Source: Anastrepha obliqua
Taxonomy: Eukaryota > Arthropoda > Insecta > Diptera > Tephritidae
Length of the DNA stretch: 64,000 nt
Reading direction: 5' to 3'
NCBI RefSeq assembly: GCF_027943255.1
Contig: NC_072895.1
Span: 83,330,001-83,394,000, forward strand
A program made the position numbers and the translations under genes. The stretch's first letter is position 1. Each line of letters opens with the position of its first letter. Positions 1-64,000 of the stretch are shown here, in pieces. The notes beneath the pieces were generated by a model. It worked only from the letters and a program-made list of their open reading frames with translations, did not search any database and was not told where the DNA came from.

Positions 1-390
1 ATTGCCGCCTTTCAAGTGCTTGTCTAGCGAAATCATACACACAATTAACTTGCTCTATGGTGGAGTGATACTTACGAAAACCAAATTGGTGAGCTGGAAT
101 GAGATTTCTTTGCGCAATTATTGGATTTATCCTTTTTAAAAGCAGCTTTTCGAAGAGCTTGGAGGCAACAGGCAATAGACTTATTGGCCTGTAATTGGAT
201 ACCACGCTCGGGGTCTTCCCTGGCTTTTGTATAAGGATGATTTCAGCAACTTTCCACTGAGTTGGGAAATACTCTTGTTTGATCATCGCGTTAAATATAA
301 TAGTGAGGAATTTGTATCCACATTTGGGCAGTTCTTTTAAAACCTTACTAGTTATTAGATCGTAACCTGGCGCATTTTTGGATTTATACA
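1..390 (-). mobile_element. Jockey-clade non-LTR reverse transcriptase fragment
   Basis: Read on the minus strand, this encodes the N-terminal half of a non-LTR reverse transcriptase: an APGYDLIT-like block, then KPGK, then SNYRPISLLP, then HQFGFRKYHST. This order is diagnostic of jockey-like RT domains 1-4. It runs off the left edge, so the catalytic FADD part would lie outside the window. No matching endonuclease is seen upstream on the minus strand; at about 390-420 it abuts a mariner relic. It is probably a 5'-truncated dead copy. Confidence 0.8.
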
Positions 391-404
391 ATTAATTAAT
401 ACAT

Positions 405-1430
405 GATATTATGTGAAGTATGTGCCAGTGGAAGCTACAACTTTACTCCATCTTTCAGACAGGATACGGACACCTCGCACGAAAAATTCGAGTTCTTTTG
501 ACTTGATCCATTCATTGATCCAGTTTGCGATGTTCTCGTAAGAAGTGAACCGCTCTCCAATATGGACTGACTGCATTGATCGAAACGAATGGTAATCCGA
601 GGCGCAATGTCTGGAGAATATGGCGGGTGGGCGGTTGGTGCAAGATTTTTCAATTTAGTCCCTCTAAATATTTCTGGACCGATTTAGCAACGTGTCATGC
701 AGTAAAATCAGTTTGTTATGTCTATCGTCCCATTTTGGCCGCTTTAGCGGCAGACGGTAAAAATCGCTAGTGATGGTTTCAGATGGTTTAAAGAGTTCAT
801 AATAGATGACACCCTTCTGATCCCACCAGATGCACAATATAACCTTTGAAGCATGAATTTTCAAGAAGCATCTCACACGTTACCAAACACCTGTCCTTCA
901 ATTGATGTGGCACCCAGTTACCTGCTTTCTGGACCATTCGCATCGCGTGCAAACGTTTACCGACGGTTAATCTTTCAATATCCAATTCTTTAGACATATC
1001 ATCAAGGGTTCGATATGCATCTTCATCCAGTAATTGTTGTAGTTGAGTATCTTCGAATTTTTTCGTACCCCTTCGCGATCTTTATCACTCACGCCGAAAT
1101 TGCCGCTTTGGAAGCGTCGAAGCCACTCTTTATAAGTTGTATTTAAGGGAGTCTGATTACCTTAAATATTAATCAATATACGCCACGTTTCAGCTGCACT
1201 TTTCTTTAGAAGGTAATAATGAAGAATGACTTCCCGCAAATGTTCTTTTTTCGGGACGAACGTAAACATTTTTGACGTTAGATAAAAAAGGAACCTTGCG
1301 CTTCAAACGAATGTCAACTACTGCGATCGAGACCTCACATATACACCTTCAAATCATTAGTATATTACTAGGGCGAACACAAAAGTAATATCAGCAGCGA
1401 CACCTCTTTTACGAGGGTAGAATTTTATTC
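405..1430 (-). mobile_element. Degenerate mariner transposon (full span, inactivated)
   Basis: The minus-strand reading shows, in order, the mariner N-terminal helix-turn-helix (start near 1275, KSAAETWRIL-like, EWLRRFQSGNFGV-like), the linker (ERLTVGKRLHAM.MVQKAGNWVPHQL), a partial catalytic region and a C-terminal SPDIAP...SIWNEWIK-like stretch. Several frameshifts and stops break it, and the region between the first and second catalytic aspartates is shortened. A second copy of the same family in the same orientation lies at 58695-59370, with near-identical outer sequence at both ends, which fixes the approximate boundaries. Terminal repeats are too decayed to define exactly. Confidence 0.8.
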
Positions 1431-1959
1431 CGATATTAAAAAAAAATATTTATCTTAAAAATAGTCAAGACTTTCCAACACGTGGTGTTTCTATAATTTC
1501 GCAACGGAGTATAGTTAAAACAGAGTTTAGATAAATCCTGCCACAGTAATACGTCTTTTAGTGAAGGTGCCTGAGTAATTCGAGGTAGGAAATACTCCCT
1601 TAATTTCGCAAAATTTTTTTTCTGATTTCAACAATGCGTTGTGGGAGAGATAACCGTTTTCTTTAACGTTATAAGTAAGTTCTTTTTTTATAAGTTAGTT
1701 GGTACGTACAGTAAAGGTAAAGCTTCTCATGAAAATTCAAAAATTTCTGTTCAAATGCTAATATTTTATTAGTCCTACTACCCACATGGAAAATATAAAA
1801 ATAAATTTAAAGGTGCATCAATGTACTGTCAAAGTCAATAAATAAATACAAAAACTTAAGCATATTAAATGCATAAGAAGAAATCTGAAAAACGGGCTAA
1901 TGTGAACGCTTTTGTGTCTTAACTTGTCTTAACAATACCATCTCACAATACCATCACAA
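1431..1959. other. AT-rich stretch, nothing recognised
   Basis: No ORF of note, no tRNA and no clear repeat boundary. It separates a mariner relic from a Tc1-like relic. Confidence 0.5.
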
Positions 1960-2712
1960 TTACCACCTCGGTCCTTTTTGGCACAATCTCATAAAAAGAT
2001 TCCCAATTTTTTGGAACTGTATTTTCCCATACCTAGAGGGCTCCCAATGGTCTTGTTAGAGTCCTTTTATTCCCTGTTTATTCATCTAAAGGTGTTCGGT
2101 GGGACTCAAATCTGGGAAGCGGGAATGGAAATCGATCAGTTTGATTCCATTTTCTACAAACCACGTTTTTGTTATTTTTTTCGTATATTTTTGGGCATTA
2201 TCCTGGATAAAAATATGTCCCTGCCCACGTTCAAATCCAAATATTTATATCTAGACATACAAATTCGGCAGAATGGTAATATAATCAGCAGCCGGCATTG
2301 ATTCATTCCTTTGACGAGTAATACCGAGCTCTATTAGGCGCAAGCATCTCCAGACCACACCAAATGTCAGCCTTTGGCACATGATGCGCTTCTGTAAATC
2401 AACTTGTTTATAAATCCTTCATATGCGCCCATCTAACCCTGCTCGATCAATTTTAATTTCATCGGGCTAAATAACATTTTAAGCAAATGCGAATTTTTTT
2501 GTCACAAACGTTGATTCCATAGTTCTCTTTAAGAACTTCAAACTGATACATGATTCCTGTGCTAGAACTTGGTATTATCACATTTGGAGACTGCAATTGG
2601 TGTCAAATGATGAGCTACGCACCCGCTATAAGAAAACGCCAGTTGAAATTGAGATTCGCGAGCGTAATTGGCCGCGGCGCGTTGGCAAATAATAATAATA
2701 ATGAAGAGTTTA
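1960..2712 (-). mobile_element. Tc1-like transposase relic
   Basis: On the minus strand, near 2110-2215, an IFIQDNAQKYT-like block is followed by a WF..NGI..IDFHSRFPDLSPTEHL-like block. This is the second aspartate region plus the final acidic region of a Tc1-family DDE transposase, where the usual wording is QDNAPKHT...W.S.SPDLNPIEHLW. Stops and frameshifts interrupt it throughout. The N-terminal DNA-binding part is barely recognisable towards 2550. No terminal inverted repeat was found on the left. The right side abuts a MITE. Confidence 0.7.
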
Positions 2713-2715
2713 TCG

Positions 2716-2952
2716 TACAAAGTGGCGCAAAATTAATCATTTTATTGGAAGATTTGTAATTTTTGCAAATGGCATCGTACATCAATAACATTTGCCACTT
2801 GTGAACTAGACAACTACGGCATACAAACAGACAAGCAGCTCATAAAGGTTAGAAAAATTTCCATCACCCAAAAGGATTTTTGTTTTACTTATTAAAAAAG
2901 TTATTTCAAAACAAAATTGATGATATTTTAATTGGTGAGGCAAGCTTTGTTA
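2716..2952. mobile_element. MITE copy 1 (CAAGGTGGCGC family)
   Basis: About 235 bp, beginning TACAAAGTGGCGCAAAATTA at a TA dinucleotide. It matches the other two copies (14595-14814, 46999-47236) internally, notably at TTGCCACTTGTGAACTAGA. The right end is decayed (ATTTTAATTGGTGAGG for the expected ATTTTGCGCCACCTTG). Length, TA flanks and absence of coding sequence fit a non-autonomous Tc1/mariner-type element. Confidence 0.7.
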
Positions 2953-4235
2953 GAATTTAATAAATCCAATCGTATAAAAATTTTTGGGTTTTCAGGACAA
3001 CTTTAACGAGCAATTGGTTAAATGCTCTTTACCTGGTTTCCCAATAAGAAATCGATTAAATAAAAATTATTATTTTTCCATTTTGATAAAAACTACTTAA
3101 TTCCAAAAATAATATTACAACAAAATTTCTCCGAGTGTATTTAGATTACGAAATTGTACGTTCACTATCCCTAATACGAATATGCAAGTTTGCCATTTCT
3201 TTTATTAGCTTCCACACAATGCATACATTATTTTGGATTAGATACATAGATATGTATGTATGTATGTTCTTCCGGAAAGTCATTAGCATTATTTTAACCC
3301 ATTTAGCAACTTCTTTCTCTACAAAGTCATGCATTCCAAAAATCTCCAACTTCTTTGCTGTTGGGGTTGTATTTGATTAGTCAAAAGCTTGTTAAGAAAA
3401 TTCATATGCTTCAATTTGCATATAGTGAGCAATTTATAAATTTTCTGGCCTCACATCCATTCCCTCCCTCTTCGATAACTAAGTACAACTGAGAAACTTA
3501 TCTTTTACAATTTTCTATGCATAAAACTTGCACACATAGGTATTATTCATCTGCTATGCTTCGTTGGTCCTGAGCATTTTTAAACTTTTTTTCATAATTT
3601 TTCATTTGAATTTCTCTGGCAATAGTTTTATTGAAATTTCTTCTTTTTCTTTTAACTACAAAATTTGTTAAAGTGTTCTATGCTAATGAAAGCCTTTTAG
3701 GTAAATAAGACATGTACTATTTGGCTGATGCCCTTCAAGCATCTTTCCACTTGTGTTAGTGAAATTGTGACTTTTGTCTTTTGGTTGCTTTTGAGTGGCG
3801 TTTTTGATTGTTCAAATAGTTTGTTGGCTGCACAAATTTGCCGCTGCTTACTTCTCTAGCTGGAAATCCAATCAAAGCGGTATTTACGTTTCCTGTTATA
3901 ATAAATGCAAATTGCGAAGGGAACTTGAGAAAAGTCTAAAATAAAGTTTGAAATTGGAAAAAATTAGATTGGGCTTTGAATTATACGAATTCAACTTGCT
4001 AAATTTCTACAATAAAAATTCCATTAAAAATTATTTCACAGCAATCAACACACAAAATTTAGATGAAAAATTACTTTCCAACACAAAATTGCTTTCAGTC
4101 AGACTTTTTTTTACTTAACTTTAATAAATCACTGACATCTTTTCTTACATTAGAGTAAAATTATTTTATAAGTAACTATTGGTATTATCTAAGGGAATGC
4201 AGAGAAGGTTGAAATATGGACAGGATAAATGGCTA
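2953..4235. other. AT-rich non-coding stretch
   Basis: Nothing recognised. There is a short ATGT-type microsatellite near 3245-3265, and the small ORFs have no recognisable content. Confidence 0.5.
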
Positions 4236-4239
4236 CCCG

Positions 4240-5040
4240 AGTAAAGTGCCCAGTTCAACAAATATTCAAAATTCATCTGTTGTGATGCCATACAGGGGGT
4301 GATGCCAGACAACTGGCAAAAAGAGAGAAGTGGCCTTGGATTAGAGAATCATGACCAACGGTGGCTACTTACGTTCGTATTAGCCACTCCAAGCTACTGA
4401 TGAATCTCAACAACTGTGTGATATTTAAGACCGCAATTTCCGCATGTGTAGCGAAAAAGTGAGAGTCTAGATGTCTAAACCTTCGCCCGAGGAGAGCAAG
4501 GCAGCTAAGAAGAAGGTGCTGAAATGATTTCACCTCGTCTTCCAGACAACTTCTGCAGAAAGGACTTGAAGCAATCCCAAGCCTCAACGGATATCTAACG
4601 GGCAATGCCGGCAAGGGTACCCACCAAATTGGCGAGCTGCGGTTTTGTTAGCCTTAGAAGTTCCTTCGAGCGTCCACGATCTACGAGTGGTGAGAAAGAG
4701 CTCCCGACTTGCACTAGCCCAGCGCTCGCAGAGTTAAAGCAAGGACCATCTTGATAGGAGAAGACCACAGATTCTCAAAGGAATCTCAATCTTCTCATTT
4801 TGCGGTGAAATCCTCTCCAGGATCCCCTGTCTAGCCAGCTCATCAACCCAGCAGTGAGAGCGGGAACCCGAATGAAGTATCGAAGTATTCAGATACGGTC
4901 GAAAAAGAAATTAGGCATTTGCCGACTAATTTCGAACGCACAAGCAACCAGCCCAAGGCTCTAATTGCCGCCTGGCACTTCGACAGCCAGGTGTTTACAT
5001 CCTTTACAGTAATTACAAAAGTAAGCAATCAATCAGTGTT
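4240..5040 (-). mobile_element. Non-LTR retrotransposon 3' fragment: RNase H and C-terminal zinc-knuckle
   Basis: On the minus strand a ribonuclease H piece appears first (SQAAIRALG, followed by KLVGKCL), then an R.PLRLGI..SPFCRSCLEDEVKSFQHLLLSC block, which is the Cys/His C-terminal domain typical of RNase-H-bearing I/R1/LOA-type non-LTR elements. Several stops and a frameshift divide it. It faces a second element of another family (5041-5450) head to head. Confidence 0.75.
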
Positions 5041-5450
5041 TTCACATTTTCACTGATGGCTCCAGCATCTATTTACTGTTCAAGAAGCGATGAATTTTGT
5101 TGTGGAAAACAGATGCAGAGGTAAGCAGAAGAGACTGTAGATATTTGGCTGGACTGATGACGGTCTACTTTCTATGGGCGAAGCACATGAAAAAGGTAGG
5201 CATCTCAGACAGTGCACTCTGCCCAGCATATGAGCATGTGGAGAAAATGATGAGACGGCGGACCACTTTCAGGACGTCTGCCCTGCCTTCCCTCGAATCA
5301 AGCTTGAGTTCTTTGGCACTGATGTGTTAAGAAGTGATCACCTTGCCTCCTTGACACCTCGAGATCTACTCAGACTACTTCGGAAGTCGGGTAGATTTAA
5401 GGAAAATTAAAAAGGGAACGCGAGTGCAGTATAATGGACTTAATCGTATC
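5041..5450 (+). mobile_element. RNase-H non-LTR element family A, internally deleted 3' copy
   Basis: It opens with the RNase H block FTDGS followed by a remnant of the helix A.NFVVEN.CRG, then jumps directly to the C-terminal domain SRRDCRYLAGLMT...HMKKVGISDSALCPAYE, so the middle of RNase H is deleted. The last coding piece (LLRKSGRFKEN-like, then stop) and the following 3' UTR match the copies at 17818-18579 and 44752-46140. A poly(A) tail is not preserved. Confidence 0.75.
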
Positions 5451-7070
5451 CCGAAAAAAAGCAACCAATCCACTGCTGCTTTAATTGAGGCTACCTCCGC
5501 GTGGAAAATACTAAAGTGTGCCGGAGGCCTAAATTTGAACTTGGTGGGGAACTTCTCGCCACATTCAGTGGCTTTCAACCAACCTGTAAGTTGTATATAT
5601 AAATAATTTTAATTTATGCTGTTGATTTTTTTAAATAATTACTGTATGTGTACGTGTATATATCTGTAGTAGTATGTGTACATGTGAACTGGCACAATAA
5701 TTGCGGTCTCATCCCTGCAATAATTTTTTAGTAACGTTTAATGTTGGAGCTTTTCCTTCGACAATGAATAATTAACCCAAATATTTCATGCAGTGAATCT
5801 CAAAAAAAAGAAAAATCATCCAAATATTAATATACTTCACCTTAGCAGTGCAGCAAAGCGAGCTTAGTTTTTTGTAGTTATGAATTAATTGATTTCAACA
5901 AAATAATTACAAATTTTACTCAACTAAATCCATTTTAATTCAATTTGCGAGTGATTTTAACAAAAATTAAATTTTCATGACATTTAAAACGGTCCGAAAT
6001 TTGCCAACTGAAATATTATAATTTTGTGCTGCTAAATAATTAAAAAGGCATTTAACTCAATAAATTTTAAATTAAATTTAACTCAACAAATAGCAAGCAG
6101 TTCTACAATTTTTTTATACCAAACCATTTGTGTTGACCTTATAGATGTTGTGCAACCAAAATGACTTGATTGCGTGCAAAAGCGCTAACCAAATAAAAAA
6201 GCAAAACTAAGCTTGCATGTGTGTATGTATGTATAATCACATATATACACATATACGGATGTATACATAGGTAAGTAGAAAACAACAAACGCATGAATTC
6301 AATTTGATAACCACTAAAGTGACAATTAAAATATGCATTACGTCGGTTTAACAGCTATAACGACACCAAAAACAAAAATAATTACAACAATAGCGCCTAA
6401 CAGTTAATTGCAATCGATTTAATTGTCATTTTTAATTACGTGCTAATTTTTAGTTTCAGAATTTTCATAATGAACACCAACTCATACTCAGCACACGCAA
6501 ATGATCGCAAATGCGAATGCAGTAGAAAATAGGAACAGTCTTCCATCGGACTAGTTCCTTTCATGGATACAAAACTTTCATCAAAAAGTGCCTGGTATAT
6601 ATTCAGAAAATTCAAATTACTAGTTTATGCCTCAAAAGTGATATTATTGCTTTCAAAATACCCCACCAAGAATTCCAACGCACTTATGCTAGCGTAAGTA
6701 AAATTCCATTGTGACACTGGTACGTTTACAAGTAAGGCTGTCAATAATTGTCGCGTGTGATTTTGCAGTTTTCAGTAAATGTAATTCGAATCTTGATAAG
6801 TAAAGATCGTCACAGCTTTCAGTGGAAAAATGTGAAGCTAAGTTGTGAAAATTGCTTATGGATTATTGTTAGTATTGTTAATGTTATCTATAAGTATCTA
6901 CGAAACGTGTACCAGTTGCCAGAGCCTGTAGTTTTAGTATTGTTTAAAGATGTAAAAAAAACTTGTTTTTCATTTAGAAGATATTATTTTATAAGTTTTT
7001 CTATTCACTGTACAGAGTGTTGAAAAAGAATGTGAAATATTTAAGGTGGTTATAGTACGGGCCAAAATAA
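5451..7070. other. AT-rich non-coding stretch
   Basis: No recognisable gene. GTAT-type microsatellite near 6210-6260. The 91-codon open frame starting near 6748 has no recognisable domain and a composition like its surroundings. Confidence 0.5.
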
Positions 7071-7079
7071 CCAAAAACT

Positions 7080-7605
7080 TACTTACCCACATATATTCCC
7101 CGATCAAAGATCACAATCCGTTGCCGGATTAAGGCCTTCTGCAACAAATCTCGACAGGCGTAACTGCTTTGCGCGCGCCTTCTCCAATTGTTACACCACG
7201 CGATGATAGGGTTCCCTCATCTTGGTCCTTCTATCGGAACCTCGGTCTTCACACATCTCGTTGTGCTCTAACTTACCATCTGAACACCTTCTTTGCTAGG
7301 GCTTCTGCATCCATACGCTCGACGTGATCAGCCATCGCAAGCGCTGAATATTGATGCGCTTCACTATCTCCAACTCGTCGTAGAGCTCATACAGCTCGTG
7401 GTTCATTCGGCAGTTCGCCAACACGAAAAAGGCCGAAGATTTTCTCAAGTATCTTTCTTTCGAAAACTTCAAGAGCTGCTGCATCAGTCTGCGACACAGC
7501 CCATGCTTCAGCGCCATAAAGTAGCAGCGTCTTGTAGAATGTCGGGCGAGAGAGATCTCTGCTACGCATCTGCTTCCTACCACCACATCTATTAGTAAGC
7601 CTTAT
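7080..7605 (-). mobile_element. RTE-like non-LTR retrotransposon C-terminal fragment
   Basis: The minus strand reads LYGAEAWAVSQTDAAALEVF, then ERKILEKIFG, NHELYELYDELEIVKRI and QRLRWL, the conserved tail after the RT domain in RTE-like elements. A frame change separates the first and second half. The upstream RT and endonuclease are absent, as expected for a 5'-truncated insertion. Confidence 0.75.
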
Positions 7606-7789
7606 TTTTAGGCTTATCTCCCGGCTGACTTCGTTTGTTGTTGTGACGGTGGTGCCAAATATATATATTCCTTGAAAATTTCAAATGACCAAAAAAGTTT
7701 TAATAAATATGTAATCGCAAACTAACGGTTTTGGAGATATGGCAAGTTATTCCTTTCTCAATCATTTATTTCCAATAATTTGTTTTCCT

Positions 7790-8415
7790 AAGGTCTGGCT
7801 GCAAGTCTTCTTCCTCTTAATCGGCACGATAACCACTTTCGCGATTTTGGCCGACTTTAATAAAGCGCGCCAGACGTTTTCTTGTGCTAATCAGCGCCAA
7901 TTGGGCACACCAAGTGAGGCCAAGTCCTTCTCCACCTGATCTTTCCAACGCAGAGGAGGCCGCCCTCTTCCTCTGCTACCACCAGCTGGTACCGCATCAA
8001 ATACTTTCAGAGCCGGAGCGTTTGAATCCATTCGGGCGGCATGACCCAGCCAACGTAGCCGCTGGATCTTTAATCGCTGCGTTATGTCTATGTCGTCGTA
8101 AAGCTCTCACAGCTCATCGTTTCATCGCCTGCGATACTCGCCGTTGCCAACGTGCAAAGGTCCAAAAATCTTCCGCAGAATCTTTCTCTCAAACACTCCA
8201 AGCGTCGCTCCATGGGATGTTGCTATCGTCCACGCTTCTGCGCCATACGTTAGGTTGGGCATAAAAGAGAGGGCTTTACTACTCAATTGCCTATTTAGTC
8301 CAAAGTAGCACTTGTTGGCAAGAGAGATTTTACGTTGGATTCCCTGGCTGACATTGTTATCGGTGTTAATACTGGTTCCCAAATAATTGAAATGACAAAG
8401 CATCAACCCACCATG
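7790..8415 (-). mobile_element. RTE-like non-LTR retrotransposon C-terminal fragment
   Basis: The minus strand shows YLGTSINTDNNVSQGIQRKI, then YGAEAWTIATSHGATLGVF, ERKILRKIFGPLHVGNGEYR, then (in another frame) IQRLRWLGHVVRMDSNAP and a VEKDLASLGVPNW-like end. It is longer than the neighbour at 7080-7605 and in the same orientation. The two differ in sequence, so they look like separate insertions, not a local duplication. Confidence 0.8.
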
Positions 8416-9034
8416 ATAAACAAGTCCATGTAATAAAGGAGCTGCAAAAAATGTATCAGTGGAATATCTCAAAAACCATTAGCTTGTTGACCCATGTTTG
8501 TCGAGATCTTTTTGGGACTTTTGTTCCATCCTGTTATATTGCACATTCTTATTTAATACGATATATAAAGTCCATGTTTAGTAATAACACTTTTAAAAGA
8601 AACTGTGAGCCATTATTGGAGCCAATGTTTTTCAATTTCCACGACCCACTGGAAATTATTTTTAAGACTTTAACATTCATTACGACAAAAATCGATTTTT
8701 CTGAAATCTTAGAATGGTGTTGTTCTTCAAGTACTTTGGTAATAAGACTACCCTTATCTCTTATAAGAGATTCGTTTTAATATTCCAAAACGCAGTCTCT
8801 AGCGCTCATTTATCTCTCCTATTGGGCAATTATTTAAGCCAAGTTTGTAATCAATGCTCCTTTATTCAGAGCCATGCAAGAGTTGAATATAATATCCCAA
8901 AATGTTATAATAGACTCTACTCTACCTAAACCAGCTTTTGTAAATTTCCTGCACACAATATTTTGATGTTAAACATTCATTATTATTTTATTTTAATTCT
9001 AATCGTAAGTCCGTATATAGGTATGTACATATAC
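8416..9034. other. Non-coding stretch
   Basis: Nothing recognised beyond short uninformative open frames. Confidence 0.45.
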
Positions 9035-9225
9035 AGTTTGTCAAGAATATCTTTGCATAGTGAGGAAAAATTTAAAGTTTTAGCTTTGATCGAGAATTCC
9101 AACAACAAATAAAAAAGCAAACAAAAAATGTATACACACATTCCATTATTGTACTTGTCTACGACTATTAGGCACCAACAGTTATTAAATAAACACACAC
9201 ATTACAAAAACAACAACAAAAAAGA
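9035..9225 (+). repeat. Left arm of long inverted repeat flanking a hAT relic
   Basis: About 190 bp whose reverse complement recurs at 10626-10807. The arms match from the outer end (CAGTTTGTCAAGAATATC) to the inner end (TGTTTTTG.AATGTGTGTG) with scattered mismatches. The loop between them is about 1.4 kb. Confidence 0.85.
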
Positions 9226-9512
9226 TGTTTACTCTATTTAAAAAGTGTCAAAAAAATCTTTGCATAACTGATGAAAACAACAAAAATGCGGTCTATTTAT
9301 CAAAATGCATATTATGTTATAGTGGTATAACATTTAAACATTGAAAAACTCATTGATAAAATTTTTGATAGAATTAATTGTGAAATATTGATTAAAATGA
9401 ATTTTAGAAAACTCTTCCGCAGATCTGAAATAAGAAACGCAGCTGAAAAAAGTTAAAATTTTTTATTCATTTTGTGAGCCTTACAAATATTTGAAAATGA
9501 CTGCCACGATGC

Positions 9513-10064
9513 TTAGAATTTTGCTTTTCTTGCTTTAGCTGAGGCAAAAGCTCTTGTAATATAATCGAAGTCGAATTTCCTTGCTAACTCAGATTCCAAA
9601 TACAAAGTTGCCAATCCTGTTACTCGACTCTGAGTTGAACAAGAACGATGGTAGTCTTTGATCCTTGATAAAGCGCTGAACGATCTTTCGGCGCCGGCAA
9701 CCGACACTGGCAGGGTGCAGAATATTCGCAAAGCAATGCAGATGTTCGGGAACAGAGTATCCAAGTTTTTAGCTGTGATGGCATTCAACAAGTCGAACAG
9801 AGGCATACAACATTCCGAATTTCCAGTAAAATTCGACTTGTACACACTCTTCAAGTGACACATCTCAATTGAGATTTCTTCCGACACATCAGAAGGGTAT
9901 TTTTTAGCAAAATTAAGAGTTGCTGTCTGAAGTTCTGCTTTTTCAATTTTAGGAAATAGCCGGAGGAATGAGAAAATGTTGTTTATGTTTTTAATTGCAG
10001 TAAACCGATTTTCAATACCAGTGATAACTGAGTCCATGATGACGAAACTCAAAATAATTGACAA
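9513..10064 (-). pseudogene. hAT transposase C-terminal (dimerisation domain) relic
   Basis: A 183-residue open frame ends with VAGAERSFSALSRIK, then RVTGLATLYLESEL and FDFDYI. This is the hAT-family C-terminal dimerisation region as found in ZMYM1/transposase-like proteins. Full hAT transposases are usually 500-700 residues, and the BED finger and catalytic DDE region are missing here. The start methionine is arbitrary, because the true N-terminal part is gone. It lies inside the loop of an inverted repeat. A GC-rich GGGCCCGGGGG block near 10606-10616 may be a decayed element end. Confidence 0.75.
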
Positions 10065-10625
10065 GATTACCAGAATGTAATGTTATTTCACACAGCAAAC
10101 TTTTCTTGAAAAGGGCCACGCATTAGTTGCCGAAACATAAAAAAATAAAATAAAAGTGGGAAATTGAATGGGGAAACGAATTTAAAAAATTATTTATATA
10201 ATAACATACCCAGTGAAAAATCAAAAATTTCTAGTCTAAAAAAGTATTATTGCTATCTCTACATTTAATTCTTTATCAACGTAAGGACAAATTGCTTTAA
10301 AGAATAACTACGTTTCAAAATTGGTCTTCATTTAAAATACAACTATCTAAATTTAATCTAATCATCACTATAATTATTAATTACCTTATAAATCAGTAGC
10401 ACAAAATGTTTCATTTTAATAAGAGCACAATAATATACAGTTTTGTATCACCATATTTTATTTATTCTTCGTAATCGTGATCATAACATTCGATATGGTG
10501 ACACCAAAAAAAGTCTGTGACGGAACTCTGTATTATTTACTATATTTTTTCAAGCAGGAAATTTCTTGGAATTACCCTCGAGTCCGGGCCCCTCTGAAAA
10601 CTCCGGGCCCGGGGGAAAAAGTACC

Positions 10626-10807
10626 CTGTTGTTTTTGAAATGTGTGTGCTTATTTAATAACTGTTGGCGCCTAACCGTCGTAGACAAGTACAGTAATGGA
10701 ATGTGTGTATACATTTTTTGTTTGCTTTTTTATTTGTTGTTGGAATCCTCGATCAATGCTAAAATTTTAAATTTTTCTTCTCTATGCAAAGATATTCTTG
10801 ACAAACT
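10626..10807 (-). repeat. Right arm of long inverted repeat flanking a hAT relic
   Basis: Reverse complement of the block at 9035-9225. The match ends outward at ATTCTTGACAAACTT. Just inside it lies a G/C-rich stretch (GGGCCCCTCTG...GGGCCCGGGGG). Confidence 0.85.
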
Positions 10808-11540
10808 TTAAATGCATTAATTAGTCTGCAAAAATTTCTGCTTTATAGACTTAAATAAATAAACCAGCGCAACAGCATCGATTTATTACGATTTCCAAGC
10901 AAATGCCCTTCTTTGTCCGAACTACTTCTTCTGTCGAACTACTCGTGTGGTTTTCAATCTCATTCGAAGATGCGCAGAAGATATTTTTGGTCGCAACGAA
11001 CCTCTTTTATACTACGCCATGTGAAGATCCGAGAAAGATATACAAAATGATTCCTTCTATGCAGATCTGTTGCCTTCCAGATGAGGGCAAAGTTGCTCTC
11101 TACTCAAAACTCAAGTTTCGATTTCACGCTCCTTGATATAGCAGATAAGGAAGGCATCAGAAGTCCAATTATGATCGATATGACTTCTTAGCGCATCTTT
11201 TTACATTGACTTGGTCGAAATTATAAACATTTTGGAGAATTATTTTATTTTGCATTTTCCGTTCATGACTCTGAGGAAAGAGTTAGTGTTGATTCAAAAT
11301 CGTTTAGCAAATAACATCAACATCATCATGATAAAATTGTGACATAAAATTACGTTTGTTTTCAAATGTCATTGGAAATTTCACATCACACTCGCAACAC
11401 AATTGTGGCAACTTTTATTCGTTGCATGCAATTTCCATGTCGCTTCATGAATTTTATCTATTGCGATTAAAATTGTTCGATAAGTGTGCAGCGAATTGTA
11501 GCTGCTTCCCGACAATTCGAACCACCTACACCAATAACAA
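10808..11540. other. Upstream region of the peptide gene, non-coding
   Basis: No domain recognised, including in the 77-codon frame at 10903-11136. It probably contains regulatory DNA of the gene that follows, but no specific motif is convincing. Confidence 0.4.
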
Positions 11541-11547
11541 ATTCTAA

Positions 11548-11586
11548 TATAAATTGTGCAGCAAATCGCTTCAATGGTTGCATTCA
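11548..11586 (+). promoter_or_regulatory. Candidate core promoter (TATA box and initiator) of the peptide gene
   Basis: TATAAA at 11548-11553 is followed about 35 bp later by ATTCAGC (11582-11588), which resembles a fly initiator. The spacing is a few bases longer than ideal. A transcript starting here would have a short non-coding leader before the ATG at 11789. Confidence 0.4.
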
Positions 11587-11645
11587 GCAAATAACTTTGT
11601 AAGCGCTCTAACCGCAGTCGCATTCAACTAAGTAAAATTATTCAT

Positions 11646-11759
11646 GTAAGTTGGAAGGATTCGTATGAGCTTTTAATATTTCAAATTTGTCTTCCGTTGA
11701 CTGCGCAGTAATCATCTATTTTTAATGTTTATTCTTTTGCAACATTGTGTACTAAGCAG
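11646..11759 (+). other. Candidate 5' UTR intron of the peptide gene
   Basis: A perfect donor, GTAAGT, follows TTCAT at 11641-11645. A possible acceptor, TACTAAGCAG, ends at 11759, 29 bases before the start codon. The pyrimidine tract is moderate and the branch-like TACTAA is very close to the acceptor, so the acceptor is uncertain. Confidence 0.3.
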
Positions 11760-11788
11760 CAATATTGCTACATTTTATTGCCGCAACA

Positions 11789-14435
11789 ATGAAAGCGTAC
11801 GCGAATTTGTGCATTGTCATCGCCATGATTTCGATTATTGCCTCTTTCGGAGCCGAAGGATATGGCATGCGTGGCGGCGCACGCGGTTTGCGGCCGGATG
11901 AGGTGCAGGAGGAGGTACCGCAAGAACTTAACCCAAGAGTACGTAGTTGAAACTTGCATGAAAATGCACATTTGATTCAAAGATTTGATTGGTTTAATTT
12001 TTTATATAATTTTATTATTTACTTTAAAATCTTTCTATTTTGTCAAAGGCACGACGCGCTGCAGTAGACGAGGCACCCGAGGATGTGCCACAGGAGTTCA
12101 GGGAGAGAGTAAGTCTACTATATTTGAATGCCATATGCAGAAGTGTAAACCTTTGAAGCATCTGAAATGATTTTTTTAGTACCGTCGAGCTGTTCCAAAA
12201 GCTGTAGATGAAGCGCCTGAACAGGTACCACAGGAAATTGAGCATAAAGAGAGGGTAATTTTTAGCAGCAATACTGGTAGATAAATGAACTTTTAATTTA
12301 ATGGCTTTTGTTTTAAGTTCCGCCGCTCGCCATCAAAAATTGCTGAGGAAGCACCAGAAGAAGTGCCAAAAGGCTTGCATGGCGCCAGGGTAAGTAACTA
12401 GAAATGTAGTACTAACTGAGAGTATGGATTATTTTTTGAACAGAAACTCCTTCACACTCTTGTTTTTTTTTTTTTATTCGTCGGGACAGACTAGCACATA
12501 CAGCACTCAGACAACATTAAGTCATTTGTACCGCACTCGGTTTCTCTGTTTAGTTTTCTTTAAATCTACGAAGAAATCTGAGTAGATCTTGTGGTGCCAA
12601 GGATTCAAGGTTGCCGCTTCTTAACACATCAAGAGACCTCAAGCCGTATTCGAGCGTAGGTTGAGCCGACGCACAGAAAGTGGTCCGCCGTCTTATCCTC
12701 TTCTCCAAATGCTGGGCAGAGTGTACTGTCTAAAATGCCTACCTTTTCCGTGTGCTTCGCCAATAGAAGGTGGCCGGTCATCAGTCCAACCAGCTGCCTA
12801 CAGTACCTTCTGCTTAATGATAGGAAGATCTGCGACAGTCGGGCGGACATGACAGTGAGTGTGGGCAAAACAACACTCACTTAGTAGGAAAATAGAAAAA
12901 ATATAGAAAAAATAAAAAGGTATTGAGACTCTTCGCGTTGGATAGAAAGCCGATCGTGTCCCACTTGCCTTCGTGTATCGTTATTTGCCAGTAATTGCAT
13001 AAACTACGTTAATCATGCCTATCTATTTAAGGATACTAGCAATGGTAGAATCGAACAGAATATTTCGGAGTTTGCTTTATCCACAAAAGCGTGCGATAAA
13101 ATTACCTTTTTTTTATTGTGCAGGAATGTTGCATACTCAGTTTTCCATTGTCTCGTCATTTTAATTTTAATTTTTCAAAAAATGGCTTTAACTACTTCTG
13201 CTCCTCTTCTTAACTACTCATACTCTTTCGCTCCCGGAGCCAGAGATTTATATCCATTTGGACGACATGATCCAGCGACTTCGTACGCTGGGCTATGTTT
13301 ATGGCGTTGTAAAGCTCAAACCGCTGAAAGATATTAATTCACTAAATTTCTAAGGTTTATAAATTCCTCGAATTGGCTTTAATGATAGTGAAGTGTATTT
13401 CACCAGAGTAGCTTCCACATATCTCTTACCATTGTTTCCGTCTTTTATCAATATTCGAGGTGTTGTATTGAAATGACTTTTTGAGCGTTAGTTGGAGTTC
13501 TAGTCACTAATCAAATATTCTACTCTATAGTAACTTTATAATTCAGCAAGAGTATTTTGAAGTTTCATTTTTATCAGGCATTGTCTCAATGGACTTTGAA
13601 ACTGGGGTAGATCAGTATTATGGGAAATTCCTTATCACACTTGGTATTCGTAGGTGGGATTGTGCTTCGTTAATCGCCGCAACTTCTTTTAATTTTCGCA
13701 AGAAAAGACGGCTACGTCAACTCATTCGGCTACGGCGACCGCCCGACTCCTTAACTGTTTTATTTTGTCTGATATAATGTCGCTTGATGCCTTCCATTTA
13801 ATTTCGTCGCATTTTATGTATATCAGAAGGCAAACGAAGTTATCATTTCTCCATTTATTCTGTAAAAATACGAAAGCTATGAAAATTTGTAAAATCTCAA
13901 AACCCCTTTTTAGACTAATTTCTCGAGTAATAATATGTACCTGTTAGATTAAAAATTTTTAGTTTAGTTCAGCTTCTTCAACGGATAATTACCGATTATT
14001 ATACAAATTCGCCCAGATTTGCTATTACATCCTCCGCACTTGTACTTTATTCTGTGAGGTTTATAATTATTTAAGTAAAAGAAATAAAAGTAAAAATGAA
14101 AATAAAACTTATATCCATAACTATTAGAATTTGAAAGTAAATCCTTTTACTACAAAATTTTACGTTCGCGAAAATAAACATTTATAGTATTAAATAAATA
14201 TTTCTATCAACTGCTTATTAGCTACGTATTTTATTAAGAAGGCAGTTATATGGGTAAACTATTATATATATATAAACATAGTAATCCTGTCACACAAGAA
14301 TGTAACTATTTCGGTGAAATTGTTATCTGCTGGCTATTAAAAAGTTCTCGCTTTTTACAGCACCGTCGCTCACCCCAAATGCCCGTCCCTGACGGCATGC
14401 CTCCAATGCCACCAATGCCACCAATGCCCCAATAA
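11789..14435 (+). CDS. Secreted multi-peptide precursor with furin sites at every exon junction (5 coding exons)
   Basis: Exons: 11789-11938, 12049-12108, 12180-12254, 12318-12389, 14361-14435 (TAA), giving 143 residues. Donors are GTACGT, GTAAGT, GTAATT and GTAAGT; acceptors are CAAAG, TTTAG, TTAAG and TACAG. All introns are phase 0. The start has good fly context (CAACAATG); an in-frame ATG at 11765 precedes it but would bury the signal peptide. Residues 1-24 form a signal peptide (LCIVIAMISIIASFGAEG). Exon 1 then carries RPDEVQEEVPQE; exons 2-4 carry DEAPEDVPQE, DEAPEQVPQE and EEAPEEVPK. Exon 5 is proline/methionine rich (MPPMPPMPPMPQ). Each junction gives R-X-R-R (RARR, RYRR, RFRR, RHRR), the furin consensus, so cleavage would release acidic peptides of about 17-22 residues. 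I do not recognise the gene. The layout recalls insect antimicrobial or seminal peptide precursors, which is inference only. Confidence 0.85.
12462..12862 (-). mobile_element. RNase-H non-LTR element family A, 3' fragment in intron 4
   Basis: A T-run (poly(A) on the minus strand) is followed by the family's 3' end (TCGGGACAGACTAGCA) and, on the minus strand, the C-terminal domain: LSRRYCRQLVGLMTGHLL, HTEKVGILDSTLCPAF, EEDKTADHFLCVGSTYARIR. One zinc-knuckle cysteine is changed (CVGS for CVCP). It is 5'-truncated and lies in antisense orientation inside the long intron of the peptide gene. Confidence 0.85.
13180..13345 (-). mobile_element. Small RTE-like fragment in intron 4
   Basis: The minus strand reads FELYNAINIAQR, then LDHVVQMDINLWL, the ELYDDIDI..RLRWLGHVVRMD region of the RTE-like tails seen at 7790-8415. 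Very short and decayed. Confidence 0.6.
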
Positions 14436-14580
14436 GGATTTTACTAATGAACCAATGCAAGGGTAAGAAAGAATTATTTTTAAAACAAATGCGATTTTGA
14501 CTGAAACATTTCAATGTTAAGGGTAGGGGCCACCTAGCCTTAAATATAATTTAAATTCCCCATTTCATTATTTTGAAAAA

Positions 14581-14586
14581 AATAAA
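14581..14586 (+). promoter_or_regulatory. Polyadenylation signal for the proximal 3' end of the peptide gene
   Basis: AATAAA about 146 bases after the TAA of the Met/Pro-rich last exon. A MITE begins only 9 bases downstream, so the cleavage site would fall in or next to the MITE. Confidence 0.55.
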
Positions 14587-14594
14587 TGCAATTG

Positions 14595-14814
14595 TACGGG
14601 TGGCGCAAAATTAATCATCCAATTCCATTTTTGAGTAACTTTTCTACTAAAGAAAAAAATGACATTGGCTGAGGAAATTTTTATTTTGACCTTTCCACGC
14701 TCCATTACTTGCTGTAGCCATCCAGTTCACAAGTGGCAAATCTGATTGTGGTACAACGCCATTTGGAAAAATTTTAAATCTTCCGATAGAATAACTAATT
14801 TTGTGCCACCTTGT
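14595..14814. mobile_element. MITE copy 2 (CAAGGTGGCGC family)
   Basis: About 215 bp with imperfect terminal inverted repeats: TACGGGTGGCGCAAAATTAA on the left, and on the right the reverse complement of AACAAGGTGGCACAAAATTA. TA dinucleotides flank it and there is no coding capacity. It sits in the 3' region of the peptide gene, between the two candidate last exons. Confidence 0.8.
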
Positions 14815-15842
14815 TTAGTTATGTAGTACTACATACCTCAACTTTGTTCTTCTTGCTGTTTTATATAAACGTAAAAAGAATAGTTGGACTTGCCTCCTAT
14901 GAAATAAAGTATACACAGTGGATATCTCTGGCCGCTTTGAAATTTTAAGGTGCTTTTAAATATTAAGTTGATGCGAAAATGAGAAACTGAGTATGCAGTA
15001 TTGCTATACAGTTAGTTTGTTGGATATATGCATTTTTTTCTGGATAATAGAAAAAAGTTGATTTTTGCCGCACATTTCTATCAACTTCAATACAAATTTT
15101 TATCCTTACCCATATCCCTACAAAGCTTCTATTCTTTCAGACATTGCTGGAAGGCCTTTCCCATCACACAGCTTCAAATTTTGATCCTTTTATTACAAAT
15201 TGCAACATAAAAATGCATATAATTCGGTTGAGGCCAGGTTCGTCTAATACAGAAACAGAAAGTCTAGCATTGGTTTGCTGCAGCTTGAGAGAAACTCTTG
15301 AATGAGAATGCGGAAAAAGCCATCATCTTATCTTGTTTTTAAATTGAATTTAATATTTACCTAGAAACAAAGAAAAAAAACTACACTGATTTAATTACAA
15401 AAGTAAAAGGAACTGTTTCCAAAGGTGAAATTTTCACGTTAAACAGCTGACGGCCGCTGGCTTTTGGCGATTGCTTCGGCTTATATTTACAACACCGTAG
15501 ACTCGCTGGAACAGACAGGCAAATTTTTAATATTTATTAGCTTGACAAAATAAAACTTTTTCAAAAAATTAAAAATCGAATGCTTGATAGGATAGCTTCA
15601 CGTTGAGCACCTAAAAATTTCAAAGAGCAAACAAAAAAAGATAAAGAGAGAGATAAAAGAAAAAAAATCACAAGCCTTTTTCTAGGTAAATAACCAGCTT
15701 GGTTTTTGGAGAAACATATTTTCATTAAACAAAATTATAAAATCAAATAAGAAACAAAAAAAGTTCTCAATAAGTCTCTGTGATTTGTAGTTTGGAATAT
15801 ACCGATGAAAAACTAAACGCTAATAAATAACTTTGATTTCAG
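14815..15842. other. Intronic stretch before the distal last exon
   Basis: No further exon module (acceptor followed by X-R-R in phase 0) is seen here, and no transposon is recognised. The sequence is AT-rich. Confidence 0.45.
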
Positions 15843-15899
15843 GTCCGTCGCCACGTTGCAGAACATGGACTCCCATTCAACATGATGACACCATTTTGA
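15843..15899 (+). CDS. Alternative last exon of the secreted multi-peptide precursor
   Basis: After the acceptor TTTGATTTCAG, the phase-0 reading is VRRHVAEHGLPFNMMTPF followed by TGA. Joined to exon 4 (ending ...GAR at 12389) it recreates the same furin site, R-V-R-R, as every other junction, giving a 137-residue precursor with a different C-terminal peptide. It replaces the Met/Pro-rich tail of the proximal last exon. A donor-like GGGTAAGA at 14461-14468, just past the proximal stop, could alternatively splice to this exon as 3' UTR. The X-R-R start in the correct phase argues that it is coding. Only cDNA can decide which form is used. Confidence 0.65.
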   Translation, partial: VRRHVAEHGLPFNMMTPF

Positions 15900-16018
15900 A
15901 ATCGTTACACGTATATTATTTAACACAACAGAGATGACAGCCGAATTATTTTATCTTATCAAACAAATTTGTAAAAGAAACAAAATTTACAATATTTCTT
16001 CATTGTTAAAGTTTCGAA

Positions 16019-16024
16019 AATAAA
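16019..16024 (+). promoter_or_regulatory. Polyadenylation signal for the distal 3' end of the peptide gene
   Basis: AATAAA about 120 bases downstream of the TGA of the distal last exon, a normal distance for an insect 3' UTR. Confidence 0.55.
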
Positions 16025-16124
16025 TACATATACTGATACTGATGTGACTACTGAGTTTCAAGTGGAGGTCTTTTAGTTGTACTTGGAACTTACTTTGGCA
16101 CAACTAGCTTAGGTGAGGTGGCAG

Positions 16125-16795
16125 TCACACTTACTTACTTAATTTCTTAGTGGCGCGCAACCGTGTATCGGTTTTGGTCAAGTCCAAAATAGCGCGCCAG
16201 CTGTTTCTGTCCTACGTTCGCTGGTGCCAGTTGGAAATATCGAAGGCAATGGAGACATAGTCTTCCCTTTCATCATCTTTCTTTTTGTTGTGCCGTGTCG
16301 TAGATTCGCCTTGCTGTAACGTCTGCGTTCATACGAGTAACATGACCTAGCTGGCATAGCCGCTGTACACGCTTAACTATTTATGTCTATGTCTATATAA
16401 GTCCTGCAGCTCGCTGTTCCATCGTATTTCTCCGCACTCCTCATCAACGCGGAACGGACCAAAATCTTACGGAAAATGTTTCTCACGAGGACTCTCAAAA
16501 CTTTCTCATCTGCTGTTGACATCGTTCATGCTTCTGCGCCATATAGCAGCACGAGAATGATGAGCGTTTTGTAGATTGTCCGTTTGGTCCCTTGAGAGAG
16601 ATCTTTATTTCTCAATTGCCTACTAAACCCAAATTAGCACCCGTTGACAACTGAATAAAAACCTAAACGTTTACCTTCCTCAAATATTAATTGAGTGATG
16701 ATAGTACCGATTCCGTGATGGTTAGATGCGATTCTGGCATATCTGAAGTACTGGAATGAGACTTAAGGTATTGACATCGAAATCGTCCCCTAACA
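16125..16795 (-). mobile_element. RTE-like non-LTR C-terminal fragment
   Basis: Across several frames the minus strand reads LQNAHHSRAAIWR, ESPREKHFP, DFGPFRVDEECGEIRWNSEL, HVTRMNADVTARRIYD and ARYFGLDQNRYTVARH. This is another RTE-like family tail, distinct from those at 7-8.4 kb. Frameshifts and stops are frequent. It begins about 100 bases after the distal poly(A) signal of the peptide gene. Confidence 0.7.
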
Positions 16796-16814
16796 TCGTA
16801 ATTTATTTTACTTA

Positions 16815-17760
16815 CTTCGGTAGGTAGGTATAGTGGTTGTCAATTGACACACCTAGACTGCTGTAGGCCCATTGTGATACCACCAGGGCTGTCCCCTTTC
16901 CTCACTTTACATCGTCCTCATTGAACAAGACGTGTTATTTTTATATTGGCTACTTCTGCCAAGTTATTCAGAGACCTCTTTCTTGGAATATTGAACCTTC
17001 TTCTATCCAGTGTCATGCACCCGCATAGAAAGTGTTCTATAGTATCTCCTTCTTCAATGACGTTACAGCTTCGTTACAGCAATAGTCGTTATAGGGCGCC
17101 CCCAGTCTACTGGCATGCCTGCCAATCAGACAATACCCTATTAGCACCCCAAGAAGATTTCTCATGTCCTTTCTGTTCAGTTTCAATAGTCGTTTTGTGA
17201 GACCCATGTTCCATTCTGGCCACATCATTCTACTTTTTGCACAGGTCAGTCCATAGCCCGTTGGCAGATTAGATAGTGTGTTTGTGTATAAGCATCTCAC
17301 AAGTTGCTAAAGGTATAAGTATGTTCGCTTTGTATGGTTGGATCGGTAATATAGTACCCAATATCGCTAGTTCATCCGCTTTGCAGTTGCCTGCTATGTG
17401 GCTGTGGCCCGGCACCCTGATCAGGTTTACTGTAAAGTACTGTTATAGTTCTATGATTTTACTGTTTTCGAGTTAATATTAGCTGATTGTAATGATTTCA
17501 GGACCGATTGGCTATCTGAATATATATTTATTTCTCTTGTGATGAGAACAGGGCTGACAGGACTTCCCTGATAGCCAGAATTTCAGTTTTAAATACACTA
17601 CAGCGATCCGGTAGCCGAAATGAAATGTTGGCACTCATTTCCTCAGAGTTAAGGCCGCCTTCCCAATCTTGTCTCGTTGGGAAAGTTGTGGTAAAGGATG
17701 TGTTTACATGCGGCTCTATTGAATTACAAAAGTCTGTCGTTTGATGTTAGAAGGGGTATC
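16815..17760 (-). mobile_element. RNase-H-bearing non-LTR 3' fragment (family B)
   Basis: The minus strand contains an RNase H tail (GHSHIAGNCKADELAILG) followed by LLKLNRKDMRNLLGVLIGYC, LIGRHASRLGAPYNDYC and a decayed zinc-knuckle. The 3' UTR includes TGGGCCTACAGCAGTCTAGG. Stops are present in RNase H. Family B resembles the fragment at 47390-47790 in the LLGVLTGHC block and differs from family A. Confidence 0.75.
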
Positions 17761-17817
17761 TATGTAATATTATTGCGTGGCCCCTCTTGTTAGTTGCTAG
17801 GTTAGAAGATTCTCTTA

Positions 17818-18579
17818 ACAAAACTGCACTTTGCTCTTAGAATGCATGCATCTGTGTTTCAAGCGGTTCTGAAAGCGATGGAGAGGCAGATCTATATAGA
17901 CAGCCCCCAACCACATCAGGGGTAGTCGACTCCTGTAAATCCAGGATGAACTATGGCTGTAGACATAATAGTCTGATGCTAACATGAGCCCCGGAATATC
18001 GTGCGTAACGAGACCTCTGACTCCTTAGCTAATATGGGCTCTGAGGCCAACTTCTTTTGCCCAGAGCCCGTTTTGCCACTTCCTTTAAGGCCATCAAAGC
18101 CACGGTTAGCAAATGGGCTATTACAACCCACAAGCGAGCTTGGCAGGCTGAGAGAGGCTGCAGATGGGCTAAACTCATGTTACCTGTCATGTCCGATCGA
18201 CTGTCGCAAACCCTTCTGTCATTAAGCAGAAGGGAGTGTAGATGGCTGGTTGGAGTGATGCTACACTCTGTGTGTGTGCGAAGCACATGGAAAGGGTGGG
18301 CATCTCAGACAGTGTACTTTGCCCAGCTTGTGAAGAGGAGGATGAGACGGCGGACCACTTCCTGTGTGTCTGCCCCGCCTTCGTTCGAATCAGGTTTGAG
18401 GTCTTTGGCACTGATGTGTTAAGAAAGGACCATCTTGGCTCCTTGGCACCACAAGATCTAGTCAGATTCCTTCAGAGATCGGGTAGATTTAAAGAAAATT
18501 AAAAGGGAATCCAAGTGTAGTACAATGGACTTAATTAATGTCTGAGTTCTACACTTGCTAGTTGTCCCGACAAAGAAAA
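17818..18579 (+). mobile_element. RNase-H non-LTR element family A, 3' copy
   Basis: It starts inside RNase H (LHFAL.MHASVFQA remnant, TTSGVVDSCKS), then continues with ATVSKWAITTHKRAWQ, SLSRRECRWLVGVML, HMERVGISDSVLCPACEEED, ETADHFLCVCPAFVRIRFEV and LQRSGRFKEN followed by a stop. The 3' UTR ends CTAGTTGTCCCGACAAAGAA with a short A-rich tail. This is the best copy in the window of the C-terminal domain, with the Cys-Cys-His-Cys knuckle intact. Confidence 0.85.
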
Positions 18580-18584
18580 CTAAG

Positions 18585-18935
18585 TGCCGATTTCGCCTCC
18601 AGCTGCTTGCTGTACGCCTCAATCAGTAATAAGTGCAGCATGACATTCATCGCTCTTAGTGCCCCGCTAATGCAGAATACTTTCTACATACCTTTTTGTT
18701 ACTGTTTCACTTAACAGGTATTTCGAACAGATATCCTATGTTTGCTGGTGAACATGATTAGTTCTGTTTTGTTGGTATTCACCCCAAGACAACCCGGCTT
18801 ACATCGTTCAAAGCATTTTGCATTATATTGCAGAGGGTATCTGGAAATTTTCGTCTTATTAGTATTGCAACATCATCTGCGTAGGCCACTATTGGTATCC
18901 TACTATCGTCTAGATCCTTTAACAATCGATTCCGA
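18585..18935 (-). mobile_element. Non-LTR reverse transcriptase catalytic fragment
   Basis: The minus strand reads IPIVAYADDVAILI, then FPDTLCNIMQNALN, then VNTNKTELIMF, which is RT domains 5-7 with an intact YADD box, followed by decayed sequence. The NKTELIMFT wording fits an RNase-H-type non-LTR element such as family B. It lies directly behind the 3' end of the family A copy on the other strand. Confidence 0.75.
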
Positions 18936-19600
18936 TGTACATATATGTTATGAATATTGGTTTACATATTCTCTAATTTGAGTGCCTACTCCAGTGGAAT
19001 AAGTAAATATTCAAATTAAATGAAATCCCCCAAAAACTCCGCACACAAATATAATGAAACACCACCAGCAACAACAATAAATTACAACAAATGCTCATAA
19101 TAATTTTACATGCCATTTGGCTAAGTGTTCATAACATTCGGCTTTCATTCGCATTTGATTCCCACTCCACACTGTTTCACTTCCTTCTGTATGCGATCTT
19201 CCTAAGCCAGCCTCATCGATTGTATCTTCCTGCGCACATTCTCCTTCGTAAAAAGTCGAATAAATAGTTGATATGCCTATTCTATGTAAATATGCAAATA
19301 AAAGCAGAATATTCGCCAAAAACACAAATAAAATAAACAACCCTTTTCATTTTTGTTTCCAATAAATTACACACATCACAGCCCATAATCTCAAGCGCTT
19401 GTTGTATTTACTTAAAAAAATTTAAGTTAAAAAAATTTAAGTTTTTCAGTAAATTTTTTTGTTATTCTTACAGTCTGAATTCATCTTCAAAAATACTTTA
19501 AGCAGTACCATTACCTACTTATTTGTACAGTGGTATCATTGAATTGGTTAAATTCGGTTACAGTGGTTGCCACTCTCCACGGCTATGTAGAGGGACCGAC
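18936..19600. other. Non-coding stretch
   Basis: AT-rich. A direct double of AAAAAATTTAAGTT occurs near 19412-19442. Nothing else recognised. Confidence 0.45.
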
Positions 19601-19604
19601 TTAA

Positions 19605-19776
19605 CTATGCCTGGAGGTACGTTGTAAAAAAATTTGTTTTGGCTCGAGTCTTTTCTACTTGCCCTCTTCTTCCCGTTGTCCTGAAACCACTTCGAGAAAG
19701 AAACGACTGCAGGGCTTTGTTAACTAGGCCAAAATCGCGTAAGCGGTTGTTGCGCCAATTAAGAAGAAGAAGAATT
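19605..19776 (+). mobile_element. Probable RTE-like 3' terminal fragment
   Basis: The + strand contains TAGGCCAAAATCGCG...GCGCCAATTAAGAAGAAGAAG. The GGCCAAAATCGCG...TTG.GCGCCAATTAAGAAGAAG block corresponds in reverse to 7810-7865 of the RTE tail, so it looks like an RTE 3' end with an AAG-type tail. Coding content is not clear. Confidence 0.45.
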
Positions 19777-19998
19777 GTTTTCGACCGTCGTAGCGGAATC
19801 GGGTAGTGCGCGACTACGGCTTGGAAGAACGTAGGTTCGAATCTCCGTGCATGAAATGATAGAAAACTTTTTTTTCCAATAGCGGTCAACCCTCGGCAAG
19901 CCCCCGAGTGTATTTCTCCCATGAAAAGCTCTTCATAAAAAATATCTACCATTCGGAGTCAGCTTAAAACTCTAGGTCGCTCCATTTGTGGCAGCTAC
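19777..19998 (+). mobile_element. tRNA-derived SINE, copy 1 (with promoter boxes)
   Basis: The head has an A-box-like GTAGCGGAATCGGG (19792-19805) and a B box GGTTCGAATC (19832-19841), spaced as in a tRNA-derived Pol III promoter. The body follows: AATAGCGGTCAACCCTCGGC, CCGAGTGTATTTCTCCCATG, TCGGAGTCAGCTTAAAACTC and CTCCATTTGTGG. Related bodies occur at 22561, 34113, 37290, 41976 and 61002. Confidence 0.8.
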
Positions 19999-20082
19999 TT
20001 AAAGAAAGCGTATTTCATAAATAATGGGAATGTTTAATCTTTAGTTATTGGTTATTTCAATTTTATTGGATTTTAAAATATA

Positions 20083-20629
20083 GGGTTTTTCAGTAAGAGC
20101 GCTTCAACTTTTGAACTTTTTTGAATAAAACACAAACGGTTTGACTTTTTGAACTAATTTTTTTTTTATTATCGAGTTTGAACATATACATACATTTAAG
20201 TATGAAATTCGATTTCTTTTGCATGACCACCGCGTGCACGTTTTACGAAGTCCAATCGTTGAACCCAATTTTCGACCACTGTTTTGCATAAATCGGCCGA
20301 AATTCCAGCAATTTCGCGTTCAATATTGGCTCTGAGCTCACAAATCGTCGCCGGCTTGTTACTGTAGACCAATGACTTCACATAACCCCCAACACGGGAC
20401 GGCTTGTTAAATGGACCGTAAAATGCCCGTAATGCTCTTAAAGTAGCAGCAACAGAACGATTATTTTCATAAAAAATTTGAACGATTTGCAATCGTTGCT
20501 CAAGTGTGTAGCGTTCCATGATGAAATGTATACTAATGAAGTTTACAAATGACAAGTGAAAAATAAAAAATATTGCGTCATTCGCCCTCCCTATCGGAAA
20601 AAAGTTGAAGCGCACCTATTGAAAAACCC
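20083..20629 (-). mobile_element. Internally deleted Tc1/mariner-superfamily element with intact ends
   Basis: TIRs start GGGTTTTTCAGTAAGAGCGC (left) and GGGTTTTTCAATAGGTGCGC (right), continue into CTTCAACTTTT on both sides, and are flanked by TA. The minus-strand frame at 20196-20615 is open and has a start at 20518-20516: MERYTLEQRLQIVQIFYENN, then RSVAATLRALRAFYGPFNKP (helix-turn-helix), directly fused to YVKSLVYSNKPATI, ELRANIEREIAG and a C-terminal W.QRLDFVKRARGGHAKEIEF. The DDE catalytic core between the two is missing, yet the frame is kept. It is non-autonomous. Confidence 0.85.
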
Positions 20630-20631
20630 TA

Positions 20632-22560
20632 TATAAGCCACTATATGGACCAACCTACATATATATGTAGTATAGTGGAAAAAAATAAATTTTATTAGTT
20701 TAATTTTTAAATAAAAGTGCTCTCATCGCGTACTGTTGTTCTAGATTTGAAAGGCACTGGAAGAGATAGAAAATTTCTTTGCATTTAAAGGGAGTAGGGG
20801 AGGTGGTGAACAGGCGAATAAGAAATCCGTTTCGAAAACTTGTCGGCTTCTTCAAATTTATTTTAATTTCCATTCTATTCATACAAGTAGATATATCAAC
20901 GTGTAGGCAATAAATGCGATTTCTTTTGAAGCCCGCCACTTCTGTTAAAAATTTTCTTCAAACACAAAACAAAGTATTTTTAGAACAGAATATGACTGTA
21001 ATGCCATATCAGCATATTTCCTAATTCCATAAATTAACATCGAAAATTCACATAATCGTTATCAATAATTGACTTCTACGTTGAACGGAACTAACTGCTC
21101 TTAGTATCAAGCGTGAATTGGCACTTTACGTACAACAACAAATACCAACCGCAATGAAAAGCACAACACATTGATTAGGTTCTTAAATTTCTCGCCTCAA
21201 AAGGTGTACTATAAAATTTCCAATTTTCCAAATTCCCAATCAGAGTATAACTAATGAATGCTGGCAGGGATAAAGCGAAGATAAAATCATTGCGCGCCGG
21301 AGTCCGTAGTGATTATACAATGAAAAAACTTCTATTTGCTCATAACTGAAAGGGTTTAGCAAAAACAAGCAAACATACTATAAGTGCAGGCGCATACCCT
21401 GCAGGGAAAACCTGGGATAGTGAAACAAATATTTAGGTTCGCACACATTAGGACCGGCTTCTTATACTAACGATTTGCAGATTACGTCAAGCTTGAAAAT
21501 GACTTGGTTCCTCAAAATTCAATAAATCTTTTACAATTTATATTTTCCATTTGAATTTTGATAGAATAAAAATTAAACTTTTATAATGCTCAATTATTCA
21601 ATTTCCAAACTGAAACGAATTGAAGTATGGAAGGGTTTCAGCTCAGGCGGAACATATATTCATATATTCGCCACATTTTAACTACAAAAAAATCGTTTGT
21701 CTTTATTTACTTAAAGAAGGCAACACAAATTTTTCTATAATCGTTCCAACAAACACTCGGTATCCTTATGCAGACTTCTACAGCATATTTTTTAAATTCG
21801 ACGAACTACCACATCTACCCCAAACAATTAAGTAGTTTTGATTTTTGCACAGGCTTTTCAAACTTTTTTATTTCAATTCTACGCCAAGTAAAATATTAAT
21901 TTTGGCCACTGCCGTCATGCGCTGCTCTGCCGTTAAGGCAAGGTTTTTATAAGTACATATAGCAAAGAGTAGTAAGTAACACAACAAGGAATCGACAGAT
22001 ATGAAATAATTTTTTAACTTAGCTCTACTTGCTTATTCCTACCTAGTGGAATTTGGTACACACAAACAGCCATTTTTTGGGAAAAATGTGCCTTAATTCG
22101 CTGCTCACTTGTGTAATAACAGTCAGAGAAGTAAACAGTAATAACAGTCCCAAAGCCAAGCGACAATTAGGGCCTTACTTGCGATGGTAGCGCACGTGAA
22201 ATTGGTCGGAAAATGTTTGACTTCCCCATCGCCTGCCTACGACGTTTTTGAAATTATGCTCATTTGGGTACCTAGTGATAGAGACATTGCGATAAACTAC
22301 TGAGCGGATGAGCTAACTGAACAAAGTCTGAATTCTCAAACCCCCATCCTATCCTCTTTTTTCTGGTTCCTTCCGTCCTCTTTTCGCCTTAATGATATTA
22401 CAAGGGACCGGTTCTCTTTCACGTCCAAGTGGGCCTTCTCATGGACAACATTATGACCTACCCTAACTTTACTCAATATATTATATTTTGCATTTTTAAG
22501 AACTTTTTTTGGCCTGCAACTTTGTCAGTAGTATGCAATGATCTAAAGCAGACTTTTGCG
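20632..22560. other. Non-coding stretch
   Basis: No recognised gene or element. Open frames are short with no domain. Confidence 0.45.
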
Positions 22561-22765
22561 GGAATTATTACCATTTGGAAGTCCACAGGTTCGAAACTCC
22601 GGACACTAAATACCATTTGAAAGAAAAAGTTTTTTTAATGGCGGTCGCTCCTTAGCAGACGATGGCATACCTCCGAATGTATTTCTGCATGAAAAAGCAC
22701 CCCATAAAAAGCCATCTGCCGTTCGAAGGTGGCATAAAAATGTACGTCACTCGATTCTATTCTCT
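22561..22765 (+). mobile_element. tRNA-derived SINE, copy 2
   Basis: A B-box-like GGTTCGAAACTCCGG is followed by AATGGCGGTCGCTCCTTAGC, CCGAATGTATTTCTGCATG, CATCTGCCGTTCGAAGGTGG and CATAAAAATGTACGTCACTC, aligned with the SINE body of the other copies. The alignment stops at the point corresponding to GGTCCCTCCATT, where the TTCTA array begins. Confidence 0.75.
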
Positions 22766-23441
22766 TCTATTCTTTTCTATTCTATTCTATTCTATTCTAT
22801 TCTATTCTATTCTATTCTATTCTATTCTATTCTATTCTATTCTATTCTATTCTATTCTATTCTATTCTATTCTATTCTATTCTATTCTATTCTATTCTAT
22901 TCTATTCTATTCTATTCTATTCTATTCTATTCTATTCTATTCTATTCTATTCTATTCTATTCTATTCTATTCTATTCTATTCTATTCTATTCTATTCTAT
23001 TCTATTCTATTCTATTCTATTCTATTCTATTCTATTCTATTCTATTCTATTCTATTCTATTCTATTCTATTCTATTCTATTCTATTCTATTCTATTCTAT
23101 TCTATTCTATTCTATTCTATTCTATTCTATTCTATTCTATTCTATTCTATTCTATTCTATTCTATTCTATTCTATTCTATTCTATTCTATTCTATTCTAT
23201 TCTATTCTATTCTATTCTATTCTATTCTATTCTATTCTATTCTATTCTATTCTATTCTATTCTATTCTATTCTATTCTATTCTATTCTATTCTATTCTAT
23301 TCTATTCTATTCTATTCTATTCTATTCTATTCTATTCTATTCTATTCTATTCTATTCTATTCTATTCTATTCTATTCTATTCTATTCTATTCTATTCTAT
23401 TCTATTCTATTCTATTCTATTCTATTCTATTCTATTCTATT
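22766..23441 (+). repeat. Giant (TTCTA)n pentanucleotide microsatellite
   Basis: About 135 units. The first few are degenerate (TTCTC, TTCTTTTC, before about 22780) and the rest are essentially perfect. The 260-residue open frame across it (YSILF repeats) is a by-product of the repeat and not a gene. It ends abruptly at TTGACCGC. Confidence 0.97.
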
Positions 23442-25260
23442 TGACCGCTTTTTCCTGCAGAGTTCGTAGAGCGTCACGCACATATGCACATACATACAGA
23501 GCCGCTGCTTGGTAAGCACTGCTGATTCAACTATTAACCGAAATTTGTAGTTGTTATTGACAGTGATAAGTAGTTGCAAGCCGTTAACGGTATTAATGAT
23601 GCTGCTCCTACATTGTTGTTGCTTTTCGTTGCGCTCCTGACACGGGCGCGGTTGTTAGGTGACGATAAGTTTTATAACTAACTTTTTGACGCAATAATCT
23701 CCGGTTGGCGCTACGCAACGATGTGACCCTTCACAAGTACAACAACAGCTATAGCAACAAGAACAGGAATGAAAGGAAGGCTGAATAGCACACACACACA
23801 ACCTTTTTGTTGTTTGCCATGTACCATTCATATCGCCCATCCATCGCATCATCAGCAACGCCATGACATCGAAAATGAATCGGGTTTAACGAGTGGCTTT
23901 GCAAGCTATCCCTAAGTAATGCATTGCTAGACTTTCGCATGTCATATAAGGGCTGAGAGGAGGTGGTGTGGTGAGCAAAGAAATATGGTGTGAGGTGCCT
24001 TTGCGTGGCAGTCAACTTGGCGACGGCTTTGGTGAGTGGGCGATTGTTTGTGAACTTAGGTGAATGAATGACTTTCAGCACCATTTGGCGGATGTTGTTG
24101 ATGTTTACTTTTATTACCGCAGCTTATGCACAGCGACCTGACAAACACAACAAAACTTTGATAGACACACTTAAACACACAATTGTATTAACACCAACAC
24201 CAACAACAATATACGCGATAATAACAACACAAACATCAATAAATATGACATGTCGTGGCAGCACAGCCTTGCGCTTTGTCGACCTTCTCATCGTCCTATC
24301 GTCCTGTCGAGCTGTCGTGCTTGATGTGCAGGCAGGACCTCTGATTGTGATTCTGGTTGTGGCATACACCGTTCGCTGTTCGGTTGGTTGGCTTCTCATT
24401 AATATTTCGAGTTTATTGTGCAATATTCACCGGCAATATACGGACAATATGAAACATTACATTCAGAGCGCACGCCGTGTTTATTGAGTTTGATGCCGCC
24501 TACTCCTTAACCTCCTCCTCCTGCTCCTGTTGGCTCCTGCGTTACCACAAAGCCGCTCACCAAGACATGACAACGAGGCACAAGAGGCTGACCATATTTT
24601 GGCTTTATGCTTCGATAATCCCGTCTCAACAAGCGGTGATGGCACTAATGACATTGGTTCTATGTAATGATGATGCGCATTAGCCGTGTGTATGTATTGT
24701 GAGCCTCCTATTATGCTGATAGTTATTTACGTGCAAAGGTGTTGTTAATGCGAGGTTGTTAGGGGAAACACTTTTGAAGGTACCATTCTGACACAGGTGC
24801 TAAGGCCGTAAATATTGGAGAATTTGTAGGTATGTATGTATGTATGTATGTGTGAATATATGTATTTGCGGGGGTGGTAAGATCTGTGCCATTTGCAACT
24901 TTCACTCTTGAAGTATCGTAGTAATAATCCAGGAAACTAATAATAATTTTTATAACTGATAAGCATCAAAAGGGAACTTTCGACGCATATAAATGTGCAC
25001 ATCTGTTCGAAAAAATAGCAGTGATTGAAGCAAGAACTATTTTGATTTTTTTTATTTACATAACAACTGACAATAAAGCTTTTTGGTGCAAAATAGGAGG
25101 CCTAATTGTCATAGGAGGAAGCCCAGTTGCCAGGTTCAAAAGGCCCCGTTAACTCCTGTGCTACGCTACTTCTTTTTTCTCTGGGCACAAAAGAGGTAGT
25201 CGAGGCACTAAACAAGTGAAAATTTGAGTAAAATTAAAGTTTTTTTCTGTATTATTTAAG
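23442..25260. other. Non-coding stretch rich in CA/TG and CAA
   Basis: Short simple repeats (GTAT near 24830-24850; CAA/ACA near 24130-24240). The 139-codon frame at 24068-24487 starts with a signal-peptide-like segment but reads through simple sequence and shows no domain. Confidence 0.45.
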
Positions 25261-25289
25261 ACGGATGAAAACACTTATTTCTTATAATA

Positions 25290-25835
25290 AAACACCTCTG
25301 TCTTCACTAACGGGAGTCGAAACATGGCTTTTCTCTCAATCACCCATTTTATTCATCTCCTTAAAATTGGCGAATACTGCTAATATATTTCAGGCAGAAG
25401 TGTTTGCGAATCTGCAAGCATGCAAAATGCTTCGGGAACGTGGGAGCGAGGGAAATATTAATATTTTCTCCGATAGTCAAGCCTCGATCAAGGCTCTGAC
25501 TACGCTATGGTACAGAACCAGACTAAAGTCCTGGAGACTCCACGCCATTCAATTTCCAAACTTTTATCTGTGTTCACCAGTCATTGGGAGATCGGAACAC
25601 ACGCATAAAAGCAAGATTTATCATTTAACCCCCATTGCAGAGGCTGTGAGGATCTTTCAGAGCAGGAGACAGTTGAGCACTTTCGCTGTAAATGTCCAGG
25701 TTTGGCAGCTATACGATTAAGGTCACTGGGTGCTCCTCTCTTCAACAGCCCGGGGCAGTACGCCAACCTTTATCCCATCAATCTTCTCCACTATATCAAC
25801 AGCTCTGGTTGGCTGCAGATATCTTCCTGTAACTA
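25290..25835 (+). mobile_element. RNase H plus zinc-knuckle fragment of a non-LTR element
   Basis: ANIFQAEVFANLQACKMLRE, then NINIFSDSQASIKAL (two of the RNase H acidic residues), then, after a deletion and frame change, CRGCEDLSEQETVEHFRCKC and PGLAAIRLRSLG. The stretch between the SDSQA motif and the C-terminal domain is missing. It resembles the fragment at 4240-5040. Confidence 0.75.
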
Positions 25836-26029
25836 AAAAAAAAGTTATTTGAGTTTCTTAATGTAGCAAAATTCATCAGCCACCCTGTATTAAAGATGAG
25901 ATGCCTAAATAAGAGGGAAGTATACATCCATAGTCAGGCAGCTCTGAAATCGTTAAAGTCAGTAAAACACTAATCAAAAACGATAATTCAATACAACAAA
26001 TTATTAAGCGAAGTATCGCAATATTAAAA

Positions 26030-26330
26030 AAAACTGATCAGGGTGCCAGGCCACAGAAATATAGAAGGTAATTGCAAAGCAAGTGAGTTGTCTGGAGGAA
26101 GGTATGCAAATAGACTGGTTACCATATAATGATTTTTGTCGAAGCGGTACAGATTTTGAAGAAGAGGAACCCGTGGAACACCTCCTCCACTTCCAAGCTC
26201 GGACTTACCTTTTTTGACAGCATTGAAGAGGTCTCTCAAATATGTTTGCCGAAATTAGCAAAATTAATTAAATCCACAGAGAAGACTCAGGAGTGTAAAG
26301 GATGAGCTCCAGAAGTATCACTATGAGACA
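26030..26330 (+). mobile_element. Non-LTR RNase H/C-terminal scrap
   Basis: The + strand reads LIRVPGHRNIEGNCKASELS, the last RNase H motif (VPGH.NI.GNCKADELA). Decayed sequence follows, in which EEPVEHLLHF is still visible. It may be a continuation of the copy at 25290-25835 or a separate insertion. Confidence 0.6.
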
Positions 26331-27130
26331 ATTCAGGACTAAGGTTGTCAGATAACAGCCCGCAACCTAAGCTTACTAAGTCTCTCTGTATTTCTTTGTT
26401 TCTAAACGTACAAGAAATGAACTTACTTATAGAACCGTAAGCCTCCACCGCCACTTTTCAATCTTTCGCATGCTTCTCATCACAAAAATACAGCTGCGTT
26501 TTTTGAAACACTTCCCCAATCTTTTGAAATGCTGTTAAATTAATTTAATCCCAATAATAATAAGCTCACTTCCTTGCACAAAATATTGTAGATACCCATG
26601 TACACATAAGCACATACTTGTGAAGCAAAATTTTCCTGCGTGTTAGCAAACTGAGATTCTGTTTACAGTTACTGTGACATAAAAGCAAATATTTGCGTTC
26701 ATTTGTCACTTGTCAACGGCTAAAATATTATCTTAGAAGAGATGCTGCGGTCCTTTTGCTTCGCCCGGGATTTACATACCTGCGCGGCTTTACAACAAAT
26801 AAGTACCCATATAATCGTTGACTTAGTTGCCTACCGTCACAAGTATCCTTTGAACATCATTTCGGCGCTGGCGCTACATTAAGCTGACGCCCATCGGTTG
26901 CAAGGGGTTGGTTAGGTAAAACCTCAACTATCTTGCACGCGGGCTCATACTCGTACTCGAACTTACATGAATGCTTATGCTTATATGTGTGTATTCTTTT
27001 GTTTTCACTAATGTGACAAATTGTTGCAATATCCTGAGGATATTTGCCCTTATGCTTTTGTCCTGTTATACTACTGCTTGTATTTGATGGTAGTTTCACT
27101 TTCGTTTCTCTGCTCCTAATTGTGTGTAAA
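26331..27130. other. Non-coding stretch
   Basis: Nothing recognised. Confidence 0.4.
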
Positions 27131-27299
27131 AAGAAGAGAAAAGAAAAGAAAAGAAAAGAAAAGAAAAGAAAAGAAAAGAAAAGAAAAGAAAAGAAAAGAA
27201 AAGAAAAGAAAAGAAAAGAAAAGAAAAGAAAAGAAAAGAAAAGAAAAGAAAAGAAAAGAAAAGAAAAGAAAAGAAAAGAAAAGAAAAGAAAAGAAAAGA
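27131..27299 (+). repeat. (AAAAG)n microsatellite
   Basis: About 32 nearly perfect units. Immediately downstream, 27302-27370 is a T/C-rich tract (CCTTTCTTTT, CTTTTCTTTCC, CTTTTCG), roughly the complement of the purine array. The KRKEKK open frames across it are repeat artefacts. Confidence 0.97.
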
Positions 27300-28217
27300 T
27301 TATTCTTTTTTTTCCTTTCTTTTATTCGATCCTTTTCTTTCCTTTCGTTTCCTTTTCGTTTTCCTTTTCGAAAACTTCAATTTAATAAGTTCAAGTTCTA
27401 TTAAGATGCAAACTCACTAAAATGAAAATTAAGAAAAGTTTAGAGATGTTTAGAGATCGTGACCCCTTCGGCATTTTTCAAAACCTCTAACGCTAAAAGG
27501 CAGATGACTGCTGATGCTTGGCAGTTGCGTATTTCATGCCATAGCAGCCTCAGTATTCTAAACATCCTTTTATATGTTTAAGTCTCTAATAGAAGATGTA
27601 ACCCTAATGTCCAAAGAATAAATGTTGACACCTAGACCAGATCAATAGGTCTTTCAGGACGCAGTGCCATATACTCATAATGATCGACCAATGTATTTTT
27701 TCCCGCTGAGTCCGAAAACGAGGTGAGTAATTCCTGCCTCTTCTTTTGGTGACACCGTCAATAAATTGCCAAGAAGCTGAAATTAAAGATGGCATTACAC
27801 TTCCTAACAAGTTTCTTGGATATTTTGTCTCTTTTATGAAGCGTTTTTGAGTTTTTCGAGCGGACGGTAAGCTGGTCCTAGTTCGTTATACAGGTCTCTT
27901 TAAAATACAACGTTATTCCATTAGGAGAGCTGAAAGAAATAAGATAATCTCAATATCGCCCAGCCAAGCTATTTCACCACCCCCGTTACACAATTCTGCA
28001 CGCTAATTTGCTCGAATAGTAGTAGCTGATTTAGTACTGGAAACCTTGATCTGCTTTCTTTCTTCTACATTTTTAATCATTTGTAATGAAATAGGAAAGC
28101 AGTTCTCTAAAAATGTATGCATTTTGTTTGTTTCTAATAGGATTTAACTAATGGAATATCGGTGTATTACATTTTTTATTGTTAACTCATGTGCCACCCA
28201 CACATTGAAGGTATATA
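27300..28217. other. Pyrimidine-rich tract then non-coding stretch
   Basis: The first 70 bases are T/C-rich. After that nothing is recognised until the mariner terminal repeat. Confidence 0.4.
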
Positions 28218-29060
28218 AAGGTTGTCAAAAAAGTCTTGCGGTATTTTTATTGAATTTTCAATTGTTCATAAAATTGGTTATAATAATGCGATTTAAGTCA
28301 AATATGCGCCGTTTTGTTCGATGACGAGTTCCCAACGAGATGCCAACTTCATAATGCCCCTCTTATAGAAGCTCGCTTCCCTATTGTCAAAAAACTCGGA
28401 GAGACAATTTTCACAGGACTCTCTTGTGGACAACTTCCGACTACCAAGGTCGTTCGCCATTGACAGAAATAGGTGGTAATCACTTGGTGCGGAGCTTCTG
28501 GCGCGTCACCAAAGATGTGTGTGGCCTGGCGTTGTCCTGATGGAAGACAATTCGGCCTCTGTTGATCAAAGATGGCCTCTTCTGCATGAGTGCTGCATTC
28601 AAGCGGTCCAGTTGTTGGCAGTACAGGTCCGAATTGAGCGTTTGGCCATAGGGGAGCAGCTCATAGTGGATGATTCCCTGCCAATCCCACCAAACACACA
28701 GAAGAACCTTCCTGGCCGTCAATCCAGGCTTGGCCACCATCTGGGTAGCTTCACTGCTTTTCGACCACGACCGTTTGCGCTTCACGTTGTCGTAAGTGAC
28801 CCACTTTTCATCGCCAGTCACCATCCGCTTCAAAAACGGGTCGATTTTGTTGCGATTCAGAAGCGATTCGCATGCATGCATACGGGCAAAAATATTTTCT
28901 TGCGTCAAGTCGTGTGGCACCCATACATCGAGCTTCTTTTTGAATCCAAGCTTCTTCAAATGGTTTATAACGGTTTGATGACTCATGCCCAGCTCTTGGC
29001 CGATGCTACGGCTGCTACTATGCCGGTCTCTTTCGATCAATTCAATCCACGGTTTCAAAA
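28218..29060 (-). mobile_element. Mariner (mellifera-like) transposon, 5'-truncated and broken
   Basis: The 3' terminal repeat is clear at the left (AAGGTTGTCAAAAAAGTCTT, next to TA). The minus-strand transposase frame spans 29058-28480: ELGMSHQTVINHLKKLG (second HTH), VPHDL, VTGDEKWVTYDN (first D), VLLCVWWDWQG and FHQDNARPHTS (second D). A deletion of about 50 bases then removes the SPDLAP area and shifts the frame, after which SAPSDYHLFLSMANDLG (third D) and the C-terminus continue to 28293. The N-terminal HTH and 5' terminal repeat are gone. It abuts an RT relic at 29061. Confidence 0.85.
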
Positions 29061-29228
29061 ATATTTGATCTTATTGCGAATGATGAAATTTTAAAATGGA
29101 TTAAATCCTATCATTACTATCTCAAATGTGTGGTTAACGTTGATGTCGCGCCATCTATGTTTTTTATTGCGTCCTCTGGTCTACCCCAGGAAAGTATTCT
29201 AGGTACCCTATTTTTTATTATTTTTTAT
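29061..29228 (+). mobile_element. Non-LTR RT fragment, left half (split by MITE)
   Basis: The + strand reads DLIANDEILKWIKSYHYYL, then VDVAPSMFFIASSGLPQESI and LGTLFFIIF, which is the SGVPQGSILGPLLF block of RT domain 4/5. It is interrupted by the MITE at 29231. The C-terminal part resumes at 29949, but the catalytic Y/FADD segment is missing. Confidence 0.7.
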
Positions 29229-29230
29229 TT

Positions 29231-29946
29231 AAGGGGGGGGTAAGGGATAAACGCTAAAAAAAACACTTTTTTCATGAATTTATTGTAGCGAAACGGTTCA
29301 AGTCAGTTTATTAAAAGTTGTTGCATATTATAAAGTAACATTTCAAGAATATTTGATAAAATTTTCATGTACAAATATTGCAAAATGAGCGAATGAGAGC
29401 ACATTTACGTAGACGTCTTTTCAAAAATACATTTTGCAGTAGTCAGCATATCTCAGCGTAGAATCATCTGAAATCAAAAAAATCGAATAATTTAGTTAAA
29501 GTATGAGTTAAACTTCCCCCCAACGTTTATTTTGACGATTTATTTTCATTTTCAGCCATTTGGTAGTCGTTTGAAGTAAAAAGTGATTTTTGACGAAAAA
29601 ATGCCGCCATTTTGTAGGTGTAAAACCATCTTAATATAAAAAAAAAAATGGCGAAAAAATAACGTTCGGGGGAGGTTTTTTATATGTAAAATATGTGTGC
29701 AAAATTTCAAAAGGATCGGTTGAGTAGTTTTCAAATGCCAATGACTACGCACTTAAAAAAAAAAGGTTCGAGAAAACCGCAGGTGCTGCGTCTCGCCAGA
29801 TGTTTGAGGCGGCTCGGCTTTATGCTCTATAACTTAAAAAGTTTTGCTCGGATTGACTTAAAATTTTAACACGGTATTTTTGAAATGTTTTACTACAATA
29901 ACATGCAAAAAAAAATCGACTTTTATTCCTTACCCCCCCCCCCCCC
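29231..29946 (+). mobile_element. G-run-ended MITE-like element, copy 1
   Basis: About 716 bp, starting AAGGGGGGGGTAAGGGATAA and ending TTTATTCCTTACC plus a C-run, so the ends are inverted repeats of G(n)TAAGG(G/A)ATAAA. There is no coding sequence. It is inserted in a non-LTR RT relic. An inverted partial copy lies at 35855-36490. Confidence 0.75.
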
Positions 29947-29948
29947 GT

Positions 29949-30545
29949 TATTTATGTTATTTATCCCTCGTTTTCGTCCGAAGCTGAAATATGCCCTCTT
30001 TATTTGTCTTGTCATATTAGTAGGCTTGAACATGTCCAAAAAGTCTTTGTCCGTTATGCTTTGTATTTTTTGCACTTCACTGATCCAATTCCATTCTATA
30101 AAAGTAGATGCTTGCTCATTAATCTAGAAATGTTAGGTATTAGAAGAACTATTCTCTCCCTCACTTTCATGGGACGATTGGCTCTCCATCGCTACTCGAG
30201 AAAATCAATTACAATATTCCTCATGGAAGTTTACGACATCGTGATATTTTCTGGTTGGGGATGTTTAGAAATAATTAAGGTACCAATGCTGCGATTTCTA
30301 GAACTTCGAAAGTATTTATTTAAAATGTTTCGAAATCATATTGGCCAAGATTTTTCTTCCACAAAGTACTACTTTAAAATGTTGCTAAATGAATTGTTTA
30401 ACAAGATTCTAAGTATTTTGTAATACTCTTTCTCTGTCAACTATAAGAAATGTTACGTTTTCTTCATTAACATGAAATGAGTAAGTTAAAAAATTAATTT
30501 ATTTTTGTTTGTATTGTTGCATTTTTAGATAATTAAATAAATAAA
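29949..30545 (+). mobile_element. Non-LTR retrotransposon C-terminal domain and tail (right half)
   Basis: R.EHVQKVFVRYALYFLHFT, then SRCLLINLEMLGIRRTILSL, FMGRLALHRYSRK and KYLFKMFRNHIG: the post-RT segment of a jockey-like element, open for 139 codons to the TAA at 30421-30423. A short 3' UTR ends in a TAAA-type tail (ATTAAATAAATAAATAAAAC near 30533-30552). Confidence 0.7.
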
Positions 30546-30552
30546 TAAAACA

Positions 30553-33425
30553 ATATATTTACACATGCGGCAACATCGCCACTTAATCATATTTTATTTA
30601 TGAAATGGCAACGTGCACCAACTCGGCAACCCACGACGCTCTCAAATAATCTTCTAGGCTGACATGTCAAAGGGTGCACACGCGTTCGGAACCTACTCGT
30701 ATTTATTATAATTCATAAACAAAATATTTCAACATATGCGCCCAAGTAATTTATATTTCTGTGTCATTACATGCATACATACATATTATGCATCTATCTA
30801 TGTAAGCGAGCCATACAAATACTTAAGCCAGTTGACAATTTACGAGAAGCGATTTTTCTTTTTTAACAAATACATGAAAATTTTCAACATTTCACTATGA
30901 AAACCAAAAAAAGGAGAAAAAATAATAATTTTTAGTATAACATAAAAGAGATCAAGTATTTTTCCCCCTCGCTTTCACTGTAGCGGTGCGGTGTGGTGCG
31001 GATTATTTTGTTGGGCAGGCCGGATTGGTTAGTATTTTGCTTGCTTTGTTTGCTGCTGGTTGTTTTGTTGGCACCCGCGAAGCGGTTACGCAGCGGCGCC
31101 AGAAGGATTTATGAGCGCGCGGAAATAAATTAAGCTTTTTTATTATTTTTTTCTACTCGTTTCACTTCCTTCCTTGCCTCGTTCGCTTACTTTAGCTGTG
31201 TGTGTATGCGTAGCATAGGTGTATGTATATGTGTGTATGTATGTATGTGATATGCACATAAGTACACTTCGAAACTTCTTTGTTGGTAATGCGAATGCGT
31301 AAAGATTATCTTTATTGGCTCTTAAAAAATGTGTGTGTTTGTAGTTGACTCTGCGGGTCATAGGGCTTATTTATGTATCTGGCGATCATTATCCCTCGCG
31401 AGCTGTAGCGAAGTAGTGAAGTTGGGAAATTTTACAATTTTTTATAGTAAAAAATATTAAATAAAAATTATTTGCCTGCGCTGCGTGAAACTTCATGCGA
31501 AATGCGACTAAAAGCTGTGACATAAAATTGCAAGTAAAATAAATCAAAAGCGAAATTGAGAAGCTCGTATTTTATGCGTTTCAGGGAATAGTCGATTAAG
31601 TAAGATGGTATGTTAGACCTATTTACTCAAAAAGGGATACGCAAATTTCGCAGAACTAAAAATTCAGTTTTATATGTTTAGAGGATTAAAATGATTTTCA
31701 CATAATATGCTCACATGGGATTTATTGGCACTAAATATGGTAATAAAAGATCTAAAAACTATATATTTTTTTAATATTTTTTTCAGCGTTTTATCTGTAC
31801 CGATTACAGAATTATTATTACATAAACCACAAAAAAAATTCTAGCTGACAGTAAAACTAATATACAAAAATAACAGCAAACTTCATTTATTTCCCATGCC
31901 ACTTATTTTCACTGAAAAGTTGCATTCAAATTTGAATTAATAAACTGCCAAAGTATTGAAATAACTTGAGAACAAGTGCGCAAACAAATTAGCAAATCCA
32001 TTAGAACTGAATTTATTACATGAAATTGATGTGGATAACATTTGGAATACTTTCGAAAATTAACTCTGCATAATTTCTGGCATACAACCTCCGCAAGACA
32101 CACACACATAAAAAACTACCAAATAGAAAACAAAATGCAAATGAGCGAAACGAACGGCAAACAACTCAAATAACCGCAAATAAAAGCTGGAGGTAAACAA
32201 CATAGCGGATAAATGCGTAACAACAAAAGCATCAAAAAATAAAAAAATAAATAAACCGCGCATAAATAACAAACAATCAACGGTCGCTTGTTCCAGTCCT
32301 TTTTATTAATTTTTTTTTTTTACTTTTTTTGTTTTTTTTTTTGCTTTTTCCCCTCTTTTTGTACTGCAAAGTGGCGCCTTTCAACCACTTCACTGATACG
32401 TTCGCGGCTTTTCACCTTCCCCAACAACTGGATAAGCAAACAACAACAACAATTGAGACCCGAAAATTACACAAAATAAATGCACAATCGTTGCGTGGGA
32501 CGGAAATGTGTAAAAATGTGCGGAAAAGCGCATGGAAATCGAAGTGGCCGGACGGAAATTTGCTGTTTTTTTGCAAAGCACTTTTTTTCGCATTCGCCGA
32601 TGAGTCCAAACACAGGTGGATTCCACAAATAAATACGAAAATAAATAAACAACTTTTTCGGTCAACAACAGCCCGCTTTGTATTCGGCCGACGTCGTACG
32701 AGTTTGCCAGCCAACGGCACATATTCACTTTTCAGCGCATTCCGTTACATGTGGGGCATTTGAAACTACCGCTGCTAACGAAAGTGGCCTCACTTCTGCA
32801 AGCCAGTCAATAATACTTACAATTTCACCATTTACCCCACATTGCGAATAATATTTTTTTTAGTTTAAATAAATTTTTTATTTTATGTTGCCTCGAAACT
32901 TTTTTAATTTTAAAAACTCTACCTTCGCTGGTGTAGGGATTTATGTGGTGGTCGTTGTAGGTGTTGTATACGATTGGTACTTTTAAAATTGTTACTATTG
33001 GTCTCATTGCCAAAGTCGATCGGTATCTGAAAAACAGAAATAAAATCAGAAAGCATTGCTCGTCAAAATATTCACTGTCAGATTGACTGCTTATTTACAT
33101 TCAGTGGCGTTGCAGTAACTTTTGAGAATTTGCATACCCTGTTTGCTTATAAGCAAATATGAGCAGCAAGGTTGGCCAGTTGGGACTAAGTGTAACTAAT
33201 AAATTACGAAATGAAAAAAGTTGTCGATAGCACAACTGGAATGTATTCAGAACTTAAATAGGCAATTTGGTAGTGCCATAATCTCGCAGAAGGCTGTGAA
33301 TATTTTCATGGGAGCTGGCAGCCTTTGGACAACCATATCTGTGGAATGACTGGAATCAAATAATGAGAGGTATTCAAACCAGGAAACCACTGTATGGTCT
33401 GTATTATCCGTTTATAATTTACCCG
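30553..33425. other. Long non-coding stretch
   Basis: No gene recognised. Simple repeats (TGTATG near 31200-31255; CAACAA near 32440). Frames of 100-144 codons near 32330-32760 overlap on both strands and read through T-runs and CAA repeats, so they are not convincing genes. This could be an intron or intergenic DNA of a host gene. Confidence 0.5.
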
Positions 33426-33429
33426 AAAT

Positions 33430-33592
33430 GATGCTGCAGCGAACGTCAATCAGAATCGCTTCCACGACTGTCGATTCTACGTAACCGGAACGACCCGGAT
33501 TTATTACCGGCCAAGGACTATCATGTCAGTAGCATTCGCCATATGTGTATGGGGAATGTTTATGCTAGTGCAACAACAACAACAACAAGGAT
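33430..33592 (+). mobile_element. (CAA)n-tailed short retroelement fragment
   Basis: The block GTAACCGGAACGACCCGG, then TATTACCGGCCAAGGACTAT and GTATGGGGAATGTTTATGCT, runs straight into a (CAA)5 tail. A conserved-looking non-coding body ending in a short tandem tail is typical of SINEs or non-LTR 3' ends. Only one copy is present here, so the type is inferred. Confidence 0.5.
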
Positions 33593-33879
33593 CGAAAAGT
33601 TGTTTTTTTATCGAATTCTAAGCAGTTTTCGATATCTTTTTATTGTTGCATAAGTCTAGGCTTGTCTGCAGCGATGAACCGGATAATAAGTTATATGTGC
33701 TTACATAATTTCAATCAGTTTCTTGAATAGTACTCAGTTCCTGCACAATGCACGCAATGATTTTCATGATTCCAGCAATATTTCCACTAATCGGCTTGCC
33801 AGAAAACAGAATTGTTGAAGTCATCGCTTTGATGTTGCATTCGATACTACATTGGGTTCAAAAACAGAACACGTTTTTG

Positions 33880-34112
33880 GGATCGCTTACTCAGGCTGAA
33901 ATTCTTGCCATTGAGGCAGCTGTCTGATTAGGCAAAAATATGAGTACCTTTAGAGAAGACTATATTTTTCTCATAACAAAGCGGCAATTAAATCTCCTAG
34001 TGGGGTTGTCACTAATCTCATCATTGCTTGCAAATGCCGGACACCTTTAACGAGATGATGGAATATTTCCGCATCTATCTGATATAGGTGCCGGGGCATA
34101 GTGACATACCAG
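33880..34112 (+). mobile_element. RNase H scrap of a non-LTR element
   Basis: SLTQAEILAIEAAV (RNase H acidic helix), HNKAAIKSPSGVVTNLIIAC and, after a stop, VPGHSDIPG (final RNase H motif). Two stops in about 75 codons. Directly followed by a SINE in the opposite orientation. Confidence 0.65.
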
Positions 34113-34400
34113 GTACATATATATAATTGGCGCGTACACCCTTTTTGGGTATTTGACCGAGCTCCTCCTCCTATTTGTGGTGTGCGCCTTGATGTTATTC
34201 CACAAATGGAGGGGTTCACAGTTTCAAGCCAACTCCGAACGGCAAATGATTTTATGAGGAGCTTTTTCATGGCAGAAATACACTCGGAGATTTGCCGTTG
34301 GCTGCCGAAGGGCGACCGCTATTAGAAAAATGTTTTTCTTCATTTTGGTCTTTCACCGAGAGTTGAACCTACGTATAGAATGGAATAATCAGTCGCTCAA
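34113..34400 (-). mobile_element. tRNA-derived SINE, copy 3 (longest)
   Basis: On the minus strand a B-box-like AGGTTCAACTCTCGG is followed by the common body: CTAATAGCGGTCGCCCTTCG, CCGAGTGTATTTCTGCCATG, AGCTCCTCATAAAATCATTT, GGAATAACATCAAGGCGCAC and AGGAGGAGGAGCTCGGTC, with the tail ACCCAAAAAGGGTGTACGCG. It gives the fullest 3' end of the family in this window. Confidence 0.85.
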
Positions 34401-34479
34401 AGCAAAATGGCAGACGCTGAAATGCGATACTTAATCGGTCGAAGAAAAATGTCTCTATGTTACTTTCATCATATAAGTC

Positions 34480-35180
34480 GACATATTTAAAGAATGGACG
34501 TATATACCTCCTTTCGACTATTGCAGAATCTGCAAGAATAAAGAGAAGGAAGAGTCTATCAGGCGCCTTTTTTGTCACTGTCCTACGTGGCATATAGATA
34601 CTTTGGATCATCGTCTGGGATGACACTCATCGGCCGGCTTGCTGGGCTCCCAGTCACGCGCTCTTGGCTGAGACGGTGTGTTTTTGAAGACAACATTCTA
34701 GAGATTTGCGCCTTTACATGCCTCCAACCACCTGTTTAATTTGGCGGATTTCGTTGTCACAAGCGGATAATTTGAGGCACTCTTGATACCAGCCCGCGTC
34801 ACTAGAAGACGGAGGAGGGCCAGAGTGCTCGTGCAGTACGCTAAAGATAAAGCAACCTCACTCCACCTCCTCCACTGGTCCTTAGGAACATCACAGCCCT
34901 CCTTCGCCCTATCCACGACAACTTCCATTTTACCGACACCTTTAATCACAAGGCTATATTATAGCCTTGGAACATGCTTAGCGGCGTTAAGCCTTTTAGC
35001 CGCATGTTGTTCCTCAGAGGATTTCAGCCGTTGAGGAGCTGGCCCCCTCGATGCTTGCATGGGACACCGGAGAGGTGCTAGATCCATCAAAATCTATGGA
35101 CTTTGCTCAAGTCAATGAAGCCTTATCCTTTGCGGATAAGGAGTCCTCATCCTCGACCGGCTGACCGCTTCATTATGTAG
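34480..35180 (-). mobile_element. ORF1 (gag-like) relic of an RNase-H-type non-LTR element
   Basis: The minus strand reads KMEVVVDRAKEGCDVPKDQW, WSEVALSLAYC, GPPPSSSDAGWYQECLKLSA and CDNEIR. This matches the ORF1 wording VAVIDR...G.IP.DQWKW...NPGPPPS..DAGWYQG..KLIACD known from LOA/R1-like elements. A cluster of stops and a frame change after ALSLAYC show it is dead. No RT of the same copy follows. Confidence 0.7.
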
Positions 35181-35854
35181 GCCGGCTTAGAAGGCCACAA
35201 GTGTTTCACAAAACGTCCCTCCAAGGTTCCTGCTGCAACGGCAGAACTTATAGTCGATCGTATTAAAACTACGATCGTTTATAGTCAAGTCTAACGCTTT
35301 TGACTGCTGAGAAGTGCCAAAGCCTTGGTAGCGCCACATCTCAAAGATTGAGCATTGACGGTAGCTGAATTGGAGAGTTTCCTCCTTCCAATTGTTTAAT
35401 AGATCCAGACTCTGTTTTGTTTTTTTGTCTTGTTTTTTCCTTAAATTCCATATTTTGATCCCAGGAGTGTGGGGCAAGGGAAGGTCCACTCACACAGAAG
35501 CCCGTGTCGGCAAGCAAGGCTGAATAATACAGAGAATTTTCTGTATACTTCGTTTGAAATGGGATTGGGGTGACTATCTCTTAGCTTTCTTAGCTTTGGG
35601 ACTCATATGGGTGGGAACCGACAGTCTTTGCCTTTACTAGGCCGCTGCTCGGCGCTGACGTGTGTAGTCTTCGCAGTAGATGGTTTTAAAATAAAAATAT
35701 TTTATTTCAAAATACAACCCTCAAAATTATATGTGAAATATGACATCATTTAAATATCCCCCACACGCACAATTACAGGCTGTCATACGAGAATTCAAAA
35801 TTTCAAAGACTCGCTCACACGTTATCGCATTGAGTTCAGCAAACTCGATCCTAA
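35181..35854. other. Unassigned stretch next to the inverted MITE copy
   Basis: The 100-codon minus frame at 35187-35489 has no domain I recognise. It could be 5' sequence of the ORF1 relic. Bases from about 35760 may be unaligned interior of the MITE family. Confidence 0.35.
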
Positions 35855-36490
35855 TGTTGTGTTTAATCCGAGCAAAACTTTTTAAGTTATAGAGCATAAA
35901 GCCGAGCCGCCTCAAACATCTGCCGAGATAACTTAAAACTTTAAACGCGGTTTTCTCGAACCATTTTTTTTAAAGTGCGTAGTCATTGGCATTTGAAAAC
36001 TACTCAACCGATCCTTTTGAAATTTTGCACACATATTTTACATATAAAAAACCTCCCCCCAAAGTTTTTTTTTGCCATTTTTTTTTATTAAGGTGGTTTT
36101 ACACCTACAAAATGGCGGCATTTTTTCGTCAAAAATCACTTTTTACTTCAAACGACTACCAAATGGCTGAAAATAAATCGTCAAAATAAACGTTGGGGGG
36201 AAGTTTAACTCATACTTTAACTAAATTATTCGATTTTTTTTGGTTTCAGATGATTCTACGCTGAGATATGCTGACTACTGCAAAATGTATTTTTGAAAAG
36301 ACGTCTACGTAAATGTGCTCTCATTCGCTCATTTTGCAATATTTTTACATGAAAATTTTATCAAATATTCTTGAAATGTTACTTTATAATATGCAATAAC
36401 CTTTAATAAACTGACTTGAACCGTTTCGCTACAATAAATTTATGAAAAAAATGTTTTTTTAGCGTTTATCCCTTACCTCACCCCCCCCCT
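35855..36490 (-). mobile_element. G-run-ended MITE-like element, copy 2 (inverted, truncated)
   Basis: Reverse complement of 29231-29860: shared blocks include GAGCATAAAGCCGAGCCGCC, TACACCTAC-AAATGGCGGCA, AATAAACGTTGGGGGGAAGT and GCGTTTATCCCTTACCTCAC, ending in a C-run and TTAAGG. The other terminal repeat is missing. Confidence 0.8.
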
Positions 36491-36509
36491 TAAGGTCTAG
36501 AATCGTTCT

Positions 36510-37160
36510 TGGCTTATTCACATAGACTTTACTTTTCAAAACACCCCACAAAAGTAGACTTTTGAAATTAGATCGCGTAATCTAGGTGACCGGCTTATGT
36601 CACCATTATGTGAAATTAATCGGCCTGGAAATTTGGATCGCATTTATGCAATGCTTTACCGTGTTATGTTACTTGTGGCTCCATACCGTTGGAAATAAGC
36701 ATCGTCTATATCTATTCCTTCAAGCTCAGGCCACAAAAAATCTTCAATTAGTTGCCTCTATAGCGATGTTTATAGACAGTAACAGCTCTTCCATTTTCAT
36801 TTTCGAAGAAAAATAGGCCAACTATTCCATCAGCTTGAAAACCACACCGAATATTACATCTTAATGGATGGAACGATTTTTCCGAAACTACTCGGGGGGG
36901 TTTCTTCTCCCCAGATGCGGAAGTTTCTAGAAATTTCTTGACCAACCCTTGAATGCTCCACTCACTAGGACCATTAATTCCACAAAACAAATCACGAATT
37001 TTGCGATATGTTGTTCTTAAAGGTCGACTAGTCTCATAATAATTACTATTCAGCAATTTTAACGCGTCGTTCTATCGTGTATAATTGGGTATCGCTCTAC
37101 TTGACAAATGTCAAAGATGACATTAAAAAATTACACTATACAAAAATTATTCATTATCAT
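36510..37160 (-). mobile_element. Tc1/mariner-superfamily relic, internally deleted
   Basis: The minus strand begins LLNSNYYETSRPLRTTYRKI, RDLFCGINGPSEWSIQGLVK and KFLETSASGEKKPPR (helix-turn-helix region), then jumps to CGFQADGIVGLFFFENENG (catalytic core piece) and, in other frames, DGATSH, FPGRLIS..GDIN and the terminal LRDLIS remnant. Large central and C-terminal parts are missing. Terminal repeats are not obvious. Confidence 0.7.
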
Positions 37161-37289
37161 CGCTTTTGAAATTCGAATTCCTTATACCGAATTTTCTAGT
37201 TGTCTACTTCCCTTTTGGCACCCTGTAACACACTGCCTCCATAAAACATGCAACTTTTTTTCTGAAGCTTTATCTTAGCGAGACTCCAA

Positions 37290-37438
37290 ATAATAGAGCA
37301 AGTTTTTTCTAATACCAGTCGTCCTTCAGCAGGCAATGATATATCTCCGAGTGTATTTCTGCCATAAAAAAGCTCCACATAAAACTGTAGGTCCCTCCAT
37401 TTCCAACATCAAAACGTACATCTCAAATAGAAGGAGGG
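37290..37438 (+). mobile_element. tRNA-derived SINE body, copy 4
   Basis: CTAATACCAGTCGTCCTTCA, TCTCCGAGTGTATTTCTGCC, AAGCTCCACATAAAACTGTA, GGTCCCTCCATTTCCAACAT and CAAATAGAAGGAGG follow the SINE body in order. The tRNA-like head is missing. Confidence 0.75.
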
Positions 37439-38790
37439 AATAAAACCCAAATCCGTTAGCATTTTTAATAAAATAAAACAATAGAATCGCCATAAAATGA
37501 AATCTTCATGTTACGCGTATTCATGAGAAGAATTTCAGTCATACGAATGCATCTTAATTCTTTCTGTATTCATAAAATTATGCATTTAATTTTGTATTAT
37601 TTATGAATTTGCATTTATCTTAAATTACAGCAGAATATTGGCTGAAATCAATCACAACTATTCGAATGCATTGCAAATTTACTTAGGCAAAGTGCAAATG
37701 AGAAAAGCCAAGCCACTCATATTTGGCAATTTCCTCGGAAGCTGAAATGGAAAAGAAAAAAACAGCCTTCATAAACCTAAAAAGGCATACAAGTGGCGTG
37801 TAGACGGTAGACTAAGTAGTGAATCAGGCCAAATGAGTGCGAAACCCATGACCAGCTGCAGGCGCCGAAGGGGGACAAATTGTGTCGGTGGGGTAGAAGG
37901 AAGCAATGCACTCATAGTGTTTGCAATTGTATTAACTGGCAGTGCAAGTATTTGAAAATTCCATTTTATCCGGGCAACAGAATTCGCACACACACACACA
38001 CACACATGCAGTCGCTGCAAATGATGCTTGCAGGCAAGTTAACCCGCTTAACACCCGCACTGAGTGCAACATCATCACTTCACCCAACACAATCAGCCCA
38101 CTAAGGAATATTGAGTTGAGAAAACTTTCTATTCCTTGCTGGTTTTTTTCTATTTTTTTTTTTTTGCTACATATACATATTTTACAACCCCTTCAACGGT
38201 ATTCGTGCAGCGCACTTGCCTCGAGCACCTACTCATCGCGCTGCTTTATAGTAGTTTTCAGAAATTTACCATACGTTCGCCCTACTCTGCTTCATGCTTC
38301 AGCCGACCAAACCGGCCAACTAGTCGATTTGTGTTGAACGAATTCTTTCGTTCTGTTCGTTTAAGTAGAGTTGTTTGCATAAAATTGTAATATTATTTAA
38401 ATTGCCAAAAATCCATTATGATCTCAAATATTATTCAAGTAAAATGCCAAAAACTTCCCTTTTCTCTTTCGCTGCAGTTTCTCTAGTTTCTACTCTAGAG
38501 TACATTGTTCGCCTCATAGTTATACAGTTACGCATACGAGCACAAAGTGCTGTAGATGCAAGTGAATAGATACACAAATTCCAGATGCACTTACGATAAT
38601 ACAGACATGCATTTATATGTACTTGCGAATGTATATGTGTAGTTAACCAACACATATGTAGAAGTACATACAGACGAATGTGCTCACCCTGCCATAAATT
38701 GTGGTAATAATATTTAAAGCGAGTGTATCCAAACTAGTCTGGTTGCAGCGTTAATAGGTTTAATTCGGCAATTTCGAATTATTTCTTCGA
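37439..38790. other. Non-coding stretch
   Basis: (CA)n run near 37986-38006 and T-runs near 38150. The overlapping 74-131-codon frames near 37880-38340 contain simple sequence and no domain. Confidence 0.45.
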
Positions 38791-38791
38791 T

Positions 38792-41105
38792 GTTTTTTTT
38801 TTATTTTTTTTTTTTTTAAATGATATAAATTTTTATTTACATTCCATAAAGATTACACCTAGTATAACAGTAATAAGTAATTTTCATTTCACAATTTGAA
38901 GTGTAGCTTAAACAATTAAGTCTTGAGGTTTCTTTCTTTTTAATCTTCGTTTTACAGTTGCTTAATCGCTTAGTACGGAAGCTTCTGCGTTAATGTATTT
39001 TTTTAACTTTTCAGCATACTTAACTGCACAGAGATTGGCTGCCGCCGAAACGGTTTTTAAATTTAAGTCCTTGTGCAGATGTTCATTACGCACGTACCAG
39101 GGAGCTTTAACGATTCCCCTGATTACTCTATTTTGGAGACGCTGTATAATGTCGATGTTGGTCTTTGCAGTACATCCCCATAATTGGAGACCATAGGTCC
39201 ACACCGGCTTTAGCACTTGGTTGTAGATGAGGAGTTTATTTTGAGTTGATAGCTCAGAGTTTCTGCCAATTAGCCATTGGAGTTTTTGCGTCTTTAGATT
39301 CAGCTCAGCAGCTTTGATTTTCACGTGCTCTTTCCTAGATACTTTGCACTATTAGCATTTGGCACCATTGCTGACAAAATATGAACTGGTTTGTAGATAA
39401 TTTTTTTATTAGTAAAATCCACGTGAACTGATTTGGTTTCCTTTAGCTTTATGTTCCAATTTTCAGTCCATGTGACTACTTCGTCAATGGACTTCTGCAG
39501 TTTATGGATGGATTCGTTTTCAGTTGATTCAACAGCTAAGATGCATGTATCGTCAGCAAATGTAGCTACTTTGCACATTTTTGGTACTGGCAGGTCTGCG
39601 GTATAGAGTAGGTACAGTACTGGGCCGAGTACTCCGAATACGCCTGCTTTTGCTTTACTCTAAAGTACCTATTTGTTATATACGATTCCAAAATGTCAGT
39701 GAACTGCAACGGAAGAAGGGCTTTTAATTTACAAAGTAGTCCTTCGTGCCATACTTTATCAAATGCCTGGGCAACGTCAAGGAATATTGCTGAGCAGACT
39801 TTATTACTCTCTAGCGCGTCTTCTATTGTATGTGTTATCCTGTGTATTTGTTCGACGGTAGAGTGTTTTTCCCGGAAGCCAAACTGATGTGAGGGTATGA
39901 TGCTTCTTCATGCAATTATAGATTTTAAGCGTTTGGAGAACAGCTTTTCGAATAGTTTACCCATTACTGGAAGCACAGCGATTGGCCGGTAAGATGTCAC
40001 TTCATTCGGATTTTTGCCTGGTTTAGGTATCATTACTATTTCGGATAATTTCCATTGGAATGGTATATAGGTATTTCCAATCTAGGCATGCGTTCATTAT
40101 AAAAGGCAATTTCATTAGCGCCTTAGTTGATATATTTCTCAAAACTTCGGCGGTTATTAAGTCGAACCCTGGACTCTGCCTTAATTTTAAATTGGAAATT
40201 TCGGTAGCAACTTCATCTATACTGAAATGCTTTATTTTAACGAACTCTTGTACAGTTGATGGCGTAGTTAAATTTATTGTTTTTCGGTGGGTTGAAAGAT
40301 TTTCTGCAAGTGGTTGGCAAATACGTCAGCTTTTTCTGCATCGCTTTTAGCCCAAATGTGAATACCATTTTGCTGTTTTATTGGCGGATTATGTTGAATT
40401 GGTCGCTTGACACACGTCATCGCTTTCCAAAGCGAGAAATCACCTGTTTTTTCTGCTGATAAGTTTTTCAGAGTGTTTTTTATGATATTGTTTTTATGCT
40501 CCTGTATTTTTTCTCTGAGCAATTTTGTTAATCTATTTAGTTCAGTTTTCTTGGAGGGCAGCCTTGTTGATTGCCACTTTTTTCTTACTTTTCTTTTTTC
40601 TCCTAATATTTTCTGATTTCTGATGATGGTTATCTCGTGTTTGTTTACTTGCTGGTGTGCTTATCCAAGCTGTTTTCTGAATATGTGATGTAAGTTTTAT
40701 TGTTTCGTCTTCAATATCTTCTTCGTTGGTAATTGTGTCGGTATTTTCCATATACGTATCGAGTTTATACTTGAAAAAATTTCAGTCGGTCATTTTATTT
40801 GAGAGTACGGGACTTCGATCGTTAAATTTTGATTTGCCATTAATATACATAAAAATAGGTGAATGGTCTGAGTTCAGGTCTACGCCGTCTTCTACTTGGA
40901 TGATATGGTTTGGTATTTGTTTGACTACAAAGAAATCTATAACATCGGGGATTTTGTTAAGGTCTGAAGGCCAGTAGGTTGGACTTCCGGTTGAGATAAT
41001 TTGGCAGCCAAGTTGTTTTGCCGCTTTCCATAGTTCACGACCTTTAGTTGTTGTTAGGCGAGAACCCCAGCTTACATGTTTCGCGTTGAAATCTCCACCC
41101 ATTAT
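38792..41105 (-). mobile_element. Jockey-clade non-LTR retrotransposon, ORF2 (endonuclease + RT), inactivated
   Basis: Minus strand from right to left: endonuclease end (GGDFNAKHVSWGSRLTTTKG, SPTYWPSDLNKIPDVIDFFV, LNSDHSPIFMYI with the SDH catalytic motif), a linker rich in Lys, RT (SPGFDLITAEVL, KHSTVEQIH-like, DVAQAFDKVWHEGLL, ATFADDTCIL), then the C-terminal domain (LQWLIGRNSELSTQNKLLIY, LKPVWTYGLQLWG, IQRLQNRVIRGI) to the stop at 38962. A T-run at 38792-38817 is the poly(A) tail. The 5' end, with most of the endonuclease and all of ORF1, is missing. Frameshifts divide RT into several pieces. This is the longest non-LTR copy in the window. Confidence 0.9.
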
Positions 41106-41540
41106 GTTTGAAAAGGACAAGACTGCGAAGGAAACGTAAATAACTAGTGAACTCGCGCTTATCGACAATGACATCATGCGTAAAGTAAAATTTGGCAAAA
41201 GCCAAAATGGGTATCCCTAACAATTTATACTGTCACAGTTGTAATCAACCGGAGAAAGCGGACACTATCTTCCACTTCCTCTGTGAATGCCCTGATGTAC
41301 GGAAAGCGAGAATGTTAATCCTTGGCAAACCGCATTTTGAGAACCTCTAAAAGCTGGCCGGTATAGACGTAAATAACCTTATAAGGTTTCTCAATCGCAC
41401 ATACTGGATATAGTTGTGAAGGAATAACCGTACAACTTATTAGTAGCAATGATGTAGCAACAAGATGATGCGGAAGCCGTAATTGGATTCTTGGAGAATC
41501 ACCACTTGGGCAAACCAACCAACCAGAGTAAAGTTTGGAA
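41106..41540 (+). mobile_element. Non-LTR C-terminal zinc-knuckle and 3' UTR fragment
   Basis: AKMGIPNNLYCHSCNQPEKA, then DTIFHFLCECPDVRKARMLI and, past one stop, LAGIDVNNLIRFLNRT. This is the CxxC...H...CxC knuckle of another RNase-H-type element. It meets the 5'-truncated end of the jockey copy head to head near 41105. Confidence 0.75.
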
Positions 41541-41975
41541 CGGAAACATAAATAAATACCATTTTTTTAGCTGTAAGCCAATTTTCATGCGTGATACGAC
41601 AAACTCTACCCCATGGACTAATGCATTGCCTCCGGCGAAATTTCAGTTTTTTTTCGCCTACATATGAATTTCGTATTTCGAAAACGACTATTCTCATTGC
41701 ACAGAGTGCAATTTGTCTCTTCATAGATTATGCTCAAACAAAAAAGAACAGTTCAATGTACGAGTATATAAAGAGATCAAAAGATCACAGACTAGTAGCA
41801 TTTTTATGCAGGATAATAAAAAATATTTTATCATGAAGTTCTATCTATGAGGTGATGAACCCTGCAGTGGAACATGTGTATCAAACAGTGTAGACTGGTT
41901 CCGAACTAGTCCCTTTTGGAATGGTTGTACTACTACTGATTTCATGTGGCGATATAAATTAGGATACTTTACCAT

Positions 41976-42200
41976 GTATATATATGCGCTTACACCTTTG
42001 TGGGTGTTTGGCAGAGCTCCTCCTATTTGTGATGTGCGTCTTGATGTTGTTCCACAAATGGAGTGATCTACAGTTTTAAGCCAACTCCGAACGGCAGATA
42101 TTTTTTATTAAAAAGAAAAGAAGAAATTCTTTACGAAGATTCGAACCTTCCGAATGGTAATCACGCACCCACCCATTTAGCTGCGGCGGCCGCGGCCTTC
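41976..42200 (-). mobile_element. tRNA-derived SINE, copy 5 (with promoter boxes)
   Basis: On the minus strand the A-box region is CAGCTAAATGGGTGG and the B box GGTTCGAATC (42143-42152), followed by a shortened body (the GCGGTCGCC...ATTTCTGCC section is lost) and the tail CGGAGTTGGCTTAAAACTGT, TGGAACAACATCAAGACGCA and AGGAGGAGCTCTGCC. Confidence 0.8.
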
Positions 42201-42290
42201 CTTATGTTATAAATTTCAGTAGCGATTCCAAGAAACTATTTTATAACTGATTTAATTTCTTTATTCAACTCCAAGTGCTTGATTTTTGTA

Positions 42291-42853
42291 TCAGGTGTTT
42301 TTTAGCTGGTTGAGAACTATCGATATCAATAAATATGGGGGACAGCTGAGTTTGGCAAACTGTGTTGACATTTCTGTTCAGTAAGGTTTCACCATGAATC
42401 GTTTAACCTCAGGGCAAAGATTCCAAATTGTGGAAATTTACTTTGAAAAAAAAAAAACATAAAAAAATAAAAATCTGTTCGCGAGGTATTAGAGCACTGA
42501 CGGCATTATCAGTCCTTTTTTTTTTGTAATGGAGAAGGAGCTGCCGTTACGGCGATTGGCGAGCGCTATCGAGCCATGCTGATTTATTTTTGTTTCTAAA
42601 ATCTAATCAGCTAAACATCGGCGACTTTTGATTCCAACAAGACGGCGCAACCTGCCATTGACGCCATACGGGCAGATTTATTATAAATTGTCAAAAATTG
42701 GACTGATCGAATGAACCCTGAAACTCGTAGCCGGATATCATATTCAAAAAAAAATCCCATTAAATTGTCTACCAGATTATAGTAAAACAAATGCATACCA
42801 ACTATGTTTCTATTTTGTACCATTCCCAGATCTCAAGCTCTTAAAAAACACAA
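42291..42853 (+). mobile_element. Internally deleted Tc1/mariner-superfamily element with terminal repeats
   Basis: Ends: left TCAGGTGTTTTTTAGCTGGT..GAGAACT, right (reverse complement) TTGTGTTTTTTAAGAGCTTG..GATCT, next to TA. The + strand has MNRLTSGQRFQIVEIYFEKK near 42394, then a region with a short insertion and stops, then WFQQDGATCHAAIDAIRAD-like (a second-aspartate motif fused to the C-terminal ALRAD segment) and VKNWTDRM. The catalytic core between them is missing. Confidence 0.7.
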
Positions 42854-43029
42854 TATTTTTATTTTGTGGGCGCAAGTAAAAAACAGGCTTGGAAAACAAA
42901 AAATTAAACTCTTGCTATAATTTGTTTGTAGAAGTCATCTTTATGAATACTTGATTGTGACTTGGTTTTAAAATGTTTTTATAACTGGCGCGTTTTTGAA
43001 ATGCGTCTTTCAATTAACATGTATTATGA

Positions 43030-43617
43030 CCTATAATGGTTGGCGGATGTCCGTTGGAATTTGTCGATAGATGCTGCTACCTCGGCTGCACTATCACGAC
43101 AGACGGCGGAGCAGATGAAGATGCCAACTGCAAGCAAGGGCGGCGCTCGGGCGAATGCATACAGTATGGGCGAGTTCGCAAATCTCTAGGCGCTCTAAAC
43201 TGCGAATATTCAGCTCATGTGTGAAGTCTGTACTGTTGTACGGAAGTCAAACATGGCTGGCCTCTAACACCATCACACAGAGGCTACAATCTTTCATCAG
43301 CAAATGATTCGCATATATTCTGGCCGAATAGCATTAGCAATGACGTGCTGGGGAGATCAATGAATGAAGAACTCATCCTATGGCAAATCAAATGCATGAA
43401 GTGGCGATGGATAGCTCGCACTCTACAAAAACCACCAAATAGCATCAGAAGAATAACACTGGACTGGAGCCCGCAAGGGAATAAAGGTCATGGTCGGCCA
43501 AAGATCACTTGGCGAAGGTCGATGTTGCGCGAGCTCTCAGTTAACAGCCCAGAACCTTTTGCTTCCGAGCAGAGTGAACAAAATATAAAAATAAATATTA
43601 TTTATGTAAAGTGATCG
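43030..43617 (+). mobile_element. RTE-type non-LTR C-terminal fragment
   Basis: MVGGCPLEFVDRCCYLGCTI, TTDGGADEDANC, then, in other frames, RAALGRMHTVWAS-like, SKLRIFSSCVKSVLLYGSQT and WLASNTITQRLQSF, ending with a DWSPQGNKGHGRPKITWRRS block typical of RTE tails. Several stops. Same family as 46141-46720, in the opposite orientation. Confidence 0.8.
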
Positions 43618-44750
43618 AAAATCCTCTGACGGATTTCAAAAAGAAGTTAAATTTTCAAATAAAAATGTTAAAAGCAGCGGCGTTTCGTTTCGAAAAATCT
43701 TGTGACCAGAAGTCGAAAAGAAATCGAGAGTTTGAAAATGTGTTATAAACGTCAACAATGCACTAGGGAAGGAGCTTGCAGTTCCATAGGACAAATTTTA
43801 TAGCCTCATATTTTCAATTGTTCAAAGGCTTTTCGAAGGTTTCTATATTTCAAAGTTTTTTTTTTTTAATATTAATTCGACAAATTCTTCAATTGTGTAC
43901 AAATAACTGCGCGTATGCATTGCTGGCTGTGGAAGGGAATGAGGTTTATAAAACTTTAAAGAGTTGTTTGCTAGATTCGGAAATTATCAGAGTAGCAAAG
44001 TTAACATATTTTTGCATTGCGGCAAAGAGTTTGCATAATATTACAATTTATTTTGAACTCATAAAATTCACTTGAGCTTCTCTCAACAAATATAAACAAA
44101 TTCAACTATTTGAATAGATGCAATGCGTAAAGTTTAATTTGCATATGTATGCATGCACACATACACATACACACGTATGTATCTCCATCTGTTTGCGATA
44201 AGCATATTTGCTGTGAGAAACAAAGTGCAAACGGAATTGCACGTAAATATGTATGTGTGTGTGTGTTTACTAGATTTTCAATTAAGGAAATATTTATTTG
44301 CTTGCCCCGAAAATATTGGATTGCCAGATTTTCTCTTTTTATTGTACTTTTCTACATTTTAACTTTAACACTTAAATGCGAAGTATCAAAATACAAATTT
44401 TTAATATTTTTAAAACGAGCAGCAGAGAAAGTTTAACAATAGACAGGAGGTTAAACGGTTTTTTTTTTTGGATACCATTAATTTTAGTTTAAAATCTTTT
44501 GAACATTTTGACGTGCATTTGCAATGAATTCAACAAGCTAACGATCTTAAAGAAAATTCAGAAAATAAGTGCATATTAACCCTTCAGTTGCCAGTGTCAC
44601 CCGCAGGTGACGAGAATTAAAAAAAATTGTTTAGTCTAAAGTGATTTTAGAGCAACATAACGTTTGCTCTACATTCTGAGTTCTTTTGTCTAACACTTAT
44701 TTTTTACTAACAAAATAATATCCATTAGCCTTACCTATTATTTATTATTC
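43618..44750. other. Non-coding stretch
   Basis: Short CA/TG repeats near 44150-44175 and 44245-44262. No recognised gene. Confidence 0.45.
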
Positions 44751-44751
44751 T

Positions 44752-46140
44752 TTTTTTTTTGTCGGGACAACTAGCAAGTGCAGCACTCAGACAAGCAAGA
44801 AGCCTAGATGGTCGCTTCTTAACACATCAGTGCCAAAGACCTCAAACCTGATTCGTGCGAAGGCGGGGCAGACACACAGGAAGTGGTCCGCCGTCTCATC
44901 CTTCCCTTCACAAGCTGGGCAAAGTACATTGTCTGAGATGCCCAACCTTTCCATGTGCTTCGCCCGTCATCAGTCCAACCAGCCGTCTGCACCCCCCTCT
45001 GCTTAATGACAGAAGGGTTTGCGAAAGTCGATCGGACATGACAGGTAACATCAGTTTAGTCCATCAGCAGCCTCTTTGAGCCTGTCAAGCTCGCTTGTGG
45101 GTGGTAGTTACCCTTTTGCTAGTCGTGGTTGTGATGGCCGCAGAAGGGAGTGGCAAAACGGGATCTGGGCCAAAGAAGTTGGCCTTGGAGCCCATCTTAG
45201 CTAAGGAGTCAGATGTCTCGTTACCCGCGACACCCACGTGTTCCGGGAACCATGTTAGGAACCATTTTCCTTCAGCCAGGATTTACAAGACTTGACTACC
45301 CCTGATGTGGTTGAAAGGCTGTCTAAGGTCATAAGCGCAGCTTGGCTGTCGCTGCAGACACATATTGATTTGCCTCTCCATCGCTTTTCCATAACAAAGT
45401 TCATCGCTTCTTGAACTGCATACACCTCCGCTTGAAACACAGATGCATGCATTCCAAGAGCAAAGTGCAGTTTTGTCCCGCTGGATTCCACGTAGACCCC
45501 AGAGCCGGAGCCATGCTCGGTTCTGGAGCCATCCGTAAAAATGCGAAAACAGTGTTTGCCGGGCTCATTTTCTGAGTCTCTCCACAACTGAGCCTCTGGT
45601 AGCACTACACTGTATCTCTTTTCTAGTACGACTCTTGATGGCATGGAGTCAAGGGGTATGGAGAGAATCGTTGGATCGACATCCATGTCTTCTCTGTGTT
45701 CCAATGCCGGACAGGGGCGGGTTCCTATTGTGTTTCAGCCTGCAGATGGCCTTCAAGGCCTCTCCTTGGATGAAAGCATCAAGTGGTGGTAAACCAATCA
45801 GAGCATCTAATGCCGGGCCTGAAGTAGTCGGAAAAGCTCCTGTGCAACATGTTTTCCCAAAGACACCTTTGCACTGCCAGAAAGCTGTCAGTGCTTTGGA
45901 TGGCTTTGTTTCAACGTGTGATTTCCATAGGAGCTTACTATCGAGGATTACTACAAGATATTTAATTTCCTTGGATAGCTGGATTGTGACTCCTTTTAGC
46001 TTTGGCAGAACGAGTCCATCAAGCTTCCTCTTTCTGGTAAAGAGGACAATACCAGTCTTGGCGGGATTTGCCGATAGCCCATGCGCACAGCACCAAATGT
46101 CAATCCGATCCAGAGTTTTCTGCACTTTGCTGCAGATGTG
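44752..46140 (-). mobile_element. RNase-H non-LTR element family A, longest copy (RT end + RNase H + zinc-knuckle)
   Basis: Minus strand: RT end TLDRIDIWCCAHGLSANPAK, GIVLFTRKRKLDG, KEIKYLVVILDSKLLWKSHV; linker; RNase H (FRIFTDGSRTEHGSGSGVYV, FQAEVYAVQEAMNFVMEKRW, CVCSDSQAALMTLDSL, with D, E and D catalytic residues visible); then HVGVAGNETSDSLAK-like, SLSRR..., HMERLGISDNVLCPACEGKD and ETADHFLCVCPAFARIRFEV. A T-run at 44752-44760 is the poly(A) tail. The RT catalytic box is lost by 5' truncation, and frame breaks near 45650 and 45255 separate the domains. It joins RTE sequence at about 46140. Confidence 0.88.
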
Positions 46141-46720
46141 CAGTCTCTGTGTGATGGTGTTAGAGACCAGCCATGTTTCACTTCAGTACAGACTTCACAC
46201 ATGAGCGGAATATTCGCAGTTTAGAGCGCCTAGAGATTTGCAAACTCGCCCATACTGTATGCATTCGCCCGAGCGCCGCCCTTGCTTTGTTTAGCCTGCA
46301 GTTGAAATCTTCATCTGCTCCGCCGTCTGTCGTGATGGTGAAGCCGAGGTAGCAGAATCTATCGTCAAATTTCAACGGACACCTGTCAACCATTATAGTT
46401 CTTGCTTTATTATGGTTGGATCTCATAGGTTTGGTTTGCCGATGTTAACCTCCAGTACGACGATGCGAGCCAGGGTGACTAGTCTGTCCGCCTTCTTTTG
46501 CCTGCCAGTGAGTTTGTAAGAAAGGAAGCAGATGTCATCGCCGAAGTCCAGGTCTTCAAGATCTCTGGTGAAACTCCATACGATACCTCTTTTATATGGG
46601 GTCAATTTGCTCATGACGTCGTCTAGGACGACGGCGTAAAGAAGCAGCAACAGGGGATAACCTTGCCTTACGGCGGCGTTGGTTGTGAATGGGTCGCTGA
46701 TGTTGCCACAGAATGGCGAG
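46141..46720 (-). mobile_element. RTE-type non-LTR RT fragment
   Basis: Minus strand: AAVRQGYPLLLLYAVVLDDV (RT domain 5), then LEDLDFGDDICFLS, where the usual YADD box reads FGDD, then TIMVDRCPLKFDDRFCYLGF, TITTDGGADEDFNCRLNKAR and ALGRMHTVWASLQISRRSKL. An 8-base-scale deletion removes LLYG after KSVL. Because the second residue of the catalytic box is Gly, activity is unlikely even apart from the truncation. Confidence 0.82.
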
Positions 46721-46998
46721 TGTAATTAAGCCACAGAAAATTATGAATGCGAAGTAAAATATTAGCTGTGCTCCAATGGTCAATGATCGGGATCCGGATA
46801 AAAATGTTGTACGCAAATGCAACAATTGCGGTTTGATCCTGATAGAGATCTGTTTCAATTTGTGCTCCGTTCTGTTCGTTATCAGTTCATAAGTCGACTC
46901 CTTGATGAGGTTACTGCCCTTACAGGAAAACCAAAACCAATGAAGACTGAAACTCAAAGTTTCAAAGCTATTAATTAATATTTAGATATTGCTTTTTA

Positions 46999-47236
46999 TA
47001 CAAGTAGACACAAAATTAGGGTTACAATTTTGTTTTTGAATAAGTTTTAACTAAATACAAAAATTATTTTGAGTGATGGAGCTGTTCATTTGACCTTTAC
47101 GCGCTCCAGTTCTTTCCAAATTGTTTAGTATACTGCAGGTTTCTAGTTCACAAATATCAAATGTGATTGACGTACCACACCACTTGCATAAATTATTAAT
47201 CTTCCGATAGGGTGATTAATTTAGCGCCACCTTGTA
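46999..47236. mobile_element. MITE copy 3 (CAAGGTGGCGC family)
   Basis: About 238 bp. Left end TACAAGTAGACACAAAATTA, right end (reverse complement) TACAAGGTGGCGCTAAATTA, both at TA. The interior matches copy 2 (TTCACAA.T..CAAAT.TGATT, GACCTTTACGCGCTCCA). Confidence 0.8.
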
Positions 47237-47389
47237 TGTGAAAAAATACATGAATTAAAAATAATAAATATTACGAAGGGTTATATTCTATGGGAAAATA
47301 TCACAAATTTGCTTAATGAAACTCATTAGAAACTACAACTTAAACAAAACTTTATAATAAAATAAAATCTTTCTTTCCTTATCATAATC

Positions 47390-47790
47390 TATTGAACACG
47401 TCAGACGTATACCCATCACTCTCCTTTCTGAAAACAGAACTAAATGAGGAACTAGCTCTGGAGGCGCAGTCGACATGGAAACACTCTACCTCGTACAAGA
47501 CTGCTCAAATTATGCTAAAGACTTGGAATACCAAAACTGTAAACTTCATTTTATCAGTGTCTAGGAAAGACTACAAAATATTGGTTGGGGTACTGACACT
47601 GTCTCACTCCACATCACGCAGCCATGATGGGATTAGTCCAGAGCGATACTTTGGAACACCTACTATACCACTACTCTGTTTTTTGTAGGACTCGACATAT
47701 GTGCCTAGGATATACATATTTTTCATCCTTGAAGGATATTGCTGACAAAAGGCTAAACGGCTTGTTAAAACACGCGAAGACGTGCATTAT
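47390..47790 (+). mobile_element. RNase-H-type non-LTR C-terminal fragment
   Basis: LALEAQSTWKHSTSYKTAQI, then VNFILSVSRKDYKILVGVLT and, after frame changes, SDTLEHLLYHYSVFC..RHMCLGY (decayed zinc-knuckle) and LKDIADKRLNGLLKHAK. Related in the SRKD...LVGVLTGHC block to family B at 16815-17760. Confidence 0.7.
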
Positions 47791-47802
47791 GAATTATATA
47801 TA

Positions 47803-48429
47803 GGGTCCGCCATCTATCGTTACGGATTTGAACTAGATATTATTTGAAGAATGGTAACACTTAGCTGTCATCTGATTTGACAGAAAATTAGTTTTATTCT
47901 TCCGCTGAACGAAAATGGTTGTGTATACGCTCAAAGAACGCTAGGAAATATTGCGACATTACTTCGAAAATCATGGTAATGTTGTAGAATGTGTACGAAA
48001 ATTACGTACGGCAATGGGAAAAAGAAAAGCACCGAATGAAGCGTATGTCCGTTACTTTGCGAAAAAAGTAAGAGAAACTGGGTTGTTTATTGACAAACCA
48101 ACGCGTGACCGACCAAAAACCGTGCGTACACCCGAAAATATTGCTTCAAATATTGCTATTGCAAACCAGCAACAATTGATGCACTGAAGACCAACATACG
48201 CGATGTCATAGCTGAAATACAGCCGCATACAATCGAAAATGTGTTGAAAAATTGGACCGATCGTATTGGATGGTGCATGGCTAGCCGAAGCGGCCATATG
48301 AATGAAGTTGTGTCCCATCATTAACCGTAAGGATTGTACTTCAAAATAAAAAAAAAAACAGTTTGGAAAAATGTTGAGTAGTTTCTTTCTTATAGCATTT
48401 TTAATTCCGTAAAGTTATATGGCGGACCC
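47803..48429 (+). mobile_element. Internally deleted Tc1/mariner-superfamily element with intact ends
   Basis: Terminal repeats GGGTCCGCCATCTATCGTTA (left) and GGGTCCGCCATATAACTTTA (right, reverse complement), flanked by TA. The + strand has MVVYTLKER (47914), a stop, then EILRHYFENHGNVVECVRKL, RTAMGKRKAPNEAYVRYFAK and KVRETGLFIDKPTRDRPKTV (helix-turn-helix region), then directly the C-terminal TIDALKTNIRDVIAEIQPHT, IENVLKNWTDRIGWCMASRS and GHMNEVV. The DDE core is missing. Same architecture as 20083-20629, but a different family by terminal repeats and protein. Confidence 0.85.
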
Positions 48430-50060
48430 TATAAAATAATATCTTCGACTTCTGATACATAGCACCTGCGCCACTATGTACTCGGGGGTCTAAGTGAGAT
48501 CTTTTTACAGATCAGCCAGCACTGCCTAACCCAACATGATCCATGATTTCTGCAGGTTCCTTCTGCAAAACTTTCTAGAAATGTTTCTTTCTTTTATCAT
48601 AATTCCTAGCAGAAATGCGCGTACCGGCTCACGGATTGACTTTGTACCATCCGTACCAAGTTCACTTAGCAAGAGCCTGCAACAAATTCCTTTTAATTTT
48701 CGTTAGATGAATGCTCAAAGTATGATCTTATATATGGGTATTGATGCTGAAGATTCCAAAAAAAAATCTTCAGAAGAAGTTTAGTTCTTTGGAGTTTACA
48801 AGAAATAGTACAAAATTTACAAATATAAAATTTCTTTTGAAACATTATCGGTTTGGTTAGCCGGGGAGCCATGTATTAAATATTTGAAGTTTCAGGCAAA
48901 ATTTGCTCTGTATTTGTATTAAAATGTTGACCACTGAACTCATCAGACATCTACGATGGAAGATGTGAAGCTAAACAAAAATTTATTTTCGCAAGCCTGC
49001 GCTGCATGCCAACAATTGTCCTGTTCCTATTTTTACATTTAACTTTAAACAGTTTATTATACATACAAAACGCGGTCTGTAACAATGGCAGCCTCTTAAA
49101 TTTCTCACTTTCCTTTCAGCCCATTAACATTCGCTTCTAATGGTTGCTTTTGTTGTTGCCAAGTAGGCTCTGTGAGCAATGGCCTCAACACACTAGGGGC
49201 CATGTGCCACAGTTGTAACGCATAATTAAGCAACACTTTTGCCTTTTTCTTCTTACACTTTTATGCCACTACAGCAACAAACCGCCCAAAAATGCCGCCT
49301 ACCTTCTGACTTGTTTTATGATAGATCACAGCATAATTAAGTGAGGCCTCCTGCCTATTACCCTCGTAAGTCTGCCCTTTCATTCTCTCAGCGCAATTCT
49401 TTTCTTTTCCACCCAAAGGTTTTTTTTGTTTGTTTACTATTTGCTCTGTGTGTTGATATTTTTGCTTTGCTTTTTCGTGCACACTTTGTTTTATTCATCT
49501 TTCCCTTTTGCTACTTATTCAAGTTGTTATATTGTTTTTTTTTTTTTGCTCTTTGTGAAGTACTTGGAGCTGCATTTTACGCCCGCGGTGACACCTGCCT
49601 TTAATTACTTGTACTCGTTTATGATTATGTCAATGGTGAAACTGAAGCAGACCGACTCGCATCTGCTTACTGTTGTACTATTTTTAAGCGACGCAATGAG
49701 TTCAAAGTTTATCTGTCAAATATTAAGTAACGAATATAAAAATGCATAAATACACACACAAAATTGCACTAATTTTCCTCTCTCGTAAATTTGTCACAAT
49801 TACATTTTTCAGTGTCTGTAATTAAGTTCGTTTATTGTTGTTGCTGTGTGCTATTATTTATTTGTAATGGAGTGTACTAGTGTATGTGAGTGTACATGAG
49901 TATGTGTGTTCATGCATGCAGAATTTATGACCGTTTTATTTCCAATTCCTCTTATAAAATTTTTAATTAAAATTTACTCCGCACTTAAAATTATAAATAA
50001 GACGGGTTTAAGACTGCATTGCCATCATCAGGGTGTGAAACATGCAGTCACACATGCTCT
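48430..50060. other. Non-coding stretch
   Basis: T-rich tracts near 49425-49560. No domain in the 87-107-codon frames there. Confidence 0.45.
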
Positions 50061-50067
50061 GTGAAAA

Positions 50068-50150
50068 TCATATTCTAGGGATCAAAATAAGAAACTTTGC
50101 CGAAGGAACCATACCTCTAAGACGAATTCTGATGTCCCCCTATTTGGGTC
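50068..50150 (+). repeat. Left arm of inverted repeat around the intact mariner
   Basis: TATTCTAGGGATCAAAATAA, GAAACTTTGCCGAAGGAACC and ATACCTCTAAGACGAATTCT recur inverted at 51637-51710. Without the mariner the arms would be about 220 bp apart. Confidence 0.85.
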
Positions 50151-50283
50151 GAACTTTTTATATTAGTTTCTTTCTATAACTCACTTAAATTAATTTTTTC
50201 ATTTACATATGGTCTGACTAAATAAATTTCTTAAGAGAAAAAATAGATATTATTATAAATAAATAATAAATATTATTATAATA

Positions 50284-51551
50284 GGACTATGAATAAGTTC
50301 GTGCGGTTTTACAACAGATGGCGTAACTTGATTATTATTCCATCGATCCACATTTCCAAACATTCATTGGAGAGCTACTGTCGTAAGGCACAAACGTCAG
50401 TATAAGTTTTTTATTTGAAGCGTAAACAACAATATTTTTACCACACTTGAAAATGTCGAATTTCGTGCCAAATAATGTGTTTTTGCGGGGAATTTTTTAA
50501 TATGAAGAAAAAAGCAGCCGAAAGTCATCGTATCTTGGTGGAAGTTTATGGTGAGCATGCTCTAGCTGAGCGAACGTGCCAGAAGTGGTTTGCACGCTTT
50601 AAAAGTGGTGATTTTGGCTTGGAAGACGAAGAACGCGAGGGTGCGCCGCCAAAGTTCATGGATACCGAATTGGAGGAATTGCTCGATCAAGATCCGGCTC
50701 AAACGCAAGAAGAGGTTGCAAAAACTTTGGGAGTTGATCAATCAACCATTTCCAAACGTTTAAAAGCCATGGGAATGATCCGAAAGGTAGGCCATTGGGT
50801 GCCGTATGAATTGAAGCCAAGAGACGTTGAACGCCGTTTTATGGCATGCGAACAACTGCTTCAACGGCACAAAAGAAAGGGTTTTTTACATCGAATTGTG
50901 ACTGGCGATGAAAAGTGGGTCCATTACGACAATCCAAAACGTCGGGCAACGTATGGATACCCTGGCCATGCTTCAACATCGACGTCGGCGCAGAATATTC
51001 ATGGCCTGAAGGTTATGCTGTGTATCTGGTGGGACCAGCTGGGTGTTGTGTATTATGAGCTACTGAAACCGAATGAAACGATTACGGGGGATGTCTACCG
51101 ACGACAATTGATGCGTTTGAGCCGAGCACTGCGAGAAAAACGGCCGCAATACGCCGATAGACACGACAAAGTTATTTTGCAACATGACAATGCTCGGCCA
51201 CATGTTGCACAAGTGGTCAAAACATACTTAGAAACGCTCAAATGGGATGTCCTACCCCACCCGCCGTATAGTCCAGACCTTGCGCCATCCGATTACTATC
51301 TCTTCCGATCGATGCAACATGGCCTGGCTGACCAGCACTTCCGTAATTACGATGAAGTCAAAAAATGGATCGATTCGTGGATTGCGGCAAAACCGACCGA
51401 ATTTTTCACAAAGGGAATCCGTGAATTGCCAGAAAGATGGGAAAAAGTAGTAGTAAACGATGGACAATACTTTGAATATTAAATTTGTAACCATTTTACG
51501 TCAATAAAGTTTCAAATTTCGAAAAAAACCGCACGAACTTATTCATAGTCC
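50284..51551 (+). mobile_element. Nearly intact mariner transposon with perfect terminal inverted repeats
   Basis: 1268 bp. Both ends are the same perfect 27-bp inverted repeat, beginning GGACTATGAATAAGTTCG and ending in GGTTTT, flanked by TA on each side (50282-50283 and 51552-51553). Length and structure are those of an autonomous mariner. Identical ends suggest a fairly recent insertion compared with the other, heavily decayed mariners of this window. Confidence 0.95.
50475..51482 (+). CDS. Mariner transposase, D,D34D type, with N-terminal frame disturbance
   Basis: It cuts and pastes the element by a DDE-type reaction at TA sites in the nucleus. The frame is open for 335 residues: HTH 1 (KKKAAESHRILVEVYGEHAL..RTCQKWFARF), HTH 2 (VAKTLGVDQSTISKRLKAMG), the linker WVPYEL, first D in VTGDEKWVHYDN, second D in LQHDNARPH, and third D in SPDLAPSDYYLF with 34 residues between the second and third D, as in true mariners. 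The natural start is probably ATG at 50454 (MSNFVPN, the usual mariner N-terminus), but that frame stops at 50502-50504. A small indel in or before the T-run at 50494-50500 would explain this. Translation from 50475 or 50502 would lose or replace about 15 residues only. Usual family length is about 345. Confidence 0.92.
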   Translation: MCFCGEFFNMKKKAAESHRILVEVYGEHALAERTCQKWFARFKSGDFGLEDEEREGAPPKFMDTELEELLDQDPAQTQEEVAKTLGVDQSTISKRLKAMGMIRKVGHWVPYELKPRDVERRFMACEQLLQRHKRKGFLHRIVTGDEKWVHYDNPKRRATYGYPGHASTSTSAQNIHGLKVMLCIWWDQLGVVYYELLKPNETITGDVYRRQLMRLSRALREKRPQYADRHDKVILQHDNARPHVAQVVKTYLETLKWDVLPHPPYSPDLAPSDYYLFRSMQHGLADQHFRNYDEVKKWIDSWIAAKPTEFFTKGIRELPERWEKVVVNDGQYFEY

Positions 51552-51636
51552 TATTACAATAAATAAATAAAGAAAAAACATAGCCATTTAGCTGATTTTT
51601 TCATGTAAAGGCCAAAAATGGTGATAATTTTAAATT

Positions 51637-51710
51637 GGGGGACATCAGAATTCGTTTTAGAGGTATGGTTCCTTCGGCAAAGTTTCTTATTTTGATCACT
51701 AGAATACGAT
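51637..51710 (-). repeat. Right arm of inverted repeat around the intact mariner
   Basis: GGGGGACATCAGAATTCGTT and AGAGGTATGGTTCCTTCGGC, the reverse complement of 50068-50150 with few mismatches. Confidence 0.85.
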
Positions 51711-51999
51711 TTTAAACTAAACGACACTAAACAAAACAGCAATATGGGGCACTGAACAAACATTTTGTGTTGTTGTAATAAAAAAATAAGACACTAAATC
51801 TTTTGATTGTTCCATATACATAAGAATTTTTCGAAAAGTTCTGTATGGTATTTTTATTTCGACTTAGTTTTAACGGATTCCAATTCACTATTGGCTTAGT
51901 AACCTAAAAAGTTATTTTCCCCGCATGAAAATTAGTTATTCGCCAATGGAAACTACTCAACTTACCTTAAGGAATCTCTTAAATTGGGAAATTGATATC

Positions 52000-52410
52000 A
52001 ACATATCACGCAATTACCACAGTCATCCTGATGACAGGTAAGTTTCTCTCAGCTATCTGGGGCTCATGCTATCAGCGTTACAGGAACTCTCTAAGTGGGC
52101 GATCACAAACTGTTAAGAGGACATTACAAGCTTTCTTCATCCTTTTCTCGGTGTTTGTTTTCCAAGAAAGCTTTGAGTCAGTAACTATACGAAGGTACAT
52201 GGCTTCGTTCGATAGGGTTAGTGTTACTCCACCCTATAGACGGTAGTTGAAAACTCGGTATTTTATATCTTCTAGTGAACAGCACTACTTCGGTCTTGGC
52301 TGGGTTAATCTGTAAGAGGACATTTGGCAAAAAATGGGGCCGGAAACCGTATATCAACCATTGGCCGTACAATACGATCATGAGGAGTGCAGGAGTCGGT
52401 CCAGACACAA
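52000..52410 (-). mobile_element. Non-LTR RT fragment (after the catalytic box)
   Basis: The minus strand reads LLQINPAKTEVVLFTRRYKI, PSFQLPSIGW and, in other frames, L.SNEAMYL..VTDSKLSWKT. This is RT domain 7 and the thumb-like segment, like the NPAKTGIVLFTRKRK block of family A but a different copy or family. Stops are frequent. Confidence 0.7.
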
Positions 52411-52699
52411 TCCTACTTATAGAATCTCATAAAAGTCCAACGATTAGCTTGTATAGGAATAACAGGTGCGCTCCGATCGACGTCTCAGGCGTCGCTGAAA
52501 GTGATCCTACATACATTTTATATACAATAATATATGTTAAAGTGCTGGCGGCCAAATCTGCTTCAAGGATTAAAGCAGCAGGCATACTAGAAGAAAACTT
52601 GCACGGTCATGCACCAGTTCTACTATCTGTCGAACACTTGCAAGACGCATCGAAAACAAACTATCTGGTTGCCAAGATAAATCTTAAGAGATAGTATTA

Positions 52700-53363
52700 A
52701 ATACGAGTGCCCGACGGTGCCGAGTGTCCCATCACTTCAAAGCAACCTCCAGAATACTTTTCCGATAATATTTCGCATTTACCTTGACGCCAGGCTCGAG
52801 GAAAACGATTGGAGGGCGCCCATCTGCGGTTACAGCGGTCCAAACCATTACCTATGGCGGGTGCTGCCTCCTGGTGGCCAATCGATGATTCAAATTCTCG
52901 TATGAACAGTCGGTCTAATAGACCCTATCGTTTTGGGAGTTTCGAATTGCTCAGTTTGAAAATTGTTCTCGTCAGAAAACACAATCTTTGGAAATTGACC
53001 GCTTTCGGCCAAGTGAAGCAACACCTTCGCTCTCTCAAGTCTGACTTGTTGTTGCTTTGGTGTGAGATCATGCGCCTTCTGGATGACTTGACTGGCTTGA
53101 CTTTGAGATCATTTTTCAGTATGCGGCGGATGCTATGGCCAAATATTTTCAGTTCTTTCGCCATTTGATTGGCACTTCGTCGAGGATTTCGCTCAAGTCG
53201 CTTCTTCACTTTTTGAACCATTTCATGTGACGTTGCAGTCTTTTAATGACCACCTCCATGACGTTTCACGATGCTACCAGTATCATTGTAACGAGTAATG
53301 GTGCGAGAAACAAAAACATTACGAGCGGTCTGAAGTTGGTTGCACTTCGAGTGCCGGACCCTG
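52700..53363 (-). mobile_element. Tc1-like transposon relic (N-terminal two thirds)
   Basis: The right end carries a probable terminal repeat, CAGGGTCCGGCACTCGAAGT, read on the minus strand and next to TA at 53364. Transposase: QLQTARNVFVSRTITRYNDT, MVQKVKKRLERNPRRSANQM, AKELKIFGHSIRRILKNDLK (DNA-binding helices), then NFQRLCFLTRTIFKLSNSKL (FSDEKNF.. first-D area, shifted), VMVWTAVTADGRPPIVFLEP-like in other frames, and VKVNAKYYRKSILE. The second and third D and the left end are missing. Confidence 0.75.
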
Positions 53364-54289
53364 TATATAAGTTAAGTACATTAAGCAGAATCAACAGAAA
53401 ATTAAAATGTGATTCTCATTTAAACTCAATGTCTAAAATGTTTTGGAGAAAAGTTTTATTGCACCTTTTTACGATTTTCTCCATACAATGAATGCACGAT
53501 ATTTTTTTTTTTTTTGTTTTTTGAGGCAAAGAAAGAGTAAACTCAATGTTATTAAAATGCCAAAAAATTATGCGCCCTATTTTTTGTGTTCTGTTTGTTT
53601 GTTTTCTGCGATAAGAACATTAATTTGGTCGGTTCTGGCTCATGAGTTGTTATTGTCATGATCTTCGAAATAGTAATGCGGAGCTCGTTACAAATGGCAA
53701 GGTTCAGATTTGTTTTGTTCGCTCAAAAATTAAATCTAGCATTTACAATTAAATATTAAACGACTCTTATGGTAGAAAAAATCGGCGATGACTGAGTTTA
53801 TCAGCAGAACAACATAGCGATCCATGTCTCAACAACATCTTTGTAGTGATTTAAATTCCTCCTCTGCAATGGCTGGGAATACCGGAAATATTCCAGGTGT
53901 TCCGAGAAAAAGTTGTGAAGCATCTTGACTTGCAGAAATTACCATCAAAAGTCACAGAGTCATCCTCTTCGTACATTCGTGGTGCTCACATTGAAAATTG
54001 AGAAAATTTACCCGAAATTGATCCAGTAATACCTCAAAACTTAATAACTTCGATGCTAAAAAACATATTTTAACTGCTTCAAAAGAAGTGTAGAAGTGTT
54101 AAATTCAACCAGAACCGATCTGTATGTACCCGATCACATTTCAGTACAATTCGGGAGGGCAGTTAATTTTTATTTTTTTTTTGTAATATTGTAAAAAGTA
54201 AAATAAAATATTTTGTATAAAAAAGAAATTATTTTTATATTTATGGAGCTTTTTATTAAAATTTTTGGTTATTTCTTTCTTTTTTTATT
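53364..54289. other. Unassigned stretch
   Basis: Around 53830-53985 the + strand has a short coding-like run (IPEIFQVFREKVVKHLDLQK, LPSKVTESSSSYIRGAHIEN) that I cannot assign. The rest is AT-rich. Confidence 0.4.
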
Positions 54290-54484
54290 ATTAGTGAAAA
54301 CTGACGCTATGGTGCCGTTAGGCACGATGCCAACACACGTTTGGTGATTTCATTATTATTCACATTATTTATTTGTTCATTAATATCTACTTTGTCCCCT
54401 TCAAAGTAATCCCCGTGAGATATTATGCACTTGTGCCAACGTTTTTTCCAATCTTCGAAGCACTTCAAAAAATATTTTTTTTAA
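54290..54484 (-). pseudogene. Mariner-like transposase, C-terminal part (split by jockey insertion)
   Basis: The minus strand reads KKYFLKCFEDWKKRWHKCII, then SHGDYFEGDKVDINEQI, the typical end of a mariner-like transposase. The preceding part of the same protein is at 56293-56590, on the other side of a jockey insertion. Confidence 0.82.
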
Positions 54485-56292
54485 TTTAAACTCAAATAAA
54501 ACATCAACCACCACTAAAAAAAGATGACAATTCATGGGCTGTTACAAAAGAGGAAAAAGCGAAAACATTGGCAAATTACTTCGAAAAAGTTCTATCAAAT
54601 GACGAAGAAAAGAAAATCAACAACTTCCACTATTTTATAAAAATAAAAAGGACGAATACACCCGAAATAATAGCTTGCATCAAAAAAGGAATAAAACATA
54701 AAAAAGCTCCCGGATATGACATGATAACAGGAAAAGCATTAGCGGAGCTACCAACCAAGGCATATATATACTTGCGAAACGTTTTTAATGCAATGTTTCG
54801 CTTACAATACTTTCCGAAGCTCTGGAAAGTGGCAGAGATTATTGCATTGCCAAAACCGGGTAAAGATCCAACTACCGTGTCATCATATAGACCAATAAGC
54901 TTATTACCGACAATATCTAAAATTGCTGAAAAATTACTGCATGATCGGATAAGCCAACTTCTAGACCAAAAACGTATAATACCGGATCATCAATTTGGAT
55001 TTAGAAAAAAACATTCGACTATTCAATTTTTTTTTTTATTCAACAGATCCATAGAATTACAAATAAAATCCAATCAGACCTTGAAAACAATCGATACTGT
55101 GCCGCAGTATTTTTGGACGTAGCTAAAGCGTTTGACAAAGTGTGGCATGAAGGCTTACTCCACAAAATAAAAAGAATGCTACCTTTTGACTACTATCTCA
55201 TCATAAATAGCTATCTAACCGGTCGAAGCTTCTATTTTAAACATGACAATCAATGTTCAGGTATTCATCAAATAACTGCTGGAGTTCCGCAAGGAAGCGT
55301 CCTCTACTATATGTTTTATTCACCGCAGATATACCGCCTCCTGACGAAACGAATTCTTCAATTGCTACGTTCGCAGACGATACAATACTATTAGCGTCAG
55401 ACAAAAGCTTAATTATCGCTACTGAAAAACTGCAGCGATACACAAACGCAGTGAAGGAATGATTTGATAACTGGTGCCTAAAAATAAATGAAGACAAAAC
55501 CGTACAGGTTATATTTACTAACAAAACAAAATTTACCGCAGTTCCAATTAAAATAAATGATAAAGCAATTAAAATAGAATCAACTACTAAATATCTGGGA
55601 ATTCACTTGGACCCCAAACTAAATTGGAATCACCACATAAAGCAAAAGGTCAAACAAATAAAAGAAAAACTTCGACAACTTCATTGGTTAGTCTGCTCCA
55701 AATCCAGACTCACTATACAGAACAAGCTGTTAGTGTACAAAACTATGATTAAACCAATCTGGCTATATGGATTACAGGTGTGGGGAACAGCTAAAAAAAC
55801 TCATATAGAAAAAATCCAACGACAGCAATCAAAGATTCTTCGAGTTTTGACCATGTCTGACAGGTACACGAAAAATGATGACATCCACAGGACTTTTAAT
55901 ATAGCAAGAGTAGACAAAGAAATCAAAAAGATAACAACAAGGCACTTTGAAAAAATACACACACTCAGTAATGCAGAAATCAACAAACTTCTTGAAAGGG
56001 AAAGAAATGGGAAAAGGCGTTTAAAGAGAACCCGACCAAGCGACCTAGTATGATAAATGCTAAAAAACCATAAATATGTAAAACATAATAATTAAAAATA
56101 ATTGTAAAATGTAATCATGTAAACTGAAACTTGTATTGCATTATTGTATATTATCTAATTGCTATTATTTCGTTTATTTTAATTTTATTGCTTTTGACAC
56201 TGGCCATTAAGCGATGTATATAAATCATGACCAAACATACTTAATGTCAAAGGACAGATGTATAAAATAAATGGGGAATAAAAAAAAAAAAA
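54485..56292 (+). mobile_element. Jockey-clade non-LTR retrotransposon inserted in a mariner-like relic
   Basis: + strand RT: KKAPGYDMITGKALAELPTK, LPKPGKDPTTVSSYRPISLL, HQFGFRKKHST, frame break at a T-run (55028-55040), DVAKAFDKVWHEGLLHKI, GVPQGSVLY, FADDTILLASDKS, a stop (55460), then YLGIHLDPKLNWNHHIKQKV and the C-terminal SRLTIQNKLLVYKTMIKPIW..QVWG to a stop at 56053. The 3' UTR ends in a 13-14-base poly(A) at 56279-56292. The 5' end is truncated, so endonuclease and ORF1 are absent. Only a few lesions interrupt it, so it is younger than most neighbours. Confidence 0.9.
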
Positions 56293-56590
56293 TCTTGTTC
56301 AGCTCCTCCTTCGATGCCGTCCTTATCTCGCCAATCGTAGCGTAGCGTCGTCCTTTCATGGGCCTCTTCAGTTTCGGGAACAAGAAAAAGTCACAGTGTT
56401 GTTTTTGGCCAAAAAGTCGCGCAGGGGCGTTATGGTGATGCAAGAGTCTATTTTTGTTCTTCCACAAATCCGGGCGTTGCTGGCGGATTGCTTCGCGCAA
56501 ATTGCGTATAACTTGCAGGTAATATTCCGCATTGACCATTTTACCCTGTGGCAAGAACTCATGATGCACAACGCCACGGATATTTAGGAT
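56293..56590 (-). pseudogene. Mariner-like transposase, central part (split by jockey insertion)
   Basis: The minus strand reads RGVVHHEFLPQGKMVNAEYY, QVIRNLREAIRQQRPDLWKN, a decayed second-aspartate area (LLHHHNAPAR for the usual LHHDNAPAH), then DFFLFPKLKRPMKGRRYATI and ASKEELNKI at the insertion point. Missing residues between NAPAR and CDFFLF indicate a small deletion around the SPDLAPC block. The N-terminal half is absent beyond 56590. Confidence 0.82.
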
Positions 56591-56699
56591 ATTTTTCAAA
56601 TAAACAATTTTTAAAACATATTTTGTCCTAAAAATAAAATAATTTATGTAATATATAAAAACGAGAAGAAAAAAGCAGATATCCTGAGGACAAAAAGAC

Positions 56700-58260
56700 A
56701 CTTAACTCACATACTCAACCACTCAAAGAACTCTTTAAAAAAGAACACAACTCTCAGCTCCAAAATTATCTCAGCAAACTTGATGCAACCTCTGCCACTG
56801 GCTACTTTCTATGGAAAGCAACAAAAAATTTAAAAAAGCCAATTCCAGCGCAATAATTCATTTAAATGGAAACTCAAAAATTAACTAAAACATATCTCGA
56901 GCAGTCAAACACATTTGTTTGTCACTTAACTCGAATGTTCTGCCCCCACGCAATCAAACCCTTTTCAAGGACTGCGCAAAAAGTAAAAGATACCCTAGAA
57001 CACACACACCTGACGAGCCCACCCATAAAAAAAATGTCTAAAAATTAAGTTAAACAAGTGATAAAAAAAAACTTGAAAAAACGAAAGCCTTTTGACATGA
57101 CCTCATAATAGGAGGAGTACTGAAACAACTCCCAGAAGAAGCGCTCACTTTCCTTACGTACATATTATATATAATTCTATTACATTATCCGGTTCTGTTC
57201 CCCCTCCCAATGGAAATGATCCTCAAACCAGGAAAAACAAGTCGAATCATATCGGCCCATCAGCCTATTGCTTTTAAAGCAAATCGAAAATCGATATTTC
57301 TTTGTCAAACAACGCGAAGAACAGTCTGAACTATGTGAAAGTTCAGCTGGTGCACCCCAAGGTAGTATCATATTATGGGCACCATCCTATACACATACTA
57401 TCTACCAGCTTCTCAAGAAATAATAGTAGAAACGTTCGCAAATGACATTTCCATACCCACAATTGACTCCAACCTCCATGTGGTCTTCCAAATACTACTG
57501 GTTGAAAAAATATAGCATTAAAAATCTTCCCAAATCACTTTTAGACTAAACCGAAAAACATGCCCACCCGTTAAGCTCAATAATATAATCATCCCCTAAA
57601 CCAACGTCACAAAATACGTATATCGGCATGCACCTTGAATTTACATGGAAAACCCATATTTTCACCAAACGGAAGGCTCTAGGAATAAAACTCAGAGGCC
57701 TATATTAGTAACTACATCGAAATTCTCATATATCTCTCTAAAGTAAGTTCTCACTTTACTCAGCTATCTTGAAACCGATACGGACATATGGCATTCAACT
57801 CTGGGGCACTGCAGCTAACTCAAACATTGAAATACTTCAAAGGTTCCAGTCGAAAACCCTCAGAATGATCTGAAACATCATATCACACAGCCCACGCTCT
57901 AATCGCACTCAAATCCTCTCGTCTCATGTAATTGACAAGATGTTAAGTAGCGAGAAAACGTGGGAGATCATCAATAGTTTCGCGGAAAGGGTTCTCCGAA
58001 TACAAAAGCAGAACCTAGACGCAGGCACATAGGTATACCTTTGTTAAGAGGAAAATAGAACGCCACTCTGAACGAATACGAAAGCGGTTCGTCGGCAGCT
58101 TTGATGAGACATTCGGCATTTTCCAACCCCTCACCCGCAAAAAAACATCCTCTCGTCACAGAAATAATTGCAGATGCCATAGCCTTCACCAGACTGAAGA
58201 GAAAATTTACAAAAGACCTCATAAGATAAATTAGTCTAAATTATTTTGTATCTTACAATT
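56700..58260 (+). mobile_element. Heavily decayed jockey-clade non-LTR retrotransposon
   Basis: Recognisable in shifting frames: ATSATGYFLWKATKNLKKPI, LTSPPIKKMSKN, GGVLKQLPEEALTFLTYIYN, ILKPGKTSRIIS.HQPI (for the SSYRPISLLP block), GAPQGSI-like, ETFANDISIPTIDSN (for FADDT), IGMHLEFTWKTHIFTKRKAL, LKPIRTYGIQLWGTAANSNI and EILQRFQSKTLRMI. A stop or frameshift occurs every 10-40 residues. It is more diverged than the copy at 54485-56292. Confidence 0.8.
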
Positions 58261-58694
58261 GGCATCTCCCGGAGTATTCCATATATGTTTTTTCTCCTAA
58301 ATAAATTCAAGAGCTTTAAGTAAAAATAAAGCTTAGTGCTTCAAAAACAGATCGCAATAAAAAAGGGATTAAAAACCGAAATAAATGTATATACCTATGT
58401 ATTATATATATTTATATAATTACATAAATGTTGAAAACAACCGAAAATATCTACCTTTAAAACCTTCTTACCAAAATTTTACACGTTAAAAATATTTTTC
58501 AAAATTTTTTGAATTTATTTATTGTTATACTCAAGCCTACAAATTAAAAAAAATTTCAGAAAAATTTACGCCAATGACCAAAAAAATTGGATCACATGGC
58601 ATGGAATCGCTTATTACGAGTATGACTATGGGAATACGTTTCCGTTCTTTCTTAGCCAAAGTCACCAATTATTTAAACAATTAAATAAAACGTG

Positions 58695-59370
58695 ATATTA
58701 TGTGAAGTATGTGCCAGTGAAAGCTACAACTTTATTCCATCTTTCCGGCAGCATACGGATTCCTCTGACGAAAAATTCGAGTTCTTTTGACTTGACCCAT
58801 TCATTGACCCAGTTTGCGATGCTCTCGTAAGAAGTGAACCGCTCTCCAAAAAGTGCTGACTGCATTGATCGAAACAGATGGTAATCCGAAGGCGCAATGT
58901 CTGGGGAATACGGCGGGTGGGGCAAGATTTTCCAATTCAGTCCCTCTAAATATTTCTGGACCGATTTAGCAACGTGTCATATTTACCGTCTCATTCCGGC
59001 CGCTTTTCTTTGAGAGCTCGATTCAAACGCATGTGCTGCAGTCGGTAACGATCGCCAGTGATGGTTTCAGATGGTCTAAGGAGTTCATAATATGAGTTCA
59101 CTCTTCTGATCGCATCAGATGCACAACGTAACCTTTGAAGCATGAATATTTTTGTTTTTTGCATGATTTCCTGCTGTTTCCTCGGGACGAACGAATACAT
59201 TTTTGACGTCAGATAAAAAAGGATCTTCACGCTTCAAACGAATGTCAACTACTGCGATCGAGACCTCACATATACACCTTCAAATCACCGGTATATTACT
59301 AGATCGTACACAAAAAGAGTATCAGCAGCGACACCTCGTTTACGAGGGCGGAAACTTATTTCCATACCCA
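58695..59370 (-). mobile_element. Mariner relic, internally deleted second copy
   Basis: Same family and orientation as 405-1430; the outer 100-200 bases agree closely (TATTATGTGAAGTATGTGCC on the left; TATCAGCAGCGACACCTC on the right). The minus strand retains MPHPPYSPDIAPSDYHLFRS, MQSALFGERFTSYESI, WVNEWVKSKELEFFVRGIRM and LPERWNKV (third D and C-terminus), plus YYELLRPSETITGDRYRLQH. The N-terminal and central section is deleted (FLSDVKNVFVRPEE runs straight into HASKVTLCI). Confidence 0.82.
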
Positions 59371-61001
59371 ATATCTCGACTCCTTTATGCTGTCACATGC
59401 AAAAGTTATGTGAACAAAATTATAATACCTTAGGCAGAAATACGAGTCGTGTAAAAAATATATATTTGTTTCTCTTAATGTATTAAAGTTCAACAACTAC
59501 ACTTTTTTTAAATGTAAATATAAGAATTACATTTAAAAAATCTGAAAAGAAGCAGAAAATGCCGATTATTTTTTCATTTTGTTTTTGCAACCTGAACTTT
59601 TCTAAATAAGTTAATTGTTAGAATACTCTATGTAATCACCGAAATCACGAATTATTTAATTAAAGTCGATGACAGAGATGATGAAGTCACATTAATTGTG
59701 ATGACAATGGCAAAAGCAGTAATGAAAAAGCATACACAACTATTAGCACGCACATATACTTCATTGGATATACATAAGTATATGTGCACACATACAGAGA
59801 TGCCTTGTGAGCTCCCATTATCTACCAATTTTTTATGGTTGCTCAATTCAAATACACAATTTTGTGTAATTCGAGTATTTTTTGCAAATTTTCTACAGTA
59901 TGATTTCTTTCTTTTTGGCTTTTTTCACTTGATAGCTGCAACTAACGTTCAGCATCCCATTACAGGGCGTCGCCGATTGTAGTGAAGCATACAAAAAGTA
60001 TATGCATACATACATACATACTGAAAAAAGTGAAAAAAATGCGGAAAACTTTTTTACACAAATTACAATGTCGAGAAATTCAATTAAATAATACAACAAA
60101 GGCACGCTTCCACGCACAAAATACACGCTTACATACCTACAGAGTACAAAAAAGAAACCAGCATATGACAACCAATGAAGCTTCCATGAGAAGCACGCAC
60201 GAGAAGTAAAGACAAAGCTTTGTGGAAGGTAACAGCGTCAGTGATGCTGATAAGCGCAAGCAACAATGTTAGCAGGCGGCCAAAAGAAAACAACAAAAAG
60301 CCAAAAAAAAAAAAACAAAAAGTAAGCAAAAAACGGAAAATATCTGGTTGCATTGAAAATGAGGAAGAACTTGCTACTGTTGTTGTGTGCCTATGCATGT
60401 ATTTGTATGCATATACAGAGAGAGTTGGGGTGCCGTAATGCAAAAATACATGGCTGCCAAGTTAATGAAATTTATTACCACATAACTGAATTTCAAGTAA
60501 GTGTTTCTCGCAGCTAAATATGGTAGCTTGCAATAGCGAATAGGTGGAGGTTTACTGATTGTGGGTAGCAGCATTTTTGTGTGCGTATGGGAGAAAAGTA
60601 TTTGCAGACACTTCTCACCTCCTGCTCAAGGTGTGCACAATATTTTTGCCATACCAAATTTTTCCCCAACTACCGGCATAAAATTTAAGTCTGTAGGGAA
60701 TTAAAAATTGAACATTTTTGCATATGATTTATCGAAAAGTTACCTAGGTGGTCTTACCCACTCACTTATAGTGTAATTTCTATAGACGTAGACTTAACTT
60801 AAGTTACGTAAGAACAAAAATATATTTACTCAAGCTGGCAAATCAACTTACGTATACAGCCTCCATTGAGTTTCCGATAAATACTCTTAGCAAAAAGTAA
60901 CCCCTTTCACCCGTTACTTGATCCTGAATCTCAATTTGGTCGCCTGATGTTCTTCAGCTAAACAATACTTTTAAAATTTTCACATAAAAATAATAATATT
61001 T
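59371..61001. other. Non-coding stretch
   Basis: Simple repeats only (CATA near 60003-60020; A-run near 60305). Frames near 59890-60440 lie on both strands and look like background. Confidence 0.45.
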
Positions 61002-61228
61002 GGCGAGTGCACTTCATTTGGCCGAGTCCTCCTCCTATTTGTGGCGTGCGCCTTGATGTTGTTCTACAAATGGAAGGACCTAAAGGTTTTTAAACCGACT
61101 CCGAACGGCAAATGGTTTTCATGCCTGCAGAGGGGCGGCCGCTAATAAATAGAAACAAAATGTTCTGTCATGTTTCTGTTTCATGCACGGAGATTCGAAA
61201 CTACGCACTCCTGAATGCCAAATGGTAA
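61002..61228 (-). mobile_element. tRNA-derived SINE, copy 6, inserted in a transposase relic
   Basis: On the minus strand a B-box-like GTTTCGAATCTCCGTGC is followed by TTAGCGGCCGCCCCTCTGC, a shortened body, TCGGAGTCGGTTTAAAAACC, GGAACAACATCAAGGCGCAC-like and AGGAGGAGGACTCGGCC. Its head end merges with the C-terminus of a mariner-like transposase at about 61226. Confidence 0.8.
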
Positions 61229-62110
61229 GTTTTTTCGAACTCTCCGAAATACACCTCTGCCTCGGCGACAACTTCTTCGTTTGAACCAAATTTTTTTTCC
61301 GCGAGCCATTTCTTCATATTAAGGAGCAAGAAAAGGTCGTAGGGAGCCGGATTGCGTAAATACGGGGGATGCGGCAACAATTCATAACGCAATTCACTCC
61401 AGTTGGATGTGCTGGTGCGTTATCGTAGTGGAACAGCATCTTCTTTTTCGCCAAATGCGTCCGTGTCTCCTTTAATTTTTTGTGAAAACGGTCCAATATC
61501 TCATTGTAGTATTGTCCAGTGATCGTTCTTCCTTTTTCTAAAAACTCCATGAGGATGACGCCGTTCGCATCCCAAAAAATTGTCGCCATGACCTTCCGGC
61601 GGATGAGGCTGTCTTCACTTTGTTTGGAGCGGATTCCCCGGAAAAATCCATTGTATTGATTGTTGCTTAGTTTGTGGTGTGTGATGATGAATTCAGGTTT
61701 CATCAACGGTGACAACCCGATGCAAAAATTTCTTCGGATCTCGCTCCAATTGATTCAAACACTGCTTCGAAGTTAACAGCCGTATCCACTTGCTGTCCAC
61801 TGTGAGCAATCGTAGCACCCATCGGGCCGACAATTTTTTCGTCGCCAACTTATCCAGTAAAATATTAATTGCCGTTCCTGTCAGCACACCTATGATCTCT
61901 GTTACTCCGCGGACTTTCATTCGTCGGCCAGTGAGAATCATGTCGGGGACTTTTTGAATGATTTCCTTGGTAACCACATCTGCCGGAAGTCTTGGTCGCC
62001 CTCATCAAAAATAAATGTTCGCCCCTGTTTAAATACGAATTGCTTGCGTTCGGGGTAAGCTGGCGAATGCTCATAGTGGGAGACGAACGAGATGTAGTAG
62101 CAGTCACTCG
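61229..62110 (-). mobile_element. Mariner-like transposase relic interrupted at its 3' end by a SINE
   Basis: The minus strand in three frames reads LPADVVTKEIIQKVPDMILT, EIIGVLTGTAINILLDKLAT (HTH), LTVDSKWIRLLTSKQCLNQL, HRVVTVDETWIHHHTPETK (first D), KVMATIFWDANGVILMEFLE, KGRTITGQYYNEILDRFHKK, MLFHYDNAPAH (second D), LLPHPPYLRNPAPYDLFLLL (third D, with SPDLAPCD changed to LRNPAPYD) and KKWLAEKKFGSNEEVVAEAE. A little C-terminal sequence is lost where the SINE begins. Confidence 0.85.
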
Positions 62111-63760
62111 TAAAATGGATTGTCTTCAGAAGAGCATTTTTTTAAATGAAAACTATTTTTAAGGTAAAACTAAAAGAAAAAATCAATTCACGAAATAAAT
62201 GTGTCTAGAGAATTTCGAGACTTTTATGAAGAGTTGCGGCAAGACAAACCGAAATTGTTCGAATGTTCAAGAATGTCAATTAAAACGTTTGATTATATTT
62301 TGCCAAAAATTTAGCCATTTATTAAACAACAATGGAAAAACTTCAATAAAACTCCGATTATGGCCGCTGAAAGTTTGTTTGTAATTTTAAGGCAGATATC
62401 CAATTGGGAAATGTTTACTTATTTACCGACTGCTTTTTGAACTACCCCAAGGGGAAGAGATGTAACAAACTTTAAGATAATTAAGCCTTCTCCTATGCGG
62501 CCTTCGGGGACCCATGTGGAAATGATGTTAGTTGATAGTGTTTTTTAATCCAAGATAGTTTATTTTATTTAATTAAATTATCATTAATACATTTTTAGAA
62601 GTAACTCGCGTTTAAGTGTTTAACAAATAAATGTAAAATGTAAACAATTCACAGTTTCAAGCTGGACCGCTTGCGCAACGTCTTCATCTTCGCCTAATAG
62701 AGTGTCAGCCCCAAAAGTTTTTTTTTTGTTTTTGAAGAAGCTTTAAATGAATCTACTCATAACGTCAATAATGTAAACGAAGCAGAAAATATTGAGGAAA
62801 AGTTGATTAATTTATTAAAAAATTTGAATTATTTGGTAGTGGTAAAGATAGTAGCCATTATCTTCAAATTGCATTATCTTCTTACCTCTCAACAGTGGTT
62901 CACCCCGACTTGTGATGCTATGATGATAATGATAATGAAATAATCCACATAGTAAATAAAAAAATGTTCAAAGATTAACACGATTTTTGATCGACTTAAA
63001 ACTTATATTTCATTGTATCAAAATTGAATGGGCTATAAAACTGCATACCTACAAGATGCTGATTAACAAGTTGAGAATTTTGATACACATTTTTGCAACT
63101 CTTTAAATTTTTGTTGTGCAATGCACCATACCTTATATAAAAAATTATTGAAGAAAATTTAGCATGAAAAATATTGCGAATTTTCTAAAAGAAATATAGT
63201 GCCTTAACTATGTGAGCACTAGTGTACATATCCATATATTGTAATAATAGTATTTGCAGAAACATAACTGACTGAAACTGTTGAAATACTGCCAAACAAT
63301 TACCATTTCAGACATTCACTTTTAGTTGCCGCTAGCGATTCTCCCCCATGAATGTAGAATCTACTATATACATGCATACATATGTACATACATTTATGCA
63401 AATTCAAAGGCGAGCTTCAGCTCTGCAAACAGGTGTTTCGAATTTTTATTTGTACTCCAACTTCACCGCTATCTATTCATTTACTCTTTCCCCTAAAAAA
63501 ATGTATTATGTACATTTGATTATCCATGCTTTAAAAATTTCTCAACGCCTCCACCATAATCTCACAACAACTCTCTAGGCTGTTTTTTAACTTGCAACCG
63601 CAAAGTTTTCATCTTTCCCCACTCCCTTTCACGCAAATATAAATTTTTGTATATATATTTGCTATTTCCATTTACAACTTGAGTTGCAATTGTGTTTATT
63701 AAAAATTCGTAAAACGTTTCATTAAATGTGCATGTCTGGCATAAATAAGTGAAGCGCAGC
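62111..63760. other. Non-coding stretch, probably upstream DNA of a gene to the right
   Basis: No element recognised. AT-rich to about 63300, then mixed composition. Confidence 0.4.
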
Positions 63761-63761
63761 G

Positions 63762-63776
63762 CGCGCCTATAAGTAG
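63762..63776 (+). promoter_or_regulatory. Candidate core promoter: BRE-like GCGCGCC plus TATAAGTA
   Basis: CGCGCC directly precedes TATAAGTA (63769-63776), and GCGCGCC fits the TFIIB recognition consensus SSRCGCC. A start site about 30 bases downstream (near 63800) would give a 5' UTR of about 170 bases before the ATG at 63971. Confidence 0.4.
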
Positions 63777-63970
63777 TCTACGAGCACCCAGAATGCGGTT
63801 GGTAAATATCGCACACCGTCAATTGTGCACACTTGCACACGCACAAGTCAAGTCGCATCCAGTCAAGCGACTACTTCAAGCCACACACCCATCCACATAT
63901 ACTTGTACGTCTGTATTTGTATGAAAATTCTTGCACTCATATATCACAGCATATTGAAGCACGTTGTAAA

Positions 63971-64000
63971 ATGGTTTTGCCGGCACGCACCGCTTTTAAG
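63971..64000 (+). CDS. Possible first codons of a host gene cut off by the window edge
   Basis: GTAAAATGG gives a reasonable fly start context, and the frame MVLPARTAFK is open to the last base of the window. Support comes from the TATA-like promoter about 200 bases upstream and from the absence of transposon sequence here. Ten codons are too few to name a product. Confidence 0.35.
   Translation, partial: MVLPARTAFK

What the first reader, a model, noticed from the sequence alone, without database searches (positions are those of the whole stretch)
11789..15899. Exon-modular secreted peptide precursor: each exon junction encodes a furin site
Seen directly: after a signal peptide, all coding introns are phase 0, and every exon ends in Arg while the next begins X-Arg-Arg (A/Y/F/H/V), so each splice creates R-X-R-R. 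Exons of 60, 75 and 72 bases carry variants of the same core (DEAPEDVPQE, DEAPEQVPQE, EEAPEEVPK), and exon 1 carries DEVQEEVPQE. Known: R-X-(K/R)-R is the furin consensus, and some insect antimicrobial, neuropeptide and seminal precursors release several peptides this way. Inference: exon duplication built a precursor in which gain, loss or skipping of one exon adds or removes exactly one peptide without breaking processing. I do not recognise it as a described family.
Basis: partly seen in the sequence, partly recalled or inferred. Interest (0 to 1): 0.88.

Follow-up and report, generated by a model that had tools for sequence, protein, structure and literature searches.

The report
Exon-modular fly peptide precursor gene
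A fruit-fly gene of unknown function appears to make one secreted protein whose predicted cutting sites are each assembled where two exons are joined, so that an exon can be added, lost or skipped as one complete small peptide.

Summary
Six coding exons (11789-15899, +) are phase 0; E2-E6 begin X-R-R and E1-E4 end in Arg, so every splice builds R-X-R-R. A scan for such internal exons finds three in the window, both strands: E2, E3, E4; 200 shuffles average 0.075. All 16 exon combinations tested stay in frame and keep one site per junction. E1-E5 match predicted proteins of Anastrepha ludens (LOC128866652 isoform X1, 98%) and Rhagoletis zephyria (LOC108370027, 71% in the alignment). New here: two Musca autumnalis proteins share the layout with 5 and 7 internal modules instead of 3, and differ by two modules plus small indels; their homology to the tephritid proteins is likely, not proven. 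E5 and E6 look like alternative ends; E5 may be a former internal module cut short by a stop. Best reading: a furin-processed multipeptide precursor releasing acidic peptides. Its role (defence, reproduction or other) is unknown; NF-kB-like sites are not enriched upstream. One exon per peptide is known from honeybee apidaecin: a new variant of a known kind.

The parts
11570..11645 (+). probable non-coding first exon (start approximate; TATA match at 11548), followed by intron 11646-11759
   Evidence: TATA match (not unusual: 2 in the 500-bp tile, reached by 48 of 127 tiles); donor cat|gtaagt and acceptor ctaagcag|caat read by eye; 11548-11628 is similar to P0003, an unnamed contig (tblastn). 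Inferred.
11789..11938 (+). E1: signal peptide and first core DEVQEEVPQE, ends NPR
   Evidence: hydrophobic run peaks at Kyte-Doolittle 3.26 over 11 residues; matched by P0001, P0002, P0003
12049..12108 (+). E2: ARRAAVDEAPEDVPQEFRER
   Evidence: conserved in P0001 and P0002
12180..12254 (+). E3: YRRAVPKAVDEAPEQVPQEIEHKER
   Evidence: conserved in P0001 and P0002
12318..12389 (+). E4: FRRSPSKIAEEAPEEVPKGLHGAR
   Evidence: conserved in P0001 and P0002
14361..14435 (+). E5: terminal exon, HRRSPQMPVPDGMPPMPPMPPMPQ and stop
   Evidence: last 24 residues identical in A. ludens isoform X1. tblastn did not report it, so it rests on direct translation and alignment. AATAAA at 14581, one of five AATAAA in 14361-16100.
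14436..14462 (+). possible decayed 3' part of E5; reads GFY**TNAR in frame, then GTAAGA
   Evidence: E5 to 14462 is 102 nt, phase 0, ends in Arg before GTAAGA; R. zephyria protein continues RFHDDINPR then VRE, which a GTAAGAGAR donor could encode (its DNA was not seen). Inferred.
15843..15899 (+). E6: alternative terminal exon, VRRHVAEHGLPFNMMTPF and stop
   Evidence: AATAAA at 16019. No relative holding it was seen; least certain exon.

Best explanation
A single gene of an Anastrepha-like fruit fly encodes a secreted precursor made of exon modules. Shown in sequence: each internal exon supplies P3-P2-P1 (X-R-R) of the cleavage site before its peptide and P4 (R) of the site after it; phase-0 introns lie exactly between P4 and P3; the sites are kept in the relatives found. 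Inferred: one ancestral exon with this layout was duplicated several times, so every copy inherited half a site at each end, and selection for processing preserved it. A furin-type convertase cuts after R-X-R-R in the secretory pathway, a carboxypeptidase trims Arg-Arg, and acidic peptides of 18, 23 and 22 residues plus an N-terminal and one of two C-terminal peptides are released. Module number changes by whole modules between flies. The choice of E5 or E6 would set the last peptide and also the C-terminal residue (H or V) of the one before. Likeliest use: a haemolymph host-defence peptide cocktail (about 0.4), then seminal or reproductive (about 0.25). The confidence below is for the structure and processing, not for the use.
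For: Exon map and junctions. Only three such internal exons in the window against 0.075 per shuffle. 16 of 16 exon combinations keep the frame, a single stop and one site per junction. Relatives at 98% and 71% in the alignment (63% by BLASTP for the second), each with all four sites. Cores of E1-E4: pS (0.66-1.24) above pN (0.11-0.25) in 6 of 6 pairs, over 11 codons. Musca autumnalis: 5 and 7 internal modules of 20-28 residues, all R|X-[KR]-R; the longer protein carries 43 extra residues, two 20-residue modules plus SIR, placed between whole modules. Tephritid and Musca profiles match at hhalign probability 96 over 72 columns; whole-precursor scores were reached by 0 of 1000 shuffles that hold X-R-R and final R fixed, in 4 of 4 comparisons. 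Precedents: Buletin, an anionic (-1.9), proline-rich, 22-residue furin product with a defence role (PMC9233930, passages), and apidaecin, one exon per peptide (PMC1847501, passages).
Against: No transcript, proteomic or expression data were available. NF-kB-like sites in 11070-11570 are not enriched (2 Relish matches, tile mean 2.43; 1 Dif/Dorsal, tile mean 1.61; 0 strict kB, tile mean 0.08), which speaks weakly against immune induction. The Musca match alone was not significant in the database search (E = 0.46). In one search the best whole-precursor shuffles came close (maxima 142, 142, 133, 140 against 148, 152, 146, 145); the last-module score was reached by 11 to 41 of 5000 shuffles, and the internal modules of the window protein against P0005 by 6 of 500 (0 of 500 in the other three pairs). 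The profiles rest on 2 or 3 sequences. P0004 and P0005 also differ by small indels of 3-4 residues within modules, so change is not only by whole modules. The cores for pN and pS were picked by protein similarity, so low pN is partly by construction. E6 has no relative. AATAAA occurs five times in 14361-16100, so it is weak support for two ends.
Confidence: 0.8

Rival explanations
1. The acidic modules are spacers or pro-segments, not the product. The effector is the C-terminal proline- and methionine-rich peptide of E5 (or the E6 peptide); the modules only aid folding, charge balance or dosage.
For: The cores are short, acidic and repetitive, recalling the EAEP spacers of ant hymenoptaecin precursors (PMC3415428, passages). 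The E5 tail is strongly conserved between Anastrepha and Rhagoletis and recognisable in Musca.
Against: Each module is flanked by full cleavage sites and the cores show protein-level constraint. Module number rises to 7 in Musca without extra copies of the tail. The E5 tail is itself acidic, charge -1.5.
Confidence: 0.2
2. It is a seminal-fluid or other reproductive precursor: peptides made in male accessory glands, cleaved, and transferred at mating.
For: A secreted, multi-site precursor of narrow known distribution fits such genes; five proteins in all were found in three database searches, which reach only relatives sharing exact words and of similar length.
Against: No expression evidence either way. 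The papers on fruit-fly accessory glands were seen only as listings.
Confidence: 0.25
3. It is a neuropeptide or hormone precursor with several related peptides.
For: Multi-copy layout; beetle periviscerokinin genes have several coding exons sharing one intron phase (PMC6585902, passages).
Against: In the window no module has Gly just before its site, so no amidation is expected; among the relatives one Rhagoletis module ends NGR. The best conserved parts are an acidic core and the E5 tail. Sites are R-X-R-R, once R-A-K-R in Musca, rather than plain K-R.
Confidence: 0.1
4. The split-site layout is a frozen accident: one ancestral exon was duplicated, and intron position was never selected for as such; exons are never skipped. 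This may be true together with the best explanation.
For: Duplication alone would give identical junctions. No skipping isoform was seen; P0001 and P0002 hold E1-E5 in full.
Against: Sites stay intact in the tephritid relatives and in Musca, which suggests selection at least on cleavage. The two possible ends suggest some splice choice.
Confidence: 0.45

Closest known systems
Honeybee apidaecin multipeptide gene
   Same: [quoted passage not shown] exon number differs between haplotypes (PMC1847501, passages). Repeats flanked by X-A or X-P dipeptides and basic processing sites (PMC3415428, passages).
   Different: Here modules are acidic, the site is R-X-R-R split between exons, and no Pfam family is matched above cut-off. 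The intron position in apidaecin relative to its processing site was not checked.
Drosophila Baramicin A
   Same: Furin-separated tandem peptides in one precursor, likened to a protein operon (PMC8423362 and PMC9246212, passages).
   Different: Different sequence motifs; the words exon and intron do not occur in the two main texts, so no exon modularity is described there.
Drosocin (with Buletin) and tandem drosocin of subgenus Drosophila
   Same: RVRR-type furin site and Buletin, a 22-residue anionic proline-rich defence peptide (PMC9233930, passages); tandem drosocin repeats with furin-like sites in some species (PMC5078906, passages).
   Different: The ERPPY and PRPT motifs of tandem drosocin are not in the window protein; an exon-by-exon layout is not described in the passages seen.
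Nasonin-6 of Nasonia
   Same: One exon per repeated domain, by exon duplication (PMC2853521, passages).
   Different: Phase 1 introns and no protease processing signals, per those passages.
Beetle periviscerokinin (Capa) genes
   Same: Several coding exons sharing one intron phase, allowing alternative splicing (PMC6585902, passages).
   Different: Phase 1, neuropeptides; a split R-X-R-R junction is not described in the passages seen.

Membership tests
Exon-modular furin-processed multipeptide precursor (the kind) | Signal peptide at the N-terminus | tested here: met
   Hydrophobic run after MKAYAN, Kyte-Doolittle peak 3.26 over 11 residues; 3.34, 3.25 and 2.82 in P0002, P0003 and P0004; no dedicated predictor was run
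Exon-modular furin-processed multipeptide precursor (the kind) | Repeated modules each on its own exon, same phase | tested here: met
   E2-E4, phase 0; exon boundaries are read from genomic sequence, not from a transcript
Exon-modular furin-processed multipeptide precursor (the kind) | Convertase consensus between modules | tested here: met
   R-X-R-R at every junction in the window; R-X-[KR]-R between modules of P0001, P0002, P0004, P0005
Exon-modular furin-processed multipeptide precursor (the kind) | Cleaved peptides exist in the animal | not testable with these tools
   no peptidomic data
Apidaecin | Match to a curated family model | tested here: not met
   Pfam gives only Spt5_N below cut-off for the window forms and nothing above cut-off for P0002-P0005; that Pfam holds an apidaecin model is recalled
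Apidaecin | One exon per peptide | tested here: met
   apidaecin statement from PMC1847501 (passages)
Apidaecin | Proline-rich cationic mature peptide | tested here: not met
   predicted peptides have charge -1.1 to -4.2 at pH 7; proline is 11-14% except 48% in the E5 peptide; that apidaecins are cationic is recalled
Drosocin | ERPPY and PRPT motifs | tested here: not met
   absent by eye from the translations; motifs from PMC5078906 (passages)
Baramicin | IM10-like motif VXRPXRTV | tested here: not met
   absent by eye from the translations; motif from PMC8423362 (passages). IM24 and IM22 domains were not compared.
Insect neuropeptide precursor | Gly before basic sites for amidation | tested here: not met
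   no window module has it; one P0002 module ends NGR; not all neuropeptides are amidated (recalled)
Immune-induced peptide genes of flies | Induction by infection through NF-kB sites | tested here: inconclusive
   no enrichment of kB-like motifs in 500 bp upstream; expression not testable

The most novel reading that the evidence does not exclude
The gene is a splice-configurable peptide cassette: placing the intron between P4 and P3 of the convertase site makes each exon self-sufficient, so flies tune the peptide mixture by skipping or duplicating exons, with E5 and E6 toggling the terminal peptide. It is an old fly family present before tephritids and muscids parted, with module number changing by whole exons.
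Probability: 0.25. Interest if true: 0.8.

Novelty: new variant of a known kind. Interest (0 to 1): 0.6.

Why it matters
If right, it is a clean case in which exon boundary and protease site share one coordinate, so that gene-level modularity maps one to one on peptide-level modularity. It allows a direct test of whether intron position is kept for the sake of precursor processing, and it points to a secreted peptide family in fruit flies, and perhaps face flies, for which no paper was found.

Tried and rejected
Chance open frames or a pseudogene: rejected by the shuffles and by the relatives.

Extra hidden modules in the 1.97-kb intron or between E5 and E6: a loose + strand scan of 11700-16200 found only E2, E3 and E4. 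tblastn with P0001-P0005 and the E6 form against the window gave no match outside 11548-15896 with E below 0.6; that search also failed to report E5, so it is not sensitive to P/M-rich exons.

Known family: Pfam for the window forms and P0002-P0005, and NCBIfam for P0001, P0002, P0004, P0005, gave nothing above the curated scores; weak hits (Spt5_N, AgrD, quorum_AgrD, Fung_rhodopsin, VasX_N, DUF7550) are taken as composition noise. PDB sequences: best E 0.27, to designed or unrelated proteins. Rfam found nothing at gathering scores in the window.

NF-kB promoter sites: not enriched. WGATAR sites: 3 in the 500 bp, a number reached by 12 of 127 tiles; not pursued. The bacterial promoter and terminator scan has no bearing on a fly gene.

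E6 support is modest: the window holds 15 YAG|X-R-R sites on both strands, and the tract before E6 fell below the pyrimidine cut used there.

Paralogues in the fly's own genome: not learned; the genome search did not complete.

Literature: no paper names either LOC; of five core strings searched, one occurs in one paper, on SIRT1. sought precursors with sites at exon junctions: one search listed 5 papers, seen as a listing only and none titled on such a gene; one search listed none. Searches were seen as listings, except for the ten papers then opened for passages. The library lacks most subscription papers.
Full report
What is there. Translation of the six stretches gives E1 11789-11938, E2 12049-12108, E3 12180-12254, E4 12318-12389, E5 14361-14435 and E6 15843-15899, all on the + strand, phase 0, with AG before E2-E6 and GT after E1-E4. 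E1-E4 plus E5 encode 143 residues; E1-E4 plus E6 encode 137. Each junction reads R|X-R-R. Both last exons end in stop codons, and an AATAAA lies 146 bases beyond the first and 120 beyond the second, so they are read as alternative ends; as AATAAA occurs five times in 14361-16100, this is weak support. A TATA match at 11548 and a non-coding exon ending at 11645 seem to precede the coding part (inferred).

More than chance. Exons of the form acceptor|X-R-R ... R|donor number 3 in the whole window on both strands, and they are E2, E3 and E4. In 200 dinucleotide shuffles the mean is 0.075 and the maximum 2. The pattern was written after seeing the exons. A looser + strand scan of the gene region returns the same three. 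The four cores differ at saturated synonymous sites (pS 0.66-1.24) but less in protein (pN 0.11-0.25), in 6 of 6 pairs, over 11 codons only, and the cores were chosen by protein similarity. In 16 of 16 combinations of the internal exons with either end, frame, single stop and one site per junction are kept.

Relatives. Three database searches returned five proteins in all; only the 7981 candidates sharing most words were scored. P0001 is Anastrepha ludens LOC128866652 isoform X1, 98% identical, with all of E1-E5; the window therefore probably comes from an Anastrepha-like fly. P0002 is Rhagoletis zephyria LOC108370027, 71% in the alignment and 63% by BLASTP, with all four sites. P0003, from an unnamed 1667-base contig, is an E1 with upstream DNA read through. 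P0004 and P0005 are Musca autumnalis proteins with the same layout. P0004 was reached by profile at E = 0.46 only. Support for homology: hhalign probability 96 over 72 columns between tephritid and Musca profiles of 3 and 2 sequences; whole-precursor scores reached by 0 of 1000 shuffles that keep X-R-R and final R fixed, in 4 of 4 comparisons, with shuffle maxima not far below (133-142 against 145-152). Weaker results: last modules reached by 11 to 41 of 5000 shuffles; internal modules by 0 of 500 in three pairs and 6 of 500 in window against P0005. I hold the homology as likely, not proven.

Modules as units. Splitting each protein at R|X-[KR]-R gives internal modules of 20-28 residues: 3 in the window protein, in P0001 and in P0002, 5 in P0005 and 7 in P0004. 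P0004 and P0005 differ by many substitutions, so they are not splice forms of one gene; by a block of 43 residues, which is two 20-residue modules plus SIR; and by smaller gaps of 3-4 residues within modules. Gain or loss by whole modules is thus seen between sequences; that it went through exon duplication in Musca is inferred, as only protein was available.

E5 and E6. Reading on in frame past the E5 stop gives GFY**TNAR followed by GTAAGA, so that E5 to 14462 would again be a phase-0 exon (102 nt) ending in Arg. The Rhagoletis protein at this place reads RFHDDINPR then VRE, which a GTAAGAGAR donor could encode; its DNA was not seen. I infer that E5 was an internal module, still open to its end in Rhagoletis, and that a stop codon made it a terminal one in Anastrepha. 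E6 has no relative in hand and is the least certain part.

How it most likely works. The precursor enters the secretory pathway, a furin-type convertase cuts after each R-X-R-R and a carboxypeptidase trims Arg-Arg (trimming is recalled from drosocin; the passages show the RVRR site, not the trimming). Products would be acidic peptides of 18, 23 and 22 residues with charges of -4.2, -3.1 and -1.4, an N-terminal peptide of about 27 (signal cleavage assumed after AEG), and a C-terminal 21- or 15-mer. The split of the site, P4 on one exon and P3-P1 on the next, is best explained by duplication of one ancestral exon and later selection on cleavage. Whether the animal uses exon skipping is open.

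What it is for. Host defence is the favoured guess because furin-cut precursors are called widespread among animal antimicrobial peptide genes (PMC9246212, passages), though tandem-repeat layouts are called rare (PMC8423362, passages), and because an anionic proline-rich example, Buletin, has a defence role (PMC9233930, passages). Against it, kB-like sites are not enriched upstream. A reproductive role is the main rival; a neuropeptide role is less likely for want of amidation sites in the window.

Novelty. One exon per peptide is described for apidaecin (PMC1847501, passages) and exon duplication for nasonin-6, without processing signals (PMC2853521, passages). I found no paper on this gene or on a precursor with the convertase site split at every exon junction; the library lacks most subscription papers. 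I rate it a new variant of a known kind, interest 0.6.

Noticed in passing
12550-12729 (-), in intron 4: Frame that resembles, by eye, a frame at 18242-18502 (+) (both end SLAPQDL.RFL...RFKEN); probably tails of a non-LTR retrotransposon. Pfam gave no match for 12550-12729.
   Followed up: partly
9516-10082 (-): hAT transposase C-terminal dimerisation region (Pfam) upstream of the gene.
   Followed up: partly
50451-51479 (+), 28483-29070 (-), 61317-61754 (-): Three mariner-type transposase frames (Pfam Transposase_1); the first is open over 343 codons.
   Followed up: partly
54490-55119 (+), 40785-41216 (-): Reverse transcriptase and endonuclease frames, probably of non-LTR elements.
   Followed up: partly
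22610-23512: Long array of a short repeated unit, open in three frames on the + strand as FYSIL repeats.
   Followed up: no
P0004 and P0005 (Musca autumnalis): Two closely related proteins, one labelled isoform X2, that differ by many substitutions and by two modules; they look like paralogues or alleles.
   Followed up: partly
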